The notes under the pieces were generated by a model. It did no database searches. It was not told where the DNA came from and worked only from the letters and a program-made list of their open reading frames with translations. A stretch of 64,000 nucleotides of DNA from Dehalococcoidia bacterium (GTDB lineage: Bacteria > Chloroflexota > Dehalococcoidia > SZUA-161). Position 1 is the first letter of the stretch, and each line of letters begins with the position of its first letter. Of the stretch, positions 1 through 64,000 are shown piece by piece. The stretch spans positions 38,451 through 102,450 of the forward strand of contig JAUXAX010000003.1 in NCBI GenBank assembly GCA_030619685.1, given 5' to 3'. The position numbers were made by a program, and so were the translations under genes.

Positions 1-2
1 TC

Positions 3-158
3 TTCACTGTTATATATCAAGACACGCCTTTGACTGGTTCATATGTAGTGAAGGAAACACCCTCTATGACCTATACCTTGCTATTTGTGCAGGCCACTGG
101 TGCAGATTGGCAAGAGGGCATTGATGTGGTAGCTTCCTTTACGCTAATAGGTGATTAG
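3..158 (+). CDS. 3' end of an unknown cargo gene (partial)
   Basis: An open frame enters from the left edge and stops at TAG 156-158, giving the last 51 residues of a protein (ending ...ASFTLIGD). The piece is rich in Thr, Val and aromatic residues and looks like beta-structured sequence. I recognise no family. It lies upstream of the recombinase module and is therefore probably cargo of the integrated element. The other two forward frames stop earlier or give implausible protein. It could also be a chance open frame. Confidence 0.4.
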   Translation, partial: FTVIYQDTPLTGSYVVKETPSMTYTLLFVQATGADWQEGIDVVASFTLIGD

Positions 159-296
159 TCATTTGGACAATTTTTGAAAACTTGGGCTTAGGGGCTTTAC
201 AAGCACCACCAACACACCGCATGACCTACGACCAAGCTGCCCCAGATAGGCATTTTTGCTAATCCACTGCCCGGTTAGTCTATACCATGAAAGGGC

Positions 297-344
297 TTGA
301 CTTTTCCATATATTTAGGTATATAATTGTTCTAGGCTGAACAAT
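297..344 (+). promoter_or_regulatory. Promoter with overlapping operator-like dyad for the excision/integration genes
   Basis: A near-consensus sigma-70 promoter is visible: TTGACT (297-302), an 18-nt spacer, TATAAT (321-326). A perfect 7-bp inverted repeat, ATTGTTC (325-331) and GAACAAT (338-344) with a 6-nt spacer, starts on the -10 box and covers the expected start point near 333. A protein bound there would block initiation. The adjacent small HTH protein is the obvious candidate binder (inference). Confidence 0.7.
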
Positions 345-359
345 AAGAAACAGTGAGTT

Positions 360-590
360 ATGGATAACCTGATAGAAAAGTACATGAGCAGCGCAGAGGC
401 AGCTAAAATCCTTGGTATTTATACAGCCTCAGTAAACCGATTGGCACGGCAGGGAATCATACCCGCCGTAAAGATTGGGGGTGGGTGGATTGTTTCCCGT
501 CAGTTTGTGGAGGATATGGCAAGGAGCTACGAAGGGCGCAGGGGTAGACCTCGCACAAAGCGCAAGTACACAAGGAGGGTACAGCAATGA
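360..590 (+). CDS. Small excisionase/AlpA-type HTH protein with AT-hook-like tail
   Basis: A 76-residue protein. Residues about 9-50 fit the excisionase-family winged helix-turn-helix: a start like SSAEAAKILGI, a recognition-helix region TASVNRLARQG, then a KIGGGWIVSR hairpin. The C-terminus is strongly basic and holds RRGRPR, an AT-hook-like core. Its stop overlaps the recombinase start by 4 bp (ATGA type), so the two are co-translated. By context it is either the recombination directionality factor or the repressor acting on the dyad at 325-344. No strong Shine-Dalgarno precedes the ATG. Confidence 0.75.
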   Translation: MDNLIEKYMSSAEAAKILGIYTASVNRLARQGIIPAVKIGGGWIVSRQFVEDMARSYEGRRGRPRTKRKYTRRVQQ

Positions 591-2242
591 AAGCAGCACT
601 ATACGCCAGGGTGAGTACGAAGGAGCAGAAGGAAGAAGGCTCAAGCCTTGAGACTCAGGTCGAGGATTGCCTGAAGTTTGCTTCCAAGAATGGTTATTCA
701 GTAGATGGATTGGTGTTCAAGGAGGATTGGACGGGTGCTACCCTTGACCGACCAGAGCTTGATGCGGTTCGCAACCTCGTAAGGAATCGTGACATAGATG
801 CCTTGATAGCCTATGCCACAGACCGCCTTGCACGTAACCCGATACACCTGGCCATACTTGCCGAGGAATGCGACAAGCACAGGGTTAAGCTGGAGTTTGT
901 AACCGAACCCCTGGACGATAGCCCAGAGGGGCAGCTAATCCTGTATGTCAAGGGGTACGCTGCACAGATAGAGCGAGCGAAGATCGCTGACCGCACCTTG
1001 AGGGGCAAGAGAATGAGGGCTAGGCAAGGTAGAATACCCGCTGGTGGCGGTATTGGCTTGTACGGCTATGACTATGTGCCGGGCAAAGAGGATAGCCAAG
1101 GAGTACGCAGGGTAAATGAAGAGCAAGCGAAAGTCGTCAGGATGATATTCCGTTGGCTTGTCGAAGATCACATGACTCTCTACGGTATATGTGTCAAACT
1201 TATGGAGATGGGTATAGCCTCTCCCAAGGACACTGGAAGGTGGGGGCTCAGTACGGTAGGCCGCCTACTACGCAACCCAGCATACATGGGAAAGACATAC
1301 GCGTTTAAGTATCTCTCGGTAGAACCAAGGAAGCCCGCCAATACGACTAGACGCTATTCGAAGAGTGCTCGCCAGGTGCGACCAACCGAGGAATGGATAG
1401 AGATTCCAGGGGCTACGCCGCCTATCATAAGTGAAGAAGTGTTTGCATTGGCTCAGTCGCAACTTAGAAGCAACTTGGAAAGGTCAACGCGCAATCAGAA
1501 GCACCAGTATCTATTGAGCGGACATATCAGGTGTGGACTGTGCGGAAGGCGCTACATTGGACATACCAATGGGTTTGGCTACCAACTCTATCGTTGCTAT
1601 GGAAGGCGCAGGCCAGAATCGATCACTCCCTGCCCTGCCAAGGGGGTCAAAGGAGTGGAGTCGGAGTTCCTGGTATGGGAAGAGGTCAAGAAGGTTCTGA
1701 TTCATCCCGATCTCATATTGTCCGAGCTTCGAAGACGCCAGGATGAGGCTAGCAACAGCCAGGCTGTAGAAGACGACATAAGGGTTGTGGATAAGCGCCT
1801 TGAACGTATAGACAGCTCGATACAAAGACTTGTGACACTATACCGACTCAGCGAGATTGACGACCAGTTTATCCTTAATGAGAACAAGAAGCTCAAGCAG
1901 GAGAAGGAGAGGCTACTAGAAGAGAAGGCAGCACTACGGAACAGGCTTGAAGTGCAGACAGTCAACGAGTTCCAGCTTGAGGCTCTCAGAGAGTACTGCG
2001 ACAGAGCAGCAAAGAACATAGAGCAGTTCACCTATGAGGATAAGCGATTGGCACTGGATGCTCTTGGAATCGAGGTCATAGTAAAGCCTGAGGGTATAGC
2101 GATTCGGGGTGCGATACCAGCAAGTATCCCATCTATTACTTCTCCTCCATCACTATCGTTGGACTTCCCGATACTGCGGTACAGGAGTCTAGAGAAAGGG
2201 TTCGCTCTGCCATCAGGAACTCAGGGTGCCAGTTTCCCATGA
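587..2242 (+). CDS. Large serine recombinase (site-specific integrase)
   Basis: 551 residues. The N-terminal resolvase domain begins ALYARVSTKEQ with the nucleophile Ser10 and continues to about residue 150. A recombinase domain (about 170-270) follows, then a zinc-ribbon with two CxxC-like elements (CGLCG near residue 312 and later Cys in YRCYG and TPCP), a coiled-coil stretch of Glu/Lys/Arg-rich sequence (about 400-470) and a C-terminal tail. The start has a strong Shine-Dalgarno (AAGGAGGG). The last roughly 30 codons overlap comM in another frame, so the C-terminus is partly encoded by the host target gene. Large serine recombinases integrate elements by attP x attB recombination and need a directionality factor for excision. 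Confidence 0.95.
   Translation: MKAALYARVSTKEQKEEGSSLETQVEDCLKFASKNGYSVDGLVFKEDWTGATLDRPELDAVRNLVRNRDIDALIAYATDRLARNPIHLAILAEECDKHRVKLEFVTEPLDDSPEGQLILYVKGYAAQIERAKIADRTLRGKRMRARQGRIPAGGGIGLYGYDYVPGKEDSQGVRRVNEEQAKVVRMIFRWLVEDHMTLYGICVKLMEMGIASPKDTGRWGLSTVGRLLRNPAYMGKTYAFKYLSVEPRKPANTTRRYSKSARQVRPTEEWIEIPGATPPIISEEVFALAQSQLRSNLERSTRNQKHQYLLSGHIRCGLCGRRYIGHTNGFGYQLYRCYGRRRPESITPCPAKGVKGVESEFLVWEEVKKVLIHPDLILSELRRRQDEASNSQAVEDDIRVVDKRLERIDSSIQRLVTLYRLSEIDDQFILNENKKLKQEKERLLEEKAALRNRLEVQTVNEFQLEALREYCDRAAKNIEQFTYEDKRLALDALGIEVIVKPEGIAIRGAIPASIPSITSPPSLSLDFPILRYRSLEKGFALPSGTQGASFP
2145..2180. other. Probable attachment junction (right end) inside comM
   Basis: In the frame of the downstream comM gene the sequence becomes recognisable comM protein at about 2152, reading TIVGLPDTAVQ. 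That motif belongs to the N-terminal domain of ComM/YifB. Upstream of 2152 the same frame no longer resembles comM and hits a stop at 2089-2091. The change from element to host sequence therefore lies near 2145-2165. The exact crossover bases cannot be fixed without the left junction or an empty site. Confidence 0.75.
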
Positions 2243-3582
2243 AGCGGATAACGGTAAACCTCGCCCCCGCTGACCTCAAGAAAGCTGGCCCTGCCTATGA
2301 TCTTCCGATCGCAGTTGGCATACTACTCAGTTCGGAGCAGATCTCAGTTGACACCTCCCAGATGCTTTTCCTCGGCGAACTCTCCCTAGATGGCGGCCTG
2401 CGGCATACTCAAGGCATTATCTCTATGGTCGATCTTGCCAAGGAGAGGGAAGTCCCCACGGTTTTCGTCCCTGCTGCCGATGCCAGAGAGGCCTCGCTGG
2501 TGCGAGGCGTTAACATTATTCCTGTATCCTCCTTGTCCCAACTGGTTGGTCACCTCCGTGGCGAAGCGGTTATCTCCAGCTATGTTGAAGAGGAGATTGC
2601 GGCTGAGGTGGGGGAAACGCCATGGCCGACTACCGATCTCGGTCTCATCAAGGGACAGGAGCATGTGAAGCGGGCATTGGAGGTAGCCGCTGCTGGGGGG
2701 CATAACCTGGTCATGAGCGGGCCGCCGGGAGCCGGCAAGACACTGCTTGCCCGGGCGCTGCCTTCTATCTTGCCCCAAATGGGCATCGCAGAGGCTTTGG
2801 AGGTAACCAAGATCTATAGCGTGAGCGGGCTCCTTCCCCAGGATACGCCGCTCATCAGGCAGCGCCCGTTTCGGGCACCACACTACACTATATCACATGC
2901 CGGGCTTGTCGGCGGTGGTCGCTGGCCAAGGCCCGGTGAGATAAGCCTCAGCCACCGGGGTGTTCTCTTTCTCGACGAGCTTCCCGAGTTCGGACATGCC
3001 GACCTCGAGGTCCTGCGTCAACCTTTGGAGGACAGAGTGGTGACAATCAGTAGGGCTCAGGGCAGTGTCACCTTTCCCGCAAACTTCATGCTGGTGGGGG
3101 CGATGAACCCCTGCCCCTGTGGATATTACGGCGATCCGATCAAGGAATGCACCTGTTCCCCGATGCTGGTCTCTCGATACCAGAAGCGCATCAGCGGGCC
3201 GCTGCTTGACCGCATCGATATCTTCGCTGAGGTTCCCCGTGTCGATTACGATAAACTCGCTGATGACCGGATGGGTGAGAGCTCGGAGATGGTGAGGCAG
3301 CGGGTTGAGCAAGCACGCTCGATCCAGCAGCAACGCCTTAAGGGTACCAAGCTTGTTTGCAATGCCGACATGACCCCCCTGGAGGTGCGTGAGTTTTGCC
3401 AGGTGGAGCCTTCTGCGCAAAGCCTGCTACAGGCGGCGATGAACCAACTACATCTTTCGGCACGTGCCTTCCACCGCATCCTGAAGCTGGCTCGCACCAT
3501 AGCTGACCTTGCCGGCGCTGAGACTATCGACGCCAGCTATCTCGCCGAGGCGCTCCAGTATCGGCCGCGGGATCAGCTATAG
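2239..3582 (+). CDS. comM: ComM/YifB Mg-chelatase-like ATPase, 5'-truncated by element insertion
   Basis: 447 residues from the first available ATG. Homology to ComM/YifB continues in frame upstream to about 2152, where it is cut by the mobile element; intact members are about 500 residues. Visible are the rest of the ChlI domain, Walker A GPPGAGKT, Walker B VLFLDELPEF, a CPCGYYGD...CTCS cysteine motif and the C-terminal Mg_chelatase_C helices. ComM is a hexameric helicase promoting branch migration in natural transformation. Without about 50-60 N-terminal residues this copy is probably inactive or altered. The start ATG overlaps the recombinase stop codon (ATGA), so it may still be translated by coupling. 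Confidence 0.9.
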   Translation: MKRITVNLAPADLKKAGPAYDLPIAVGILLSSEQISVDTSQMLFLGELSLDGGLRHTQGIISMVDLAKEREVPTVFVPAADAREASLVRGVNIIPVSSLSQLVGHLRGEAVISSYVEEEIAAEVGETPWPTTDLGLIKGQEHVKRALEVAAAGGHNLVMSGPPGAGKTLLARALPSILPQMGIAEALEVTKIYSVSGLLPQDTPLIRQRPFRAPHYTISHAGLVGGGRWPRPGEISLSHRGVLFLDELPEFGHADLEVLRQPLEDRVVTISRAQGSVTFPANFMLVGAMNPCPCGYYGDPIKECTCSPMLVSRYQKRISGPLLDRIDIFAEVPRVDYDKLADDRMGESSEMVRQRVEQARSIQQQRLKGTKLVCNADMTPLEVREFCQVEPSAQSLLQAAMNQLHLSARAFHRILKLARTIADLAGAETIDASYLAEALQYRPRDQL

Positions 3583-3634
3583 ACCTGCCTGGCAGCGGGA
3601 TTAACCCACTTCCTTTATCCGCTAAACCAAGCTC

Positions 3635-3663
3635 TTGCTCCACCTATGGCTTGCTGATATACT
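3635..3663 (+). promoter_or_regulatory. Putative promoter of the mechanosensitive channel gene
   Basis: TTGCTC (3635-3640), a 17-nt spacer and TATACT (3658-3663) lie about 45 bp before the mscS start. A GGGAGG ribosome binding site follows at about 3690. Confidence 0.5.
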
Positions 3664-3705
3664 GTGCCCACGCCCTCGGAACCTGGCGCAGGGAGGTAAC
3701 AGACC

Positions 3706-4998
3706 ATGGAGAATCCCTTTGGGAACATCGACTGGGGCAGGGTTGGCGACTGGTTTTCAGAACAGGGTGTGTGGCTGCTGGTCACCCTGGTTGTGGCTGC
3801 CCTTTTCTACTTGGCCCTGAGGAAAATAATGCCTCGGGTAGTTAAGTCAATACTGGCGAGGATAGAAGTGGCCCCGACCGGGGAGGAGCAACAGCGATTG
3901 TCTCGTACCGTGAGCCGGGTCGTCATCTGGCTAGGCACAGTAATTATCGTTGCCGCCCTGGTGTTCGCGCTTCTTCCCCGGTTTGGCGTGGACCTATCAC
4001 CCGCAGGGAAAGCTATCGGGGGCTGGCTGGGGAGCAATGGGGTTCGCATCGCCATCATCGTCGCCCTGGCGGTCGCCGCTCATCAGATTGTGAGGAGGTT
4101 GATCCACAGGGTGGTGGAGAAGGGCGTTATCAGGGGGAAACGCCGCCCCCGGGAAGAGCTCAAGAAGAGGGCGGAGACCCTGAGCAGCTTCCTTAGCCAG
4201 GCTGTTGCAGCGGTGATCTGGGTGATGGCTGCCTTCATGATCCTCTCCGAACTAGGGGTGAATATCGGTCCCCTGCTCGCTGGCGCTGGCATCGCTGGCA
4301 TCGCTATCGGCTTCGGCGCCCAGAGCCTGGTCAGGGATGTGTTGAGCGGGCTGTTTATCATCATCGAGAACCAGTATGGCAAAGGTGATGTGGTAAGGAT
4401 CGCTGACATCGCCGGGTTGGTGGAGGAGGTAAATATAAGGAGAACGATACTGAGGGACCTTGACGGCATCGTGCATGTAGTTCCCAACGGTGAGATCAGG
4501 GTTGCCAGCAACTTCACCAGGGAATACTCCAGGGTCAACCTCAACATCTCTGTAGGCTATGGCGAAGACCTTGATCATGCAATGCAGGTCATAAACAGGG
4601 TGGGGCGGGAGATGGCTGAAGAGGAGTACTGGGGCGAGGCCATCTTAAAGACACCTGAAGCGCTGCGGGTGGATAACCTTGGGGATTCGGGGATTGACAT
4701 AAAGATACTGGGAGAAACCAAACCGATCAGGCAATGGGAGGTGATGGGGGAGCTGCGGAAGAGGCTCAAAAAGGCTTTCGATGAGGAAGGGATCGAGATC
4801 CCCTGGCCCCATACCAAGGTCTATTTCGGCGATGCTCTCAGGCAAGTGGTGGAGGAGAAGGAGACCACCGCCAAGGGCCCTAAGAGAGAGGTGACGGAGA
4901 AAGGCATCCCCGGCAGGGTCTCTCGGAAAAAGACAAGAGTGAAACGCCTTCCTCCTCCGAAAGAAGAGGAAGAAGGGGAAGGAGACACAGGGGGCTAG
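3706..4998 (+). CDS. MscS-family small-conductance mechanosensitive channel
   Basis: 430 residues in the inner membrane. Hydrophobic segments lie at about 20-45, 70-95, 105-125 and 160-185. The pore helix and beta domain signature follows: GIAGIAIGFGAQSLVRD, then a DVVRIADIAGLVEEVNIRRT segment and VVPNGEI. The C-terminal cytoplasmic alpha/beta domain continues to about residue 370. The last 50 residues are a low-complexity Lys/Arg/Glu tail. Such channels open under membrane tension and release solutes on hypo-osmotic shock. The neighbouring trehalose genes make an osmotic-stress theme plausible. The start is set by a good GGGAGG site. Confidence 0.93.
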   Translation: MENPFGNIDWGRVGDWFSEQGVWLLVTLVVAALFYLALRKIMPRVVKSILARIEVAPTGEEQQRLSRTVSRVVIWLGTVIIVAALVFALLPRFGVDLSPAGKAIGGWLGSNGVRIAIIVALAVAAHQIVRRLIHRVVEKGVIRGKRRPREELKKRAETLSSFLSQAVAAVIWVMAAFMILSELGVNIGPLLAGAGIAGIAIGFGAQSLVRDVLSGLFIIIENQYGKGDVVRIADIAGLVEEVNIRRTILRDLDGIVHVVPNGEIRVASNFTREYSRVNLNISVGYGEDLDHAMQVINRVGREMAEEEYWGEAILKTPEALRVDNLGDSGIDIKILGETKPIRQWEVMGELRKRLKKAFDEEGIEIPWPHTKVYFGDALRQVVEEKETTAKGPKREVTEKGIPGRVSRKKTRVKRLPPPKEEEEGEGDTGG

Positions 4999-5041
4999 CA
5001 GCCCTTTGGGATATAATTTCAGGCTTTCCTTGAAGGAAGAT

Positions 5042-5851
5042 ATGCCTTATCTCTTCGACCATTTCGATTCTGTACGCGAGCTACTATCGCTTGCGCCTCT
5101 TGGCCTTTTCACCGATATCGATGGCACTATCAGCGAGACTGCGCTGTCCCCTGCGGAGGCCCGTGTCTCCCCGGTCTGCCGGGAGAGCCTGGCCGTCTTG
5201 GCTAAACATTTGGCAGTGGTGGTTGCGGTATCAGGAAGGCCGGCCGCTGAGGCGAGGAAAATGGTGGGCATCGATGAGATAGTCTACATCGGCAATCACG
5301 GGTATGAGAGGTGGGCTGGTGGGGGTGTTGAGCTTGTGCCCGGGGTCGAGGACTATTACGCCAGGGTTAAGGCGGTGCTTGATGAGCTCCGTAAACTTGT
5401 CTCTATCGAAGGGGTCATTCTTGAGAATAAGGGTCCCACCGCCTCGATCCACTACCGTCGCTGCCGCGATCGCGAAGCTGCGCTGAAAGCCATTATCTCG
5501 GCGGTGGATGGATTGGCCAGAGCTGGCAATCTGAGGGTCAGCCTGGGGAAAATGGCGGTCGAGCTCAGGCCGCCGCTGGAAGTGAGCAAAGGGACTGCCG
5601 TATTTTCCTTAATAGAAGAGCACTACCTGAGCGGGGCAATTTATCTGGGTGATGACCTGACTGATGTCGATGTCTTCGTTGCTTTTCACCAAAAAGGACT
5701 GCCCTTCAAAGGGCTCGCCATAGGGGTCATAGGGGAGGAGACGGTACCCCAGATTGCGAGGCAAGCGGATTTCATTGTCAATGGGGTGGGTGATGTCGAG
5801 CGGTTTCTTAGACAGGTAGTAGTAGAGGTAGTTGGCAAGCCAGCTTCCTGA
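5042..5851 (+). CDS. otsB: Trehalose-6-phosphate phosphatase
   Basis: 269 residues from ATG 5042; an in-frame TTG at 5006 would add 12 residues. HAD-superfamily signatures are present: motif I FTDIDGTIS, motif II VAVSGRP, Lys in the LGKMAVELRP region and motif IV GDDLTDVDVF. The enzyme dephosphorylates trehalose-6-phosphate to trehalose. Its 3' end overlaps the 3' end of the convergent otsA by 44 bp, so the two pathway genes face each other rather than forming an operon. Confidence 0.92.
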   Translation: MPYLFDHFDSVRELLSLAPLGLFTDIDGTISETALSPAEARVSPVCRESLAVLAKHLAVVVAVSGRPAAEARKMVGIDEIVYIGNHGYERWAGGGVELVPGVEDYYARVKAVLDELRKLVSIEGVILENKGPTASIHYRRCRDREAALKAIISAVDGLARAGNLRVSLGKMAVELRPPLEVSKGTAVFSLIEEHYLSGAIYLGDDLTDVDVFVAFHQKGLPFKGLAIGVIGEETVPQIARQADFIVNGVGDVERFLRQVVVEVVGKPAS

Positions 5852-7349
5852 GATCCTGGAATTGGTGGTAGAGCCACCTCGTGATATCTTCCTCTTCGAT
5901 CGTTTTCCTCAATGCCTCGGCTCGTCGTTTTCTCTCTGCTGGATTCATAGTCAGCGCTTCATGCAGCGCCCGGGTTGTTCCTTCCACGTCTGCCGGTGAT
6001 ACTGATATGACGTGCTCTCCCAGTTGCTCATGGGCACCAGCGGACTCTGACAGGATCAGGACGCTATTGTTGGCGCTGGCGATAGGCCCCTCCTTGGCTA
6101 CCAGGTTCATGCCATCGATCACCGGGTTCACCAGGAGGACGTCGCAGAGGCGCATCCCTGCTATTGCCTGAGCATAGTTATTCTCGAAGAATACCTTTAT
6201 TGGCTGCCATCCCTCATTTCCATATTTGGTATTGATTGCCTCCACGTAATCGAATACATCTTGCGTGTATCTTTGATACTGCTTTATTCCAGATCGGGAG
6301 GGAACCAGGAAGCACATTAGCTTGACTCTGTTCAACAAATGGGGATAGCGCTCCAGTAGTATATCGAAGGCTTTCAAGCCGCGGACGATATTCTTGCTAG
6401 GCTCTGCCCGGTCGACCCTCACGATAGTCTGTTCCCCCAGGTGGGCGCGCAGCTTTTCTTCATAATCGCGAACCCTGGGCGAACGCGCATGTCGCTGCAG
6501 TGCAGCGACATCTATGGATACGGGATAGGAAGCGACCTTGGTTTGATGACCTCCCAGGGCTACAGTGTGGCTCTCGTAATCGACCTCAGCATCATCCAGG
6601 AACACCTCGCAGCTGTGCAAGAAGTGGTGCACATCGCGACTGGTCTGCAAACCCACGATGTCGACGGCACAGAGGCTTTCCAGGATCGCCCTGCGCATCA
6701 GGTCGGGGAAAAGGTGCCAGTAGCTGGGGGAAGGCCAGGGGATATGGATGAAATGCTGCAAGATGGCTTGCGGCATCCGGCGGCGAATATAGCCACCGAC
6801 CACGTAGAGTTGGTAGTCATGGATCATTATGAAGGGAGGCACCCTGTCGTTGGCTGCTTCGGCGATAGCAGCTTCGGCGAAGGCACGGTTAACTGCAACA
6901 TACCCGTTCTCCCATGCATCGTAGACCTTGGCATCGATGTTGGGAGTATAGGGTGAATTCCACATATAATGCTGGAGGAACCAAAGTAGGGGATTGCAGA
7001 ATAGGTTGTAAAACTTGTGGTAGACGTTCCTGGGGTTGGTAACGAATCGAAGATACAGCTTTTGCCCTGGGAGCTGGACTTGGAAGCGTCCATCCTGCTC
7101 GGCAGCAACACGGCGGTCTCCCTCCCCCATAGCGCTGGCGATCCAGGTAAGCTCCACATATTTGCTGATGGCGCTGAGGGCGGTGACAACCCCGCCGCTG
7201 CCCCGATTTAGCTGCAGTATGCCGTCTTTGCCGACGCGATAATCAACAGGACCTCGATTACTGATCAGGATAAGTCGCCTTTCGGCGAGCAACTCCTGGC
7301 ATAGCTCGATGAGATAGTCACCGGGTTGATTATGCCTGGAGGATAGCAT
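5808..7349 (-). CDS. otsA: Trehalose-6-phosphate synthase (GT20)
   Basis: 513 residues, glycosyltransferase family 20. Typical motifs are ISNRGPVDY near the N-terminus, HDYQLYVVGGYIR, FIHIPWPSP, DIVGLQTSRDVHHFL, VDRAEPSKNI (usually DRxDxxKG) and DGMNLVAKE. It joins UDP-glucose (or another NDP-glucose) to glucose-6-phosphate. A strong minus-strand promoter (7356-7384) would place the transcription start on or next to the ATG at 7349, which suggests leaderless translation. It converges with otsB with a 44-bp tail overlap. Confidence 0.92.
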   Translation of the reverse strand: MLSSRHNQPGDYLIELCQELLAERRLILISNRGPVDYRVGKDGILQLNRGSGGVVTALSAISKYVELTWIASAMGEGDRRVAAEQDGRFQVQLPGQKLYLRFVTNPRNVYHKFYNLFCNPLLWFLQHYMWNSPYTPNIDAKVYDAWENGYVAVNRAFAEAAIAEAANDRVPPFIMIHDYQLYVVGGYIRRRMPQAILQHFIHIPWPSPSYWHLFPDLMRRAILESLCAVDIVGLQTSRDVHHFLHSCEVFLDDAEVDYESHTVALGGHQTKVASYPVSIDVAALQRHARSPRVRDYEEKLRAHLGEQTIVRVDRAEPSKNIVRGLKAFDILLERYPHLLNRVKLMCFLVPSRSGIKQYQRYTQDVFDYVEAINTKYGNEGWQPIKVFFENNYAQAIAGMRLCDVLLVNPVIDGMNLVAKEGPIASANNSVLILSESAGAHEQLGEHVISVSPADVEGTTRALHEALTMNPAERKRRAEALRKTIEEEDITRWLYHQFQDLRKLACQLPLLLPV

Positions 7350-7355
7350 AGCTGA

Positions 7356-7384
7356 AATTTAGCATAACCCTCTTGGCTTGTCAA
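7356..7384 (-). promoter_or_regulatory. Promoter of otsA
   Basis: Read on the minus strand: TTGACA (7379-7384), 17-nt spacer, TAAATT (7356-7361). The predicted start point falls at about 7349, the A of the otsA start codon. Confidence 0.65.
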
Positions 7385-7409
7385 CCGAATGCGGCCTGCT
7401 TGTCTCAAA

Positions 7410-7438
7410 TTGACATGTAGCTGTACTTGGGCTAAAAT
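7410..7438 (+). promoter_or_regulatory. Promoter of alaS
   Basis: TTGACA (7410-7415), exactly 17 nt, TAAAAT (7433-7438). It lies 40 bp upstream of the alaS start and is back-to-back with the otsA promoter. A TGGAGAG ribosome binding site precedes the ATG. Confidence 0.7.
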
Positions 7439-7477
7439 CGCAAAATGTAAAGGAAAATAGACTTTCCTGGAGAGAAT

Positions 7478-10108
7478 ATGACTGGCGATGAACTCAGGGA
7501 GAAGTTTCTCCTTTTTTTTGAACAAAGGGGGCACAAGATTGTTCCCGGCTCGTCCCTTGTCCCTCTGGGGGATCCCACGCTCCTTTTGACCAGCGCCGGC
7601 ATGGTCCAGTTCAAGCCTTACTTCACAGGAGAGGCAGTTCCCCCCTCGCCAAGGCTGGCATCGTGTCAGAAGTGCTTCCGAACCACTGACATGGAATCGG
7701 TAGGCAATCTCAAGCACCTGACCTTCTTCGAGATGCTGGGCAATTTCAGCATCGGCGATTATTTCAAGGAGGAGGCTATCGCCTGGGCCTGGGAGTTTGT
7801 CATCGATTGGCTCAAGCTGCCTAGGGAGAAGCTCTGGATTACCATCTTCCTCGACGATGATGAGTCCTGCGACCACTGGCAGGGGGTGGGGGTAGCACCG
7901 GAGCGCATAGGCCGTTATGGGGAGGAGGACAATTTCTGGGGCCCCGCAGGGGAGACCGGGCCCTGTGGGCCTTGCAGCGAGATCCACTACGATTTGGGCG
8001 AGGAGTACGGTTGTGGCCCTAAGTGCTCGCCTGGCTGTGATTGCGGGCGTTTCCTCGAAATCTGGAACCTGGTTTTTACGGAGTACTACCAGGACGCAGA
8101 AGGCAAACGCACACCGCTGCCCCAGAAGAATATAGACACCGGGATGGGTCTGGAACGGACGGCGGCGGTGCTCCAGGGCAAGCGCTCCCTTTACGAAACC
8201 GACCTCTTTGCTCCCATCGTACAGCGAGTCTCTGAGTTGACAGGGCGTCGATATGGTGAGGATGAGGAAACGGATCGCGTGATTAGGATAGTGGCGGAGC
8301 ACGCGCGTGCCATCACCTTCTTGGCTGGCGATGGCGTGATGCCCTCCAATGAGGGGAGGGGCTACGTGCTGCGGCGGGTGCTCAGGCGTGCTGCTCTCTT
8401 TGGCAGAAACCTGGGCCTGGAGAAGGCCTTCCTTGCCCAGATTGCAGAGGCGGTCATTGCCAGGATGGGACATGTCTACCCCGAATTGGCGGCAAACCGT
8501 GACCGCATCGTAAACGCTATCGATATGGAGGAGGCGAGGTTCGCCGAGACGCTTGACATAGGGTTGAGAATACTCGGTGACATCGTGCAACAAGCCAGGA
8601 GGGTAGGGGGAATGGTTTCCGGCCGGGAGATATTCCGCCTTTACGACACCTATGGCTTCCCTCCGGAGTCGACTGTGGAGCTTGCTTTTGAAAACGGGCT
8701 GACAGCCGATCTAGAGGGGTTTGGAAAAGAGATGGAAAAGCAACGGGAACGGGCGCGGGCAGCGCATAAGTTCACGCTGGGCGATAGGGAAGCGGCAGCG
8801 GACTATGCCTCGATGTCACTGCCGCCGACTGAGTTTGTCGGCTATGAGCGGACTCGCTGCAGGGCAAGGGTCATTAGCCTGGCGGCTGATGGCAGGTCTC
8901 ATGAAGAAGCTCACAAGGGTCAGCAGGTCGAGGTGGTCTTGGACAGGACAGCTTTCTATGCTGAGATGGGCGGCCAAGTAGCTGATACTGGAGAGATCAT
9001 CGGCAGGCGGGGGAAGATAGTTATCAGCAATACAGTCTGGGTTGGTGCGGAAATCGTCGTTCATCGGGGGGAGGTGGTGCAGGGGAGCGTACTTCTTAAT
9101 GAGGAGGTGACGGCGGTTGTTGGGCAATCCCGGCGCCTCGACATCGCCCGCAACCATACTGCTACCCATCTGCTTCAGGCCGCCCTGCGCCGGGTCTTGG
9201 GCAGCCACGTACGCCAGATGGGATCGCTGGTAGCCCCGGATCACTTCAGATTCGATTTCTCCTCTGAGGCCCCGGTGCTCAGGGAAGAGCTGGACCAGAT
9301 ACAGCGAATAGTAAATGAGGGCATACGCCGGAACCTGCTGGTGACTAAGAAAGAGGTGCCCTACACCCAGGCTGTGGCTCAAGGGGCGATAGCCCTCTTC
9401 GGCGAGAAGTATGGAGATGTGGTCAGGGTGGTGGGGATTGGACGAGGCAGGTCTGCGGTGAGCCTTGAGGTCTGCGGTGGCACCCATGTCAACAGGACAG
9501 GTGGTATCGGGTTTTTCCATATACTCAGCGAGGGCAGCATCGGGTCCGGTATGCGCCGCATCGAGGCGGTGACCGGGAGTGGAGCGGAGGCGCTGATTGA
9601 AGAGCGCGTTTCCACACTGGAAAAGATAGCTCATCAGCTTCAGGTGCCCACCGCCGATGTTGAGGACAAATTAGGGAGCGTTCTCCAAGAACTCGATGCG
9701 GAGCGCAAGCGTGCCATTGCTCTGGAGCGACAGTTGTCCCAGGAGACTGCTGAGTCGCTGCTTGCGCAGGTGGAGTCGGTTAACGGAGTCTCCGTCCTGG
9801 CAGTCAGTGTCCCAGCTTCGAATATCGATGTTCTGCGCCACATGGGTGACATATTGAGGGAGCGGCTGGGCAGCGCAGTAATCGTGCTGGGCGCGGTTTG
9901 GGCCGACAGGCCCAACTTTCTGGCAATGGTGACCTCTGATCTCGTCGCTCGCGGGCTGAACGCGGGGGACATCGTTAGAGAGGTAGCTGGGGAGACAGGT
10001 GGCAGCGGCGGGGGCCGACCTCAACTGGGACAGGGCGGCGGCAAGGAAAAGGACAGGCTCGAACAGGCGCTAAGTTTAGTTGCTAAGCTGGTGAAGGAGA
10101 AGGTTTAG
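7478..10108 (+). CDS. alaS: Alanyl-tRNA synthetase
   Basis: 876 residues, the normal length. The class II catalytic core starts at residue 1 with MVQFKPYF, RTTDMESVGN and the motif 2 FFEMLGNFS. The region FWGPAGETGPCGPCSE and GRFLEIWN is typical. The editing domain shows NHTATHLLQ and CGGTHVNRTG, supplying the His and Cys zinc ligands. The C-terminal C-Ala region ends with a Gly-rich GGSGGGRPQLGQGG. It charges tRNA-Ala and clears Ser/Gly mischarging. An insertion with Cys residues (CGPKCSPGCDCG, about residues 178-189) may hold an extra metal site. It is followed 3 bp later by ruvX, a common pairing. Confidence 0.98.
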   Translation: MTGDELREKFLLFFEQRGHKIVPGSSLVPLGDPTLLLTSAGMVQFKPYFTGEAVPPSPRLASCQKCFRTTDMESVGNLKHLTFFEMLGNFSIGDYFKEEAIAWAWEFVIDWLKLPREKLWITIFLDDDESCDHWQGVGVAPERIGRYGEEDNFWGPAGETGPCGPCSEIHYDLGEEYGCGPKCSPGCDCGRFLEIWNLVFTEYYQDAEGKRTPLPQKNIDTGMGLERTAAVLQGKRSLYETDLFAPIVQRVSELTGRRYGEDEETDRVIRIVAEHARAITFLAGDGVMPSNEGRGYVLRRVLRRAALFGRNLGLEKAFLAQIAEAVIARMGHVYPELAANRDRIVNAIDMEEARFAETLDIGLRILGDIVQQARRVGGMVSGREIFRLYDTYGFPPESTVELAFENGLTADLEGFGKEMEKQRERARAAHKFTLGDREAAADYASMSLPPTEFVGYERTRCRARVISLAADGRSHEEAHKGQQVEVVLDRTAFYAEMGGQVADTGEIIGRRGKIVISNTVWVGAEIVVHRGEVVQGSVLLNEEVTAVVGQSRRLDIARNHTATHLLQAALRRVLGSHVRQMGSLVAPDHFRFDFSSEAPVLREELDQIQRIVNEGIRRNLLVTKKEVPYTQAVAQGAIALFGEKYGDVVRVVGIGRGRSAVSLEVCGGTHVNRTGGIGFFHILSEGSIGSGMRRIEAVTGSGAEALIEERVSTLEKIAHQLQVPTADVEDKLGSVLQELDAERKRAIALERQLSQETAESLLAQVESVNGVSVLAVSVPASNIDVLRHMGDILRERLGSAVIVLGAVWADRPNFLAMVTSDLVARGLNAGDIVREVAGETGGSGGGRPQLGQGGGKEKDRLEQALSLVAKLVKEKV

Positions 10109-10111
10109 GGA

Positions 10112-10531
10112 ATGCGTGTCCTCGGGCTTGACATGGGGGAGAGGCGAATCGGGGTGGCACTAAGCGACCCCGAGGGAATCATTGCAATCGCTCTAACAGT
10201 AATCGAGAGAAAGTCAGAGGATGCCGACCTAAAGCAGCTCATTGATCTCACACACGAACACGAGGTTGAGCGTATCGTCATCGGGCTGCCTCGTTCGCTG
10301 GACGGCAGCTTGGGCAAACAAGCGCAGGCCGTTGAGGCCTTCGTTGAATCGCTTGCAAGGCGCACTGAGCTTCCTGTAGTTACCTGGGACGAGCGGCTGT
10401 CCACGGTTGCTGCCGCGCGGATGATGATAGAGGCCGGGGTGAAACGAGATAAGAGAAAAAAAAGGCTTGACTCCGTGGCAGCAGCCTTTATCTTGCAAGG
10501 CTACCTCGACCGAGAGAGAAGCGATAAGTGA
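10112..10531 (+). CDS. ruvX: RuvX/YqgF family Holliday-junction resolvase-like protein
   Basis: 139 residues with the RNase H-like fold signature: LGLDMGERRIGVALSD at the N-terminus, VIGLPRSLDGS and VTWDERLSTVAA, where the acidic residues form the active site. Members act in pre-16S rRNA maturation and possibly in Holliday junction processing. It starts 3 bp after alaS and is presumably co-transcribed. Confidence 0.95.
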   Translation: MRVLGLDMGERRIGVALSDPEGIIAIALTVIERKSEDADLKQLIDLTHEHEVERIVIGLPRSLDGSLGKQAQAVEAFVESLARRTELPVVTWDERLSTVAAARMMIEAGVKRDKRKKRLDSVAAAFILQGYLDRERSDK

Positions 10532-10552
10532 CAGCTGAAGGCTTGCCGGTAG

Positions 10553-10603
10553 CGTCGTGACTCCTGTCACGACGAAGAATTCGTTGCCACAGGAGTGGCA
10601 ACG
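10553..10603 (+). repeat. Dispersed repeat A, copy 1: twin hairpins with complementary loops
   Basis: Hairpin 1 spans 10553-10574 (stem CGTCGTGAC / GTCACGACG, loop TCCT). Hairpin 2 spans 10582-10603 (stem CGTTGCCAC / GTGGCAACG, loop AGGA). Both stems are 9 bp and the two loops are reverse complements. The repeat unit is longer, about 10532-10675, sharing flanks such as GCTTGCCGGTAG and GATTTCGTGCTTCGG with copy 3. It sits between ruvX and aroE. Confidence 0.9.
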
Positions 10604-10687
10604 CTTCTCGGTTATTTGAACTTTGAACATGCGATATTGTTTAGGATTTCGTGCTTCGGATTTAGTGCTTTAATTAAAGGGCATTCT

Positions 10688-11560
10688 ATGACGAGTTTTG
10701 TTGGCCTGATTGGGCATGGTTTGAAGCATTCGATCTCGCCGCTGTTTCAGCAGGCTGCTTTTGACCACCTGGGCCTGGATATTCGCTATGAGGCTTGGGA
10801 GACGGAGCCATCGGAGCTGGAGAAAGTCTTGGAGAAGGTGCGCGGGCCGTCAATCCTGGGGGCGAATGTCACTGTGCCCCACAAGGAGGCGGTGGTACCC
10901 TTGATGAACGGGTTCGATGACCTCGCCCGGGAGATCGGGGCGGTGAATACCATAGTGAACCGAGGGGGCCGCCTTGAGGGCTGCAATACCGATGCCGGCG
11001 GCTTCTTAAGGGCGCTAGGCCGGGAGGGAGGCTTTGACCCGGCGGGCAAGGGGGTGGTGCTCTTAGGCGCTGGAGGGGTAGCACGCGCGGCAAGCTTCGC
11101 CCTGGCAAGGGCAGGGGTGAAGTCGCTTGTCATTACAGATATTATCGAGGAAAAGGCACATGAGCTGGTATCAGACCTTGAGCGAAGCCTGGCTGGCACT
11201 CAAGGGCCAGCCCCAGAGATAAGGGCGCTCTTGCCGGATGACCCTCAGTTTGGGGAAGGGCTATCAGGATGCGACCTTTTGGTCAACTGTACCCCAATGG
11301 GGATGAAGCACAGCGCCGGTGAGGGCGAATCGCCCCTGGAGGCGCGGCTCATCCCGAAACGAGCGCTGGTCTACGATGTGGTTTATAATCCGATAGAGAC
11401 GCCACTGCTCGCCGATGCCAAAAGGGCAGGGGCGAGCACCTTAGGCGGGCTTGCCATGCTTGTCTACCAGGGTGCAGCGGCATTCGAGCTCTGGACAGGC
11501 AAAAAAGCCTCAGTTGACATAATGATGGAGGCGGCAACAAAGGCGCTGGAACAGAAGTAG
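10688..11560 (+). CDS. aroE: Shikimate dehydrogenase
   Basis: 290 residues from ATG 10688, which follows an AAAGGG site; an upstream in-frame ATG at 10595 would read through repeat A and is rejected. The substrate site shows HSISPLFQ and NVTVPHKE, with GAVNTIV and CNTDAGGF. The NADP-binding loop is LLGAGGVARAA. Other motifs are NCTPMGM and the C-terminal GGLAMLVYQGAAAFELWTG. It reduces 3-dehydroshikimate to shikimate. It opens a shikimate block with aroC, a TIM-barrel gene and aroKB. Confidence 0.96.
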   Translation: MTSFVGLIGHGLKHSISPLFQQAAFDHLGLDIRYEAWETEPSELEKVLEKVRGPSILGANVTVPHKEAVVPLMNGFDDLAREIGAVNTIVNRGGRLEGCNTDAGGFLRALGREGGFDPAGKGVVLLGAGGVARAASFALARAGVKSLVITDIIEEKAHELVSDLERSLAGTQGPAPEIRALLPDDPQFGEGLSGCDLLVNCTPMGMKHSAGEGESPLEARLIPKRALVYDVVYNPIETPLLADAKRAGASTLGGLAMLVYQGAAAFELWTGKKASVDIMMEAATKALEQK

Positions 11561-11602
11561 CACCAACCTACTGCTTAGTCGAGCAGTGTAGAGGAGTTCT
11601 CG

Positions 11603-12763
11603 ATGTTTCGTTTTCTAACCGCAGGTGAATCTCACGGCAAGGGGCTGGTGGCCGTCATCGAGGGGGTACCCGCAGGGCTGGCTCTTGATGAGGATTACAT
11701 AGCTCGCGACCTCGCTCGCCGCCAGGCTGGATACGGCAGGGGAGCCCGCATGGATATCGAGCAGGACCGCGCCGAAATCCTATCCGGGGTACGCCATGGG
11801 TTGACTATGGGCAGCCCCATCTCACTTCTCATATGGAACCGCGATTGGGAGAACTGGGAGCAGACAATGAGCATCTCAGCTGTGGAGCAGGAGGTCGAGC
11901 CTCTGACACAGCTCCGCCCCGGCCACGCTGACCTGGCAGGGGCCATGAAGTACGGTCTCGACGATGTCCGCCCTATTCTGGAGCGGGCCAGCGCCCGGGA
12001 GACAGCGAGCCGAGTCGCTGTCGGCGCTGTGGCCCGCAAACTGCTCGCGGAGTTCGGTATCGAGATACACAGCCATACGGTCTGTATTGGGGGGCGCTGG
12101 AGCAGTCAAGTCGAGCCTATTGACTGGGCTGGGGTGGAAAGTTCGCCCCTTCGCTGCGCCGATAGCGAGGCTGAAAGGGCTATGCTTTCTGCCATCGATG
12201 AGGCCAAGGAAGCAGGGGACAGCCTGGGTGGTGTTTTCGAGGTCATTGCTAGCGGCGTGCCTATTGGCCTGGGGAGCCATGTCCACTGGGACCGCAAGCT
12301 CGATGGCAGGATAGCCCAGGCGATGATGAGCATAAACGCGGTGAAAGGTGTGGAGATCGGGGCAGGATTTGCCGTGGCAGACCTTCCTGGCTCACAGGTT
12401 CACGATAGAATCGAGCTTGATGCGGAGCATCGGTGGAGACACGCCACAAACCGCGCTGGGGGGATTGAGGGGGGTATGAGTAACGGCGAGCCGATAGTCG
12501 TTCGCGCCGCTGTTAAGCCGATTCCAACTCTAGCTAAACCTTTGCCCTCGGCCGATTTGAGAACCGGCGCAGCAGTTCAGGCTCATTTCGAACGAAGCGA
12601 TGTCTGTGTGGTTCCCGCCGCGGGGGTTATCGGGGAGGCGGTGCTGGCCATAGTCCTCGCGGAAGCGGTGTTGGAGAAGTTCGGGGGCGACCATACTGCC
12701 GAGACTTTGCGCAACTATCGAAGCTATCTAGACTCAATAGGTCCCAGAGAAAGGCATGAGTAA
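11603..12763 (+). CDS. aroC: Chorismate synthase
   Basis: 386 residues. N-terminal FRFLTAGESHGKGL, then RRQAGYGRGARMDIE, LRPGHADLAGAMKYG, the SARETASRVAVGAVA helix and GGIEGGMSNGEPI are all family signatures. It converts EPSP to chorismate using reduced FMN. A GAGGAG site precedes the ATG. Its end overlaps the next gene start by 8 bp, so the block is tightly coupled. Confidence 0.97.
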   Translation: MFRFLTAGESHGKGLVAVIEGVPAGLALDEDYIARDLARRQAGYGRGARMDIEQDRAEILSGVRHGLTMGSPISLLIWNRDWENWEQTMSISAVEQEVEPLTQLRPGHADLAGAMKYGLDDVRPILERASARETASRVAVGAVARKLLAEFGIEIHSHTVCIGGRWSSQVEPIDWAGVESSPLRCADSEAERAMLSAIDEAKEAGDSLGGVFEVIASGVPIGLGSHVHWDRKLDGRIAQAMMSINAVKGVEIGAGFAVADLPGSQVHDRIELDAEHRWRHATNRAGGIEGGMSNGEPIVVRAAVKPIPTLAKPLPSADLRTGAAVQAHFERSDVCVVPAAGVIGEAVLAIVLAEAVLEKFGGDHTAETLRNYRSYLDSIGPRERHE

Positions 12764-13604
12764 ACTCGGCTTTCACTGTCATCAAACTGACATCCTTGAG
12801 GAGATTATAGGCGGCAATGGCCTCAACCGCGGCGAGTTCTATAACCTTCCCGCCGATGATCTTCCCAAGCTTAGACGACTGATCCAACATCATAACCTTG
12901 ACTGGAGCATACATGCTCCGTTGATCCAGCTTGGCTGGTATCCTCAGCCTCCGACCTGGTCTTTTCTTTGCGACGTGGACAGGGATAACAGGGAATTGAC
13001 TATGAAGATGATCATCCTGACCATGGATCAAGCCGAGGAATACGGGGCTGAATACGTGGTAGTTCATTTTCCATCGCCGACATCGGATGCCTCTGGCGAG
13101 AGCGAGGCAAAACTCGAGGAGATTGCCTGGAGGAGCTGCGAGCGCCTCGCCGAGCTCAGCTTCAAGAGAGGTATTCCCATTCATATAGAGGGTGTGGGTC
13201 AAAGTCGTCTGATTAATGCCGAATTTCTGAGCGCGGTGCTGAAAGAGTACTCTCCATTGCGCTACTGTTTTGACACTGCTCATGCGCATTTGGCTGCCCT
13301 TGACAATGGCTTTGATCTTTACGATTTTGAGGTGGGACTTCTACCGTATCTGGGCTCGATCCATCTTTGGAATACCCGTAATCGGGACGATTATCTCGCC
13401 TTTCGACATATCCCGATACACCCTAGCCAGAGGGTTGAGGATGGCTGGGTTGACATCGCCCGGGTGCTACACAGCCTGGACCCTGATAAAGACTCACTTC
13501 CTATTATCTTTGAGAGTGAGCCTGCCTATCCTGAGGCACTGGGAGACTATGACTATCGAGAAGGGGTAAAGTGGGTAAAGGAACTGCTGGAAACATCATC
13601 CTGA
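12756..13604 (+). CDS. TIM-barrel sugar isomerase/AP-endonuclease-like protein inside the shikimate block
   Basis: 282 residues resembling the xylose-isomerase-like TIM barrel (AP endonuclease family 2). Possible metal and active-site strands are LGFHCHQTD, WSIHAPL, AEYVVVHFPSP, IPIHIEGVG, YCFDTAHAH, GSIHLWNT and IIFESEP, giving the His/Glu/Asp spread typical of the fold. The start overlaps aroC and the end overlaps aroKB by 34 bp, so it belongs to the same operon. The superfamily includes 3-dehydroshikimate dehydratases (AsbF/QuiC), so a role near dehydroshikimate is possible, but I cannot assign a substrate. Confidence 0.75.
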   Translation: MSKLGFHCHQTDILEEIIGGNGLNRGEFYNLPADDLPKLRRLIQHHNLDWSIHAPLIQLGWYPQPPTWSFLCDVDRDNRELTMKMIILTMDQAEEYGAEYVVVHFPSPTSDASGESEAKLEEIAWRSCERLAELSFKRGIPIHIEGVGQSRLINAEFLSAVLKEYSPLRYCFDTAHAHLAALDNGFDLYDFEVGLLPYLGSIHLWNTRNRDDYLAFRHIPIHPSQRVEDGWVDIARVLHSLDPDKDSLPIIFESEPAYPEALGDYDYREGVKWVKELLETSS

Positions 13605-15280
13605 CTGGCTTCTCCTATACCGGCAAAACGAAGGTGGGTCAGGAGGTAGCCAGGAGGTTGGGCTGGAGTTACGTCGATATTGACGAGGAGATTGTCCGCC
13701 TCTGTGGGAAGCCAATTGCCGAGATATTCGCCCAGGATGGGGAGAGCCGATTTCGCGAGCTGGAGAGGGAAGTGCTGGGGAGGGTGTGCCAGGAGAAGGA
13801 GGTGGTTGTCTCCACCGGCGGCGGTGCCATTATGAATGCCTCTAACCGGGAATTGATGATGGCGAGCGGCGTGGTAGTGTGCCTTGAGGCAAAGCCAGCT
13901 ACAATATATCAACGGCTGCTTAAGGATGCGGAGGCCAGCGATGAGCAGGAGGTGCGGCCTCTGCTCGCTGGCCCCGAGCCGTTGAGGCGCATAGGATGGC
14001 TCAAAGGATTCCGTCAGCCCTACTATGCTCTGTCGGACTGGACGGTGCACACTGACAATCTGACCTTCGAGGAGGCGGCAGAAGAGGTGATACGCGGCTG
14101 GAGGTACGGGTGGAGCAAAGAAAGTGAAAGGGTTGTCCTTCTCTCTATGCCCGATGCCAGGGAATCCGATGCTCCATTTTGTGAGCAGCAAGGTGCTGCC
14201 TGCGTGGTTACCACTCCTACCGAGAGCTACCCGGTGTTTGTCGGCTGGGGCTTCCTTGACCAGCTGGGGAGGCGGATGCGAAACGCTGGCCTTCAGGGCA
14301 GGGCCCATATTGTGAGCGATGACCGGGTGTTTCCGCTCTACGGTGACAGGGTGAAGAGTATCTTGGAGGAAACTGGCTTCGCTGTGGACTCTTTGGTAGT
14401 ATCTCAGGGAGAGCGAAGCAAATCCTTTGAGACGGCAGGCAGTATCTACGATTGGCTGGTGGAGCATCGCGCGGAGCGTGGCGATAGCATCGTCGCCCTG
14501 GGTGGGGGAGTGGTGGGAGACCTCGCTGGGTTTGTAGCTTCTACCTTTCTCCGTGGCTTGCCCCTGGTTCAGATACCCACTAGCTTGGTCGGTATGGTCG
14601 ATGCCGCTGTCGGGGGGAAGGTGGGGATAAATCATCCCGAGGGCAAGAACCTGATTGGAGCCTTCTACCAGCCGCGGCTGGTGCTTGCCGATATCCAGAC
14701 CCTGACCACTCTGCCGCGGCGGGAGTTGGTCTCCGGTTGGGCAGAGGTAATAAAGCATGCCATGATCCGCGACCTGCATCTGCTGAGGCTCCTCGAGGAG
14801 CGGTCACAGGAGCTTCTTGAACTGGAGAAGGAAGCTGCCACCGAGGTAGTGGCACGAAGCGCCACCATTAAGGCCGAGGTAGTGAGCGAGGACGAGAAAG
14901 AGCTGGGGATACGGACTATTCTGAACTACGGGCATACGATTGGGCACGGCCTGGAGGCAGCCACGAACTACGAGCGTTTTCTCCATGGGGAGGCGGTCGC
15001 TATTGGTATGATGGGGGCAGCTATGATCAGCCAACGGCTGGGGCTGCTCTCCCAGGAGGTCGTGGAGCGGCAGGAAGTCCTGCTGCGCAGATTCGACCTG
15101 CCTGCGGGCTGCTCTGATGTCGATATAGAAGGTATCCTGCGGGCCATGGAACTCGATAAGAAGGTGAGAGCGGAGAGTGTGAGGTGGGTCTTGCTCGCTG
15201 GCGTTGGCCAGCCGGTGATTCGTGATGATGTCCCCCGTGAAGTAGCGGCGGGTGTCATTCGGGAGCTGTTGCAAAGTTAG
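13571..15280 (+). CDS. aroKB: Bifunctional shikimate kinase / 3-dehydroquinate synthase fusion
   Basis: 569 residues from GTG 13571. Residues 1-175 are shikimate kinase: GFSYTGKTKVG (Walker A), DIDEEIVRLCGKPI, FRELEREVL and VVSTGGGAIM. Residues about 200-569 are 3-dehydroquinate synthase: SQGERSKSFE, ALGGGVVGDLAGFVAST, QIPTSLVGMVDAAVGGK, GWAEVIKHAMI, NYGHTIGHGLE (metal ligands) and HGEAVAIGM. Such AroK-AroB fusions are known, for example in Thermotoga. The start lies 34 bp inside the previous gene and has a purine-rich site. Confidence 0.95.
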   Translation: MGKGTAGNIILTGFSYTGKTKVGQEVARRLGWSYVDIDEEIVRLCGKPIAEIFAQDGESRFRELEREVLGRVCQEKEVVVSTGGGAIMNASNRELMMASGVVVCLEAKPATIYQRLLKDAEASDEQEVRPLLAGPEPLRRIGWLKGFRQPYYALSDWTVHTDNLTFEEAAEEVIRGWRYGWSKESERVVLLSMPDARESDAPFCEQQGAACVVTTPTESYPVFVGWGFLDQLGRRMRNAGLQGRAHIVSDDRVFPLYGDRVKSILEETGFAVDSLVVSQGERSKSFETAGSIYDWLVEHRAERGDSIVALGGGVVGDLAGFVASTFLRGLPLVQIPTSLVGMVDAAVGGKVGINHPEGKNLIGAFYQPRLVLADIQTLTTLPRRELVSGWAEVIKHAMIRDLHLLRLLEERSQELLELEKEAATEVVARSATIKAEVVSEDEKELGIRTILNYGHTIGHGLEAATNYERFLHGEAVAIGMMGAAMISQRLGLLSQEVVERQEVLLRRFDLPAGCSDVDIEGILRAMELDKKVRAESVRWVLLAGVGQPVIRDDVPREVAAGVIRELLQS

Positions 15281-15334
15281 ATAACCCCCATGGGCGAGTG
15301 TCTACCACGAATGATGAGCATTTATATGCCAGAT

Positions 15335-15480
15335 GCCGTTCGTGGTGAGCCCTTCGACAAGCTCAGGGCGAACGGGGCAAACTCTGTTTTCGAAGCAAAG
15401 GTCGGCTTGCACAAAAGATTCACTTTGCCGTTCGTGGTGAGCCAGTCGAACCATGAACGGCCCCCCCGCGTACGCGGGGG
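15335..15480 (+). repeat. Dispersed repeat E (two imperfect palindromes) plus a perfect 18-bp palindrome
   Basis: The 318-bp gap after aroKB holds no gene. Unit 1 (15335-15378) has stems CCGTTCG (15336-15342) and CGAACGG (15369-15375) around the common CTTCGACAAGCTCAGG core. Unit 2 (15428-15460) has stems CCGTTCGTGG and CCATGAACGG. The perfect palindrome CCCCCGCGTACGCGGGGG occupies 15463-15480. The core resembles a palindromic repeat spread across many bacterial genomes (from memory). Confidence 0.8.
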
Positions 15481-15598
15481 CTCAGGGCCAAGGATGTGGG
15501 ACGTATCCCGGTAGTGGATCGCAACGACACTACGAGACTAATGGGAGTATTGCGGCGGCATGATATTATAAGGGCGTACAGGAAAAAACTCGAGGAGA

Positions 15599-16513
15599 GT
15601 GTCAGGCGTGACAGAGGCTACTGAAGCGGCTCAGCGCACATTGGTGCATGAGCTGGGTGGAAAACCCCAGGGAAGGGGGATTATTGACTATGTCACGGTG
15701 CTCAAACCGCGCGAGACCGTTTTGCTAACCTTCATTGGAGTTTGCTCAGTAATCATTGCCGCGCAGGGCAGCGCCCCGCTCGATGTGCTCTTGCTCGCCC
15801 TGGCGGCGATTACACTGGGCAGCGCGGGCGCTAACGGCGTGACCAATTACCTTGACCGGGGCATCGATGCCAGGATGATGAGGACCCATCTACGGTCGCT
15901 GCCAGCGAAGCGGATAGCTCCTCCCAAAAAGGCGCTGGTGTGGAGCGTGTTTCTGGTTCTTGTTGCGCTGACTCTGGCATGGTTCCTGCATCCACTTGCC
16001 TTCGTCTTCGGTCTTAGCGGCACCGTCGCAGCCTCAGTGTTTCGTAAAAGGGTGATGTGCGTCATTCAAGGTGGGATCGCGGGTTGTGCCCCGGTGCTCA
16101 TCGGTTACGTGGCTGTCACCCACCGACTGGATATAACTGTTCTCTTCCTTTGTATTCTTATCGCCGTCTGGATCCCGCTGCATGTTTGGAGCGTTATGGT
16201 CGCCAACCGTGAAGACTATCTCCAGGCTGGGGTTGCATATTTCCCTGTCACCTGGAAGGCCGAGGATGCCATAAAGTTCTTATTGGTGTTATCGGTTCTG
16301 CTTTACGCAGCCTCTATCGCTCTCTGGGCGGTTGGCGACTTCGGTTGGCTCTATTTCGGGGTAGCGAACATCCTGGGCATCATCATGGTCTATGCCAACT
16401 ACAATCTCTTCAAGAGCGGTGTCTCCCGGGACGCGTGGAAGGTGTACAAGCTTTCCGCTTTTCCTTATCTGGGTGTGATTTTCACGGTCCTCTGTTTGAA
16501 TTTCTGGGTCTAA
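15599..16513 (+). CDS. ctaB: Heme O synthase-like (protoheme IX farnesyltransferase) UbiA-family prenyltransferase
   Basis: 304 residues, with about eight hydrophobic helices. The first aspartate motif NYLDRGIDARMMRTHLRSLP matches the CtaB form (N, D, D and RT near RPLP). The second loop WIPLHVWSVM followed by EDYLQAGVAYFPVTW matches the PPHFWALA...DYxxAGIPMLP region of CtaB. The predicted role is farnesylation of heme b to heme O in the membrane. Starts with GTG after a GAGGAG site; a second in-frame GTG (15608) is possible. No cytochrome oxidase genes are in view, so substrate identity is uncertain. Confidence 0.82.
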   Translation: MSGVTEATEAAQRTLVHELGGKPQGRGIIDYVTVLKPRETVLLTFIGVCSVIIAAQGSAPLDVLLLALAAITLGSAGANGVTNYLDRGIDARMMRTHLRSLPAKRIAPPKKALVWSVFLVLVALTLAWFLHPLAFVFGLSGTVAASVFRKRVMCVIQGGIAGCAPVLIGYVAVTHRLDITVLFLCILIAVWIPLHVWSVMVANREDYLQAGVAYFPVTWKAEDAIKFLLVLSVLLYAASIALWAVGDFGWLYFGVANILGIIMVYANYNLFKSGVSRDAWKVYKLSAFPYLGVIFTVLCLNFWV

Positions 16514-16519
16514 TTCTTA

Positions 16520-17701
16520 ATGAGCCAGTTCTTCCAGCTAGAGAAGATGTGCCCCAAAACAGGGGCCCGTGCCGGGACACTGACTACGCCTCACGGCTCA
16601 GTGCCAACGCCTCTTTTCATGCCCGTGGGAAGCCAGGGGACGGTTAAGACCCTAACCCCTCATGATCTTGAATCATTGGGTGTGGGGATGGTCTTGGCCA
16701 ATGCCTATCATCTCTATCTCAGGCCGGGTATGGATACCATCAGAAGGTTGGGGGGATTACACCGGTTTATGTCCTGGGACGGGCCGATTCTCAGCGATAG
16801 CGGTGGTTTTCAGGTGTTCAGCCTGGGGCACCTTCGCCGCGTCAGCGACGAGGGTGCCCTGTTTCGCTCACATATCGATGGCAGTGAGCACTTCCTCACG
16901 CCCGAGCTTGCCATCGAATTCCAGGAGGAACTCGGTGCCGACATTATCATGGTTTTCGACGAGTGCCCCCCTTATGGCGATGACCAAGGCGGCATCCAGC
17001 GGGCTATGGAGCGCAGCCATCTTTGGGCCGAGAGGTGCCAGCGAAGGCATGGGCGAGAAGGGCAAGCTCTTTTCGGCATCGTACATGGGGGCACCTTTGC
17101 TGAACTGAGGCGAGAATCGGCAAACTTCCTTGCATCGTTGGACTTCCCGGGGTATGCGATTGGCGGCCTGAGCCTGGGGGAACCGAAGGAGCTGATGCAT
17201 TCTATGCTCGATAAAACAGTCCCCCTTCTCCCCGACGACAAACCACGCTACTTGATGGGGGTGGGGTCGCCAGAGGACCTGGTGGAGTGTGTCGCACATG
17301 GGATGGACATGTTCGATAGCGCCCTGCCTACCAGGCTGGCTCGGAACGGTGCTGTTTTCGGTCAAAGCCGCCGCCATAGTATAGGAAACGCTCGCTTTAA
17401 AGAGGAAGACGGGCCAATCGACCCCGACTGCGACTGCTATGCCTGCGGTAATTTCTCCGCTGCTTACCTTCACCATCTGTTCAAGTGCCAGGAGCTTCTG
17501 GCTTATCGGCTGGCCACAATCCACAACCTGAGGTTCATCGCGAGATTGATGGAGCAGATAAGGCAATCTCTCCTCGACGAAACCTTTCCCACATTCAAAG
17601 AGACCTTTCTCCAGGGCTACCAGTCCACTGATGCTGAGGCCAGGGCAGAGCAGAAGCAGAAGTGGCTGGAGTCACGTCGAGATAAGCAGCCTCTTGATTG
17701 A
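16520..17701 (+). CDS. tgt: Queuine tRNA-ribosyltransferase
   Basis: 393 residues. Motifs are PVGSQGTVK, ANAYHLYLRPG, the catalytic-Asp region ILSDSGGFQVFSL, MVFDECPPYG, FGIVHGGTF, YAIGGLSLGEP and MGVGSPEDLVE. The zinc site is DCDCYAC plus a downstream His in YLHHLFKC. It swaps guanine 34 of GUN tRNAs for preQ1. It starts 6 bp after the prenyltransferase. queA, acting next in the queuosine pathway, lies at 30.6 kb. Confidence 0.97.
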   Translation: MSQFFQLEKMCPKTGARAGTLTTPHGSVPTPLFMPVGSQGTVKTLTPHDLESLGVGMVLANAYHLYLRPGMDTIRRLGGLHRFMSWDGPILSDSGGFQVFSLGHLRRVSDEGALFRSHIDGSEHFLTPELAIEFQEELGADIIMVFDECPPYGDDQGGIQRAMERSHLWAERCQRRHGREGQALFGIVHGGTFAELRRESANFLASLDFPGYAIGGLSLGEPKELMHSMLDKTVPLLPDDKPRYLMGVGSPEDLVECVAHGMDMFDSALPTRLARNGAVFGQSRRHSIGNARFKEEDGPIDPDCDCYACGNFSAAYLHHLFKCQELLAYRLATIHNLRFIARLMEQIRQSLLDETFPTFKETFLQGYQSTDAEARAEQKQKWLESRRDKQPLD

Positions 17702-17740
17702 GCAGTTGGCATTCGGTTTGCGGTACAGAAGCTCCGTTCC

Positions 17741-17769
17741 TTTACACGCTGTTTTTCTTTTGCTAAACT
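17741..17769 (+). promoter_or_regulatory. Putative promoter for the small basic protein and radical SAM gene
   Basis: TTTACA (17741-17746), 17-nt spacer, TAAACT (17764-17769), placed about 45 bp before ATG 17816. Confidence 0.55.
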
Positions 17770-17815
17770 CTGGTTGAAAGATAACGCATCTCTGGAAGAC
17801 AAGAAGAGGTTGAAA

Positions 17816-17971
17816 ATGGGGAGAAGAGATTATCGACACCGAGAGTCAAAGAAGCCCAAAAAGGGGGCCAAAAGGCCGTCAGTATCGGATGTGTTGCCTA
17901 CTCCTACCACCGTTGAGGTGATTAAGAAAGGAAAGAAAGAGAAGAGCACTGAGGAAAAAGAAGAGGAATAA
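17816..17971 (+). CDS. Small highly basic protein of unknown function
   Basis: 51 residues from ATG 17816, which has an AGAAGAGG site; an upstream in-frame ATG at 17774 is less well placed. The N-terminal half is GRRDYRHRESKKPKKG-like and very basic. The centre is SVSDVLPTPTTVEVIKKGK and the end is acidic. The own promoter, good ribosome binding site and tight spacing to the next gene support a real gene. I recall similar short proteins in related genomes but cannot name a family. Binding to nucleic acid or the ribosome is a guess from charge. Confidence 0.6.
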   Translation: MGRRDYRHRESKKPKKGAKRPSVSDVLPTPTTVEVIKKGKKEKSTEEKEEE

Positions 17972-17972
17972 C

Positions 17973-18914
17973 TTGGTAGCACTCTATCGGCAACTGTATG
18001 AAGCAGGCAAGCTACGGGAGCGGGTGGAGCAGGCCAAGGCGCTCCTGGAGGATTGTCATGTGTGTCCTCGCCGCTGCGGGGTCAACCGTCTGGAGGGCGA
18101 CGTGGGGAAGTGCCGCACCGGAAGGCAGGCATTGGTCTCGAGCTTCGGGCCACACTCCGGGGAGGAGGCACCACTGGTGGGGAGTAGTGGTTCGGGGACG
18201 ATATTCTTCACCTATTGCAATCTCAGGTGTTGCTTCTGCCAGAACTACACTATAAGTCAGCTTGGCGAAGGGCATGTGGTGGGGAGCGAGGAACTGGCGG
18301 AAATGATGCTCTCTCTGCAGCGGAGGGCTTGCCACAATATCAACTTCGTGAGCCCGACTCACGTGGTCCCTCAGATTCTCGAGGCGCTGGAGATCGCGGT
18401 AAAGGCTGGGCTTTCTGTTCCACTGGTTTACAACAGCGGGGGCTACGACTCTGTGGAGACCCTTAAGCTTCTCGATGGAGTGGTCGATATCTATATGCCC
18501 GACATGAAGTACTCTGATGAGAAAACAGCTCAGCGCTTCTCTGGAGTAAAGGGCTACCCTGTGATGAATCGGGCGGCGGTGAAGGAGATGCATCGCCAGG
18601 TGGGGGACCTAGAGGTAGATGGTCATGGTGTTGCCAGCCGTGGTCTGCTGGTGCGCCATCTCGTCTTGCCCCACAGGTTTGCGGGGACCGCTGGGGTTTG
18701 CCACTTTCTGAGTCAGAAGATCTCGACCAATACCTATCTTAATGTGATGGCCCAGTATCATCCCTGCTACAAAGCCTTTGATGTCTCCGAACTCGCACGT
18801 CCTGTTTCTGGCGAGGAGTTCGCCGAGGCGGTGAGAGTTGCCCAAGAGTGTGGCCTGCACCGTCTGGACCGCATCGAGTCTCGCCCGTTTGCCAGGTTAC
18901 TCAGGGTCTTGTAA
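17973..18914 (+). CDS. PflA-like radical SAM protein
   Basis: 313 residues from a TTG start. An N-terminal Cys motif CHVCPRRCGVN...GKCRTG precedes the radical SAM motif CNLRCCFC (Cx3Cx2C) near residue 90. Other parts are NFVSPTHVVPQILEAL, YNSGGYDS and DIYMPDMKY, all typical of the pyruvate-formate-lyase-activating-enzyme-like family found beside AmmeMemoRadiSam proteins. Family members generate a 5'-deoxyadenosyl radical; the substrate of this branch is not known to me. It follows the small basic protein by 1 bp. Confidence 0.85.
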   Translation: MVALYRQLYEAGKLRERVEQAKALLEDCHVCPRRCGVNRLEGDVGKCRTGRQALVSSFGPHSGEEAPLVGSSGSGTIFFTYCNLRCCFCQNYTISQLGEGHVVGSEELAEMMLSLQRRACHNINFVSPTHVVPQILEALEIAVKAGLSVPLVYNSGGYDSVETLKLLDGVVDIYMPDMKYSDEKTAQRFSGVKGYPVMNRAAVKEMHRQVGDLEVDGHGVASRGLLVRHLVLPHRFAGTAGVCHFLSQKISTNTYLNVMAQYHPCYKAFDVSELARPVSGEEFAEAVRVAQECGLHRLDRIESRPFARLLRVL

Positions 18915-18935
18915 GATGCCTGCGGAGGTTGTGGA

Positions 18936-19220
18936 GTGTCGGAGCTTGCAGCCGTTTTAGCTACCGTACATGGTCGGGTTCAGGGAGTCGATTTCCGATT
19001 CTTTGTTCTCAGATATGCCAGAGCACTAGGAGTAAAAGGCTACGTAAAGAATCTATCGAACGGGAGAGTGCTTGAGGTGTTTGCGGAAGGCGAAACGGAA
19101 AACCTTGAAGAGTTGCTTGGTCGCCTCAATATTGGCCCTCCCCGGGCTGCAGTGAAGTGGGTGGATGTGAAGTGGTCGCCGTACCGTGGGCACTTTGATG
19201 ATTTTGGGGTGAGGTATTAG
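18936..19220 (+). CDS. acyP: Acylphosphatase
   Basis: 94 residues, GTG start with GGAGG 7 nt upstream. The active-site loop VHGRVQGVDFRFF carries the catalytic Arg, and GVKGYVKNLSNGRVLEVFAEG carries the catalytic Asn. It hydrolyses acyl phosphates. The 3' end overlaps an antisense ORF by 95 bp. Confidence 0.9.
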   Translation: MSELAAVLATVHGRVQGVDFRFFVLRYARALGVKGYVKNLSNGRVLEVFAEGETENLEELLGRLNIGPPRAAVKWVDVKWSPYRGHFDDFGVRY

Positions 19221-19641
19221 TCTCCTCCACATCAGCCGGAGCAGCAGGCCGCAATCCGTAGTAGCGATCCTCTTCGATAATGCGTTTCAGCTTGGGTATA
19301 GAGAGGTCTCTGGGGCCGCTGGTGTCACTCAACCGCTGCTGCAGTTCTTCTTGTATCTGCTCCAGGGCGAGAGGCTCGTTGCCGTTAGCGAGAAGGAGGC
19401 GAAAGATCATCTCTAGCAAGGGCATGCTGGGAGTGACAAATCCTTCCCATTTGGAGCAGCACTGCCTTAAGGTGTTCAATAGAGCAGTTTCTGACTTTGG
19501 TATTTTCCTCTTCAGAGACGAGGGGCACAAGCGGCTTGTGGCGAGTAGTGTGAAGGAACGCTCCTGCTCCTGATACCAGTTCATATCTATAAAATAGCTA
19601 CACTGTGCCTCGCCGTTGTCCGTATCGTTCTCCATTGTCAT
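19126..19641 (-). CDS. Conserved-looking hypothetical protein at the end of the Moco operon
   Basis: 171 residues. The start has a strong GGGGAGG site inside the end of the DUF362 gene, 44 bp overlapping, which argues for translational coupling. The central part is Leu-rich and helical (TALLNTLRQCC, EMIFRLLLAN, EQIQEELQQRL) and may be a winged-helix or helical-bundle fold. The last 35 residues are Ser/Thr/Pro/His-rich and lie antisense to acyP, so the C-terminus may be unstructured. No function assigned. Confidence 0.6.
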   Translation of the reverse strand: MTMENDTDNGEAQCSYFIDMNWYQEQERSFTLLATSRLCPSSLKRKIPKSETALLNTLRQCCSKWEGFVTPSMPLLEMIFRLLLANGNEPLALEQIQEELQQRLSDTSGPRDLSIPKLKRIIEEDRYYGLRPAAPADVEETNTSPQNHQSAHGTATTSHPPTSLQPGEGQY

Positions 19642-20377
19642 TAAGTGACCTCCCCTTTTCAGCTTTGGCTTCTTCGATCAGGCGAAGATATTCTGTCACC
19701 ACTCCCGCGGCCTGACAAGCCTCGTAGTCCACCTCATAGGGCGGGCCGACAAAGACCTTGCCGCAGTCCTCGATCTCTCCCTGGAGAGGATCATCGGCGC
19801 TGGTCAGCTTCTTGCGACCGTCGACTATCCCCAGGTCGAAGGGCAGGGTGAAGTAGAGATCGGTGGTAATATTGTCGATATGCGTGTGCCGCTCGAACCC
19901 GTTTATGGCCTTTAGCTCGTGCTGATACCTGGCAGCGGGGAGCAACCCCAGAAGGTTCTTAATGCTAAAATAACCGTTACCCGCTACTACCTTGAACGGG
20001 GCAACGGTTATCAGAAAATCGCAGGACAATATTACATTGGGCACCCAGAATGTGGAGATGGCGCGGGGTCTGGGGAGAGGGTTTTCTACTGCCACAGGGA
20101 CGCATTGGTCGACATCGAGCAGCATCGTATAGGGGAAATCATAGCCCAGCTCTCTGTAAATCGAATGCATCGTTTCAGGCCCTGAGCTTCTCTCGAGGAG
20201 CAGGATGTCAGCACCGCTGACCCTCTTGATGCCGGCGATAACCGCCCCCAGAGTCTCACTGCTGGTGGTTACCGGGTGAGGCCGGGAGCAGCAGGCACTG
20301 GGCTTGATCAGAACGCGACGGGCGAATGCTATCTCCCGCGGTGGTTCGAAAACGAAATCGGCTGCCTCGAAGATCAT
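19598..20377 (-). CDS. DUF362 domain protein (no ferredoxin domain)
   Basis: 259 residues. The DUF362 fold is suggested by VLIKPSACCSRPHPVTTSSETLGAVI near the N-terminus and the later SCDFLITVAPFKV and NGYFSIKNLLGLLP elements. Unlike the second DUF362 protein at 40.9 kb it lacks the C-terminal two-[4Fe-4S] ferredoxin domain. Its start overlaps the mobB stop by 4 bp, so it belongs to the molybdenum-cofactor operon. A role in metal or cofactor handling is inferred from position only. Confidence 0.75.
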   Translation of the reverse strand: MIFEAADFVFEPPREIAFARRVLIKPSACCSRPHPVTTSSETLGAVIAGIKRVSGADILLLERSSGPETMHSIYRELGYDFPYTMLLDVDQCVPVAVENPLPRPRAISTFWVPNVILSCDFLITVAPFKVVAGNGYFSIKNLLGLLPAARYQHELKAINGFERHTHIDNITTDLYFTLPFDLGIVDGRKKLTSADDPLQGEIEDCGKVFVGPPYEVDYEACQAAGVVTEYLRLIEEAKAEKGRSLNDNGERYGQRRGTV

Positions 20378-21030
20378 TCTCTGGCTTTCCTTCTGACCGA
20401 TAAGTCAATGCTTATGGCCTGTGGGATTCTTTTCAGCGATGAGATCATGCCAAACAGTGTGTTGCTGAACAAACGTTGGACAAAGTCGTTGAGCGGAACC
20501 GGCTCCCCGTTGACAAAGAGGGAAACCACCTCTTTCTCCTCCTTGTTGAGGTACCTCTTCTCGATTAGATCAACCAGCCCCGGGGCATCATCCGGGGCAT
20601 ATTGAGGTATATTCCACTCCAGTTGTTCGTCGGTAACAACGGCGAGAAGCTCCTCCCGCTCGCACATCAGGTCTGTTGCCAGTTCCTTGCGGTGAACCTC
20701 GATCTTGACTGCTTTGTCCTGCTTGAATCCCTCGGCGAGGATGATATCGAAATCCGAGCCGATGAATCGGGATAGCTCAGCCAGGGAAGAATCATGGTCT
20801 ACCTTCCTGATCAGGGCAAACTTCTGGGGTGAGCTGATAACAACGGCATCGCTTCCTGCCTGGGCGTGTAGCCAGGAGTCTTTTCCCGGCTGATCCAGGT
20901 CGAAGCCATGGGCGCTGTGCTTGACAGTGGCTACCCGGTAGCCTCGATTCTTGAGCTCAGCCACCAACCTCTCCATAACAAGGGTCTTCCCGACCCCCTT
21001 TACACCAACAACACACACAATAGGAACCAT
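20374..21030 (-). CDS. mobB: Molybdopterin-guanine dinucleotide biosynthesis protein MobB
   Basis: 218 residues. Walker A GVKGVGKTLVMERL and VKHSAHGFDLDQPGKDSW are diagnostic of MobB, followed by IILAEGFKQD. MobB is a GTPase that assists MobA in attaching GMP to molybdopterin. The C-terminal extension after about residue 150 (EKEVVSLFVNGEPVPLNDF) resembles the small domain fused to some MobB proteins. Lies 27 bp after moeA. Confidence 0.92.
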   Translation of the reverse strand: MVPIVCVVGVKGVGKTLVMERLVAELKNRGYRVATVKHSAHGFDLDQPGKDSWLHAQAGSDAVVISSPQKFALIRKVDHDSSLAELSRFIGSDFDIILAEGFKQDKAVKIEVHRKELATDLMCEREELLAVVTDEQLEWNIPQYAPDDAPGLVDLIEKRYLNKEEKEVVSLFVNGEPVPLNDFVQRLFSNTLFGMISSLKRIPQAISIDLSVRRKARE

Positions 21031-21057
21031 CTTTGGCTCTCCTGCTTGTTTCTTTGA

Positions 21058-22311
21058 TTATATCTCCTCGTTCCAATCCAGCATCTGCACCAGGACATCG
21101 TCGCCCACATCGACCTCAGCCACATCTTCGGGAACAATCATGAGCCCGTTGGCTTGTACCATAGAGGTGAGGACCCCCGAGCCCTGAGGCCCCACGAGGC
21201 GGGCGAAGTATTGGCCATCTTGCTTGCGCACCCTCACCCGGGCGAAAATGCGGCGACCATCCGTATTCTTCACCTGGCTTTCGCTCTTGGCATGGATAGT
21301 AGGCTTGTCAAGATTCTTTCTTCCCAGCATCTTGAGGATGGCTGGTCGGGCGAACTGCTCAAAGGCGATCATAGAGCTTACCGGATTCCCGGGGAGCCCC
21401 AGGTGGGGGATCATGCTCTTACCCAGTCGCAGTACCCCGAAGGCTAGTGGCTTGCCTGGCTTCATGCGTACTGTCCAGAATGTCACCTCTCCCTGCTTGG
21501 CCAGGACATCCTTGACTATGTCGTAATCCCCTACAGATACCCCTGCCGAGGTGATGAGCAGGTCAGCATCTCGGGCTTGTTTTATCTTGTCCTCCAGCGC
21601 CTGGACGTTGTCACGGGCGATGCCCAGTATCTTAGGCGTGCCGCCGTAGCGGGTAACCTGGGCGGCGAGGCTATAGGTGTTGCTACTATAGATCTTGCCC
21701 AGTGGCAGGGGCTTGCCTACGTCCACAAGCTCATCCCCTGTTGCCAGAATCGCCACTAGAGGACGCCGAATAACGGGAACTACCTCACGCCCCAGCGAGG
21801 CGAGAACGCCTATCTCTTGAGAGCGAAGTAATGTTCCTTTCTTCACAACCAGGCTGCCGCTGGAGATATCTTCCCCCGCTAGTCTTATGTTCAGCCCCTC
21901 TTCTACCCCGCGCAGAACCCCGATCTCCGTCAGAGGTTGATTCTGTGCCTTACGTATCTCTTCATCGGTATCCTCAAACCGGACCACGGCGTCGGCACCT
22001 TTGGGTATGGGGGCGCCGGTCATGATTCGGATGGCGGTGCCGGATTCAACCTCCTCTTTCGTCAGATACCCTGCAGCTACCTCCCCGATGACGCGAAGAA
22101 TCCTAGGGGAGGAACGGGTAGCTCCCACGGTGCTCTGAGCCTGCACTGCATAGCCGTCCATAGCTGAATTGTCCATCGGAGGGATGTCGATAGTGGAGTG
22201 TATATCCTCTGCCAAAACCCGCCCCAGGCTCTCAAGGATCAACTCATCTTCTGCTTCGAGCACATCAAAGTAGCTCAGCACTTTCTCCAGAGCTTCCTCA
22301 ACAGAGATCAT
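21058..22311 (-). CDS. moeA: Molybdopterin molybdenumtransferase MoeA
   Basis: 417 residues. Typical elements are DIPPMDNSAMDGYAV, IMTGAPIPKGADAVV, LATGDELVDVG, YSSNTYSLAA, TSAGVSVGDYDIVKD, MKPGKPLAFG and LPGNPVSSMIAFEQF, ending in a beta-barrel domain IV. MoeA inserts molybdate into adenylated molybdopterin. Part of the minus-strand operon mobA-hydrolase-moeA-mobB. Confidence 0.97.
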   Translation of the reverse strand: MISVEEALEKVLSYFDVLEAEDELILESLGRVLAEDIHSTIDIPPMDNSAMDGYAVQAQSTVGATRSSPRILRVIGEVAAGYLTKEEVESGTAIRIMTGAPIPKGADAVVRFEDTDEEIRKAQNQPLTEIGVLRGVEEGLNIRLAGEDISSGSLVVKKGTLLRSQEIGVLASLGREVVPVIRRPLVAILATGDELVDVGKPLPLGKIYSSNTYSLAAQVTRYGGTPKILGIARDNVQALEDKIKQARDADLLITSAGVSVGDYDIVKDVLAKQGEVTFWTVRMKPGKPLAFGVLRLGKSMIPHLGLPGNPVSSMIAFEQFARPAILKMLGRKNLDKPTIHAKSESQVKNTDGRRIFARVRVRKQDGQYFARLVGPQGSGVLTSMVQANGLMIVPEDVAEVDVGDDVLVQMLDWNEEI

Positions 22312-22345
22312 CTCTTAGCCTTCCTCGGTGTCATCTAGTGGTTGA

Positions 22346-23242
22346 CTATTTCAATGCCTGGTCAAAGAAAGCAGCGACCCTGGCGATATATTCCTCAGGT
22401 CGGGCTCTGTAGGAGCTTACATGCCTTGCCTCGGGCACTACCCAGAGTTTGTTCCCGGGGTTTTCGTTGGAGTGGTATAACCTCAGTGCACTCTCAACTG
22501 GAACCGTATCATCGAACTCACCGTGGATGAAGAAGATCGGGCGGGGAGCGATCTTACTTACCGTTGTGAGCGGTTTGACCTCATCAAAGTCGACTCTATA
22601 GGCTGCTTTAGCTATGCTGAGTAAGATAGGAATAAGGAATCCAGGCATATGGCGACGCCTGACCATCTGTCTTTGTATTAGGTCCATTGGATCAGCCCAA
22701 CAACTATCGGTCACCACTGTTGCAAGCTCTTTATCTTCGGCAGCTGCCAGCAGCGAAGCGGCTGCGCCCAGCGAGAAGCCAAGGAGCCCGATATGTTGGG
22801 GTGGGATGCCTCGTCCCTTAGCGTAGGCAATGGCGCCTTGTACATCTCTTCTCTCGTAATAACCTGCTGACATTCTGCCCTCTCCCGATTCCCCATGACC
22901 GCGCAGGTCGAACGTGAGGACATTGTAGCCGTGTCCTACCAATCCTTTGGCGATTTCCAGCATCCCGATTGTGGGATCGGCGCGGTGATATTCACCGCCG
23001 TGAGCCATGATAATGCAGGGGTCGCTCTTTTTTGCCTTAATATACCAGCCGCGCAGCATCAGCCCATCGCCCGCTGCGGGAAACGAGACCTCCTCGTACT
23101 TCAATCCCAGGTTGGACGGGTTGTCCTCAATCCTTACCCGCTTTGCTTTGGTAAGTGAGTGAAATAGGTAGCTTGAGATGCCCACGACAACCAAAGGCGC
23201 TACCACAGCTGAAGCGAGTCCCAGTTTGAACCATCGGTTCAT
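22346..23242 (-). CDS. Membrane-anchored alpha/beta hydrolase
   Basis: 298 residues. Residues about 5-28 form a single hydrophobic N-terminal anchor. The alpha/beta hydrolase core has HGG (oxyanion region), FDLRGHGESG, the nucleophile elbow GFSLGAAASL, the Asp segment HGEFDDTVPV and the His segment EARHVSSY. This gives a complete Ser-Asp-His triad. The position between mobA and moeA suggests co-transcription, but no link to cofactor synthesis is evident. Confidence 0.88.
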   Translation of the reverse strand: MNRWFKLGLASAVVAPLVVVGISSYLFHSLTKAKRVRIEDNPSNLGLKYEEVSFPAAGDGLMLRGWYIKAKKSDPCIIMAHGGEYHRADPTIGMLEIAKGLVGHGYNVLTFDLRGHGESGEGRMSAGYYERRDVQGAIAYAKGRGIPPQHIGLLGFSLGAAASLLAAAEDKELATVVTDSCWADPMDLIQRQMVRRRHMPGFLIPILLSIAKAAYRVDFDEVKPLTTVSKIAPRPIFFIHGEFDDTVPVESALRLYHSNENPGNKLWVVPEARHVSSYRARPEEYIARVAAFFDQALK

Positions 23243-23254
23243 TCCCGCTGCTTC

Positions 23255-23893
23255 CTAATCATTCTTAATGCCCGTGCCCAGCACAGTTCCTTGGGTATTT
23301 TCTTGCGATGCCAGACTCCGTGCCCTCTCCAAATCGGCGTGCGTATTGACATTGAAAAAGCTCAAATGCTCGGGGTCGAGTCTATCTATCTCGTTTTCGT
23401 CGACATACCTTACTCTCAGTGAATCGAGGAGGTCTGTGATCTTGAGATTCCCTTCCTTAATCAGCCTTTCCATTAGGGGCAGGCAGTCCTTGGTGTAGAG
23501 TGCATGAAGCGGCTCCTTAAAGTCACCTATTCTGGGTATGACGACATCGAAATCAGGGGATAGCTCGATCATGTAACGCAACAGGTCCAGGTTGAGAAAG
23601 GGCATGTCGCAGGCCACTGCCAGGTTTTGAAAGCTAGTCGAGTACACCAGGCCAGTATAGATGCCTCCCAGGGAGCCTTTTCCCGGGTAAAGGTCGACCA
23701 CTGTCTTAGCTTCGGCATATGAGGAGAAAGATGACTTCGATTGTCTTTTTGAAATCACAATCAGGATTTCAGAGCTGAGTAGGCTCACATGACCGATGGT
23801 TCGTTCCATCAGGCTCTTCCCGGCAACCATCTCTGTGTGCTTTTCCTTACCCAAGCGAGAGCTGCGGCCACCGGCAAGGACAATCGATGTCAT
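23255..23893 (-). CDS. mobA: Molybdenum cofactor guanylyltransferase MobA
   Basis: 212 residues when started at ATG 23893, where the family signature MTSIVLAGGRSSRLGKEK begins; an ATG 57 bp upstream gives an unconserved extension. Further motifs are LYPGKGSLGGIYTGL, AVACDMPFLNLDLL and FFNVNTHADLE. It adds GMP from GTP to Mo-molybdopterin. First gene of the Moco operon. Confidence 0.93.
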   Translation of the reverse strand: MTSIVLAGGRSSRLGKEKHTEMVAGKSLMERTIGHVSLLSSEILIVISKRQSKSSFSSYAEAKTVVDLYPGKGSLGGIYTGLVYSTSFQNLAVACDMPFLNLDLLRYMIELSPDFDVVIPRIGDFKEPLHALYTKDCLPLMERLIKEGNLKITDLLDSLRVRYVDENEIDRLDPEHLSFFNVNTHADLERARSLASQENTQGTVLGTGIKND

Positions 23894-24103
23894 GTTCAAG
23901 GTGAAGGTGCCTGTTCCTCTTATCCTCTTATTATCCTCAGCTCTACACAACTATTGTATCACCTCAGTCAACGAAATGTAAGGCTTGACAGCCAAAAAAG
24001 TGGTATGGAAGCAGGGAGCAGCGGGACCACATAAAAACGCACTGAATAGTTGCGCATGAACCGTACTTAAGCACCAAATCCGAACCACTATCAGCAAGCG
24101 TGG

Positions 24104-24154
24104 CGTTGCCACTCCTGTGGCAACGAATCCTTCGTCGCGACAGGAGTCACGACG
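24104..24154 (-). repeat. Dispersed repeat A, copy 2 (inverted)
   Basis: Inside the 367-bp gap between mobA and pcm. In opposite orientation to copy 1: hairpin 24104-24125 (CGTTGCCAC / GTGGCAACG, loop TCCT on the + strand) and hairpin 24133-24154 (CGTCGCGAC / GTCACGACG, one mismatch, loop AGGA). The longer unit (about 24065-24165) includes the flank complementary to TTCGGATTTGGTGC. I see no gene in the rest of the gap. Confidence 0.88.
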
Positions 24155-24317
24155 CTTCCGGGCATTATGCTATCTGATTGCTGAATGCTGTTAGCGGTAC
24201 GCTGAAATTTGAATTTGTTTGGTGCTTAGGCTTCGTCGTGAGCTCAGCCGAACGGAATTGGTATTTAGAATCTCCCTCGTATGTAGCAAGGATATGGCTA
24301 GGTGATGGGCGGTTTGG

Positions 24318-24968
24318 CTACTCCCTTTGCCAGCCGCCTTCCCCGATGAGAGGGACAAAGCGGCAGGGGCCCAGGTTGGTGCTCACCAACCCGCTCTTGC
24401 GCTTGACCACTTTTATCAGGTCCTGCTCAAATGGTGAGCCGACGGGGACTACCAGGCGACCTCCTACGTCCAGTTGGTCCAGCAGTTCTTGGGGCACATT
24501 GGGCGCACCGGCGGTGACTATTATGGCATCGTAAGGTGCTTCCCCCCGCCAGCCCAGGGTCTCCTCAGTGAGATGGACCTCCACGTTTTTGATTCCCAAC
24601 AGGGCCAGAACATCCCTTGCCCCTTCGGCCAGTTTCTCATGCCGTTCCACAGAGACTACCCACCGCGCTAGCTCAGCGAGGATGGCTGCCTGGTAGCCGC
24701 TGCCGGTCCCGACCTCCAGCACCTTCTCGGTGTCTTTGAGGTCCAGTGCCTCGGTCATAACGCCAACGATTAACGGCTGGGAGATCGTCTGTCCCATGTC
24801 GATGGGCAGGGGTATATTCTCGTAGGCCAGATGCTGGCTTGAGGGGGGCACGAACAGCTCGCGGGGAACACGGCCTATTACCTCGAGCACCTTCTCGTCC
24901 CCGATCTCGTGAGCCAGTTGCCGCATCAGCCTTGCCCGAGCAGACGGCATATCCATGGCTACCACCAA
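24318..24968 (-). CDS. pcm: Protein-L-isoaspartate O-methyltransferase
   Basis: 216 residues. Motifs are VPRELFVPPS, AYENIPLPIDMGQTISQP, the SAM-binding VLEVGTGSGYQAAILAEL, VVSVERHEKLAEGA and DAIIVTAGAPNVPQELLDQL. It methylates L-isoaspartyl residues for protein repair. Single gene on the minus strand. Confidence 0.95.
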   Translation of the reverse strand: MVVAMDMPSARARLMRQLAHEIGDEKVLEVIGRVPRELFVPPSSQHLAYENIPLPIDMGQTISQPLIVGVMTEALDLKDTEKVLEVGTGSGYQAAILAELARWVVSVERHEKLAEGARDVLALLGIKNVEVHLTEETLGWRGEAPYDAIIVTAGAPNVPQELLDQLDVGGRLVVPVGSPFEQDLIKVVKRKSGLVSTNLGPCRFVPLIGEGGWQRE

Positions 24969-25112
24969 CGAGGAAACCCCTTCGTGAGTTTCCTATGCTC
25001 CTTGCTATTTTCCTCAGAATATACCATAGACTGCGTGGGCAGTCTATGGATAAAGGGATGCTATTTCGTTGACGCATCTCGTAGCTGACGCTAGTCCTGG
25101 TCAGGTTCGTAG

Positions 25113-25139
25113 GGTGGGTGTAGCACAGCGAAACCCACC
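25113..25139. repeat. GGTGGGT/ACCCACC inverted repeat
   Basis: Stems GGTGGGT (25113-25119) and ACCCACC (25133-25139) with a 13-nt loop, in the 326-bp gap between pcm and gatB. The surrounding text resembles a GTAGGGTGGGTT...AACCCACC repeat seen in many unrelated bacterial genomes (from memory). Apart from the gatB promoter, the gap shows nothing else. Confidence 0.6.
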
Positions 25140-25237
25140 ATTACCCCTTACATTGAGGGCAGTGGCTTGCGTTTCACTCCACCCACTCAAATCTCACTGG
25201 GAAGCCTACGCCGCAGAATCAGGAGCACTCGCCCCCC

Positions 25238-25266
25238 TTGCCACTACTGGCTGACGCTGATATACT
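25238..25266 (+). promoter_or_regulatory. Promoter of gatB
   Basis: TTGCCA (25238-25243), 17-nt spacer, TATACT (25261-25266), 29 bp before the gatB ATG. It shows that the upstream ATG-less extension of the frame is not coding. Confidence 0.6.
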
Positions 25267-25294
25267 ACCAAGAAGTGCGCTAGGTAATAGGCAG

Positions 25295-26770
25295 ATGGAG
25301 TACGAAACTATCATCGGGCTGGAGGTGCATGCCCAGCTCCTGACCAAGAGCAAGATGTTCTGTAGTTGCAGCGCTGATTATGCGAGTGCCCCCCCCAATA
25401 CACATGTCTGTCCCGTGTGTCTGGGCATGCCCGGCGTATTGCCCACTATCAACCGCCAGGCAATTGACTATGCGATCATGACCGCCCTGGCGCTGAACTG
25501 CACTATCTCTGAGTCCACCAGGTTCGACCGCAAGAACTATCCCTACCCGGACCTGATGAAGGGCTATCAGATATCTCAATACGACAGCCCGCTCTCCCGT
25601 AGTGGCTGGCTTACTATTGAGGTAGATGGCGAGAGCAAGCGAGTCGGGATCACCAGGGTTCACCAGGAGGAGGACGTGGCTAAGCTCTGGCACCGCACCG
25701 ACCCCAGTGGTGAACCCTACAGCCTGGTTGATGTCAATCGCTCCGGCGTGCCCCTGATGGAGATCGTGAGCGAGCCTGACCTGCGCTCGCCGGAGGAAGC
25801 ACGGCAGTACCTGATAAAGCTGCGCAGCATTCTTCAGTACCTCGGGGTGTCCACGGGGAACATGGAGGAGGGCAGCTTTCGCTGCGATGCCAACATCAGC
25901 ATTCGCCGCGCTGGCAGCGATAAGTTTCAGGCCAAGGTCGAAGTCAAGAATATGAACAGCTTCAAGGCGGTCTACCGCGCTCTGGAGTACGAGGTGGGGC
26001 GGCAGCGTAAGATAGTTGAGGAGGGCGGGCGACTGGTGCAAGAGACCAGGGGTTGGGTGGAGGATAAGGGTGTCACCGTATCCCAGAGGAGTAAGGAGTA
26101 TGCCCATGATTATCGCTATTTCCCGGAACCCGACCTGCCGCCGCTGGTCGTGAGCCGGGAATTGGTCGAGGAGATAAGGTCACGCCTACCTGAACTCCCC
26201 GATGCCAGGCGGGATAGATTTGTGTCCCAATACGGCCTGTCCCGGTACGATGCCAACTTGCTTACCGCTTCCAGGGCGCAGGCTGACTACTTTGAAGGCT
26301 GCCTTACGTTTTTCGCCGAAGATTCAGACTTAAAGAGGAATGCCAAGACGGTTGCTAACTGGCTGTTGGGAGAGTTCGCCAGGCTGTTCAATGTCACAGG
26401 CACCGAGATCACCGACTGTAAGGTCGAGCCGCAACATCTCGTCGAGATGTTTGACCTCATCGAAAAGGGGACGCTGAGCACCAAGATGGCGAAGACGGTC
26501 TTCGAGGAGATGTTCCATAGCGGCAAGCGGGCTCCCGAGATCGTGAAGGAAAAGGGACTGACTCAGATCAGCGCCGCTCCTGAGCTTGAGGCGATAGTGG
26601 ATCGAGTACTGCTGGAGAATGCCCATGCAGTAGCCGATTACAAGCAGGGCAAGGAGCAGGCCCTGAAGTTTATGGTGGGACAGGTGATGAAGGCAACCAA
26701 GGGACAGGCCAATCCACAGGTGGTGAACGGACTGCTCAAGAGTAAATTAGGGGAGGGCCAGCGGGTATAG
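25295..26770 (+). CDS. gatB: Asp/Glu-tRNA(Asn/Gln) amidotransferase subunit B
   Basis: 491 residues from ATG 25295, where the family begins with YETIIGLEVHAQLLT. Zinc and active-site region MFCSCSADYASAPPNTHVCPVCLGMPG, then DRKNYPYPDLMKGYQISQYD, GITRVHQEEDVAKL, DVNRSGVPLMEIVSEPD and FRCDANISIR. The C-terminal GatB_Yqey domain ends FMVGQVMKATKGQANPQ. It phosphorylates and amidates misacylated tRNA with GatA and GatC, which are not in the window. Confidence 0.97.
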   Translation: MEYETIIGLEVHAQLLTKSKMFCSCSADYASAPPNTHVCPVCLGMPGVLPTINRQAIDYAIMTALALNCTISESTRFDRKNYPYPDLMKGYQISQYDSPLSRSGWLTIEVDGESKRVGITRVHQEEDVAKLWHRTDPSGEPYSLVDVNRSGVPLMEIVSEPDLRSPEEARQYLIKLRSILQYLGVSTGNMEEGSFRCDANISIRRAGSDKFQAKVEVKNMNSFKAVYRALEYEVGRQRKIVEEGGRLVQETRGWVEDKGVTVSQRSKEYAHDYRYFPEPDLPPLVVSRELVEEIRSRLPELPDARRDRFVSQYGLSRYDANLLTASRAQADYFEGCLTFFAEDSDLKRNAKTVANWLLGEFARLFNVTGTEITDCKVEPQHLVEMFDLIEKGTLSTKMAKTVFEEMFHSGKRAPEIVKEKGLTQISAAPELEAIVDRVLLENAHAVADYKQGKEQALKFMVGQVMKATKGQANPQVVNGLLKSKLGEGQRV

Positions 26771-26779
26771 CGCAGTAAT

Positions 26780-26998
26780 ATGTCACTACTTAATGTTGCT
26801 CAGATTATCATAGCTCTGATGGTGGTCGTTGTTATCCTGGCTCAGGTGCGGGGAGGGGGGTGGGGCGGCATATTTGGCGGGTCAGGTGAATCAGCGTTCA
26901 GAACCAGGCGTGGCATCGAGAGGACACTGTTCCGCTTCACCATTATTCTCGTTATAGTCTTCATCATACTTTCTATACTCAGCGTCAGGTTCAAATAG
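26780..26998 (+). CDS. secG: Preprotein translocase subunit SecG
   Basis: 72 residues with two transmembrane helices (about 3-23 and 48-68) joined by a Gly-rich loop GGGWGGIFGGSGESAFRTRRG followed by ERTLFRFT, the SecG pattern. It assists SecYEA protein export. It follows gatB by 9 bp. Confidence 0.9.
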   Translation: MSLLNVAQIIIALMVVVVILAQVRGGGWGGIFGGSGESAFRTRRGIERTLFRFTIILVIVFIILSILSVRFK

Positions 26999-27044
26999 CC
27001 TGTCACTGATATACCAGACTTCTGGCTAAGGGAGGTAGACTGCA

Positions 27045-27938
27045 GTGGGGACCTTGAAAATATGGCTTATGCAGATACGTCTTCCCTTTCTGGTGTTGAC
27101 ACCTATATCGGTGCTTGTTGGAGTGTCCGTAGTGGTTTATGAATCATATCCCATAAACGCCTCCTATCTAACCCTGGCTTTTGTGGGAGCTCTATTGGCC
27201 CATATAGCGGTCAACGTGCTCAACGAGTACTTTGACTATCAAAGCGGAGTGGACTTCAAGACAGTGAGGACGCCCTTCAGCGGCGGCAGCGGCGTGCTGG
27301 TAGAGGGACTTCTCAACCCTCGGAGCGTTTATATCTTTGGTCTAGCATGCATTGCCGCGATGATTGCCATTGGGGGATACTTCTGGTACGTCCATGGTGC
27401 TGTCATCATTCCGTTGGGGGTTATGGGCCTTGTTATTGTCTACTTTTATACCACACACATTACCAGGTCACCGCTGCTTTGCGTGATAGCTCCGGGACTC
27501 GGCTTTGGACCGCTGATGGTCATGGGCACATATTTCGCCCTGACGGGCACTTACAGTTTAGCAGCTGGCTTGGCTTCCATTGTGCCGTTTTTCCTTGTTA
27601 GCAACCTGCTTTTGCTGAACCAGTTCCCTGATGTCGAGGCCGATGCCTCAGGAGCTCGGCGGCATCTGCCAATAGTTGTCGGGAGAAAGGGAAGCTCTGA
27701 CGTCTATGCCTTGCTGCTCCTGGCTGCGTATGTGGCTCTGGTCATCTCCGTGCTGGTCGGGGTCTTACCTTACATGGCCCTCTTTGGGTTGTTGACCCTG
27801 CCGCTTGGCCTGATGGCGGCAAAAGGGGCTCGCAAGTACTACGATCAGATAGAAAACCTGATACCAGTCATGGGGCGCAACGTGTTGCTCACGCTTCTGC
27901 TCCCTCTGCTGATGGCTATCGGCATAATCATTAGTTGA
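27045..27938 (+). CDS. MenA-like UbiA-family prenyltransferase
   Basis: 297 residues, GTG start after GGGAGG. About eight membrane helices. First Asp motif NVLNEYFDYQSGVD and second motif LLLNQFPDVEADAS, both in the 1,4-dihydroxy-2-naphthoate polyprenyltransferase form. Other features: RTPFSGGSGVLVEG and GRRHLPIVVGRK-like segment. It likely attaches a polyprenyl chain to an aromatic acceptor for quinone synthesis. The acceptor cannot be decided from sequence. Confidence 0.85.
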   Translation: MGTLKIWLMQIRLPFLVLTPISVLVGVSVVVYESYPINASYLTLAFVGALLAHIAVNVLNEYFDYQSGVDFKTVRTPFSGGSGVLVEGLLNPRSVYIFGLACIAAMIAIGGYFWYVHGAVIIPLGVMGLVIVYFYTTHITRSPLLCVIAPGLGFGPLMVMGTYFALTGTYSLAAGLASIVPFFLVSNLLLLNQFPDVEADASGARRHLPIVVGRKGSSDVYALLLLAAYVALVISVLVGVLPYMALFGLLTLPLGLMAAKGARKYYDQIENLIPVMGRNVLLTLLLPLLMAIGIIIS

Positions 27939-28000
27939 AGCTTATAATGTTGCCTCAGGGGAAGATCTCCAGCTATCTCTGGACTACCCTACTCATGTGG

Positions 28001-28315
28001 TCATTCCACCACCACTGCCGTCCCGTAGGCGAGTAGCTCGGCGGCGCCAGCCATCACCATCGAGGTCACGAACCTTGTGCTTATTATGGCGTTGGCCCCC
28101 ATGCCCTCAGCCTGTTCTATCATCCTCTGGAGGGATTGCTCCCTGGATTCGGCGAGCATCTTGGTGTAATCCGTGATCTCGCCGCCGACGATGTTTCTCA
28201 ACTGGGCCATGACGTCACGTCCGAGATGTCGGGCTCTGATGGTACTTCCTCTTACCAGGCCCAATGTCTTGACGACCTGTTTCCCTTCTATCCTGTCCGT
28301 TGTCACCACGATCAT
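28001..28315 (-). CDS. YbjQ/UPF0145 family protein
   Basis: 104 residues. IVVTTDRIEGKQVVKTLGLVRGSTIRAR, GGEITDYTKMLAESREQSLQRM and MGANAIISTRF are family signatures of this small heavy-metal-binding-like pentameric protein. Function is not established. Its start overlaps the stop of the upstream membrane protein by 4 bp. Confidence 0.92.
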   Translation of the reverse strand: MIVVTTDRIEGKQVVKTLGLVRGSTIRARHLGRDVMAQLRNIVGGEITDYTKMLAESREQSLQRMIEQAEGMGANAIISTRFVTSMVMAGAAELLAYGTAVVVE

Positions 28316-28530
28316 CTCTCTACCTCCTTGAATTCCTCCTCCTTGGAAGCTTTGTAGCGTTCCCTGCCTATGGATATGAGCAACAGGAAGAAACCCATCG
28401 CGGCAGCACCACTGGCGATCTTGAGCGGCAGGGGAATAGATTCTGCAACGGCAGTGAAGATCCAGTAGAGCAAGTAGCCTACCGCAACCAGGGAACTACA
28501 TACTACCAGAAAAGCGCCCAGTACTCGCAT
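28312..28530 (-). CDS. Small two-helix membrane protein of unknown function
   Basis: 72 residues from ATG 28530, with a GAGGTGAG site just upstream; a 33-residue longer frame lacks a ribosome binding site. Two hydrophobic helices at about 3-22 and 36-54, then a charged tail ending EEEFKEVER. It is translationally coupled to ybjQ. No family recognised. Confidence 0.65.
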   Translation of the reverse strand: MRVLGAFLVVCSSLVAVGYLLYWIFTAVAESIPLPLKIASGAAAMGFFLLLISIGRERYKASKEEEFKEVER

Positions 28531-28591
28531 TTTCTCACCTCTTCCATGAGTCATTTTCCTTTCTGCTTTTGAGCCATCCGAAGTCAAACAA

Positions 28592-28644
28592 ATCCTAAAC
28601 TTGGGCCTGCAGTTTGTCAATACAATCAACGCTTGTGATAGAAT
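28592..28644. promoter_or_regulatory. Overlapping divergent promoters for the membrane protein/ybjQ pair and fmt
   Basis: Minus strand: TTGACA (28615-28620), 17 nt, TAGGAT (28592-28597). Plus strand: TAGAAT (28639-28644) with an extended TGn, and a TTGTCA 19 nt upstream (28614-28619). The two -35 boxes occupy the same bases, so the promoters should compete. Confidence 0.55.
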
Positions 28645-28667
28645 ATCAGGTGGGTGAAAGGGTAAGC

Positions 28668-29621
28668 ATGCGCGTTGTATTTATGGGGACACCCGAGTTC
28701 AGTGTACCCGCTCTGGAGCAGCTCGTCCAGAGTGAGCATGAGGTGGTTGCTGTCTATACCCAGCCGGACAAGCCGGAGGGTAGAGGGCGGGTTCTGGCTC
28801 CGTCCCCTGTGAAGAGGGCAGCGCTGGAGCATGGATTAGAGGTGCTACAGCCTGCAACATTGCGAGACCCTGCTGAGGGGGAGCGACTTGCTGCTCTCAA
28901 GCCGGATGTGATTGTCGTCGCTGCTTTTGGTCAGATCCTGCCCCAGAGCGTTCTCGATATTCCAGGTTTCCGCTGCCTCAATATCCACCCCTCCCTCCTC
29001 CCCGCCTATCGCGGCGCCTCTCCCATACCCGCTGCCATCCTCGCTGGCGACAAGGACACAGGGGTTACCATCATGCTGATGGACGCTGGAATGGACACCG
29101 GGCCAATACTCTCACAGTTCGTGGTTGAGATCGTGCCTGAGGATACCACTGCGTCTCTCACCATCAAGCTGGCCCGGGCTGGCGCCCGGCTGCTGGCGGA
29201 AACGCTGCCTCTATGGTTCGACCGGTGTCTGACGCCGCAGCCTCAAGATGAGAGCAGGGCCAGTTATACTACTCCTATCACCAAGGAAGACGGCGCGATT
29301 GACTGGCGATTGTCAGCCAACGAGATCTGGCGCCGAGTGCGTGCTTTCTATCCCTGGCCAGGGTGCTATACTCGGTGGCAGGGGAGGTTGCTCAGGATAC
29401 ATGGAGCTGTTGCTTTACATAAGAAAGGGGGTATGGTGCCGGGGCGGGTGATAGCTTTAGCATCCGGGCAACCTGCTGCGGTCGGGGTTGAGACTGGCGA
29501 TGGTATTCTGGGGCTGTTAAGCGTTCAACTCGAGGGAAAACGCGCTATGCCTGCGGCTGAGTTCTTGCGTGGACAGAGGGGTTTTGTAAGAGACGTGCTG
29601 GGCAGCGAAACGGAGTCCTGA
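28668..29621 (+). CDS. fmt: Methionyl-tRNA formyltransferase
   Basis: 317 residues from ATG 28668, where the conserved MRVVFMGTPEFSVPALE begins; GAAAGGG precedes it. VYTQPDKPEGRG, the active-site FRCLNIHPSLLPAYRGASPI (Asn-His), DTGVTIMLMDAGMDTGPI and IDWRLSANEIWRRVRAFYPWPG are typical. It formylates initiator Met-tRNA using 10-formyl-tetrahydrofolate. Confidence 0.96.
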   Translation: MRVVFMGTPEFSVPALEQLVQSEHEVVAVYTQPDKPEGRGRVLAPSPVKRAALEHGLEVLQPATLRDPAEGERLAALKPDVIVVAAFGQILPQSVLDIPGFRCLNIHPSLLPAYRGASPIPAAILAGDKDTGVTIMLMDAGMDTGPILSQFVVEIVPEDTTASLTIKLARAGARLLAETLPLWFDRCLTPQPQDESRASYTTPITKEDGAIDWRLSANEIWRRVRAFYPWPGCYTRWQGRLLRIHGAVALHKKGGMVPGRVIALASGQPAAVGVETGDGILGLLSVQLEGKRAMPAAEFLRGQRGFVRDVLGSETES

Positions 29622-29635
29622 ACTGTTAGCCTCTA

Positions 29636-30316
29636 TTACTCTGCAGCCTCTTCCGTAGGCTCGGGCGCTTCTACCTTCTCCTCCTCGACCTCCGCCGCGA
29701 CTTCGGCCTCGGCAAAAGCTTCTGCCGCCGCAACTTCCTCGGCTATTTCAACCTCGACGCGACTGCGGGCGATCTGTATGATCGCTTGGTCTGGATCGGC
29801 CAAGATGGCGATACCCTCGTCGGCACGGAGGTCTTTTACATGCACTGCCTGGTCGATCTCCTCCAACACCGATAGGTCCACTTTGATATTGTGAGGCATA
29901 TCGGTGGGCAGGCATTCAACCTCAAGGGAACTCATATTTTGCACCAGTATCCCCCCCCGATCTTTTATGGCCGGTGCCTCGCCGACGAACAACAGCGGTA
30001 CTTCGACCTTTATCTTCTCCTCCATCTTCACCTGGTAGAGGCCGACGTGGAGAAGCTCGCCACTCAGGGGTTCCCGCTGGACGTCCCGAACGACGACCAT
30101 CTTGGGATGTTTTGTGCCGTCAAGCTTCAGCGCGATGAGGCTGCTCTTACCAGCCTGGGCCAGGGCATGTTTGAGTTGGGAGGTCTCGATCTGGAGGGCA
30201 GTGGATTTAACATTGTGCCCATAGAGGTTAGCAGGCATGAGCCCTCGGCGTCGCAGAAACCTGACCTTCTTGCCCAGTATGTCCCGGCTGGCGGCTGACA
30301 GTTCTATCTGATTCAT
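29636..30316 (-). CDS. rplY: Ribosomal protein L25 (TL5/CTC form)
   Basis: 226 residues from ATG 30316, which has GCGGAG upstream; a longer start adds 20 unconserved residues. The 5S rRNA-binding domain shows LRRRGLMPANLYG, then HPKMVVVRDVQREPL. The C-terminal domain has VEVPLLFVGEAPAIKDRGG and VECLPTDMPHNIKVDLS. The last 40 residues are an Ala/Glu/Val-rich acidic tail. Confidence 0.96.
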   Translation of the reverse strand: MNQIELSAASRDILGKKVRFLRRRGLMPANLYGHNVKSTALQIETSQLKHALAQAGKSSLIALKLDGTKHPKMVVVRDVQREPLSGELLHVGLYQVKMEEKIKVEVPLLFVGEAPAIKDRGGILVQNMSSLEVECLPTDMPHNIKVDLSVLEEIDQAVHVKDLRADEGIAILADPDQAIIQIARSRVEVEIAEEVAAAEAFAEAEVAAEVEEEKVEAPEPTEEAAE

Positions 30317-30467
30317 TTCTCCGCAGGCACTAAATATAACAAGATTCGGAAGCAAAAGCAAGCCTCGCGTTTGCATGGAATCCCTCTCCCTCGATTAACA
30401 ACATTCAGCGATCAGATAGCACAATGCCCTGAAAACTGATAGCTGACGGCTGAACGCTTGCCGGTAG

Positions 30468-30510
30468 CGTCGTGACTCCTGTCACGACGAAGGATTCTCC
30501 GGTGGCAACG
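30468..30510 (+). repeat. Dispersed repeat A, copy 3 (second hairpin half lost)
   Basis: Hairpin 1 is intact at 30468-30489 (CGTCGTGAC / GTCACGACG, loop TCCT). Of hairpin 2 only the right arm GGTGGCAACG (30501-30510) remains. Flanks GCTTGCCGGTAG (left) and GATTTCGTGCTTCGG (right) match copy 1, so the unit covers about 30431-30562 between rplY and queA. Confidence 0.88.
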
Positions 30511-30571
30511 CTACGCTTGCTCAGCCCCGAAGGGGATTTCGTGCTTCGGGTTTGGCAATTTTCTCATTTGC

Positions 30572-30601
30572 TCGACAGCGGTGAGCCGATTTGCTTATAA
30601 T
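30572..30601 (+). promoter_or_regulatory. Promoter of queA
   Basis: TCGACA (30572-30577), 18-nt spacer, TATAAT (30596-30601). The expected start point (30607-30610) coincides with the queA ATG at 30609, implying a leaderless message. Confidence 0.6.
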
Positions 30602-30608
30602 CTTTAAC

Positions 30609-31631
30609 ATGATGAAAACGGGTGATTTCGATTACCATCTGCCGCCAGAGTTCATTGCCCAGACTGCGGCCGAGCCTCGCGATCACTCCCGGCTCATGGT
30701 TCTCTCTCGCTGGGATGGAGCAGTAGCGCATCGCCATTTCTATGAGTTGGGCGATTACCTTCAGCCTGGTGATGTCGTGGTGTGCAACGACAGCCGTGTG
30801 ATCCCGGCGCGGCTCTTGGGAAGCAAGGTTGGCAGTGGGACGAAAGTAGAGCTTCTTCTTCTGAGGCGTCTAGATCGAGGCGTTTGGGAGACGCTGGTCA
30901 GGCCGGGACGTAGGCTCAAAGCGGGGGCGAGGATTGGAGTAGGTACTGGGCCCGTTATTCAGGCGGAGGTGATGGCAAAGACGGGGAGCGGCACCGCTGT
31001 CGTCAGCTTCTCTGACGAGGAGACGCTGGAGAGATTAGGGGCTGTGCCTCTGCCGCCCTATATCCGTCTGCCGCTGGCCGATTCTGAAAGGTACCAGACA
31101 GTCTATGCCCAGGAGAAGGGCAGCGTGGCTGCCCCCACGGCGGGGCTTCACTTCACCCTTGAACTCATGAGCCGTCTGCGGGAAAGTGGGGTTAGCTTTG
31201 TCTTTGTCACCCTGCATCTGGCGTTGGATTCCTTCAGACCAGTGCGGGTGGATAACCCGCTGGAGCACGTCATACACCGGGAGTACGGCGGGATTACCCG
31301 GCAGGTAGCGGATGAGATCAACCGGGCCAGAGCAGAGGGCAGGCGTGTCATCTGCGTGGGCACCAGCACCGTCAGGTTGCTCGAGCATGTAGCCGGGGCA
31401 AACGAGGGAGGGATAGAACCTTTCGCTGGCTGGACAGACCTCTTTATCGTGCCCGGCCACCGCTTTCAGGTGGTCGATGCCCTAATCACTAACTTCCACC
31501 TGCCCCGCTCCACCCTGCTGATGCTGGTGTCCGCATTCGCGGGCAGGGAGCGCATTCTTCAGGCTTACCAAGAGGCAATCAGGCTTGGCTACCGCTTCTA
31601 TAGCTTCGGCGATGCCATGCTGATTATCTGA
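30609..31631 (+). CDS. queA: tRNA preQ1(34) S-adenosylmethionine ribosyltransferase-isomerase
   Basis: 340 residues from ATG 30609 (ATGATG; 30612 also possible). Motifs: FDYHLPPEFIAQTAAEPRDHSRLMVL, VCNDSRVIPARL, GSVAAPTAGLHFT, VTLHLALDSFRPV and FIVPGHRFQVVDALITNFHLPRSTLLMLVSAFAG. It transfers and isomerises ribose from SAM onto preQ1-tRNA to give epoxyqueuosine. Last clear core gene before the accessory part of the window. Confidence 0.97.
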   Translation: MMKTGDFDYHLPPEFIAQTAAEPRDHSRLMVLSRWDGAVAHRHFYELGDYLQPGDVVVCNDSRVIPARLLGSKVGSGTKVELLLLRRLDRGVWETLVRPGRRLKAGARIGVGTGPVIQAEVMAKTGSGTAVVSFSDEETLERLGAVPLPPYIRLPLADSERYQTVYAQEKGSVAAPTAGLHFTLELMSRLRESGVSFVFVTLHLALDSFRPVRVDNPLEHVIHREYGGITRQVADEINRARAEGRRVICVGTSTVRLLEHVAGANEGGIEPFAGWTDLFIVPGHRFQVVDALITNFHLPRSTLLMLVSAFAGRERILQAYQEAIRLGYRFYSFGDAMLII

Positions 31632-31802
31632 GGGGAAAGTCTGGAGGTGCCAGTGAAGGGATGTACATTGCAGACAATACGCACAACCTTGCCGTCGTCC
31701 GACGGATAAACCTTGATGCCCAGCTTGGCGATCAAGTCCTGCTTCTCAGCAAAGCTGGCAGTGTCAAGATTGGTGTCGGCGTAGGTGTTGGTGTACGGTC
31801 CT

Positions 31803-32171
31803 CTAGGAAGATATGTCTTCTTGCCCCAGAGCGGACAGAAGCGAATCTAGGGCTTGCTCCACGCCCATTGCTTTTCGTCTTGCGGCTCCATATAGGTGTT
31901 TCATGACTTCATATGATTCCACTAGGTCTTCGGCTAAGTCCACGTCTGATACCTCTTCAATCTTCAGCCCACGAGAGTTGAAAATAGTGAGCACGTAATC
32001 TTCGCTTGCTCGTACGTGCCCGTCCGGTGTCTCCGTCGACAGACGGATGGTATACTCCGGAAAGGCAGTTTGAAAAACGCCTTCGATCTCTGTCTCTTCC
32101 CATTCCACGCCACCATCGCCAGTTCTCCGGTAGAGTTTCTGCACAAGGTATACCATTTGAGGATAGCTCAT
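31803..32171 (-). CDS. Hypothetical protein
   Basis: 122 residues. The first 80 look like a compact alpha/beta domain (MVYLVQKLYRRTGD, EIEGVFQTAFPEYTIRLSTE), then a helical end (AEDLVESYEVMKHLYGAARRKAMG). Coding quality is supported by a coherent amphipathic pattern, but no family is recognised and no strong ribosome binding site is visible. It is the first gene beyond the core block. Confidence 0.55.
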   Translation of the reverse strand: MSYPQMVYLVQKLYRRTGDGGVEWEETEIEGVFQTAFPEYTIRLSTETPDGHVRASEDYVLTIFNSRGLKIEEVSDVDLAEDLVESYEVMKHLYGAARRKAMGVEQALDSLLSALGQEDISS

Positions 32172-32521
32172 GTTAACAACTTCCTATCTCGTCTTTAATT
32201 CTGCCATTCCTCTCTTTGAGGCTGTCGTTCACTGTGGATAGATGTTTCTGGGTTTACGTACGTTGGGTGAATGCCCACCAGCCATGGGGGTCTGTCAAGC
32301 AAACTCTTGGCACAACCATAAAAGAAGAGCACCCTGAAGGTTCCGGGGGGTTAATTATGCTCACCGTGCCATTAGCTTCGATCCCGTGCGCCTATCAGGT
32401 CTGCTTCCGTAGATATTGTACCATTTCATGCTACCCCATGTCACTAGGTGGATTACCAGATTAGTGAAACATTAAAATGAGGCCATCATACTTCTCTCAG
32501 GGCCCGATTCTAGCTTCAAGA

Positions 32522-32597
32522 TGGTGGGCGACGCAGGACTCCAACTTGCAACCTTCTGTGTGTAGATCCGCTGCACTTCAACACCGAGTCCTTCAAG
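32522..32597 (-). pseudogene. Decayed tRNA-like sequence
   Basis: Read on the minus strand the 3' part has tRNA form: T-arm GCAAG-TTGGAGT-CCTGC (loop normally TTCGAxT, one stem mismatch), acceptor strand GTCGCCC, discriminator A and an encoded CCA ending at 32522. The anticodon arm region (about 32555-32571) no longer pairs; if aligned simply, the anticodon position reads TAC (Val). The 5' half is barely recognisable, with no matching GGGCGAC acceptor strand. It is most likely a tRNA remnant, perhaps an old attachment site. The surrounding 32172-32945 gap otherwise holds only repeat C copy 1. Confidence 0.5.
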
Positions 32598-32648
32598 AGC
32601 GTCCACAGCTGAAGCCGGAATGCCTCGTGGACATTCAGCCCAGATTCC

Positions 32649-32750
32649 TGCCACCACCCCCGACCGACCCGGCATGTGTCCCAAAAGAGGAACGCCGGCT
32701 CGCCACTTTTTTGGAGGCTTTGACCAAGAGGCCTGCCTCTCTGCCTACGC
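32649..32750 (+). repeat. Dispersed repeat C, copy 1
   Basis: Shares with copies at 38.3 and 52.9 kb the order CCACCcCC, GTGTCCCAAAAGAGGAAC, then TTTGACCAAGAGG and TGCCTC. In this copy the bases where a -10 box lies in the other copies read CCTACG, so the promoter seen there is not kept. Confidence 0.8.
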
Positions 32751-32945
32751 CGATAAACAGCGACTCGCAGTTGTCACGCTCAATATCGCGGCCTCGAACC
32801 GCATCGGAATCGCTGATACTTCTTAATTAGACTAGACAAGACGTGCACTATATGTTAATGTCGAGCCCTCAAGAACAAGTACCACATAGAGCAGATGAAA
32901 TGTCACGGATCTGGATGATAGGGACAGAAGGGAGGAGCGCTTATC

Positions 32946-34274
32946 ATGAAAGTTGAAAGAGGCACTGATCAACAACGTAACGAGGCCAAGAAAGGCTGCG
33001 AGTTCATTGATGGACTATGTCAACGGTTCCCGGACATTCCCCGCAGCATCGTTATCAAGACAGATGTTCTTCGCAACGGCACTCGTTTCACGCCACTTCT
33101 ATATGAACTCGGTCAGCAGAGTTTCCCGCATTTCCTGATCTGGAACCCAGACCACCTGTGGAACCCAGACCTCAAGGACATAGAGAAGGGACAGATTATT
33201 GCTACACCCTGGAAGTTCGACATGCTAGATGGAACCCCGGTTGTCATCCGTTTCGATCAGGATAGCCCCTATGAGATCACACGGCAGGAAGACGGACGTC
33301 TGTTCCTAGAAAGGGATGGCGAGCTAATTGAGGAGGTGAGTTTCGAGCCTGCAACGGAATGGCTCTATAAAACCACGTCCAGCGGCACACTCATGACCTC
33401 TGTTTTCATGTCCTGGTCCCGACTGGGGCTACTCGGTTGTGCACTGCGTTACTGCGAGTACACCAAGACCGGCGATCAGTGCGTATACTGTTGCCTTGAT
33501 TCAGAGGTTGAGCAGTTTAAGGATCGCGGGTTCGACTACACAATGTCCATCAAACCCGAGGATGCCGCCGAAACCTACAGGGCTGCTCAGGAGGAGGTGG
33601 GCTCTATCAAGGAGGTTTCCATGACGGGCGGGAGCCTGCACAACACGACCAAGGAGATGGAGAAGTACGTCGCCATCTTTCGCGCCCTTGACACAGTACG
33701 GAAGGAGATGGGCGAGCCCACCTGGTTTGATGCGTGCGTGACCGCTCCGCCAAACATACCCTTACTACAAGAGCTGCGGAAGGCTGGCATGGATAGCATT
33801 GCCCCAAACATGGATTGCTGGGAAGAGTCGTTGTGGCCAGAGATCCTACCCGGGAAGCACAAATATGTTGGCAGGAATTACTGGATCGAGTCCCTCACAA
33901 AATGCCTGGAGGTCTTTGGAAAAGGCAATGTAGGTAGTGTATTTGTTGTGGGACCCGAGATGGCAGCCTCCAGCGGGTTCAAGAGGGAGGAGGATGGGAT
34001 AGCCTCATGGACGAGATGCTTTGAGTGGCTTCTGGAGAGAGACATCATACCCACCACGAGCCAATGGCAGACAGAGGTTGGCTCTCCTTGGAGCGACCGG
34101 GTGCCTCCATCCACAGACTATTTCCTCGCCGTGGGACGCACATTACACCAGCTTATGGAGAGCACAGGGACGTACAAAGTCATGCATCATTACTACTACA
34201 AGGACTCTGCGTGGAGCACGGATATAGACTTCCGCCGCTTGGTAGGCGGTTGCCGCTGTGAGAACTGCCGATAA
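32946..34274 (+). CDS. Radical SAM-like protein with an atypical cysteine motif
   Basis: 442 residues, start with GGGAGGAG upstream. The central region has CALRYCEYTKTGDQCVYCCLD (residues about 164-184), a cysteine cluster that could be read as Cx8Cx2C rather than the standard Cx3Cx2C. It is followed by radical-SAM-like barrel elements: EVSMTGGSLHN (the GGE-like motif), TAPPNIPLLQELRKAGMDSIAPNMDCWEESLW and VVGPEMAASSG. A second Cys group GGCRCENCR closes the C-terminus and could bind another cluster. The substrate is unknown. It stands alone between repeat-filled gaps. Confidence 0.7.
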   Translation: MKVERGTDQQRNEAKKGCEFIDGLCQRFPDIPRSIVIKTDVLRNGTRFTPLLYELGQQSFPHFLIWNPDHLWNPDLKDIEKGQIIATPWKFDMLDGTPVVIRFDQDSPYEITRQEDGRLFLERDGELIEEVSFEPATEWLYKTTSSGTLMTSVFMSWSRLGLLGCALRYCEYTKTGDQCVYCCLDSEVEQFKDRGFDYTMSIKPEDAAETYRAAQEEVGSIKEVSMTGGSLHNTTKEMEKYVAIFRALDTVRKEMGEPTWFDACVTAPPNIPLLQELRKAGMDSIAPNMDCWEESLWPEILPGKHKYVGRNYWIESLTKCLEVFGKGNVGSVFVVGPEMAASSGFKREEDGIASWTRCFEWLLERDIIPTTSQWQTEVGSPWSDRVPPSTDYFLAVGRTLHQLMESTGTYKVMHHYYYKDSAWSTDIDFRRLVGGCRCENCR

Positions 34275-34431
34275 GGGTGGTGGGAGCAAGCTAGAAATGG
34301 TCTCGTAGGATAGACCGTGCTCTTCAGCAAGCTGAGGCAAGGTTAAGGTGTTCCGCCCTTTCGTAGGCTCTCCCCAAATGCGTTCGGACGCCAGCAATGC
34401 CTACTCCCACAAATAACCTGGGTATCGCATC

Positions 34432-34449
34432 CCTCGACCCCCATCGAGG
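34432..34449 (+). repeat. Dispersed hairpin D, copy 1 (covariant)
   Basis: Stem CCTCGA / TCGAGG around loop CCCCCA. The other three copies have CCCCGA / TCGGGG with the same loop; both arms changed together here. It lies in the 374-bp gap before the SDR gene. Confidence 0.8.
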
Positions 34450-34579
34450 TCGCACTTTCCCGAAATCTTGTTAACAGCTACCCCCTAAAGCTCAAGTCGC
34501 TCCTAGGACGACTAGAAGAATATTACTATGCCTTTGCCAGAGCTTGTAAAGCTTCAGCAACCCAGCTATCCCTATTCTA

Positions 34580-34608
34580 TTGACGTTATAAAAAGTAACT
34601 CGCATAAT
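34580..34608 (+). promoter_or_regulatory. Promoter of the SDR/ThDP gene pair
   Basis: TTGACG (34580-34585), 17-nt spacer, CATAAT (34603-34608), 41 bp before ATG 34649. Confidence 0.55.
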
Positions 34609-34648
34609 GTCAGGGAAAGGCCTCTTTGAGGGCAAGGGAGGAGGTAGA

Positions 34649-35464
34649 ATGAGCATAAAGATCAAACATAAAGTCGCGCTAATTACAGGGGGTGCTAGAG
34701 GAATAGGGTTGAGTATAGCAAAGACCTTCCTCGATGCAGAGGCAAGAATAGTCATTTGTGACAATAACGAATATGAGTTAAAGATAACGACTGATAATTT
34801 ACAGGCTTCCTATGGCGATAGAATCCACGGAATCTTCGCAGATATATCCGTTGAAGAAGATGTTAAAAAGATGATTAATGTGGCCCTCCAGAGATTCAAT
34901 ACAATCGACATATTAGTGAACAATGCAGGCATCAGTGGAATGAATTATGTCTGGGATATGCCTACGGAGGAATGGGATGCTGTTATCAACGTAAACCTCA
35001 GAGGCGCTTATCTTTGTACCAAGGAAGTGGTAAAAGCTATGCTTCAGAGGGGCACACAAGGAAAGATCATTAATATAGCTTCTATCAATTCTATGATACC
35101 AACTACTGGTATTGCCCATTACTGTGCCTCGAAAGGTGGGTTACTGATGTTTACACGCGCTGCTGCGTTGGAACTCGGGCCTAAAGGGATCAATGTTAAT
35201 GCAATCAGTCCTGGCAGCACCATCACTCCCTTAACAGAGGCGTTTTTAAGTCTCCCGGGATTGAAAGAGGCTTTCTTAGACCGAACACCTATGGGTAGAT
35301 TTGGCTATCCTGAGGACATTGCAAAGGTGGCACTGTTTCTTGCGTCAGAGTATGCTGATTGGATTACAGGTCAAATCATTTACGTGGACGGCGGTCAATC
35401 TCTTATGGGTCTTCCTAGATATTACGAAGGAATTAAAGAGGCTGAAAGCTTGTTAGGTTCGTAA
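34649..35464 (+). CDS. Short-chain dehydrogenase/reductase
   Basis: 271 residues from ATG 34649, preceded by GGGAGGAGGT; an upstream ATG (34607) would start inside the promoter. Rossmann motif TGGARGIGLS, NNAG at about 90, catalytic Ser in NIASINS, YCASK (Tyr-x3-Lys) and INVNAISPG. It is a classical NAD(P)-dependent SDR, complete in length. Visibly AT-richer than the core genes. Followed by a ThDP enzyme on the same strand, with which it may share a pathway of 2-hydroxy or keto acids. Confidence 0.9.
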   Translation: MSIKIKHKVALITGGARGIGLSIAKTFLDAEARIVICDNNEYELKITTDNLQASYGDRIHGIFADISVEEDVKKMINVALQRFNTIDILVNNAGISGMNYVWDMPTEEWDAVINVNLRGAYLCTKEVVKAMLQRGTQGKIINIASINSMIPTTGIAHYCASKGGLLMFTRAAALELGPKGINVNAISPGSTITPLTEAFLSLPGLKEAFLDRTPMGRFGYPEDIAKVALFLASEYADWITGQIIYVDGGQSLMGLPRYYEGIKEAESLLGS

Positions 35465-35545
35465 CTCTAATTAGTATTTATTTACTTTTTTGTCTCATGA
35501 GAGTATTTTCTATTAGATAAGAAATCAAGGTTGGAGGTGAATATA

Positions 35546-37213
35546 ATGGGTGAAATCTATGGCGGTCACCTAGTCGCGAAGTATCTAAGGGAGGCTGAAG
35601 GAATAACTACCGTATTTGGTCTCGTGGGAGGTCACATTGACAGGATTCTAGATGGATTTCTGGAATATGGAATAAGGCTGGTCGATGTACGTCATGAGCA
35701 AGCTGCTGTGATGATGGCCCATGCCTGGTCGATTCTGCGGGCTGAGCCGGGTGTATGCCTGGTAACTGCTGGTCCTGGGTTTACAAACGCAATATCTGGG
35801 ATAGTGAATGCGTATTACGACAATGCTCCAGTGGTCGTACTCAGTGGTACAGCTCCGGTTAGGGATTGGGAGAAAGGCGCTATCCAAGATATGAATCAGT
35901 CAGAAATGATTAAATCAACAGCGAAGTGGACTGGCATGTGTTACGATGCGAAGAGAATACCTGAATATATTTCAAAAGCATTCAGGTACGCTGTATCAGC
36001 TCGTCCCGGACCTGTATTCCTGGAATTGCCACCTGATATTCTAAACATAAAGGTTAACGAAGAAGAAATAGTGTACCCAAAGCCTGGGAAAATAGCCACC
36101 AAATCTGCACCCGATCCTGCAAATGTCGAAATGGCTGCCGCTCTTATAAACAGTTCCAAAAAGCCAGTTCTGATGGGAGGAAGCGGCATAGGATGTAGCG
36201 ATTGTGATCGAGAGCTGCTGGATCTTGTCAATAAGACAGGCATGCCTTTTGTTTTGCTCAACCATGGCAGGGGTGCTATTGCCGATTCTCATCCCCTGTC
36301 TCTCTGGAATGGGGGACATACAGCTCTTGTAACTGCATTACCGCAGGCAGACCTAGTCATTGCCCTGGGGATCCGATTCAACTTAGCTATAATGCTAGGA
36401 GAAGCATTCCCACAGGCAAAGTTAATCCAAGTAGATATTGAACCAACTGAAATCGACAGGAATAGACGTTCAGATATAGGTCTTGTAGGCGATATAGGCC
36501 TCGCGCTTAAAGAGCTTAACAAGCTGGTAGAGCCACGAGATCTAAGTGGGTGGGTAAAATCATTGCGCGATACTTATCTTCCTTTGATTGCAGATGAAGT
36601 GGCTCAGCGGGAGAAGTCAACAGAGCCCATACATCCAGCACGGCTTGTGGAGCAAATAAGGAAAGCAACTGATGATGATGCCATCTACATAGTTGATGGT
36701 GGGGATACCTCCTATTTTGGATTTGTTGGGCTCAGGGCCAAAGAGAAAAACTCACTAATCGGCGCAGGTGGGGTTCAATTTGGATGTCTCGGGTCAGGTG
36801 TACCGTTTGGCATTGGTGCCAAGCTGGCAAGGCCAGATAAGAAAGTGATTGTAATCAGCGGTGATGGATCATTTGGATTTAACATCATGGAGTTTGACAC
36901 AGCGGTGCGCCATGGAATCCCCTTCGTTTGCATAGTATTTAATGACCAGGCATGGGGGATGATTAAACATGGCCAAGAGCTGTCTTATGGTGCTAATCGA
37001 TTGGTTGGTTCGGAACTAGGGCTTGTTCACTATGAGAAGGTTGTTGAGGCTTTGGGCGGCTATGGTGAGATGGTGCAGAAAGACGAGGAAATCGTGCCGG
37101 CTATAAACAGGGCGATTGATTCTGGCAAGCCGGCATGCATCAATGTACTGACAGACCGGACTGTGACCAGCCTAGCAACGATGCTACTTGCTGATTCTTT
37201 GAAGATGGACTAG
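35546..37213 (+). CDS. ThDP-dependent enzyme of the acetolactate synthase / 2-hydroxyacyl-CoA lyase family
   Basis: 555 residues from ATG 35546 (GGAGGTG upstream). N-terminal domain with the catalytic Glu in VDVRHEQAAVMMA and TAGPGFTNAISG. Central domain contains KKPVLMGGSGI. C-terminal ThDP site GDGSFGFNIMEFDTAVRHG then FNDQAWGMIK (GDG...N motif). The family includes acetolactate synthase, oxalyl-CoA decarboxylase, benzaldehyde lyase and 2-hydroxyacyl-CoA lyase. The adjacent SDR and absence of a regulatory subunit argue against a valine-pathway IlvB. The exact substrate is undetermined. Confidence 0.85.
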   Translation: MGEIYGGHLVAKYLREAEGITTVFGLVGGHIDRILDGFLEYGIRLVDVRHEQAAVMMAHAWSILRAEPGVCLVTAGPGFTNAISGIVNAYYDNAPVVVLSGTAPVRDWEKGAIQDMNQSEMIKSTAKWTGMCYDAKRIPEYISKAFRYAVSARPGPVFLELPPDILNIKVNEEEIVYPKPGKIATKSAPDPANVEMAAALINSSKKPVLMGGSGIGCSDCDRELLDLVNKTGMPFVLLNHGRGAIADSHPLSLWNGGHTALVTALPQADLVIALGIRFNLAIMLGEAFPQAKLIQVDIEPTEIDRNRRSDIGLVGDIGLALKELNKLVEPRDLSGWVKSLRDTYLPLIADEVAQREKSTEPIHPARLVEQIRKATDDDAIYIVDGGDTSYFGFVGLRAKEKNSLIGAGGVQFGCLGSGVPFGIGAKLARPDKKVIVISGDGSFGFNIMEFDTAVRHGIPFVCIVFNDQAWGMIKHGQELSYGANRLVGSELGLVHYEKVVEALGGYGEMVQKDEEIVPAINRAIDSGKPACINVLTDRTVTSLATMLLADSLKMD

Positions 37214-37255
37214 GATTCGAGCCCGCGGACAGGCGTGAGTTGTTCACGATAGCGG

Positions 37256-37273
37256 CCCCGACCCCCATCGGGG
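37256..37273 (+). repeat. Dispersed hairpin D, copy 2
   Basis: Stem CCCCGA / TCGGGG, loop CCCCCA, 43 bp after the ThDP gene stop. No T-run follows, so it is not a classical terminator. Confidence 0.8.
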
Positions 37274-37428
37274 TCGAGGGATGTAAAGGCGATCAACCGC
37301 TTGTCTTTTCCGCTTTGGGATCACAGTGAACCCGCGCTTTCAACTCTCCTTGACAGACACGTGCATGGGTAATAGTATGGCCACAGTTGTTAACCTGGGA
37401 ATTCGGACTAATCACAATGTGAAAAAGG

Positions 37429-38256
37429 ATGAGAGGGATGGTTAGTGTTCGTTGGACTGGAGCAGCGGGGCTTGAATTCACGCACAATGGTCAGACCATC
37501 CTGATCGACCCCTATCACTCAAGGCTGGGAAAACTCAGACTCTTCTTCGGGCGTCTGACACCAAACATCCGTGCGATTGAAAGCTATCTGGAAAAGCTCC
37601 CCGGAGAACTGTCAGCGATTATCGTTGGACACACGCATTTTGACCATGCGCTGGATATTCCCGAATTCTCAAGACAGTTCGACGGCCCTCTGGTGGGGAG
37701 CCTCAGCCTTGAGAAGCTCATGGCCATGCACGACATGCCAGGCCGTGTTACCATATGCGAAGGGGGTGAACGGGTCGAACTTCCCGGTGGCGCAGCAGTG
37801 ACTATGATTCCATCTATGCACGGGTTGGTGCTCTTTGGCCGCATACCTTATCCGGGAGATATAGACCCGAGTGGACAACGTCCTTTGAAGGCCAGCCAAT
37901 ACCGGCACGGCGCTGTCTATATGCCTAAACTGGAGATGGGGGGGAAGATATTCATGGATGCTGGAAGCGCTAATTTCATCGAATCGGAATTGCATGGGCA
38001 CCATTGCGACGTCCTATTCATGTGCGTTCCGGGATGGAAGAAAATCCTTGGATATTCCACCAATTTGCTGGAGATTGTGAGGCCGAAAATCATTGTCCCG
38101 TTTCATTTTGATGATTTCTCTGCTCCCGTACGCCTGCACCTAAAGCCTCCGACTCTACCCTTTGTGGATCTGACGGGTTTTTTGAAGCGGATAAGCCGTA
38201 GTGCGCCAGATATTGAAATTAGACTGCCGCACCCCTTTGAGACCATGACCTTTTGA
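37429..38256 (+). CDS. Metallo-beta-lactamase-fold hydrolase
   Basis: 275 residues; ATG 37438 is an equally possible start. The metal motif is HTHFDHALD, with GLEFTHNGQTILIDPY before it, MIPSMHG, a MDAGSANF Asp/metal strand and VPFHFDDF near the end. This fits the UlaG-like/L-ascorbate lactonase branch of the superfamily. The substrate is unknown. It stands between two copies of hairpin D. Confidence 0.87.
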   Translation: MRGMVSVRWTGAAGLEFTHNGQTILIDPYHSRLGKLRLFFGRLTPNIRAIESYLEKLPGELSAIIVGHTHFDHALDIPEFSRQFDGPLVGSLSLEKLMAMHDMPGRVTICEGGERVELPGGAAVTMIPSMHGLVLFGRIPYPGDIDPSGQRPLKASQYRHGAVYMPKLEMGGKIFMDAGSANFIESELHGHHCDVLFMCVPGWKKILGYSTNLLEIVRPKIIVPFHFDDFSAPVRLHLKPPTLPFVDLTGFLKRISRSAPDIEIRLPHPFETMTF

Positions 38257-38273
38257 AACGTTTATGACCAATG

Positions 38274-38291
38274 CCCCGACCCCCATCGGGG
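38274..38291 (+). repeat. Dispersed hairpin D, copy 3
   Basis: Stem CCCCGA / TCGGGG, loop CCCCCA, 18 bp after the MBL gene stop and just before repeat C copy 2. Confidence 0.8.
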
Positions 38292-38328
38292 TCCCTGATT
38301 CAGACCTTTCTGTTCACACTTGGCCTCT

Positions 38329-38460
38329 ACCATGCCACCTACCCCCAACTGAACCGGTGTGTGTCCCAAAAGAGGAACACTGGCTGGAGCGTTTCTTGAA
38401 GGGTTTGACCAAGAGGTCTGCCTCGTGATAGACTAGCCTAGCCAGGCGGATTTGGAGAGG
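38329..38460 (+). repeat. Dispersed repeat C, copy 2, with embedded promoter-like sequence
   Basis: Same motif order as copy 1. It contains TTGACC (38405-38410), an 18-nt spacer holding a GAGG/CCTC dyad, and TAGACT (38429-38434). This lies about 50 bp upstream of the RRM gene start, which has AAAAAGGAGG. The repeat therefore probably supplies the gene's promoter (inference). Confidence 0.75.
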
Positions 38461-38481
38461 GCAACCAAAAAGGAGGCTTAG

Positions 38482-38742
38482 ATGACTCGCAAACTATACG
38501 TAGGAGGTCTATCGTTTGATACCACAGAGGATCGACTGAGGGAAGAATTTGCCAAATTTGGGACAGTGGAATCGGCTACGGTAATAAGGGACAGGGACTC
38601 CGATAGATCCAGGGGCTTCGGCTTCGTGGAGATGTCCACTGACTCGGAGGCCGAGGAAGCCATCCGGGGCTTGAACAGCACTACGCTGGACGGCAGGGAG
38701 ATCACAGTGAATTACGCTCGGGAGCGGACGGATAGAGGTTGA
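38482..38742 (+). CDS. Single-RRM RNA-binding protein
   Basis: 86 residues forming one RNA recognition motif: RNP2 LYVGGL at residues 5-10 and RNP1 RGFGFVEM at about 44-51, with a short basic tail. Such proteins in cyanobacteria and other bacteria are often cold-induced and bind U-rich RNA. Complete, with a strong ribosome binding site. It is the only gene of its small transcription unit. Confidence 0.95.
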   Translation: MTRKLYVGGLSFDTTEDRLREEFAKFGTVESATVIRDRDSDRSRGFGFVEMSTDSEAEEAIRGLNSTTLDGREITVNYARERTDRG

Positions 38743-38981
38743 GGATACGGTGGGCGGCGCTACTAGTCACTTGTCCAGCCGAGCTGCCTTTGTCGGATTC
38801 CCTCAACGTCCCCGATCGCTCTGACGGGATCGGCTTGGGTAGCAGATGTAGAACGCCGCATGGCTCAATGTCCCACAGCTGAAAAAAGGAGGGTATTAGA
38901 GGCAAATAACGTCTTAGATAGCCGGCGTTGCTGAAGCGCAGCGAAGCCACTTCCGTGTTCAGCGACTGCTTATGCTGCTGA

Positions 38982-40403
38982 TCAGTTTTCGTGCTCCTCC
39001 CGTGCGAGGCGGACAATTTCGTCAATAATAAGGTCCACATCATCACGCGTTGTACGTAGATTCATGAAACAAGCTCGGAGACAGAACAAACCCTTTACCT
39101 TAGCCCTACCAAGGAATGCTATTCCTTCGGATACCAGGCGAGCAAGAACTCTCTCATTCTGTGAATCGTTGAGGTTTCTGCACCGAACACAAACCGCATT
39201 AAAACCAACTGGTGCCATAAGCTCCAACTCTGGTACGACTTGAATCCGTTCCCCCATATATGAAGCAAGATTAAACAGATCGTCAATGGCCTTCGCATAA
39301 GTTTTACGTCCGTAGGCTCGCAATGACCACCAGACTTTGAGTGCTTTAAAACTCCGTGAAAGTTGGGGGCCATATTCAGCATAGTTCAGGAAATCCGGAT
39401 CAGATACCATCGAAAGATAGCTTGAAATATGACTATAGGAAGAGCGCAAGTCTTCAGCATCTCGAACAAGAATGCATCCAGCTTCCAGAGAAGTGAAGAG
39501 AAATTTGTGAGGGTCAAGCGAAAGTGAATTTGCACGGCCCGCTGGTAAGAGCTGAGTGAATAGCCGACTACTGAGAATAGCTAGTGCGCCATAGGCGCCA
39601 TCAATGTGAAGCCAAAGGTTCTCATCTTCACAATAATCTGCTAGCTTATCGAGCGGATCAATAGCACCAGTTGTTACTGTTCCAGCTGAACCAACAACGC
39701 AGAACGGACTGAGTCCCTCGCTGCGGTCCCGTAGAACAGACTCCTTGAGCAGATCAATGCGCATCCGGAAACTATCGTCACAAGGGATGTGGCGCACATT
39801 ATTCAGGCCAAGGCCAAGGATAGTAGCTGCCTTGTCAATACTACTGTGTACCTCTTCTGAGACATAAAGCACTATCGGTGATGTAACACTCTGCAAACCC
39901 TCCTTTCTTGCTTCATTGCCTAGGTACTTATCACGAGCAACCGCAAGAGCCGTCAAATTTGCCATTGACCCACCGCTTGTTATGATTCCTCCGCTTCCTT
40001 TTGGAAACGAAAATAATTCATGAAACCATGAAATGACTTTTTGTTCAATGGCATTTGCAGCAGGTGACAGCGTCCAAAGACTACAGCTCTGATTGATTGC
40101 ACTTGCCAGCGCATCTGCAAACGCTGAGATTCCATTAGGTGATGGGAGAACATAGGAAAGAAAACGCGGATGAGCAACGTGAGTAGAATTTGGCACAATA
40201 ACATTGCTGAATTCCTGAAGAAGCTCTTCAATAGATCTTCCCTCTTCAGGCAAAGGTTCATCAAGTATTTCCCGCATGGCTTCTCGATCTATTTTGGGAA
40301 ATACAGGTCGGTTCGAGAGATCAACTTCATAGTTGGCCAGGAGTTCTCCCAAGAGACGCCCTACCTTACGGTGTGTTTCAGGATCGAATAGAAGCTCGCT
40401 CAT
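38982..40403 (-). CDS. Group II PLP-dependent decarboxylase (aromatic amino acid/glutamate decarboxylase-like)
   Basis: 473 residues. PLP site: GGSMANLTALAVAR (phosphate loop), LHIDGAYG (Asp to the pyridine N) and SLDPHKFLFT with the Schiff-base Lys. N-terminal HPRFLSYVLPSPNGIS and the substrate segment QSCSLWTLSPAANAIEQ are typical. It decarboxylates an amino acid to an amine; substrate specificity (Trp, Tyr, Phe, Glu or Asp) is not clear. More AT-rich than its surroundings, suggesting transfer. Confidence 0.9.
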   Translation of the reverse strand: MSELLFDPETHRKVGRLLGELLANYEVDLSNRPVFPKIDREAMREILDEPLPEEGRSIEELLQEFSNVIVPNSTHVAHPRFLSYVLPSPNGISAFADALASAINQSCSLWTLSPAANAIEQKVISWFHELFSFPKGSGGIITSGGSMANLTALAVARDKYLGNEARKEGLQSVTSPIVLYVSEEVHSSIDKAATILGLGLNNVRHIPCDDSFRMRIDLLKESVLRDRSEGLSPFCVVGSAGTVTTGAIDPLDKLADYCEDENLWLHIDGAYGALAILSSRLFTQLLPAGRANSLSLDPHKFLFTSLEAGCILVRDAEDLRSSYSHISSYLSMVSDPDFLNYAEYGPQLSRSFKALKVWWSLRAYGRKTYAKAIDDLFNLASYMGERIQVVPELELMAPVGFNAVCVRCRNLNDSQNERVLARLVSEGIAFLGRAKVKGLFCLRACFMNLRTTRDDVDLIIDEIVRLAREEHEN

Positions 40404-40658
40404 AACATAGCTGTGCTAAATCATAGAGTTATAACTATCATCGAAGCAGCAGCATTACTATGGGACATATGGAACAACTTCCGCATATCCCCTGATCATC
40501 GCCATTTTTGCGCTTCTCTGCTAGATTATCCTTACATTGCCTAATCTGTCAATCCCTTTTGAACATGGGCCATACCGTACTGACCTGCTCCCAGGAATCG
40601 GTCCAGGGGATGTACTTGCCCCATTTTCTGTACCAGCCATAATGTTAGACTTTGGACT

Positions 40659-40857
40659 TCAAAAACAAGTGGTTTTTGAGCACCGGCTATCTCTACGCGC
40701 TCACTTGGCTTGCCTTCAACTCAATATCCGGCAATCTGACTGGAAAAGTGTGGGGCATGTTGCGGCTATGCCATCCTGCTTCAAAAAGGGAGATACTGAC
40801 AATAGCTTGGATTGTGCTTGAACGTCAAGGCGCTCGAGAAGGACTTATTTATCAAAT
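40659..40857 (+). repeat. Dispersed repeat B, copy 1 (long form)
   Basis: It opens with a hairpin at 40659-40679 (TCAAAAAC / GTTTTTGA, 5-nt loop). The shared core then runs from CTCAATATCC (40720) through GGCATGTTGCGGCTA and ATTGTGCTTG to about 40857. Its end supplies the last codons and stop of the DUF362-ferredoxin gene on the other strand. The 448-bp gap (40404-40851) holds no other feature. Confidence 0.82.
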
Positions 40858-42000
40858 GCGAGAGTAGATTTTACCCAGTAGCGGCGTCTCAGCAGAGATG
40901 GCTCCCTCGGGGCATGTCTCCTGACAGCAGTAGCAGCGTATACAGCGGTCATGCTTATGGGTGGGTAGTTTGGACTTGTCTCCACCATACCAGTCAACAG
41001 CTTTGGGATCAACCGGGCACATCGTGACACATGTTCCACAATTAGTACACTTTGCCCTATCGATCGTCGGCCTCTCGCATATACGATTCTTGATAAAGGT
41101 GCTCAATCGCCCGGCACTACGCGGCATAGGTGCTCTTCGAATTACATCGAAATCATGGGCAACGAGCGATTCTATTTCCTCACCAAGTATCTCAATGTTC
41201 TCTGAATGATATGTGCCCAGCCCTGCCTTTTCGCCGGGTTCCGATGTCGTTACAATCTCGGGGGCAAGATCAATGATTCTGCACGCTGTTGAATCCAGTG
41301 CAAGGGGATCGCTAGAGAACAATAGAACGTTCATCTTCCTGGGCCTACCGCTTCTGGGCCCGTTGCCCTCCATGGCTATTACGCCGTCCATAACGCAGAG
41401 ACGCGGTCTAATCAGCGTATTCAAATCAACTAGCATAGTAGCAAAATCATATGGATCAGGTAATTTGACGTGATATTGGCTCTTCAAGAAGCCGGGAATA
41501 CATCCAAACTGATTCTTGACTGCCCCCGTAAATCTAGTTAAAGGGTGAGTTTTCAGTTTCGGCAGACTCACGAGTCCATCTGAGTCCAATACACCATTGG
41601 CAATCACAAAGCTCTTAATTAATAGTGAATCGTTATGGCTTACCGCCCTTCCCTTGTCGAAATCAGCCAATTCAATACCCAGCTCATCACCAGCCTGCTT
41701 CAAACGAGCCCTTTTCAAGTTGAATCCAGACCTTCCAAAACTGGGAGAATCTCCATAGTATACGTTGGCTCCCGCTCCCTGAAGCAATCTCCCCACGGCC
41801 TTGAACACAGCGGGATGGGTGGTCACACACTTTTCGGGATTTGACCCAATCAGTACGTTTGGTTTCATTACTATTCTTTCACCGGGTTTTACGAACAAAG
41901 ACAAACCACCAAGAAGATCTAGCCCCGCCTCGACAGCCCTTTGGACGTCCTCGTCGTCGTAAGTATCGCATTTTATAATCGCCACTTTTGACTTATTCAC
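40852..42000 (-). CDS. DUF362 protein with C-terminal 2[4Fe-4S] ferredoxin domain
   Basis: 382 residues. DUF362 part: ERIVMKPNVLIGSNPEKCVTTHP, SLPKLKTHPLTRFTGAVKNQFG and DGVIAMEGNGPRSG. The C-terminal ferredoxin domain has CTNCGTCVTMCP and CIRCYCCQETCP, eight Cys for two clusters. The function is thought to be redox-linked but is unknown. The final two residues and the stop codon are encoded by repeat B, so the original C-terminus may have been altered. Confidence 0.9.
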   Translation of the reverse strand: MNKSKVAIIKCDTYDDEDVQRAVEAGLDLLGGLSLFVKPGERIVMKPNVLIGSNPEKCVTTHPAVFKAVGRLLQGAGANVYYGDSPSFGRSGFNLKRARLKQAGDELGIELADFDKGRAVSHNDSLLIKSFVIANGVLDSDGLVSLPKLKTHPLTRFTGAVKNQFGCIPGFLKSQYHVKLPDPYDFATMLVDLNTLIRPRLCVMDGVIAMEGNGPRSGRPRKMNVLLFSSDPLALDSTACRIIDLAPEIVTTSEPGEKAGLGTYHSENIEILGEEIESLVAHDFDVIRRAPMPRSAGRLSTFIKNRICERPTIDRAKCTNCGTCVTMCPVDPKAVDWYGGDKSKLPTHKHDRCIRCYCCQETCPEGAISAETPLLGKIYSRI

Positions 42001-42272
42001 GTGTTCTCATCTCAGAAATACTTCATTGGGCAAGCAAGCTGTTCAAGCTGCATAGCCAGGTCAAGCCACGAAGACAAAGCATTGCGACCTATCAGCCATA
42101 TTATAATGGAATATACTTACAATTGAAGACCTTCATATTCAAGTAGAATGACGCTCCAAAACCACTCCTTTTCGGTGCGCTGATGAGTATCAGTTGGGCA
42201 AGGTTCTCGTGGACTGGCAGATTGCAAAACACTCAACCACGGGGCTCGACTTACCCTGTTGCGCATTTCGCG

Positions 42273-43262
42273 TCATGCCTTCCTAGCTCTAGCCAGGGAT
42301 CGTGCCATCCTATCCAGCTTGAAAATGGTGGTGAACTCCATATTCTTGCTGATCCAAAGCTTCCTCATGATAATAGAGTCGGTAAGGGCACCCCTGTAGG
42401 CTAAGCCATCGAGGAGGACTTCGGGATCCTCAGAGACCATCACAAAGTCAGGTGCCTCCAGGGTTTTCTCCTCCATCCTGATGTACCCATCGTCAATTTC
42501 AATGGCGAACTGACCACCCTTGGTCTTAACCTGTATACTTCGCTTCCAGCCGGCGATGTCCTTGCGGGCTCGCTCCGTCTCGTTCATTTGCGCGGCGATG
42601 GCCTGCAGCTCCTTGAGAGCATCCTTGTAGGCAGCTACACCCCTGTCATCGGCCAAGGGAAGCTCAGGTTCGACGGCAGCGCTCCAGTCGAGCTCCGACT
42701 CTTGAAGCCCCTTCTTGGCGACCTTTTCCCTAGTTAGCTCTGAAGTGGGAACACAGAAGATATCGGTGATCTGGCCGATCCGATTGTCCCTGAAAACAAC
42801 TTTCACCTCTGTGTCTTTTTTAACCAGCCCAGGCACCAAGATGCCCGTGGTGGTGTAAACATTTATGCTCAGGGCGGTGTCGGCTCCTCTCAAGATCACT
42901 CGGCCTCTGCCGAAGGGAGCCATGTGCTGAAACATCGATGTCGCGAAATAGGTGATGGGCGGGGTACTATTCATTACACCAACCTGCTCCACCTCCACCG
43001 TCTCCGTTGGCGCAAAATTGCAATCAGGGCATCTGGTCATAAACGGCGGCACCCTCACGAGCCCACATCTGACACACTTGCAACCCAGCACCCTTTTCTC
43101 ATCCCGCAACGCGAGGAAGAACGGCGACAGCTCACCCATGCTTCTCCGGTAGAAGGTGAACATTGTATCGTTCACCTCCTGGTAATCTTTACCAGCAATG
43201 TTTATCGTCCTGCTATCAGCATCCGGTATGTATTCAGACGGTATTATTTTCTTCTTCGCCAC
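42273..43262 (-). CDS. DUF35 OB-fold zinc-ribbon protein fused to an SCP2-like domain
   Basis: About 329 residues from GTG 43262, which has AAGGAGG upstream; ATG 43286 (overlapping the thiolase stop by 4 bp) is the alternative. Rubredoxin-like zinc ribbon CVRCGLVRVPPFMTRCPDC (Cx2Cx11Cx2C) at about 65-85, OB-fold to about 180, linker, then an SCP2-like sterol/lipid carrier domain (KGGQFAIEIDDGYIRM...PDFVMVSEDPEVLLDGL) to the end. DUF35 proteins partner thiolase-like enzymes and may channel acyl-CoA. Here the partner is the next gene upstream. Confidence 0.88.
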   Translation of the reverse strand: MAKKKIIPSEYIPDADSRTINIAGKDYQEVNDTMFTFYRRSMGELSPFFLALRDEKRVLGCKCVRCGLVRVPPFMTRCPDCNFAPTETVEVEQVGVMNSTPPITYFATSMFQHMAPFGRGRVILRGADTALSINVYTTTGILVPGLVKKDTEVKVVFRDNRIGQITDIFCVPTSELTREKVAKKGLQESELDWSAAVEPELPLADDRGVAAYKDALKELQAIAAQMNETERARKDIAGWKRSIQVKTKGGQFAIEIDDGYIRMEEKTLEAPDFVMVSEDPEVLLDGLAYRGALTDSIIMRKLWISKNMEFTTIFKLDRMARSLARARKA

Positions 43263-43282
43263 GGTTGAGTCCTCCTTCGTTG

Positions 43283-44479
43283 TCATTCGTGTTCAAGAAT
43301 CAGGCAGACACCGTACTGGGCAACGGTGCTACCGGTGCCATGGACAAGAGCCGCCCGGAGCTTTCTCTTAATAAGCTCGTTCCTGGCAGACCAGGCGGAC
43401 ATTATGTTGCTGGCACCAACAGCGTGGCCGCAGTAGATGAGACCACCGCAGGGGTTCACCAAGAGCTTGCCTCCCAGCGTCATGATCCCATCCTCTACAA
43501 GGTCGTCAGCCCTGCCCAGAGGCACGAAGCCAAACTCTGCCATGCTGATCTCGAGCTGGTGTACGAAGGCGTCATGAAGCTCCACGATGTCAATCGCCTG
43601 CAGCGGGTCTTGTATTCCGGCCATGTCATAGGCCCGGTGAGAAGCAAGATAGTCGGAGATTATTCGGGACATCACCTTCTGGTTCTTGCCGGCGAAGGAA
43701 TGCTCATTGGCTTCTCCAACGCCCGTTATCCAGACCACAGGCTGCCCGGTGTTCCTAGAAATAGCCTTGGCTGCGTCCTCCTCGGCGAGAATCAAGGCAG
43801 CCGCGCCCTCGGTGTAGACACATATCTCCAGTTCCTTGAACGGGTAGACCACGAGTCTGGAGTTCATCACCTCTTCAGGGGTTACCTGATCAAACTGCCT
43901 CTGGGCATAGGAATTGGTTCTCACCTGCTGGCTGAGTAGTGCTGAGATCTGGGCAGTAACCTCCGGCTTTAGATCCGCCGGATGCTCGTCCATATACGCC
44001 AGCACCACCTCGGCGTAGCTGTCTGAAGCCGACCAGCCTATCTTCTGCTCGAAGAAACTGTCGCCTGACCAGCCAATTGTCTTGATCACCTCCGGGGTAG
44101 CTGACATTGATAGAAAGTCAAAGCAGTCTGTTGCCTTCTCAACTCCCAAAACCAGGACAGTGTTGAACCTCTCGCCTGCCACATAGGCATGGGCAGCCGA
44201 CATCGTGTAGGCGCCGGTAGCTCCGCCGTTGGAGATGCGTATGCCAAACTTATCCTGCAGGCCTATTATGCCTTGCAGAGGGTGCTCAGGGATGCAGGTT
44301 CTCTGAAAGATATCGTTGTAAATGCCGTAGAATGCTGCATCCACATCCTTTGGCTCCAAACCAGCATCCTGCATGGCGCTCATCGCAGCCATCTGGGCCA
44401 GCTCATAGTAAGTCTTTTCTATCCATCGGCCCTTGAAGGGGGTGACCCCTGCTCCGACTATGCCAACCTTTCTCGCCAT
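43283..44479 (-). CDS. Thiolase-like protein of the SCP/Ltp2 type, nucleophile Cys absent
   Basis: 398 residues from ATG 44479 (MARKVGIVGAGVTPFKG); a frame 9 codons longer exists. Where thiolases have the nucleophile in a (N/V)xCATG motif, this protein has ISNGGATGAYT, so the Cys appears to be Gly. The C-terminal His/Cys loop NPCGGLIYCGHAVGASN and DIVELHDAFVHQLEIS are kept. Cys-less members such as Ltp2 act with DUF35 partners as retro-aldolases in steroid side-chain breakdown (family knowledge). It is coupled to the DUF35-SCP2 gene. Confidence 0.85.
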   Translation of the reverse strand: MARKVGIVGAGVTPFKGRWIEKTYYELAQMAAMSAMQDAGLEPKDVDAAFYGIYNDIFQRTCIPEHPLQGIIGLQDKFGIRISNGGATGAYTMSAAHAYVAGERFNTVLVLGVEKATDCFDFLSMSATPEVIKTIGWSGDSFFEQKIGWSASDSYAEVVLAYMDEHPADLKPEVTAQISALLSQQVRTNSYAQRQFDQVTPEEVMNSRLVVYPFKELEICVYTEGAAALILAEEDAAKAISRNTGQPVVWITGVGEANEHSFAGKNQKVMSRIISDYLASHRAYDMAGIQDPLQAIDIVELHDAFVHQLEISMAEFGFVPLGRADDLVEDGIMTLGGKLLVNPCGGLIYCGHAVGASNIMSAWSARNELIKRKLRAALVHGTGSTVAQYGVCLILEHE

Positions 44480-44617
44480 AGCTACCCTCCAAACAGTGTT
44501 CGTCACCTACAAAGTCTCGCCAGTTTTGAGCCAGGAATGCATGCCAGCTCGAAGCGGTTTGATAGTCGTCGATGCACCTGGGTTGGATTGATGTGATCCC
44601 GTGGATACCTGCAGTGA

Positions 44618-45310
44618 CTATTCGCGCCCGGGATAGATAACAGCTAATATCTTGGTTTCGCTGCCGCCCACGCATTTGACCAAATGAGGCTGGCTTGAAT
44701 CATAGTAGAGCGCATCCCCGGGCCCGAGAAACTCCGTTTGACCCCCGACTCGGGCCTCCATTTGTCCCTCAAGAACAAAAAGAAATTCCTGTCCGTCGTG
44801 TGTGGAAGGCTCTTCAACATCGGTAGGTCTCAGGGTTACGATAAAGGGCTCCATCAATCGGTTCGCCTTTTCCGGGGCCAGGGATTCGTAAGAGTACCCG
44901 CTCCGCTCCCTCTTTCTCTCGCCGTGCCTCGCAACGGGGCGACGTTGGTCGGCATGCACTACAGTTATAGGTTTGTCCACCCCGGGAGAGATAAAGTAGC
45001 CCATCTTCGTTTCCAGCGCTTTGCCCAGCTTTACCAACTCACCCAAGGGGGGAATCGTTTCATTCGATTCCACCCGCTTCAGGGTGTCCACGTTTATTCC
45101 CGTTCGGCTGCTCACATCCTGAAGAGTCAGACCACGCATTTCGCGAGCATTCCTAACCCGATCGCCCAGCAATTCACCTGCCTCAGTGCCAGCAGCAGGT
45201 TGCCCCGGCTGAGATGGGTCAGTCAGAAAGTCCTCAGATCCTGTGAACCCTCTTTGCGACGCCCTTGATCTGCGACTGGCGCTAAGGCGCTTAACCTTCT
45301 TCTCTTCCAT
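44618..45310 (-). CDS. XRE-family transcriptional regulator with C-terminal cupin
   Basis: 230 residues. A variable basic N-terminus is followed by the HTH (LGDRVRNAREMRGLTLQDVSSRTGINVDTLKRVES) at about 50-105 and a cupin barrel (HDGQEFLFVLEGQMEARVGG, LGPGDALYYDSSQPHLVKC) at about 160-225. The cupin probably senses a small ligand. Its location between the thiolase and acyl-CoA dehydrogenase genes, same strand, suggests control of this module. Confidence 0.92.
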   Translation of the reverse strand: MEEKKVKRLSASRRSRASQRGFTGSEDFLTDPSQPGQPAAGTEAGELLGDRVRNAREMRGLTLQDVSSRTGINVDTLKRVESNETIPPLGELVKLGKALETKMGYFISPGVDKPITVVHADQRRPVARHGERKRERSGYSYESLAPEKANRLMEPFIVTLRPTDVEEPSTHDGQEFLFVLEGQMEARVGGQTEFLGPGDALYYDSSQPHLVKCVGGSETKILAVIYPGRE

Positions 45311-45324
45311 TTTGCTTCTCCCTC

Positions 45325-46494
45325 CTACATTGCCCTTCCCGCCACTCCGATATTGCGAGCGATTACGATGCGCAGGATCTCGGATGTACCCTCGCCGATC
45401 TCAAGAAGCCGCTGATCTCGATACAGTCTTTCGACCCTGTAGTCTTTCATCAGCCCGTAACCTCCGTGAAGCTGCACAGCGTGATGGACACACCGGTGCA
45501 TCACCTCGGAACAGTACAGTTTGGCCATGGCCGCCTCGCGGGTAAAGGGGCGGTCGTTCTCCAAGAGCCAGCATGTCTTGTAGAGCAGATTCCTGGCGAG
45601 CTCGATCTCAAGGGCCATGTCCGCTAGCTTGAAAGCGTTGACCTGAAAGGAACTGACCGGCCGCCCGAATTGGATGCGCGAGTTCGCGTATTGCAGCGCG
45701 AGTTCGAAGGCCCCTTGGGAGCCGCCAAGACCCATGGCAGCGATGCTCAGCCGTCCTCTATCTAACGTGGAGAGCATCTGGTGGAACCCATCTCCCCTCC
45801 TACCCAGGAGATTCACCTCAGGAACAGCACAATCATCGAAGAAGAGCTCACCCGTGTTGGACGCCCTCCACATCATCTTCCCCTTCATCTCCTTGGCGGT
45901 GAAGCCTTCCGCACCGGCGGGAACTAGTATGCAGCTCAGCTCCGGCCTTCCGTCGGCATGCTGTCCCGTGACGGCTTGCACCACAATAACTGCTGTCAGG
46001 GAACAAGCCGAGTTTGTAATGAAGATCTTCCTCCCGTTGATCACCCAATGGTCGCCCCGAAGCTCAGCCTTAGTTTGAGAGCTTCCAGCGTCGGAGCCAG
46101 CATCCGGCTCCGTGAGACCGAAGGCTGCCAGGATTTCTCCTGAACAGAGTCTTGGAAGCCATTCCTCTCTTTGCTTGTCGTTCCCAAACCGGTAAATCGG
46201 GCCGATCCCCAGTGAGTTCGCGGCAGCAATTGTGGCAGCCTGAGAACCATCCACCCTCGCTAGCTCTTCCACTGCGATAACATACGAGATGTACCCTATG
46301 TCGGATCCACCGTATTTCTCCGGGACGCAGCAACCCAGTAGCCCAATTCCGGCCATCTTCTGTGTCAACTCGACAGAGAACTCCTCCCTTTCATCCAGCC
46401 CTTGGGCTATGGGGGCAATCTCCTTTTCGGCGAAATCCCGAACAGCCTGACGCGTTAGATTCTGCTCCTCTGTCAAATCAAAACTCAGCGCCAT
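45325..46494 (-). CDS. Acyl-CoA dehydrogenase
   Basis: 389 residues of the normal three-domain form. FAD/substrate motifs are FGLTEPDAGSDAGSSQT, FITNSACS, WRASNTGELFFDDC, and the C-terminal QLHGGYGLMKDYRVERLYRDQRLLEIGEGTSEI with the catalytic Glu. It oxidises an acyl-CoA to the enoyl-CoA with electron transfer flavoprotein as acceptor. It lies 14 bp upstream of the XRE-cupin gene and is presumably the first gene of this module. Confidence 0.95.
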   Translation of the reverse strand: MALSFDLTEEQNLTRQAVRDFAEKEIAPIAQGLDEREEFSVELTQKMAGIGLLGCCVPEKYGGSDIGYISYVIAVEELARVDGSQAATIAAANSLGIGPIYRFGNDKQREEWLPRLCSGEILAAFGLTEPDAGSDAGSSQTKAELRGDHWVINGRKIFITNSACSLTAVIVVQAVTGQHADGRPELSCILVPAGAEGFTAKEMKGKMMWRASNTGELFFDDCAVPEVNLLGRRGDGFHQMLSTLDRGRLSIAAMGLGGSQGAFELALQYANSRIQFGRPVSSFQVNAFKLADMALEIELARNLLYKTCWLLENDRPFTREAAMAKLYCSEVMHRCVHHAVQLHGGYGLMKDYRVERLYRDQRLLEIGEGTSEILRIVIARNIGVAGRAM

Positions 46495-47062
46495 CTACTT
46501 TATCTCCGCGTCTGGAAGACTTTGGTAGTATGTCAAAGGGATAACATTTTCCTAGGCTAGCAAACTATTTGTGTCTGGATCATCTAAGCGAAATCGTTAG
46601 TGAACTCATGAGACCTGGGCTTCGTCACCAATATTGGCCTAACTCAGTAGCGGCCACTCTAAGTAGCTGATCTGGGCATGTCAAACCTGAGCGTGTGGCT
46701 ACACTCTTTTCTAGCTTGGAATGTTCCGAGCTTTGCCTCCTCATTCTGTTATGCAGGATGCCAGCCTTTGTGACAAAATAGACATCGGCACGGGTTACAT
46801 TGCCCGGGGCTTCATGGCAAGGTTAGTCTCCTCCTGTCCCTCTGTCCCGCACGCTGCTCTTGGACAAACACTACGAACCTTGGATACCGATAGTACACCA
46901 GGAGTTGCTCCAAAATCAAGTCCTTCTAGAGCGTCTAGTTTCTGAGTCGGAATTATACCTATGCTATGACCTCACCGTTTTGGAGCAGCAGTTTATCCGA
47001 TGGAGTGGCCGGAGTAACAATCCGCCCAATTGTTGAGACTTTTCGCACGACGTTCAGCCTGT
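46495..47062. other. Intergenic stretch without recognised features
   Basis: 568 bp between the acyl-CoA dehydrogenase and the 2H phosphoesterase. Short open frames on both strands lack ribosome binding sites and family resemblance. No repeat family A to E was recognised here. A promoter for the minus-strand module would be expected near 46500-46600 but I could not pick one with confidence. Confidence 0.5.
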
Positions 47063-47800
47063 TTACCAAGTGCCGAGCGATTCAGGATAGGACTCGCGTT
47101 TGAATTCTTTGTAAATCCCCCAGTTTTCGTCTCCGTGCATCTGAACCAACAAGCAAATTGAATCCAGCCTTATACGCGGAAACTGACCGAATATCTCGGA
47201 GAAGAGGCGCTTCAAGTCATCGTGGTCCTCCCCAGTGTAAGGATTCAAAAGTGTAAAATGCGGCGAGTAGCTATCCAGCACCGTCGGGCTGTAGAACTTT
47301 AATATCCTATGGTCTAGATAAGACCGATCCACATACTGCTTAGGATTTTTGAGATAACTTTGTAAGTACCCTGAACCGACCCCAAGAGGATGGACTCGCG
47401 CGGCGACAAGAGTATGGAGCACCTTCAGGTGATCATTGGAATCGTAGCGTAAGACAACTACTTCCTTCTGCTTGCCCCAAAAGGTCACGAAGTCTTCCTT
47501 GCGCCTCTGGAGGGTGAAAGGATGGCCCGGATCGAAGCAGTTCAGTATGTCATCTATCTCGTGTTCAATGGACAGGATGTCACCGAAACCGAAGTCAATT
47601 GCATCACCAATTGTAAGGTGAAATCCATAAGGCCGAGCGTCCTTGACCCAGTCTTGGTCAAAGCTCCCAAGGCGGTCTTGTAGCTCCTTGGGCATCTGGA
47701 CAGATTTACGGGCTCGCACGTCATAACCGAGAATCGATGTCCCAAGACGATAGAAGTCATCCTCCGCTTGAGGGACGTAGTAGACAGCAAACTTTGGCAT
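47063..47800 (-). CDS. DUF1045-like 2H phosphoesterase
   Basis: 245 residues from ATG 47800, preceded by GGAGGAGGA; a start 8 codons earlier is less well placed. The N-terminus FAVYYVPQAEDDFYRLGTSIL resembles DUF1045 proteins. Two HxT motifs are visible, FHLTIG near residue 62 and PHFTLL near residue 190, as expected for 2H phosphoesterases (cyclic phosphodiesterase or ligase activity). DUF1045 genes are usually found in phosphonate (phn) clusters, but none is visible here. Confidence 0.75.
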   Translation of the reverse strand: MPKFAVYYVPQAEDDFYRLGTSILGYDVRARKSVQMPKELQDRLGSFDQDWVKDARPYGFHLTIGDAIDFGFGDILSIEHEIDDILNCFDPGHPFTLQRRKEDFVTFWGKQKEVVVLRYDSNDHLKVLHTLVAARVHPLGVGSGYLQSYLKNPKQYVDRSYLDHRILKFYSPTVLDSYSPHFTLLNPYTGEDHDDLKRLFSEIFGQFPRIRLDSICLLVQMHGDENWGIYKEFKRESYPESLGTW

Positions 47801-47824
47801 CGTAATCCTCCTCCTCTTGAGCAC

Positions 47825-48475
47825 ACAAGTTTTTGTGGCATATCGTATATCAGCTATATAGGCGAACTCGGGGTTCGCCTAACCTGCTAAAACCTATTAA
47901 ATTCTACCATCAACTATGGTTGCAATCCACTGCGCGTGTTACTCCTAATCCATCAGGAGGTGAACCGAGAGAACCGAGGGCATATCTTGGCGTGTTAAAC
48001 AATCCGCTAACTCGTTGAACAGGGGCGGAACCGGCTGCATACAGCAGACAGCTGGGCAATCGATGGAACAAAAGCGAGGATTGTTGCTGGCCTGGATTAT
48101 CTGCGCGGCGGGTATCTCTGTGAACGATATCTCCATGGGCGGTATGTGCCTCTTGGAACCCCCTCTCCTATTTGCCAACTGACCACCCGTTGCAGAAGCA
48201 CCAAGTAATATGCCACACTGCCTACTGCCTACATCCCAAGGGCCAGGCCAACAATGGGCCAGACGTTGAACGCTGGTTGTTCATCAGGCAGGCGAGGCAA
48301 CGTGGCGTGAGGCCGAGAAGCTCAGGCAACTGAAGATCGAGTTTAGCTAGGGGGTGATAAAGCTGGAAAATCGAATAGAGAAGCAGATCGACGCTTTGGT
48401 GGGCGCCCTTTCCGATCCTTTTGAAAGGGAGGCATCCCTGTGAGGGATAGTTTAGCCGAGGTATCTCCGTTTATT
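47825..48475. other. Intergenic stretch with possible gene debris
   Basis: 651 bp. At 48300-48450 two short frames read like protein fragments: one ending EAEKLRQLKIEFS, the next (from GTG 48352) ENRIEKQIDALVGALSDPF. Read in succession they could be the end of one broken gene. I cannot name the family. No ribosome binding site-supported gene is present. Confidence 0.35.
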
Positions 48476-49207
48476 TCAAATTTTGGTCATCAGGTGACTG
48501 ACAAAAGCGGCCAGGTTTCTCTTTGCCGGCCGCGTGTTTCTGAAGAGGGTGAACACATTCACCAGATACTGGGGATGCAAAAGGAAACAAAGCACTGCCT
48601 TTTTCCAGAGCAATTTGCCATCAGAAGCCAGAATCTGGTCGAACGGCTGCACGCTATGCTGCATTGTGTCCGAAATGGAGCGAATGGCTATGAAAGGAAT
48701 CTGCTGGGCTGAGGCTATTCTGGCGATCCAGTAGCTTTCCATATCTACAATATGCGCATGGAAGGGTTCGCTCAACTCCTGCATCTTTTGGGGACTGGAA
48801 TCCAGTTGCAACACTGTGACACTGCTGCCAAGACAAAAGCGGGTTGCCCTGTCCCCAGGTCCCTGTGATGCCAGAGAAAGCAGATGGGCATCGGAAGTAC
48901 ATACTTCTTCTGTGGAGTCACAATACAGCGTTGAGCATACGACAACATCGCCAATCCTTAGCTCTGGGGCCAGTGCCCCTGCAAAGCCGAGAGAGATTAC
49001 TGCAGTAACAGGATAGCGCTCCAGAATGAACTTCGTTGCGCTCTCGGCTCGTTCCTTACCCATGCCGGTTTTCACCAGCAGGGCGTCCCTGTTTTCATAT
49101 TTGCCACGGTACAGCTTACAATGCCGCTCGGCAACGACTTCCTTGATGACCATCCGCCGCCGCAGGTCTACTATCTCCTGCCCAAATGCACCCAATATAG
49201 CTAGCAT
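48476..49207 (-). CDS. Nucleoside phosphorylase/MTA-SAH nucleosidase family protein
   Basis: 243 residues from ATG 49207 (GGAGGTG upstream). MLAILGAFGQEI at the start, LLVKTGMGKERAESAT, VISLGFAGALAPELRIGDVVV, AHIVDMESYWIARIA (Met-Glu of the ribose site) and AIRSISDTM are phosphorylase-superfamily signatures. It may cleave MTA/SAH, or be a phosphorylase of the hopanoid-associated type. The C-terminal 50 residues diverge. Confidence 0.82.
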   Translation of the reverse strand: MLAILGAFGQEIVDLRRRMVIKEVVAERHCKLYRGKYENRDALLVKTGMGKERAESATKFILERYPVTAVISLGFAGALAPELRIGDVVVCSTLYCDSTEEVCTSDAHLLSLASQGPGDRATRFCLGSSVTVLQLDSSPQKMQELSEPFHAHIVDMESYWIARIASAQQIPFIAIRSISDTMQHSVQPFDQILASDGKLLWKKAVLCFLLHPQYLVNVFTLFRNTRPAKRNLAAFVSHLMTKI

Positions 49208-49286
49208 CGACACCTCCGGGGCGAGCATAAGTCACCAGTCTTATGCCAGTATTATCTAAGTTTGTCAAGTACACGGGGTGAGCAGT

Positions 49287-49616
49287 TCAGTTAAGTCGTG
49301 GTTGAAAGGTGTCGAAAATGATACCGTAGACGCCAAAACCTGCATTGTTGACAAGTACATCTACGTCAATGTATTCTTGCTCAAGTTCAGTGAATATCTC
49401 TAGTGGTGATCTAGGGTTGGACAGGTCCGTAGCCAAGACCTTCACTTTCGTTCCGTGTTTGTTCTCAACATCCCTCTTTAAGTCCTCAAGTTTGTCTCGA
49501 CTCCTCGCGACCACCACAATATCTTTGCCGTCATTCGCAAGAAGCTTTGCAAGCTCATAACCGATTCCACTTGAAGCACCTGTTATGAGGGCATATTTCT
49601 CTTTGCCACCTATCAT
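49287..49616 (-). pseudogene. Truncated short-chain dehydrogenase
   Basis: 109 residues only. The N-terminal Rossmann half is intact (YALITGASSGIGYELAKLL, VVVARSRDKLEDL, VDVLVNNAGFGVYG), but the frame stops right after it. The catalytic YxxxK half is absent; the next gene starts about 80 bp further on. Family members are about 250 residues, so this is a remnant. Confidence 0.85.
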
Positions 49617-49880
49617 GGCTTCTCCTCCTGACAGCTTTTACTATGTTCCAATGGGATTCATATCATAACATTAGGAGTCAATAAAGCAACGCTCAGACGG
49701 CAATTCTAGCAAGGCATAGGGGATTGTGGTAGGCCGCTGACCTTAATGAGTTCTTGTTAACCTACTGCCTGGGCGCCCTCCGGCGCATGGGAGATCCTGC
49801 TATCCCGGGGGAGTGGCCGCTACACGTAAGAACCAGCTCACAGCTACTCGGGCCACCGTGGAAAGAGCTTCGGCGATGTT

Positions 49881-50129
49881 CTACCCCCTCGTCTCGATAG
49901 GCTGCCACTGCCACCCGCCTCCCATCTGGGCAACGTGACCCAGACCTGGGAACGGGAAGTGAAAGGCAAGCACCAGGGCCTTCTCAGCCGTAGCCCTGTT
50001 CAGAAGCTGGCGCCTAGTAGCTACCACCTCGTGGGGAGCAAAATCGACGACCGCATGCCTTTCTGGCTGCTCGAGATGGCTGGGATGGAGCACGGCATCT
50101 GAGATAGGGCAAGGAAATGAATCGGCCAC
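49881..50129 (-). pseudogene. C-terminal remnant of an MBL-fold hydrolase
   Basis: The 82-residue frame contains SDAVLHPSHLEQPE, then VVATRRQLLNRATAEKALVLAFHFPFPGLGHV. This is the C-terminal end of a class of metallo-beta-lactamase-fold hydrolases (GDA...HFPFPGLG pattern). The HxHxDH half is missing, and the text above about 50130 looks like frame-shifted residue of the same gene. Confidence 0.65.
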
Positions 50130-50410
50130 GGTAACTGATAGATGAGGCTTTCAAAGCCGCTACAGAATATTTCGGAGCGCCTCTCACCGCGGGACACTTG
50201 AAGACGGTGGGCTGTCAAAGAACTGGGTATCGCGTATACCATGTTGGAAAGACTACTTGATACTCGCTTGAATGCCGTGTAGCTTGCGGCTATTCATGGT
50301 TCTCCCGGCAACAGCATGGGCAATCGTGAGTCAAGCGGAATTCGAGCCAGAGAAAACGCGCAAGACGCAGACCCCAACAGATGGCTCAGATGAAGCCGCT
50401 GTTGCGCGGG

Positions 50411-51397
50411 TCAATCCAGGTGGAACGCCTCACGGGTTACGCGCTCCCACTCGGCAATGGGGTGCTGGTTCTTCAGCTCCGAGATTTGACTGAACACAGG
50501 AAGCCCTGCCTTCTGCTCCGCCTCCCATTCCCTGGCAAACGCCCCGGACTGAATCTCCTCGAGAACCGCCTTCATGGTCTCGGATATCTGCGGAATCATG
50601 TAACGCACGGAACGGGTCATGGAGCCGTACTGGGAGGTGTGGGAGTGGAGCTCCATCTGCGGGAAGAATCCCATCTCGACAATCTTCTGCATGGAGTAGG
50701 CGAACTCTCCTGAGAGGATCAATTCGGTCATCACCGCTTCCACGGGGTAGCCGGCATCAATGAGGGTCTGGATCGCCGACAGCAGGACCTGGCCGAAGGC
50801 GGGGCCGAAGCCCTGTTCGGTGAAAAGGTCTAGCTCGGCCTCCTGGGCGAATGTGAGGAGCATGACACCGCTTCTGGTGGAGCCGATCCCCTTGGCGATT
50901 GCGAGTGTGGTCTTGAGCGCATCCCCGGTTGCGTCCTGTTGGACACCGATGAAGCTGGGGAAGCCTTTTCCCTCCAGGTACCGCTGGCGCACACCGGCCC
51001 CTATCATTCGCGGCGCCACCATGACCACATCGACACCGCTCGGTGGCTCGATCAGTTTGAAGGCGACGTTATAGCCGGAGGCGAAGCAGAGAGCCCTGCC
51101 TTGGGAAAGCTCCGGCAGAACCTCGGTCTCAAATACCCCGGGCATGACCTCGTCCGGAATGAGCAGCAGCACCACCTGGGCCCGCTTGGCCGTTTCACCG
51201 ATCGGGAGCGTATCGAAACCCTCGCTTACGGCTTGCTCGCGGGTCTCGTCGGCGCGAACCCCGACAATAACCTTCAATCCGCTGTCCCTCAAGTTAAGGG
51301 CCTGGGCTCGTCCCTGATTGCCATAGCCGATGACACCGATGGTCTTATCGCTTAGAAAGCCCACATCAGCGTCTTGGTCGTAGTAGATTCTCGCCAT
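50411..51397 (-). CDS. ilvC: Divergent ketol-acid reductoisomerase-like protein
   Basis: 328 residues. N-terminal Rossmann fold VIGYGNQGRAQALNLRDSG. The C-terminal knotted domain keeps the metal-binding pair in AELDLFTEQ (Asp and Glu of DLFGEQ) and the second helix EAVMTELILSGEFAYSMQKI. However the usual APKGPGH loop, with its active-site Lys, reads APRMIGAGVR, and the TETDLFGEQ context is altered. It is clearly of the IlvC family, but may not act on acetolactate. It is not next to ilvB/ilvN. Confidence 0.85.
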   Translation of the reverse strand: MARIYYDQDADVGFLSDKTIGVIGYGNQGRAQALNLRDSGLKVIVGVRADETREQAVSEGFDTLPIGETAKRAQVVLLLIPDEVMPGVFETEVLPELSQGRALCFASGYNVAFKLIEPPSGVDVVMVAPRMIGAGVRQRYLEGKGFPSFIGVQQDATGDALKTTLAIAKGIGSTRSGVMLLTFAQEAELDLFTEQGFGPAFGQVLLSAIQTLIDAGYPVEAVMTELILSGEFAYSMQKIVEMGFFPQMELHSHTSQYGSMTRSVRYMIPQISETMKAVLEEIQSGAFAREWEAEQKAGLPVFSQISELKNQHPIAEWERVTREAFHLD

Positions 51398-51521
51398 GAT
51401 TCCAAACCTCCAGTCTGAATATCATTTTCTTCACCAGCTAACCAGAAAAGTCGAGGAAAGTCAATGCCCCCGGGATCTGCGGATTCTGAAGAGATCGTCC
51501 TGAGAATACTGGGGAGGTCGA

Positions 51522-52658
51522 TTACTTGTCCAGCCTTATCAGGATTAATCTCATGGCTCGCTCGGCAGCATCAGCGACCAAGCTCGCGGCATCGGCCATA
51601 GACTTTTCTAAGCTAACAGGGCCCGGTGCTATGCTCAATACCGCATCTATTCCACTCCGGTAGACATCGCTGCCATTGGCAACCTCACCCACGATAGCCA
51701 CCGTCGGTATGCGCAACGCCTTTGCCTTAGCAACGACACCCGACACAGTTTTGCCGAACAACGTTTGCCCGTCTATTCTGCCTTCACCCGTGAAAACCAG
51801 CGATGCATCCCCTAGATGATCAACAAGCCCCACAGACTCAATGACTATGTCTATACCGGGTAGCAGTTCGGCTCCCAAGAAGGCCACCAACCCCGCCCCC
51901 AGCCCCCCTGCAGCCCCCGCCCCAGGCAGATCCATAACATCAATACCCAGATCAGCCTTGATTACCCCCGCATAATGCGATAGTGCCTCGTCCAAACGTC
52001 GGCACATCTCCTCTGAAGCACCCTTTTGGGGGCCATAGACTACCGAGGCCCCCAACTCACCACACAGAGGGTTGGTGACATCACATGCCGAGACAACCTG
52101 GCATTCGGCTAAGCGATGGTCAAGCCCAGAGACATCTATCCTGTCCAACTTGGCCAGCGCAGCCCCACCGCTGGGCAACTCCTTCCCTCTGTTGTCCAGC
52201 AACCTTACCCCAAGGGCTTGGGCCATCCCGGCACCACCATCGTTGGTAGCGGTGTCACCGATTCCGACGATCAACTTGCGGCATCCAGCGTTAAGGGTCG
52301 CCCGAATCAGTTCTCCTGTCCCGTATGTTGTCGTAATAAGGGGATTCAGCTTCCCTGGAGGTACCAGTGTTATACCTGAGGCAGCCGCTGCCTCTATGAT
52401 ACCTGTAACCCCATCCCCCAGAATTCCCCACTTAGCCGTGATACTCTCCCCTAAAGGTCCTGTCACATCCGTGGTGATGATCTGTCCACATGTAGCATCG
52501 ACCAAGGCCTCCACTGTCCCCTCCCCACCATCGGCCATGGGCACCGCGACCGTTTCGGCATCAGGAAGAACACGTTTAATCCCCAGAGCCACAGCCCGAG
52601 CCACCTCCAGTGCGCTAAGGCTTCCCTTGAAAGATTGAGGCGCAATCACTATCTTCAA
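51522..52658 (-). CDS. Glycerate kinase (GlxK/GarK family)
   Basis: 378 residues, TTG start with GAGGAGG upstream. IVIAPQSFKGSLSALEVA, PMADGGEGTVEAL, GIGDTATNDGGAGMAQALG, CDVTNPLCGELGAS and VFTGEGRIDGQTLFGKT are family signatures. It phosphorylates D-glycerate to 2- or 3-phosphoglycerate. The divergent aldolase and dehydratase genes suggest it may finish a sugar-acid pathway. Confidence 0.93.
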   Translation of the reverse strand: MKIVIAPQSFKGSLSALEVARAVALGIKRVLPDAETVAVPMADGGEGTVEALVDATCGQIITTDVTGPLGESITAKWGILGDGVTGIIEAAAASGITLVPPGKLNPLITTTYGTGELIRATLNAGCRKLIVGIGDTATNDGGAGMAQALGVRLLDNRGKELPSGGAALAKLDRIDVSGLDHRLAECQVVSACDVTNPLCGELGASVVYGPQKGASEEMCRRLDEALSHYAGVIKADLGIDVMDLPGAGAAGGLGAGLVAFLGAELLPGIDIVIESVGLVDHLGDASLVFTGEGRIDGQTLFGKTVSGVVAKAKALRIPTVAIVGEVANGSDVYRSGIDAVLSIAPGPVSLEKSMADAASLVADAAERAMRLILIRLDK

Positions 52659-52785
52659 TTACAGCTTCCTCCTCAGCTAGGGTTCACTGTCTCAGCCTTT
52701 GATGAAGCTCTACACCCAGCACCTTATCTCCGTGTGGCAAATGATAACACGCCGCTTATAGCTGTCAAGGTATGCTGAGTTCGAA

Positions 52786-53000
52786 CCTGTTTCCTGCTCC
52801 TGTCCTCACCTCAATATCCGATAATCTAACTGGGAAGATGTGGGGCATGTTGTGGCTATGCCATCCTGATTCTTGCTACCACCCCCAAGCGAACCAGTGT
52901 GTGTCCCAGAAGAGGAACGCTGGCCCGCCGCTGTTTTGGAATCTTTGACCAAGAGGTCTGCCTCGTGATACACTAGCACCGCCAGTCGGGTTTGGAGGGA
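52786..53000 (+). repeat. Adjoining repeats B (copy 4, partial) and C (copy 3, with promoter-like sequence)
   Basis: Repeat B core is at 52810-52870 (CTCAATATCC to GCCATCCTG). It switches directly into repeat C at 52873-53000 (ACCCCC, GTGTCCCAGAAGAGGAAC). Repeat C again holds TTGACC (52945-52950), 18 nt with the GAGG/CCTC dyad and TACACT (52969-52974), about 50 bp before the aldolase start. Part of the 367-bp gap between the glycerate kinase and aldolase genes. Confidence 0.78.
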
Positions 53001-53025
53001 GGCAGTGAAGAAGAAGGAGGCAAAA

Positions 53026-53922
53026 ATGAGGAAATTTGAGGGAGTTTACCCCGCGATGGTAACTCCTCTAAACAAGGACCTTGAAATCGACGAGAGTGGT
53101 TTGAGGCATGAGGTGGATTTCCTGATTGAAAGTCACGTTCATGGACTGGTTGCTTTGGGAAGTTCAGGTGAATTCCCCTATCTAACAGTGGATGAGAAGA
53201 AAAGGGTAATCGATATCGTGGTCGAGCAAACAAGCGGCCGGGTACCGGTTATTGTCTGCACCTCAAGCATGGGTACTGACGAAGTTATACAGTTGAGTAG
53301 ATATGCCAGAGACAGAGGAGCAGACGCCCTCATGATCAATCTACCGATATATTTTCCCCTCACGGATGATGATATATTTAACCATTACCAGGCGATTTCA
53401 AAAGCCGTTGACCTACCGATTCTGCTTTACGACTTTCCGTATGTCACCCATCTAGAGATGTCGCCTGAACTGATTTCCAGGCTATCCTATATAGAGAACG
53501 TTGTGGGGATTAAAGAGACAGGTGCGTTAGAAAAAGTTGAGCAAATTTTGAAGATAGAAAAGCAAGAACCCTTCTATGTTTTCACGGGAATTAGTTTTAT
53601 CCTTCTCGATGTTCTAAAGATTGGGGGTGCAGGGGTAATATGCCCAATTCCATGCATTGTTCCCGGAGAGGTCGTTTCGATCTATGAGAGTTTTAAAACG
53701 GGAGATATGGAAAAGGCTTCTCAATTACAGGCCAGTATTCTTCCGTTTGTCTCCATAGTGGCTGTGCCGGTGCAATCTCCTATGGTAAAGGAGGCAATGC
53801 GCCAGTTGGGTCTTAACATTCAACCCTATGTTAAAAGTCCTCTCCCCCAGATAACGGAAGCCCAGAAAGATACCGTGAGAAAATCTCTGGTAGACCTAGG
53901 AATGATTAAGAGCGGAGGATAG
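53026..53922 (+). CDS. DHDPS/KDG-aldolase family protein (DapA-like)
   Basis: 298 residues from ATG 53026 with AAGGAGG upstream. Class I aldolase fold: GVYPAMVTPL, GSSGEFPYLT (GTTGE position), the Tyr in LLYDFPYVTHLEM and the Schiff-base Lys in NVVGIKETGAL. The family covers dihydrodipicolinate synthase, KDG aldolase and N-acetylneuraminate lyase. With an IlvD/Edd dehydratase next door and a glycerate kinase opposite, a 2-keto-3-deoxy sugar acid aldolase is the better guess. AT-rich relative to the core region. Confidence 0.88.
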   Translation: MRKFEGVYPAMVTPLNKDLEIDESGLRHEVDFLIESHVHGLVALGSSGEFPYLTVDEKKRVIDIVVEQTSGRVPVIVCTSSMGTDEVIQLSRYARDRGADALMINLPIYFPLTDDDIFNHYQAISKAVDLPILLYDFPYVTHLEMSPELISRLSYIENVVGIKETGALEKVEQILKIEKQEPFYVFTGISFILLDVLKIGGAGVICPIPCIVPGEVVSIYESFKTGDMEKASQLQASILPFVSIVAVPVQSPMVKEAMRQLGLNIQPYVKSPLPQITEAQKDTVRKSLVDLGMIKSGG

Positions 53923-54107
53923 CAAAAACACGGCGCCACATTCGGTACCGCCTCCTAGGTAATGTTAGACTGAACCCTGCTCAACTCTCAGTGCTCTTGA
54001 AGAACTTGGCCTTTACGGGCGGTTATCAAAGAAGTAACACCTTGGTCTCCGGTTACTTGTTTTTAATGTTCAAATGAAAAAAGCAAAATCATGAAAGCGA
54101 GGTGCCT

Positions 54108-55769
54108 ATGTCGAGGAGTGATTTACTTAAGACTGGTGTTCCACGAACGGCCACCCGTGCATTGTTAAAAGCAGCGGGATATGATGATGAAAGCATTGAT
54201 AAGCCATGGATCGGAGTTGCAAACTCGTGGAACGAAATGTTCCCAGGCCATGCGCATCTTAGACTAGTTGCAGAAGCTGCAAAAGATGGTGTTCAGGCAG
54301 CTGGGGGGACACCGTTCGAATTCAACACCATTGCTATCTGCGATGGCATATGCTCCACCACAGATGCTATGAGATACTCATTACCTCATAGAGACCTGGT
54401 CACGAGTTCTATTGAGGCAATGGCTGAGGGGCATAGATTTGATGGGCTAGTATTGATCTCTTCTTGTGACAAGATCGTTCCTGGCATGCTGAGTGCCGCA
54501 TGCCGTTTGGACATACCATCCATTTTTGTTCCCGGAGGCTGTATGTCACCAGGATTCTTTCGTGGGGAGAGGGTTGGAATGGGTGATGTCGGTGACATAG
54601 TAGTTAAATATCTAAACAAAGAAATAAGTGAGGAGGAGTTCGAGCAATTTGTGGATAGTGTTCTTCCTGGATGTGGTGGTTGTACAGAAATGGGCACAGC
54701 AACTACTATGCAATGCCTTTCAGAGGCGCTTGGCTTGTCATTGCCCGGATCTGCGATTATTCCTGCCGGCGACTCTAAACTTCTGAGAATGGCAACGGAG
54801 AGTGGACGCAAGATCGTTGAGCTTATAGAAAGAGAAATCAAACCTTCTGACATCGTAACCTATGAAGCCTTATTGAACGCTATTCGTGTTGATCAGGCTA
54901 TAGGGGGTTCGACCAATACATTCCTACATATACCAGCCATTGCCAGCGAGATGGGTATAGAAATCCCTTTATCTGTCTTTAATGAAATAGCCAGAGAAAT
55001 ACCTGTGATTTGTGATGTGAAACCTACAGGTAAACACTTTGTGGCAGATATCTATCACGCTGGTGGTGTTCCGGCGATTATGAAACAATTAGAAGCAAAG
55101 TTAGGGTTGGATGCAATTACGGTGACTGGGAACACGGTAAGAGAGAACCTAAGGGATGCTGAGATACTAAACGACCAACTTATTAGACCTTTAAATAATC
55201 CGATCTACGATGAAGGCGCCCTGGTGGTATTATTTGGCAATCTCGCACCAAATGGCGCAGTTATTAAACAAAGTGCCATCCTGGATGAGAAGATGAAGGT
55301 ATTCACAGGAGAAGCTCAAGTATTTGAAAGTAAGCAGGAGGCACTTGATGCAATTGTGAGTGGAGAGATTGGGAAAGGGAAAGTGATTGTTTTGAGATAC
55401 ATGGGGCCCAAAGGCGACCCAGGTATGAGAGAAGTAACGTCCATTGCTAAAGCACTAGTTATACTTGGCTTAGGAGACTCAGTCGCACTCTTAACAGATG
55501 GCCGGTTTTCTGGGTATGCCCATGGGCCGGCTATAGGTCATGTATCACCCGAGGCCATGGAAGGTGGGCCAATAGCTTTGGTTGAGAACGGGGACCTGAT
55601 CCACATTGATGTACCAGAACGTCTATTGGAATGGAGAGTCTCGGAGCAAGAGATAAGGCGTCGATTGAAGAGATGGAAGGCCCCAGAGCAGAAGATCAAA
55701 CATGGCTTTTTATCCCTTTATGCAAGGAATGCACAACCGACACACAAGGGTGCCCAAATTAGGACTTGA
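54108..55769 (+). CDS. IlvD/Edd family dehydratase
   Basis: 553 residues from ATG 54108 (GAGGTG upstream). Iron-sulfur Cys and active-site motifs: WNEMFPGHAHL, ICDGICSTTDAMRYSL, ISSCDKIVPGML, PGCGGCTEMGTATTMQCLSEALG, then NPIYDEGALVVLFGNLAPNG and LLTDGRFSGYAHGPAIGHVSPEA. The family dehydrates dihydroxy acids (valine pathway) or aldonic acids. The neighbouring aldolase suggests a sugar-acid dehydratase. It is on the same strand, 185 bp after the aldolase. AT-rich. Confidence 0.92.
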   Translation: MSRSDLLKTGVPRTATRALLKAAGYDDESIDKPWIGVANSWNEMFPGHAHLRLVAEAAKDGVQAAGGTPFEFNTIAICDGICSTTDAMRYSLPHRDLVTSSIEAMAEGHRFDGLVLISSCDKIVPGMLSAACRLDIPSIFVPGGCMSPGFFRGERVGMGDVGDIVVKYLNKEISEEEFEQFVDSVLPGCGGCTEMGTATTMQCLSEALGLSLPGSAIIPAGDSKLLRMATESGRKIVELIEREIKPSDIVTYEALLNAIRVDQAIGGSTNTFLHIPAIASEMGIEIPLSVFNEIAREIPVICDVKPTGKHFVADIYHAGGVPAIMKQLEAKLGLDAITVTGNTVRENLRDAEILNDQLIRPLNNPIYDEGALVVLFGNLAPNGAVIKQSAILDEKMKVFTGEAQVFESKQEALDAIVSGEIGKGKVIVLRYMGPKGDPGMREVTSIAKALVILGLGDSVALLTDGRFSGYAHGPAIGHVSPEAMEGGPIALVENGDLIHIDVPERLLEWRVSEQEIRRRLKRWKAPEQKIKHGFLSLYARNAQPTHKGAQIRT

Positions 55770-56617
55770 CAACGTTATGAACGAAATCAACTTTATCCCC
55801 TGCTCTACAACATTACCACATTATAGGGCTGCAAACTACTATTGCCCTTGAACAGCTTAGCTCTTATCTCGAAAGTCGCGATTACATTCCGTACGCACAA
55901 CCCCATGAGTTACATCCCGATTCCTTCCCCGCTCCCTCATCAAGCACCATACGCGCAGCATTGCGCTGTTGGCTTTGTGAGATAATATAGCTGTCACAAT
56001 CGTTATGGGGCTTGCTGGGTAAGAACAATTCCAGCCAGGCGAATTTGGAGAGGAGTTGAGAGATGGCAGTTGACCAAAATGGCTTTTTGTGGGATACAGC
56101 GAGATTGCACAAATGTCAGTTTTGTTCAATAGCCGTAACAGTCAGTAGCACCTCAGAGTTAGTCTTAGGCTCTTAATACTGCAACCTCTCTTGTCATTGG
56201 CTCAATATCCGGCAATCTCACTAGAAACGATTTCGGTGTATTGCGGTCATGCGACGTCGAAACGTTTGCTGGCTCACCGAGGGGCGCTCCAAAACGGGGA
56301 GATCAATGTACAGCTACGATTGCGGCTTACAAAGCGGGTGGTCAAAAAGGACTACTTTATTCTTCTGACATCTCAACAGAACCCTGCCCTATAAGAGCTG
56401 TAATCATACTAAATACGAAATCCACTCGTGCTTCCTTCGGAACGCTCGGAAGCGTAATATTCATGCAGCGAGACCTCATATGAGTCATCAGTGCAGTGGA
56501 ATTCCGTCGCTCGGATGCGTACAACGTGTCTACATTGAGAATCCAGAGGAATAAGCGGACACTCGGTTTTAACGTGCTATAATGTCCGAAAAGCCTAGGA
56601 CCTGAAAGGAGCCATGT
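55770..56617. other. Long intergenic stretch with repeat fragments and a promoter
   Basis: 848 bp. A fragment of repeat C's tail (CCAGCCAGGCGAATTTGGAGAG) is at about 56031-56054. The start of repeat B (copy 5, GCAACCTCTC to CTCAATATCCGGCAATCTCA) lies at 56181-56230. An extended -10 box TGCTATAAT (56575-56583) probably serves the next gene. No convincing gene is present. Confidence 0.6.
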
Positions 56618-57172
56618 ATGGAGGAGCTGCAGGACTATAGCGGCCAGTTTGACCCAGGATTCAATCACGGGAGGCTTAAAAAGGAAACCTTAATGAAGCT
56701 TCTCAGGACGTACAACGAATACATTCTCAGAATAGACGGTTACTGGTATCTCGCCGTGATGAACAAGTGGGGTAACGATGAGGCTTTCGACTGTGATGTC
56801 AAGGTTTGGGAGAAGGCTCAACCATGGGAGCTGAAGGCGGTGAGCAGCGCGCTTAACATACATGGCGATGATGTAGCCACGATAATGAAGTACATGCAGG
56901 TTTCGCCGTGGATGTGGATCTACACCGCCGAACTAGATCTGAAGAACCCAAATCATGGCATCGTCGCCATCACTCATTGTCCTACTTTGATCTCATTGGA
57001 GAGGGAGGGTACTGGACGGGAAAAGAGGATATGCCGAGAGCTAGAGCCGAAGATCATGGGCATCATGGCACATTTCTTCAACCCGGAAATCAAGGTGAAT
57101 GGTCTGCAGTTGCCTCCTAGGATCGATTACAGTGACTGCTGTTGCCGGTGGGAGTTCAGACTGGATAGATAG
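56618..57172 (+). CDS. DUF6125-like protein
   Basis: 184 residues, AAAGGAG 6 nt before ATG. The pattern LKKETLMKLLRTYNEYILRIDGYWYL at the N-terminus, Trp/His-rich centre and C-terminal Cys run YSDCCCRWEF resemble proteins labelled DUF6125 in anaerobes (recollection, not verified). His (ITHCPTL) and Cys residues could bind a metal. Function unknown. Confidence 0.7.
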   Translation: MEELQDYSGQFDPGFNHGRLKKETLMKLLRTYNEYILRIDGYWYLAVMNKWGNDEAFDCDVKVWEKAQPWELKAVSSALNIHGDDVATIMKYMQVSPWMWIYTAELDLKNPNHGIVAITHCPTLISLEREGTGREKRICRELEPKIMGIMAHFFNPEIKVNGLQLPPRIDYSDCCCRWEFRLDR

Positions 57173-57466
57173 TTGCCTACCAGGTCGAAGCTGTAAATGT
57201 GGCTTGACCTGCCCCAGAAAAATCGATCCAGGTGAAATGTTAGAATTGGACTCAATTTCTCGTCAGTCACATAGCCAAAACCGAGACCTTTTGGAGGGCT
57301 CACACTGAACAATTCGTCAGATTGTTAACTACTGCGAAAAACAAGATATTGTTTATCCAAGCTTGAGCTAGTGCGTAGCTCGTTGGACTTTTCTCTCAAC
57401 ATAGCCCAATTAGTAAGCTTAGTTCCGGGGATGCTAGCTCTCTCGATTCTCCCAGAGTAGCTATGA

Positions 57467-58201
57467 TTATGGCAAATGCTCTTTGGGAAGTCTGAAGGCT
57501 GCCGCACCACGACTGCCGGTGTGCAGCATATCTATGAGCTGGTCCGTAGTCAAAACCAAGCCGAAGGAACCTCTCGCCTTCTCTAGTGTAGCCTTATGCA
57601 ATTTCGGCCAGGAAGATGCAGTAGCATCTGCTGCCAATATAACATCAAAACCCTTATTGAATCCTTCCCTGAAGGAGTTTTCAACGCAGATGCAGGTGTC
57701 TACGCCAGTGAATATGATCGTATCAGCGCCCACACTCTCCAGCCATAGCTCGAACTCAGTATCCTGAAAAGCTGAGTCTCTCCTTTTTATGACTATGTGG
57801 TCATCTTCTGTTGGCATTAGCTCATCGATTATCGCTGCGTCCCACGTTCCTATCACACATGCCAGGTGCTTTTCGAAAAAATCTAGCCTTCTTCTTGGTA
57901 TGATACGGTGTCTCCTGGTGAGGAGGTCTATCCCTGATGGCTCTCTAACTTGTTGTGTGTAAAAGACACGTATGCTCAGTTCATGGCAGGCCTCTATGAT
58001 CTTCTTCACATTAGGTATGATCTTCCTGTATACACTTATATCGGCTCCAAACTTTTGGTAAGAGCCTCCGTGTGCACAGTAGGCATTCTGCATATCTATG
58101 ACTACCAGAGCGGGACGAAATTCTTGAAACTTTGTACGCCCCCCAGCCCTGATTTCTTTATATGAAGGTTTCCTTGAACTCTTTCTTTCAGCCGGACTCA
58201 T
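57467..58201 (-). CDS. Isochorismatase-family cysteine hydrolase
   Basis: 244 residues. The Asp-Lys-Cys triad is visible: ALVVIDMQNAYCAHGG, HIVIKRRDSAF and FTGVDTCICVENSFREG. The N-terminal 25 residues are a basic extension. Members hydrolyse amides or ureido compounds (for example N-carbamoyl compounds). It lies opposite in direction to its neighbours, so no operon partner is evident. Confidence 0.92.
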   Translation of the reverse strand: MSPAERKSSRKPSYKEIRAGGRTKFQEFRPALVVIDMQNAYCAHGGSYQKFGADISVYRKIIPNVKKIIEACHELSIRVFYTQQVREPSGIDLLTRRHRIIPRRRLDFFEKHLACVIGTWDAAIIDELMPTEDDHIVIKRRDSAFQDTEFELWLESVGADTIIFTGVDTCICVENSFREGFNKGFDVILAADATASSWPKLHKATLEKARGSFGLVLTTDQLIDMLHTGSRGAAAFRLPKEHLP

Positions 58202-58397
58202 TCTTGATTACCTCTTTCCTGAAAATATCTCGTTCACTAAGATACGAGCGTTTCTGAGTGTCAAATTCAGGATACTTATTCAGGATTTCCCGTATCAACG
58301 ATTGTACCTATGTTATAGACCCCTGTCCGCCGCTGTCAAGTTGAACTACATAAGTAGTTGCACGAAAAGCCAAATTGTTTGATGTTCGAAGCCCCTT

Positions 58398-58593
58398 CGA
58401 AAACAAGTGTTTTCGGAGCACCCTCTACCCTATACGCTGACCTCTCTCGTCCTCAGCTCAATATCCGGTAGTCTAACTGGAAAAGTGTAGGGCATGTTGC
58501 GGCTACGCCATCCTGCTTCAAAAAGGGGGATACCCAGAGTGGCTTGGATTGTGCTTGATTGTCAAGGCGCTCGTGAAGGACTTGTTTATCGAA
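58398..58593 (+). repeat. Dispersed repeat B, copy 2 (long form)
   Basis: It opens with a perfect hairpin at 58398-58415 (CGAAAACA / TGTTTTCG, AG loop). The core starts CTCAATATCC at 58457 and continues to about 58593, closely matching copy 1. Compared with copy 1, hairpin bases differ in both arms. It ends about 50 bp before the HgdB-like gene start. Confidence 0.85.
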
Positions 58594-58644
58594 TTGACGT
58601 GGGTAATGCTGCTTGTTAATATGTTAAGCCAGAGGTTGTTATTG

Positions 58645-59796
58645 ATGGAAGCGATGAAGAAACTTTCTGAACACTTGGCAACCAGACTGACGGAGTTGAC
58701 ACGGATGCGAGAGAAGGGGATTAAGCTCATCGGCTACGCCCCTGGTGGGTATCTGCCGGAGGAGCTGATTTATGCCTCTGGCGCAGTACCAATAGGACTA
58801 ATCCGAGGAGGAGATCCCGAGCCGGTAGCAGAAAGCGCTGCGTATGTTCCTCGATTCATAGACACATTCTGTAGAGCTCAGATTGGGTACAGAATGTTGG
58901 GTGAGGAGCCTCTCTATCAGATGATCGATCTTCTCGTCGTCCCCGTTACAGATCATAATATCAAGGTCATAGCCGACTGCTTCAACTTTTTCGCTGATGC
59001 CAATGTGTTCAGGTTTGGCGTCCCTCATCAGAAAGATGAACACGCCTTGGACTATTATCTTGCGGGGTTGAATCAGTTTAAGGAGAAGCTGGAAGAGTTC
59101 ACCGGCAACAAGATTGAGAATGGGAGACTGACGGAGGCGATCGATTTGTGTAATAAGATGAGAAGTCTCCTGAAAGAGATAAGCCTGCTGCGTCGGTCTG
59201 AACGGCCACCCATAACCGGCCACGAGTTCGTAAAACTGAATCATGCTTCGTTTGTTGCTGATAAAACCATATTAATAGATGTTCTGGAGTCTATCCATCA
59301 AGAGTTGAGGGAAAAGCCTCCATCTAGCCCAAAGGGGCCGAGGATCCTGTTGACAGGCTCTACCCTGGCTATGGGTGACTACAAGGTTTTGGAGATGACG
59401 GAGGGGGCTGGAGCAACCATCGTCATCGAGGAGTTCGCTGAGGGGATTAGACACTACTGGGAGAATGTGCAGGTTGACGGTGACATTATGGAGGCCCTTG
59501 CGGATAGGTACTTCAGGAGAAGGGTACCTCCAGCCTGGTTCAGACCATCCAGGGAGAGGCTCGACTATCTGATTAAGCTGGCCAAGGATTTCAACGTGGA
59601 CGGGATTATCTGGTACCAGCTTATGTACCGCAGTAGCTACGATATCCAGTCATTTTACTTCGAAAAGATGCTGAAGAAAGAGCTCGATATCCCTATGCTA
59701 AAGATCGAATCAGACTACGATGTTTCGGAGAGGGGCCCTCTTAAGACAAGGATCGAAACCTTTGTTGAGATTATCAAAGTGGGGGGAGGCAGCTAA
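58645..59796 (+). CDS. 2-hydroxyacyl-CoA dehydratase/benzoyl-CoA reductase-like subunit, cysteine-poor
   Basis: 383 residues from ATG 58645 (58654 also possible); a longer frame starting at 58549 is rejected because it begins inside repeat B. GYAPGGYLPEELIYASGAVPIGL, VVPVTDHNIK, IVIEEFAEGIRHYWENV and IESDYDVSERGPLKTRIETFVE follow the HgdB/BcrC fold. Where catalytic subunits have Cys ligands (TTCDxxK and FCD(P)), this one has TDHNI and RSSYD; FCRAQIGY keeps one Cys. It may be a non-cluster or modified-cluster partner of the next gene. Confidence 0.85.
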   Translation: MEAMKKLSEHLATRLTELTRMREKGIKLIGYAPGGYLPEELIYASGAVPIGLIRGGDPEPVAESAAYVPRFIDTFCRAQIGYRMLGEEPLYQMIDLLVVPVTDHNIKVIADCFNFFADANVFRFGVPHQKDEHALDYYLAGLNQFKEKLEEFTGNKIENGRLTEAIDLCNKMRSLLKEISLLRRSERPPITGHEFVKLNHASFVADKTILIDVLESIHQELREKPPSSPKGPRILLTGSTLAMGDYKVLEMTEGAGATIVIEEFAEGIRHYWENVQVDGDIMEALADRYFRRRVPPAWFRPSRERLDYLIKLAKDFNVDGIIWYQLMYRSSYDIQSFYFEKMLKKELDIPMLKIESDYDVSERGPLKTRIETFVEIIKVGGGS

Positions 59797-59798
59797 CC

Positions 59799-61193
59799 AT
59801 GTACACCGAGCTTTTCAAGTTGTGTAGCTTTGAACCGGATGAGATAGCAAGGGAAAGGCCAAGGATTGACAAGGCGTTCAAGATCCTCGGGATAGGGGAG
59901 GAAGATGTCAAGCGGGGCGAGAAGAGGCTGAGGCAGTATTTGGACGTAGAACTGCTGGGTGTACGTAGATTCCTCGGGATATGGATGAGGGAACTCGTGA
60001 ATCTCGTACTGGCGAGGGAAGAGCACGAGAAAATAGTCTACAGCGATTTCCCGATGGAACTCCGGCCGTTGATGTCAATGATGCTGTCAACCGATGAGAG
60101 GGAAGTATATTTCGCCACTCCAGGGCAGATAATAAACATGACCATTGGTCAGATCTTCGACAAACTCACCCCCTTTCTGGAGGCAGGGGAGGAGAGTGGC
60201 TTGCCACCTGGATCCGCCCACTGTGCTCTATATCAGACTCGGCTGGGGGCAATGGTGAAGGGTGTAATCCCCTTCCCCGATCTGTCTGTAATAGCATCCT
60301 ATCATTGTGACCAGCCGTCTGAGGCAGAGCAATTGCTGCATGAGGTCTACGGCGTTCCTGTAGCATACCTCGATAGCTGTCCAGATGCGAACTGGGGTGA
60401 CTGGCCGAAATTCAATGACCACCGGGCTCGCTACTGTGCATCACAGGCGCGTAAGCTCTTCGAGACATTTGAGGAGGTGATCGGCTGTCAAATGACCGAG
60501 GAAGCGATACGCGCCACCAATAGGGCGAATGCCATATACCGGCTGAAGTTCCAGCAGCTGGTGGAGCTAATTGGCCATGCCGATCCCCAGCCGATAAGTC
60601 AGGTAAGTCTGGCACACGCCTTTTTCCTGAACTCCATGCCTACGAGAGACATTGAAGGGAAGCAGGAGGCACTTGAGATACTGTATGAGGAGGTGCAGCA
60701 GAGAGTTGACCAAGGCAAGGGGATAGTTGAGAAAGGAGCCCCCAGCGTCTTCTGCACCGCTACGATAAGTGTGGATCCGAGCATAACACGTATGATAGAG
60801 CAGACAGGCCTGGCCATTCGTGTTCAGATACCGTTCTGGCTCGGCCCCTGGGTACTCACCAAACATCCATACACGGACTGGGCGGACAAGATCGGTGTAG
60901 GCCCATGCCTGGACATACCTCACTCGTGTGAAGCCCATGTTGCTATCAACCTGGAGAACTGCAAGGCTTTCAACGTGGATGGAGCAATCAATTTCTATCC
61001 CTACTCTTGCCGCGAGTGGGCCGCCACCATGATGATTACCAAGAGGGCCATAGAAAAGGAGTTGGGTGTGCCGGTGCTGGTCTTGGAGGGGGACTGCTAT
61101 GACACCCGGAACTACAGTGCCGGCCAGCTAAGGACGAGAGTTGAGACGTTTGCGGAATTGCTGAGGGCGGCCAAGGCCGCCAAGGCAGTATAG
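59799..61193 (+). CDS. 2-hydroxyacyl-CoA dehydratase/benzoyl-CoA reductase-like subunit, cluster-bearing
   Basis: 464 residues, starting 2 bp after the previous gene with GGGGGGAGG upstream. Candidate [4Fe-4S] ligands are in SAHCALYQTRLGA, IASYHCDQPSE and FYPYSCREWAA. The C-terminal VLVLEGDCYDTRNYSAGQLRTRVETF is the family signature. The enzyme class uses a low-potential electron injected by an ATP-driven activase for radical dehydration or ring reduction. The substrate is unknown. Confidence 0.87.
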   Translation: MYTELFKLCSFEPDEIARERPRIDKAFKILGIGEEDVKRGEKRLRQYLDVELLGVRRFLGIWMRELVNLVLAREEHEKIVYSDFPMELRPLMSMMLSTDEREVYFATPGQIINMTIGQIFDKLTPFLEAGEESGLPPGSAHCALYQTRLGAMVKGVIPFPDLSVIASYHCDQPSEAEQLLHEVYGVPVAYLDSCPDANWGDWPKFNDHRARYCASQARKLFETFEEVIGCQMTEEAIRATNRANAIYRLKFQQLVELIGHADPQPISQVSLAHAFFLNSMPTRDIEGKQEALEILYEEVQQRVDQGKGIVEKGAPSVFCTATISVDPSITRMIEQTGLAIRVQIPFWLGPWVLTKHPYTDWADKIGVGPCLDIPHSCEAHVAINLENCKAFNVDGAINFYPYSCREWAATMMITKRAIEKELGVPVLVLEGDCYDTRNYSAGQLRTRVETFAELLRAAKAAKAV

Positions 61194-61307
61194 GTTGCAT
61201 GACATGGTTTTTCTGACCAGCCAGAATGCCAGGAACAACTAGTCTTAACACCGTAGAGATTGGGCTAGAATCGCCCAAATGGAGCAACCTACTGCATAAG
61301 GGGGAGC

Positions 61308-62090
61308 ATGATTGCTGCGGGAGTTGATGTTGGGGCAGCCACTGCCAAAACAGTCATTGTGGCAGATGGCGAGATTCTGTCCTATGCCGTAGTACCAACA
61401 GGCCACAACGTTGCTCTAGCAGCAGAAGGAGTAACAAGGAAAGCTTTGGAGCAAGCTGGACTATCAATGACCGACCTCGGTTTCATCATTTCCACAGGTT
61501 ACGGGCGGAACGGTGTCGCCTTTGCCAATAAAGCGGCGAGTGAGATTATCTGCCATGCTAGGGGGGTGAACCTCCTAATGCCTGCAGCCAGAACGGTCAT
61601 CGACATCGGCGGTCAAGATAGCAAGGTCATCGGGGTCCGTGAAGATGGCACTGTGAGCGATTTTGTCATGAATGATAAGTGTGCTGCGGGGACGGGTAGA
61701 TTCCTGGAGGTTATGGCTGGGGTTTTGGGTCTCGACATTGAGGAGATGGGGCCGACATCCCTAACCAGCGAAGAGCCTTGCTCCATAAGTAGTACCTGCA
61801 CTATATTTGCCGAAACGGAGATGGTCTCACTTCGCGCTGAGGGGAGAAGGAGGGAGGACCTAGTCGCTGGGATCCACAGGGCAGTGGCTTCAAGGGTAGT
61901 GATTATGGGAAAGACCGTCGGCTATAGGGAGCAGGTCGTATTCACGGGAGGGGTTGCCAAGAACGTAGGCGTTGAGCGTTTTCTCGGAGCCGAAATCGGG
62001 CTCCCTATCCTGATTCCTGAGGAGCCTCAGATTATAGGAGCCCTGGGAGCGGCACTTCTGGCTGGGACTGAGTTGAGTGTTCGCGCTTAG
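61308..62090 (+). CDS. BadF/BcrA/HgdC-type CoA-dehydratase activase
   Basis: 260 residues, typical of HgdC. ASKHA ATPase motifs: GVDVGAATAKTVIV, the phosphate loop DIGGQDSKVI and GGVAKNVGVERFL. The cluster-binding Cys are in DKCAAGTGRFLE and SCTCTIF-like (SSTCTIFAE), which would bridge a homodimer. It hydrolyses ATP to push an electron into the dehydratase encoded just upstream. Confidence 0.95.
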   Translation: MIAAGVDVGAATAKTVIVADGEILSYAVVPTGHNVALAAEGVTRKALEQAGLSMTDLGFIISTGYGRNGVAFANKAASEIICHARGVNLLMPAARTVIDIGGQDSKVIGVREDGTVSDFVMNDKCAAGTGRFLEVMAGVLGLDIEEMGPTSLTSEEPCSISSTCTIFAETEMVSLRAEGRRREDLVAGIHRAVASRVVIMGKTVGYREQVVFTGGVAKNVGVERFLGAEIGLPILIPEEPQIIGALGAALLAGTELSVRA

Positions 62091-62309
62091 ACGGATACGT
62101 GACAACTCAGGAATGAAAGTCACCGACGCCATAGACAGCGGTTGACACATTCTGCCCCGCTTTGGCTGGACTATGCTTGAGGACGTAAAACAGAGTCCGG
62201 TCATCTTCAACGATGAGTACTTTCTTACCGCAATTTTTGCCTCTCCTAACCTTTATCAGATATTTTGGCGAAGTTACAGGATATAGTCCATCTTTCAGGG
62301 AGTGCATCC

Positions 62310-62331
62310 GACCCCGACCCCCATCGGGGTC
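62310..62331 (+). repeat. Dispersed hairpin D, copy 4
   Basis: The longest stem of the family, GACCCCGA / TCGGGGTC (8 bp) around CCCCCA. It lies in the 598-bp gap (62091-62688) after the activase; the rest of the gap shows no gene. Confidence 0.82.
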
Positions 62332-62688
62332 AAGTGAGTTCAGAGGCGACCTCATGATTGCCTTTCTTGCTTTCTAATCACTCCAAGCCCCAGCCACTCC
62401 CCTCACCACCTCATAAGCCATTGACAACAGGTGAGCAGTCATCTACGATGTGAGCAACGCTGATCAGAGCGCAATTCTCCCAACGGCAGTCAAGCGGATG
62501 ACCGCTGGATCAATCCATGAGCAGCATCTTCATCAGCCATGTATAAGAAGACGCTGGCTAGCCGCTGAGAGCCCCAACGGCTTGGAAGCGCCCGGCTACG
62601 GTGTCAGTTTCTATGTCACACTGGCGATTGGCCTTAGGAGTGGGTTCCTGCCAAACACAATGTGATTTCACCGAAAGGAGAAGCACAG

Positions 62689-63186
62689 ATGAGTGCTCAA
62701 ACCTCCAAAGGGGAAATCCTGAAGCGCGTGCAGCAAAGGGGAGGGGACTATGTGGAAGCTGTGTGTGGCAACTGCGCCCAAAGCACCATTTTTGCGCTCC
62801 AAGAGGACTTCGGGGCGGTTAAGGCTATACCCTTGAGAGCGCTCACCGCCATGTCTGGAATTGCCCTGAGAGGCGAAACCTGTGGTGCAGTTGTAGGCGC
62901 CCTCCTGGCACTGGGCATACTCACGGGACGTGAGAACGAGGAGTTTCTGGAAGCCTTTCCTGGCACAATGGAGCGAGCCACTAGATTCTGTGATGCCTTC
63001 GAGAAGGAGTTAGGCAGCCTGATATGCAAGCACATTCACACACGGCTATTCGGGAGGGTCTACGACCTAGCAGACCCGGTACAACAACAGGAGTTCCTCG
63101 AAGCCGGTGGCTTGACGAAATGCCGTGCGCCAGTAGAGACAGCCTCTCGGCTTGTCGCCGAGATAATCCTCGGAGAGGAAGCCTGA
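62689..63186 (+). CDS. C_GCAxxG_C_C family redox protein
   Basis: 165 residues from ATG 62689, preceded by AAAGGAGAA. The family's conserved Cys pattern is visible: CGNCAQSTIFALQEDFG, GIALRGETCGAVVGALLALG, ELGSLICKHI and GLTKCRAPV. Such proteins are probably electron-transfer or cluster proteins encoded near redox enzymes. Here it follows the activase on the same strand. Confidence 0.9.
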   Translation: MSAQTSKGEILKRVQQRGGDYVEAVCGNCAQSTIFALQEDFGAVKAIPLRALTAMSGIALRGETCGAVVGALLALGILTGRENEEFLEAFPGTMERATRFCDAFEKELGSLICKHIHTRLFGRVYDLADPVQQQEFLEAGGLTKCRAPVETASRLVAEIILGEEA

Positions 63187-63200
63187 GGGCACTCTACGCA

Positions 63201-63320
63201 GCAACCTCTCTCATCTTCAGCTCAATATCCGGCAGCCGAACTGGAAAAGTGTAGGGCATGTTGCGGCTACGCCATTCTGCTCCAAAGTGGATATGCCCAC
63301 AATAGCTTGTATTGTTTCTC
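63201..63320 (+). repeat. Dispersed repeat B, copy 3
   Basis: From GCAACCTCTC (63201) and CTCAATATCC (63221) through GGCATGTTGCGGCTACGCCA to about ATTGTTTCTC (63320). It lacks the 5' hairpin and the far 3' end of copies 1 and 2. Confidence 0.82.
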
Positions 63321-63343
63321 AAATCTTTATTCAAACTATATGG

Positions 63344-63391
63344 AGGGATAAATTATTATCCCTTGACTTCATAAAATCTATGGTTCAAAAT
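63344..63391 (+). promoter_or_regulatory. Palindrome and promoter upstream of the PurL-like gene
   Basis: A perfect 8-bp inverted repeat AGGGATAA / TTATCCCT with an ATTA loop (63344-63363) touches TTGACT (63363-63368). After a 17-nt spacer comes CAAAAT (63386-63391). The gene starts at 63458 with AGGGGAGG. The dyad may be an operator or activator site. Confidence 0.55.
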
Positions 63392-63457
63392 TCGGGGGGG
63401 CACGCGGTTATTAGTAATAAGAGCTACCGCAAAATGAAAATCTAGGGGAGGCAAGAA

Positions 63458-64000
63458 ATGAATACAATTGAAAGGGCGTTAATGCATGCTTTGTTTGCCC
63501 ACCTGCATCACAATATTGATCAGGCGGTCGATTTTAGGGCGCTCGAAGAGCTAAACCGGAAAGTTAGTCAGAAGTGGCCAGGAGCATTGACTATAGGGCC
63601 AGGAGATGATGCTGCCGTCTTCCAGATGCCAGGGATTGAAGGGTATTTTGTGGCGAAACAAGAAAGCCATTGCTCTCCCTGTGTACCCAGGCCTTATGAT
63701 GCTGCTGCAACCGGAGCTGGCGGTGCCATGCGAGATATCACTGCCATGGGAGGCAGGCCTATTTTCCTCCTGGATTTCATAGGAACCAGACCATTAGAAG
63801 AGGAAGTGTTAGTAGGACCTTGCGGTTTCGCGGGCAAATGCACCTGTGGGAAATGCAAAGTAATGACCAGTCAAGAAAGGCTTAACCTGATGGTTCAGGG
63901 GGTAAGAGACATGTGTGCCGCTATGGATGTTTTCGTTATTGGAGGGGGCCTTTCGACCTCTTTTACTGACATTGTCCCAGCAGTAGTGGTGGCGGTAATT
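63458..64000 (+). CDS. PurL/AIR-synthase superfamily protein with cysteine insertion (partial at window end)
   Basis: 181 residues are seen before the window ends; start ATG 63458 with AGGGGAGG upstream. It matches the FGAM synthetase (PurL) N-terminal half: TIGPGDDAAVF, KQESH at the KxExHNHPS position and ATGAGGAMRDITAMGGRPIFLLD. The His-Asn-His-Pro part reads HCSPCVP, and an insert CGFAGKCTCGKC (residues 122-133) adds four Cys (Cx5CxCx2C). It is therefore probably a PurL paralogue with a metal site, not the purine enzyme. It extends beyond the window. Confidence 0.78.
   Translation, partial: MNTIERALMHALFAHLHHNIDQAVDFRALEELNRKVSQKWPGALTIGPGDDAAVFQMPGIEGYFVAKQESHCSPCVPRPYDAAATGAGGAMRDITAMGGRPIFLLDFIGTRPLEEEVLVGPCGFAGKCTCGKCKVMTSQERLNLMVQGVRDMCAAMDVFVIGGGLSTSFTDIVPAVVVAVI

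Follow-up and report, generated by a model that had tools for sequence, protein, structure and literature searches.

The window, that is, the whole stretch of 64,000 nucleotides analysed here from a Dehalococcoidia bacterium (contig JAUXAX010000003.1), carries near its left end the gene of a large serine recombinase (LSR, integrase) that runs into a comM gene lacking its first 31 codons. The leftmost feature assigned to the element is the 3' end of an ORF on the forward strand (3..155, read by eye), whose 51 residues had no match in Pfam or PHROGs. It is followed on the same strand by a gene (360..590) encoding an excisionase-like HTH_17 DNA-binding protein of 76 residues (Pfam PF12728, E 3.1e-10; PHROG 66, annotated as 'excisionase and transcriptional regulator', E 1.3e-7), which overlaps the recombinase start by 4 bases and may serve as a directionality factor. 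The recombinase gene itself (587..2242, forward strand) encodes 551 aa with the Pfam domains Resolvase (E 2.1e-31), Recombinase (E 2.1e-21) and Zn_ribbon_recom (E 1.2e-11), and residues 1-506 match the integrase family PHROG 95 (E 2.2e-107). Resolvase, recombinase and zinc ribbon domains joined in one protein of ~450-600 aa define the LSR class. The catalytic serine of LSRs sits near the N-terminus in an R-V-S motif; the window enzyme has S10 within YARVST, a residue invariant in 14 of the 14 rows of alignment A1.

To the right lies the comM remnant (2152..3582, forward strand), which extends from codon 32 to the end of the gene according to the alignment with a related locus, L097, and contains the Pfam domains ChlI, Mg_chelatase and Mg_chelatase_C. 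The only ORF left for ComM (2239..3582, forward strand, 447 aa) starts at the internal Met of FPMKR; its ATG at 2239 is the only ATG, GTG, TTG or CTG codon in the comM frame from the stop at 2089 onwards to that position. The TGA of the recombinase (2240-2242) overlaps this internal ATG (2239-2241), an ATGA overlap that exists because of comM's own M-K codons and through which coupled translation of the remnant is possible. Downstream, the host flank carries an MscS-type channel gene (3706..4998, forward strand, Pfam MS_channel), and beside it two convergent ORFs (5006-7349), which we take to resemble a trehalose-phosphate phosphatase and synthase pair. The GC content is 49.8% in positions 1-2150, rises to 58.6% within the comM remnant and is 53.1% over the remaining sequence.

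The original prediction had placed a break in comM at about 2152, with conserved coding sequence persisting upstream of the first ATG to that point and all likeness lost beyond it, and this description is borne out. To the left of 2239 the comM frame stays open across TIVGLPDTAVQESRERV as far as 2152, and the nearest in-frame stop left of 2239 is the one at 2089. A Chloroflexota locus served as the starting point of a search for an uninterrupted comM in 393 genomes belonging to a single class; ComM was found at E <= 1e-250 in 11 of them, the closest being that of L097 (G601:C172; 93% identical protein). Among the 120 ComM matches listed, the relatives with a stated organism are Dehalococcoidia or Chloroflexota. 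The window and the uninterrupted comM of L097 share 83 of 87 bases in 2152-2238 and 1343 of 1431 over the entire remnant, compared with 38 of 110 in 2042-2151, where a partial match persists at 2139-2151 (8/13). The drop in identity at ~2152 is a sharp break, far from chance. L097 matches the window without interruption over 2144-5084 (92.3% DNA identity), a range that includes the channel gene, and thus shows the target site (attB) intact in a relative that lacks the element. Counted from the L097 ATG, the join comes after 31 codons of comM, within the TIVGLPD motif, so that the boundary of the element falls inside comM, as in comM-targeting mobile elements. An intact comM upstream in the window would have spoken against the prediction; a tblastn search with the first 70 ComM residues gave a single significant match in the window, at 2146-2268 (E 2.5e-24), the next match having an E value of 0.64.

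The recombinase had also been described as abutting the break. It does adjoin comM, but its reading frame continues ~90 bases into it: the codon for residue 522 has its last base at 2152, and the codons of residues 523-551, like the stop, are host comM read in a different frame. The last 29 codons of the recombinase are thus borrowed from the host, as the integrase gene points towards the junction and extends across it, and the free element should therefore encode a different tail.

The same break recurs in related integrases. P0003, an integrase from another source that is 88% identical to the window enzyme, ends in LSLDCPILRYRRPEKGFALPSGTQGASFL, 29 residues that equal the frame-shifted comM of L097 letter for letter. 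The tails of other relatives, known mostly from protein records rather than DNA, were subjected to a codon-compatibility test, which asks whether codons exist that encode both the integrase tail and ComM in a shifted frame, sense or antisense. With 120 integrase tails set against ComM columns 1-62 in 18 rows (480 tests), seven proteins gave runs of 16-33 codons, the next best of the 480 tests being 10; the maxima of the controls (600 internal segments per mode) were 11, 11, 13 and 7. The runs facing in the sense direction were those of P0003 (33 codons), P0008 (31), P0013 (24) and P0002 (16, the run being cut by an Ala-to-Ser change), and those facing antisense belonged to P0010 (26, ComM 7-32), P0012 (24, ComM 1-24) and P0007 (20, ComM 5-24). 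Seven of the 12 LSRs in the clade of the window enzyme therefore have tails that correspond to comM read out of frame, with the break around codon 32. For the five others (P0004, P0005, P0006, P0009 and P0011), neither direction yielded a significant match to comM, several of their tails being too short to test. The short tail of P0011, SSRQAGR, resembles the opposite-facing tails without reaching significance.

Most of these assignments were repeated by tblastn with 60 integrase tails against 14 comM loci, a tiny database in which E-values were computed without composition correction. Among the sense tails, P0003 matched L097 (8e-17), P0002 matched L097 (1.4e-12) and P0008 matched L099 (2e-7), the P0013 match to L102 being weak (0.001); among the antisense tails, P0012 and P0007 matched L102 (2.5e-9 and 1.5e-7) and P0010 matched L100 (4e-5). 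Other tails gave numerous scattered hits of lower significance (0.004 to 1), which were not counted. When the codon test was extended to the whole of comM with 34 tails, the 136 control tests yielded values of up to 20, several unrelated tails scored 20-22 at variable ComM ~171-195, and neither P0002 (16) nor P0007 (20) stood out. The test is thus informative only where ComM is conserved, as the controls reach 20 and ComM ~171-195 accepts unrelated tails. The case for P0002 accordingly rests on the N-terminal codon test and the DNA comparison of window and L097, and that for P0007 on the N-terminal codon test and tblastn. When viral contigs were scanned with the integrase sequence alone, no relative was found; with alignment A1 the scan returned 103 relatives, of which 80 were kept, none in the close clade since they are only 23-36% identical. 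The scan of genome contigs gave two distant loci.

These tails also bear on whether the junction is an assembly chimera between an element contig and a comM contig, a suspicion that arises since the window is probably metagenomic and only one end of the element is visible. It is extremely improbable: the independent record P0003 has the same join, its tail being L097 comM in the same frame, and P0008 and P0013 repeat it.

The right, attR-type junction can be confined to 2142..2161 (forward strand), with element DNA to the left and comM to the right. Matches to L097 per 20 bases rise from 9 (2132-2151) to 16 (2142-2161) and 19 (2152-2171), and the crossover probably took place within the middle interval. 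A comM fragment on another contig, G601:C202, retains comM as far as the base corresponding to 2161. Read by hand, the codons of the sense-facing cases require the crossover dinucleotide at or right of 2152, and those of P0007 seem to require it near or left of 2152. A crossover further right, at ~2190, in an element with a comM-like arm would make 2166, 2188 and 2190 element bases; the window differs from L097 at precisely these three positions and has a Ser in place of an Ala found in every one of the 18 ComM rows of alignment A2. P0003, with the same join, nevertheless has ordinary comM residues there, as its 29-residue identity to L097 demonstrates, and three changes in 39 bases (2152-2190) do not greatly exceed the divergence of the window from L097 overall (88/1431). 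Such a displaced crossover is therefore judged very unlikely.

Taken together, the first ~2.15 kb of the window are best read, with a probability of about 0.94, as the right end of an integrated element, a prophage or integrative island, whose own LSR split comM around codon 32. The prediction that a serine recombinase had integrated the element into comM is in this way upheld by the empty site in L097, by the tail of P0003 and by the same break in other members of the clade. The lower GC content of the element compared with the comM remnant, the two comM halves around the element of G510 and the recombinase end beside comM codons 1-34 on G601:C202 are in line with this reading. The recombinase of the window itself would have joined the attachment site of the element to a site in the TIVGLPD codons of comM, separating 31 codons, expected where the element begins on the left, beyond the window, from codon 32 to the end, which remain here. 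Excision might be aided by the HTH_17 protein.

The neighbourhood of recombinase and comM could, in principle, also stem from an old rearrangement that left a remnant element without a left end. Decay of this kind is seen on G601:C202, where approximately the last 37 residues of an LSR stand beside comM codons 1-34. In the window, however, the recombinase and HTH_17 genes are intact, and the comM remnant contains no stop and shares 94% of its bases with L097, which together suggest a young event and leave an old rearrangement very improbable. In the comparison of substitutions, 23 synonymous and 14 nonsynonymous changes fall on the window branch of the remnant, 25 and 19 on the L097 branch, and 3 are unassignable, so amino-acid change in the remnant is no faster than on the L097 branch and shows no sign of relaxed selection. 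The insertion is therefore young, or the comM remnant still matters. ComM function may have been lost and, if so, the loss would be recent.

Less expected is the direction of the insertions. The seven integrases with comM tails fall in one clade of 12 (tree of 48 rows, support 96/96), in which sense and antisense are mixed: four LSRs are directed towards the 3' part of comM, as in the window, and three towards the 5' part. Two enzymes of opposite orientation, P0010 (towards the 5' part) and P0013 (towards the 3' part), share 81% identity across 94% of P0010. The four sense-facing integrases do not form one clade (3 changes, with 32 of 500 shuffles as low), and facing direction is thus not a simple inherited trait. 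The DNA of an opposite-facing form, from another LSR lineage, is seen on G601:C202 (L125, positions 3184-3285), where the decayed C-terminal end of an LSR, encoded on the opposite strand, stands immediately after comM codons 1-34. This end is matched by 93 of 120 tails at E <= 0.01 (best 1.35e-13, 79% over 34 residues), and the remainder of the LSR was not found on that contig. L125 probably represents what remains of another insertion at the comM site seen in the window. The G601 MAG holds three full-length comM genes on contigs other than C202.

According to the title of Ghosh et al. (2003), the central dinucleotide alone determines the orientation in which Bxb1 acts. Under this rule, sister enzymes that face both ways need either a self-complementary core or flipped element sites. 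That members of this recombinase clade use a single comM site for integration in either direction, through a self-complementary core or through an element site flipped several times, is a tentative idea and, on present evidence, a rather doubtful one. If true, these would be natural two-way serine integrases, with a C-terminus supplied by whichever half of comM the enzyme faces, and natural test objects for how a serine-integrase core sets direction. A narrow literature search for serine integrases working in both orientations with a palindromic core yielded one engineering paper only, as far as the entries returned reveal. The two-way use of one site by sister enzymes seems the less expected part of these results, the insertion itself being mostly ordinary.

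Related recombinases also occur at other targets. LSRs fitting the model from A1 at E <= 1e-140 were present in 4 of the 393 genomes of the class (with at most three candidates scored per genome among those listed), and none of these four genomes uses the codon-32 site of comM. In G510 (L126, G510:C19), comM is split before MNPCPCG (codon ~346), the two halves lying 13.9 kb apart on one contig; the element ends have CTGGT in common, and the cargo includes a primase-polymerase, a DUF669 protein, an AAA/OLD-like protein and a DNA methylase. This element is like that of the window in its related LSR and split comM, and differs from it in using another comM site and in facing the opposite way. In G548 (L112/L130 and L129), radC is split inside its JAB domain by a related LSR, profile positions 2-70 and 60-118 being found on two contigs. 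In G576 (L106), a comEC-like gene ends at a related LSR, the frame of which overlaps the gene on the other strand by ~160 bases; the comEC reading is based on the Pfam Competence domain and on a motif near the break, and none of the Lactamase_B matches in G576 could be identified as the other half of the gene. In G508, the LSR adjoins the start of mutS, which is unbroken there. L107 was considered as an LSR inside mutS and rejected, since Pfam MutS domain I begins at residue 17 and the start of the gene is thus present. The loci L108, L109 and L110 are not counted among these targets. The ComM search of viral contigs returned two loci, L113 and L114, both with a broken comM and the latter with an adjoining LSR.

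For a group of uncultured Chloroflexota, these results define a comM attachment site together with its empty counterpart, and they add Dehalococcoidia cases to the pattern of mobile elements in genes for DNA uptake and repair. The comM islands of the AbaR type are Tn7-like, with transposition genes at the element ends; the visible part of the window element is its right end only (2.15 kb), where a serine recombinase sits and no transposition gene is among the genes identified. Two of the reports compared below, PMC10083194 and PMC4774983, are presumably Durrant et al. 2022 and Croucher et al. 2016, respectively. Islands of Dehalococcoides are described at ssrA (PMC3146451), and among the papers found on serine recombinases of Dehalococcoid(ia) no title dealt with comM in Dehalococcoidia.

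Insertion in comM is already a known kind, as comM-family insertions are described in PMC10083194, PMC9203015 and PMC4774983. Genes of the magnesium chelatase/comM family are the targets of 12.4% of predicted site-specific LSRs, and DNA competence genes are enriched among LSR targets (PMC10083194). Compared at the level of the gene family, the window LSR resembles the comM-targeting LSRs reported there in its Resolvase, Recombinase and zinc-ribbon domains and in its insertion inside a comM-family gene. The serine recombinase of the phage WO variant sr1WO of Wolbachia integrates into a magnesium chelatase gene, leaving pieces of the gene on both sides (PMC9203015). The window enzyme is like it in being a serine recombinase with a magnesium chelatase gene as target, and unlike it in sequence and host, which are distant. 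WO recombinases are among its best phage matches, at 30-32% identity over 69-76% of the query; a phage of the sr1WO type would carry a recombinase from the sr1WO sequence group along with WO structural genes, and 2.15 kb of the window element are visible. No Wolbachia record was among the 32 phage records matching ComM. In phage WO of wVitA (L115, L116), the annotated recombinase ORF is 1653 bases long according to the prophage record and 1740 according to the phage record, and the two sequences diverge just before the recombinase end (L115:4093), so the tail of the WO integrase also depends on sequence past the junction. Finally, elements inserted in comM with a common integrase are described from Aggregatibacter, Acinetobacter and others, where the split of comM has been proposed to benefit the element by blocking its removal by transformation (PMC4774983); the window element is like these in being mobile DNA that splits comM.
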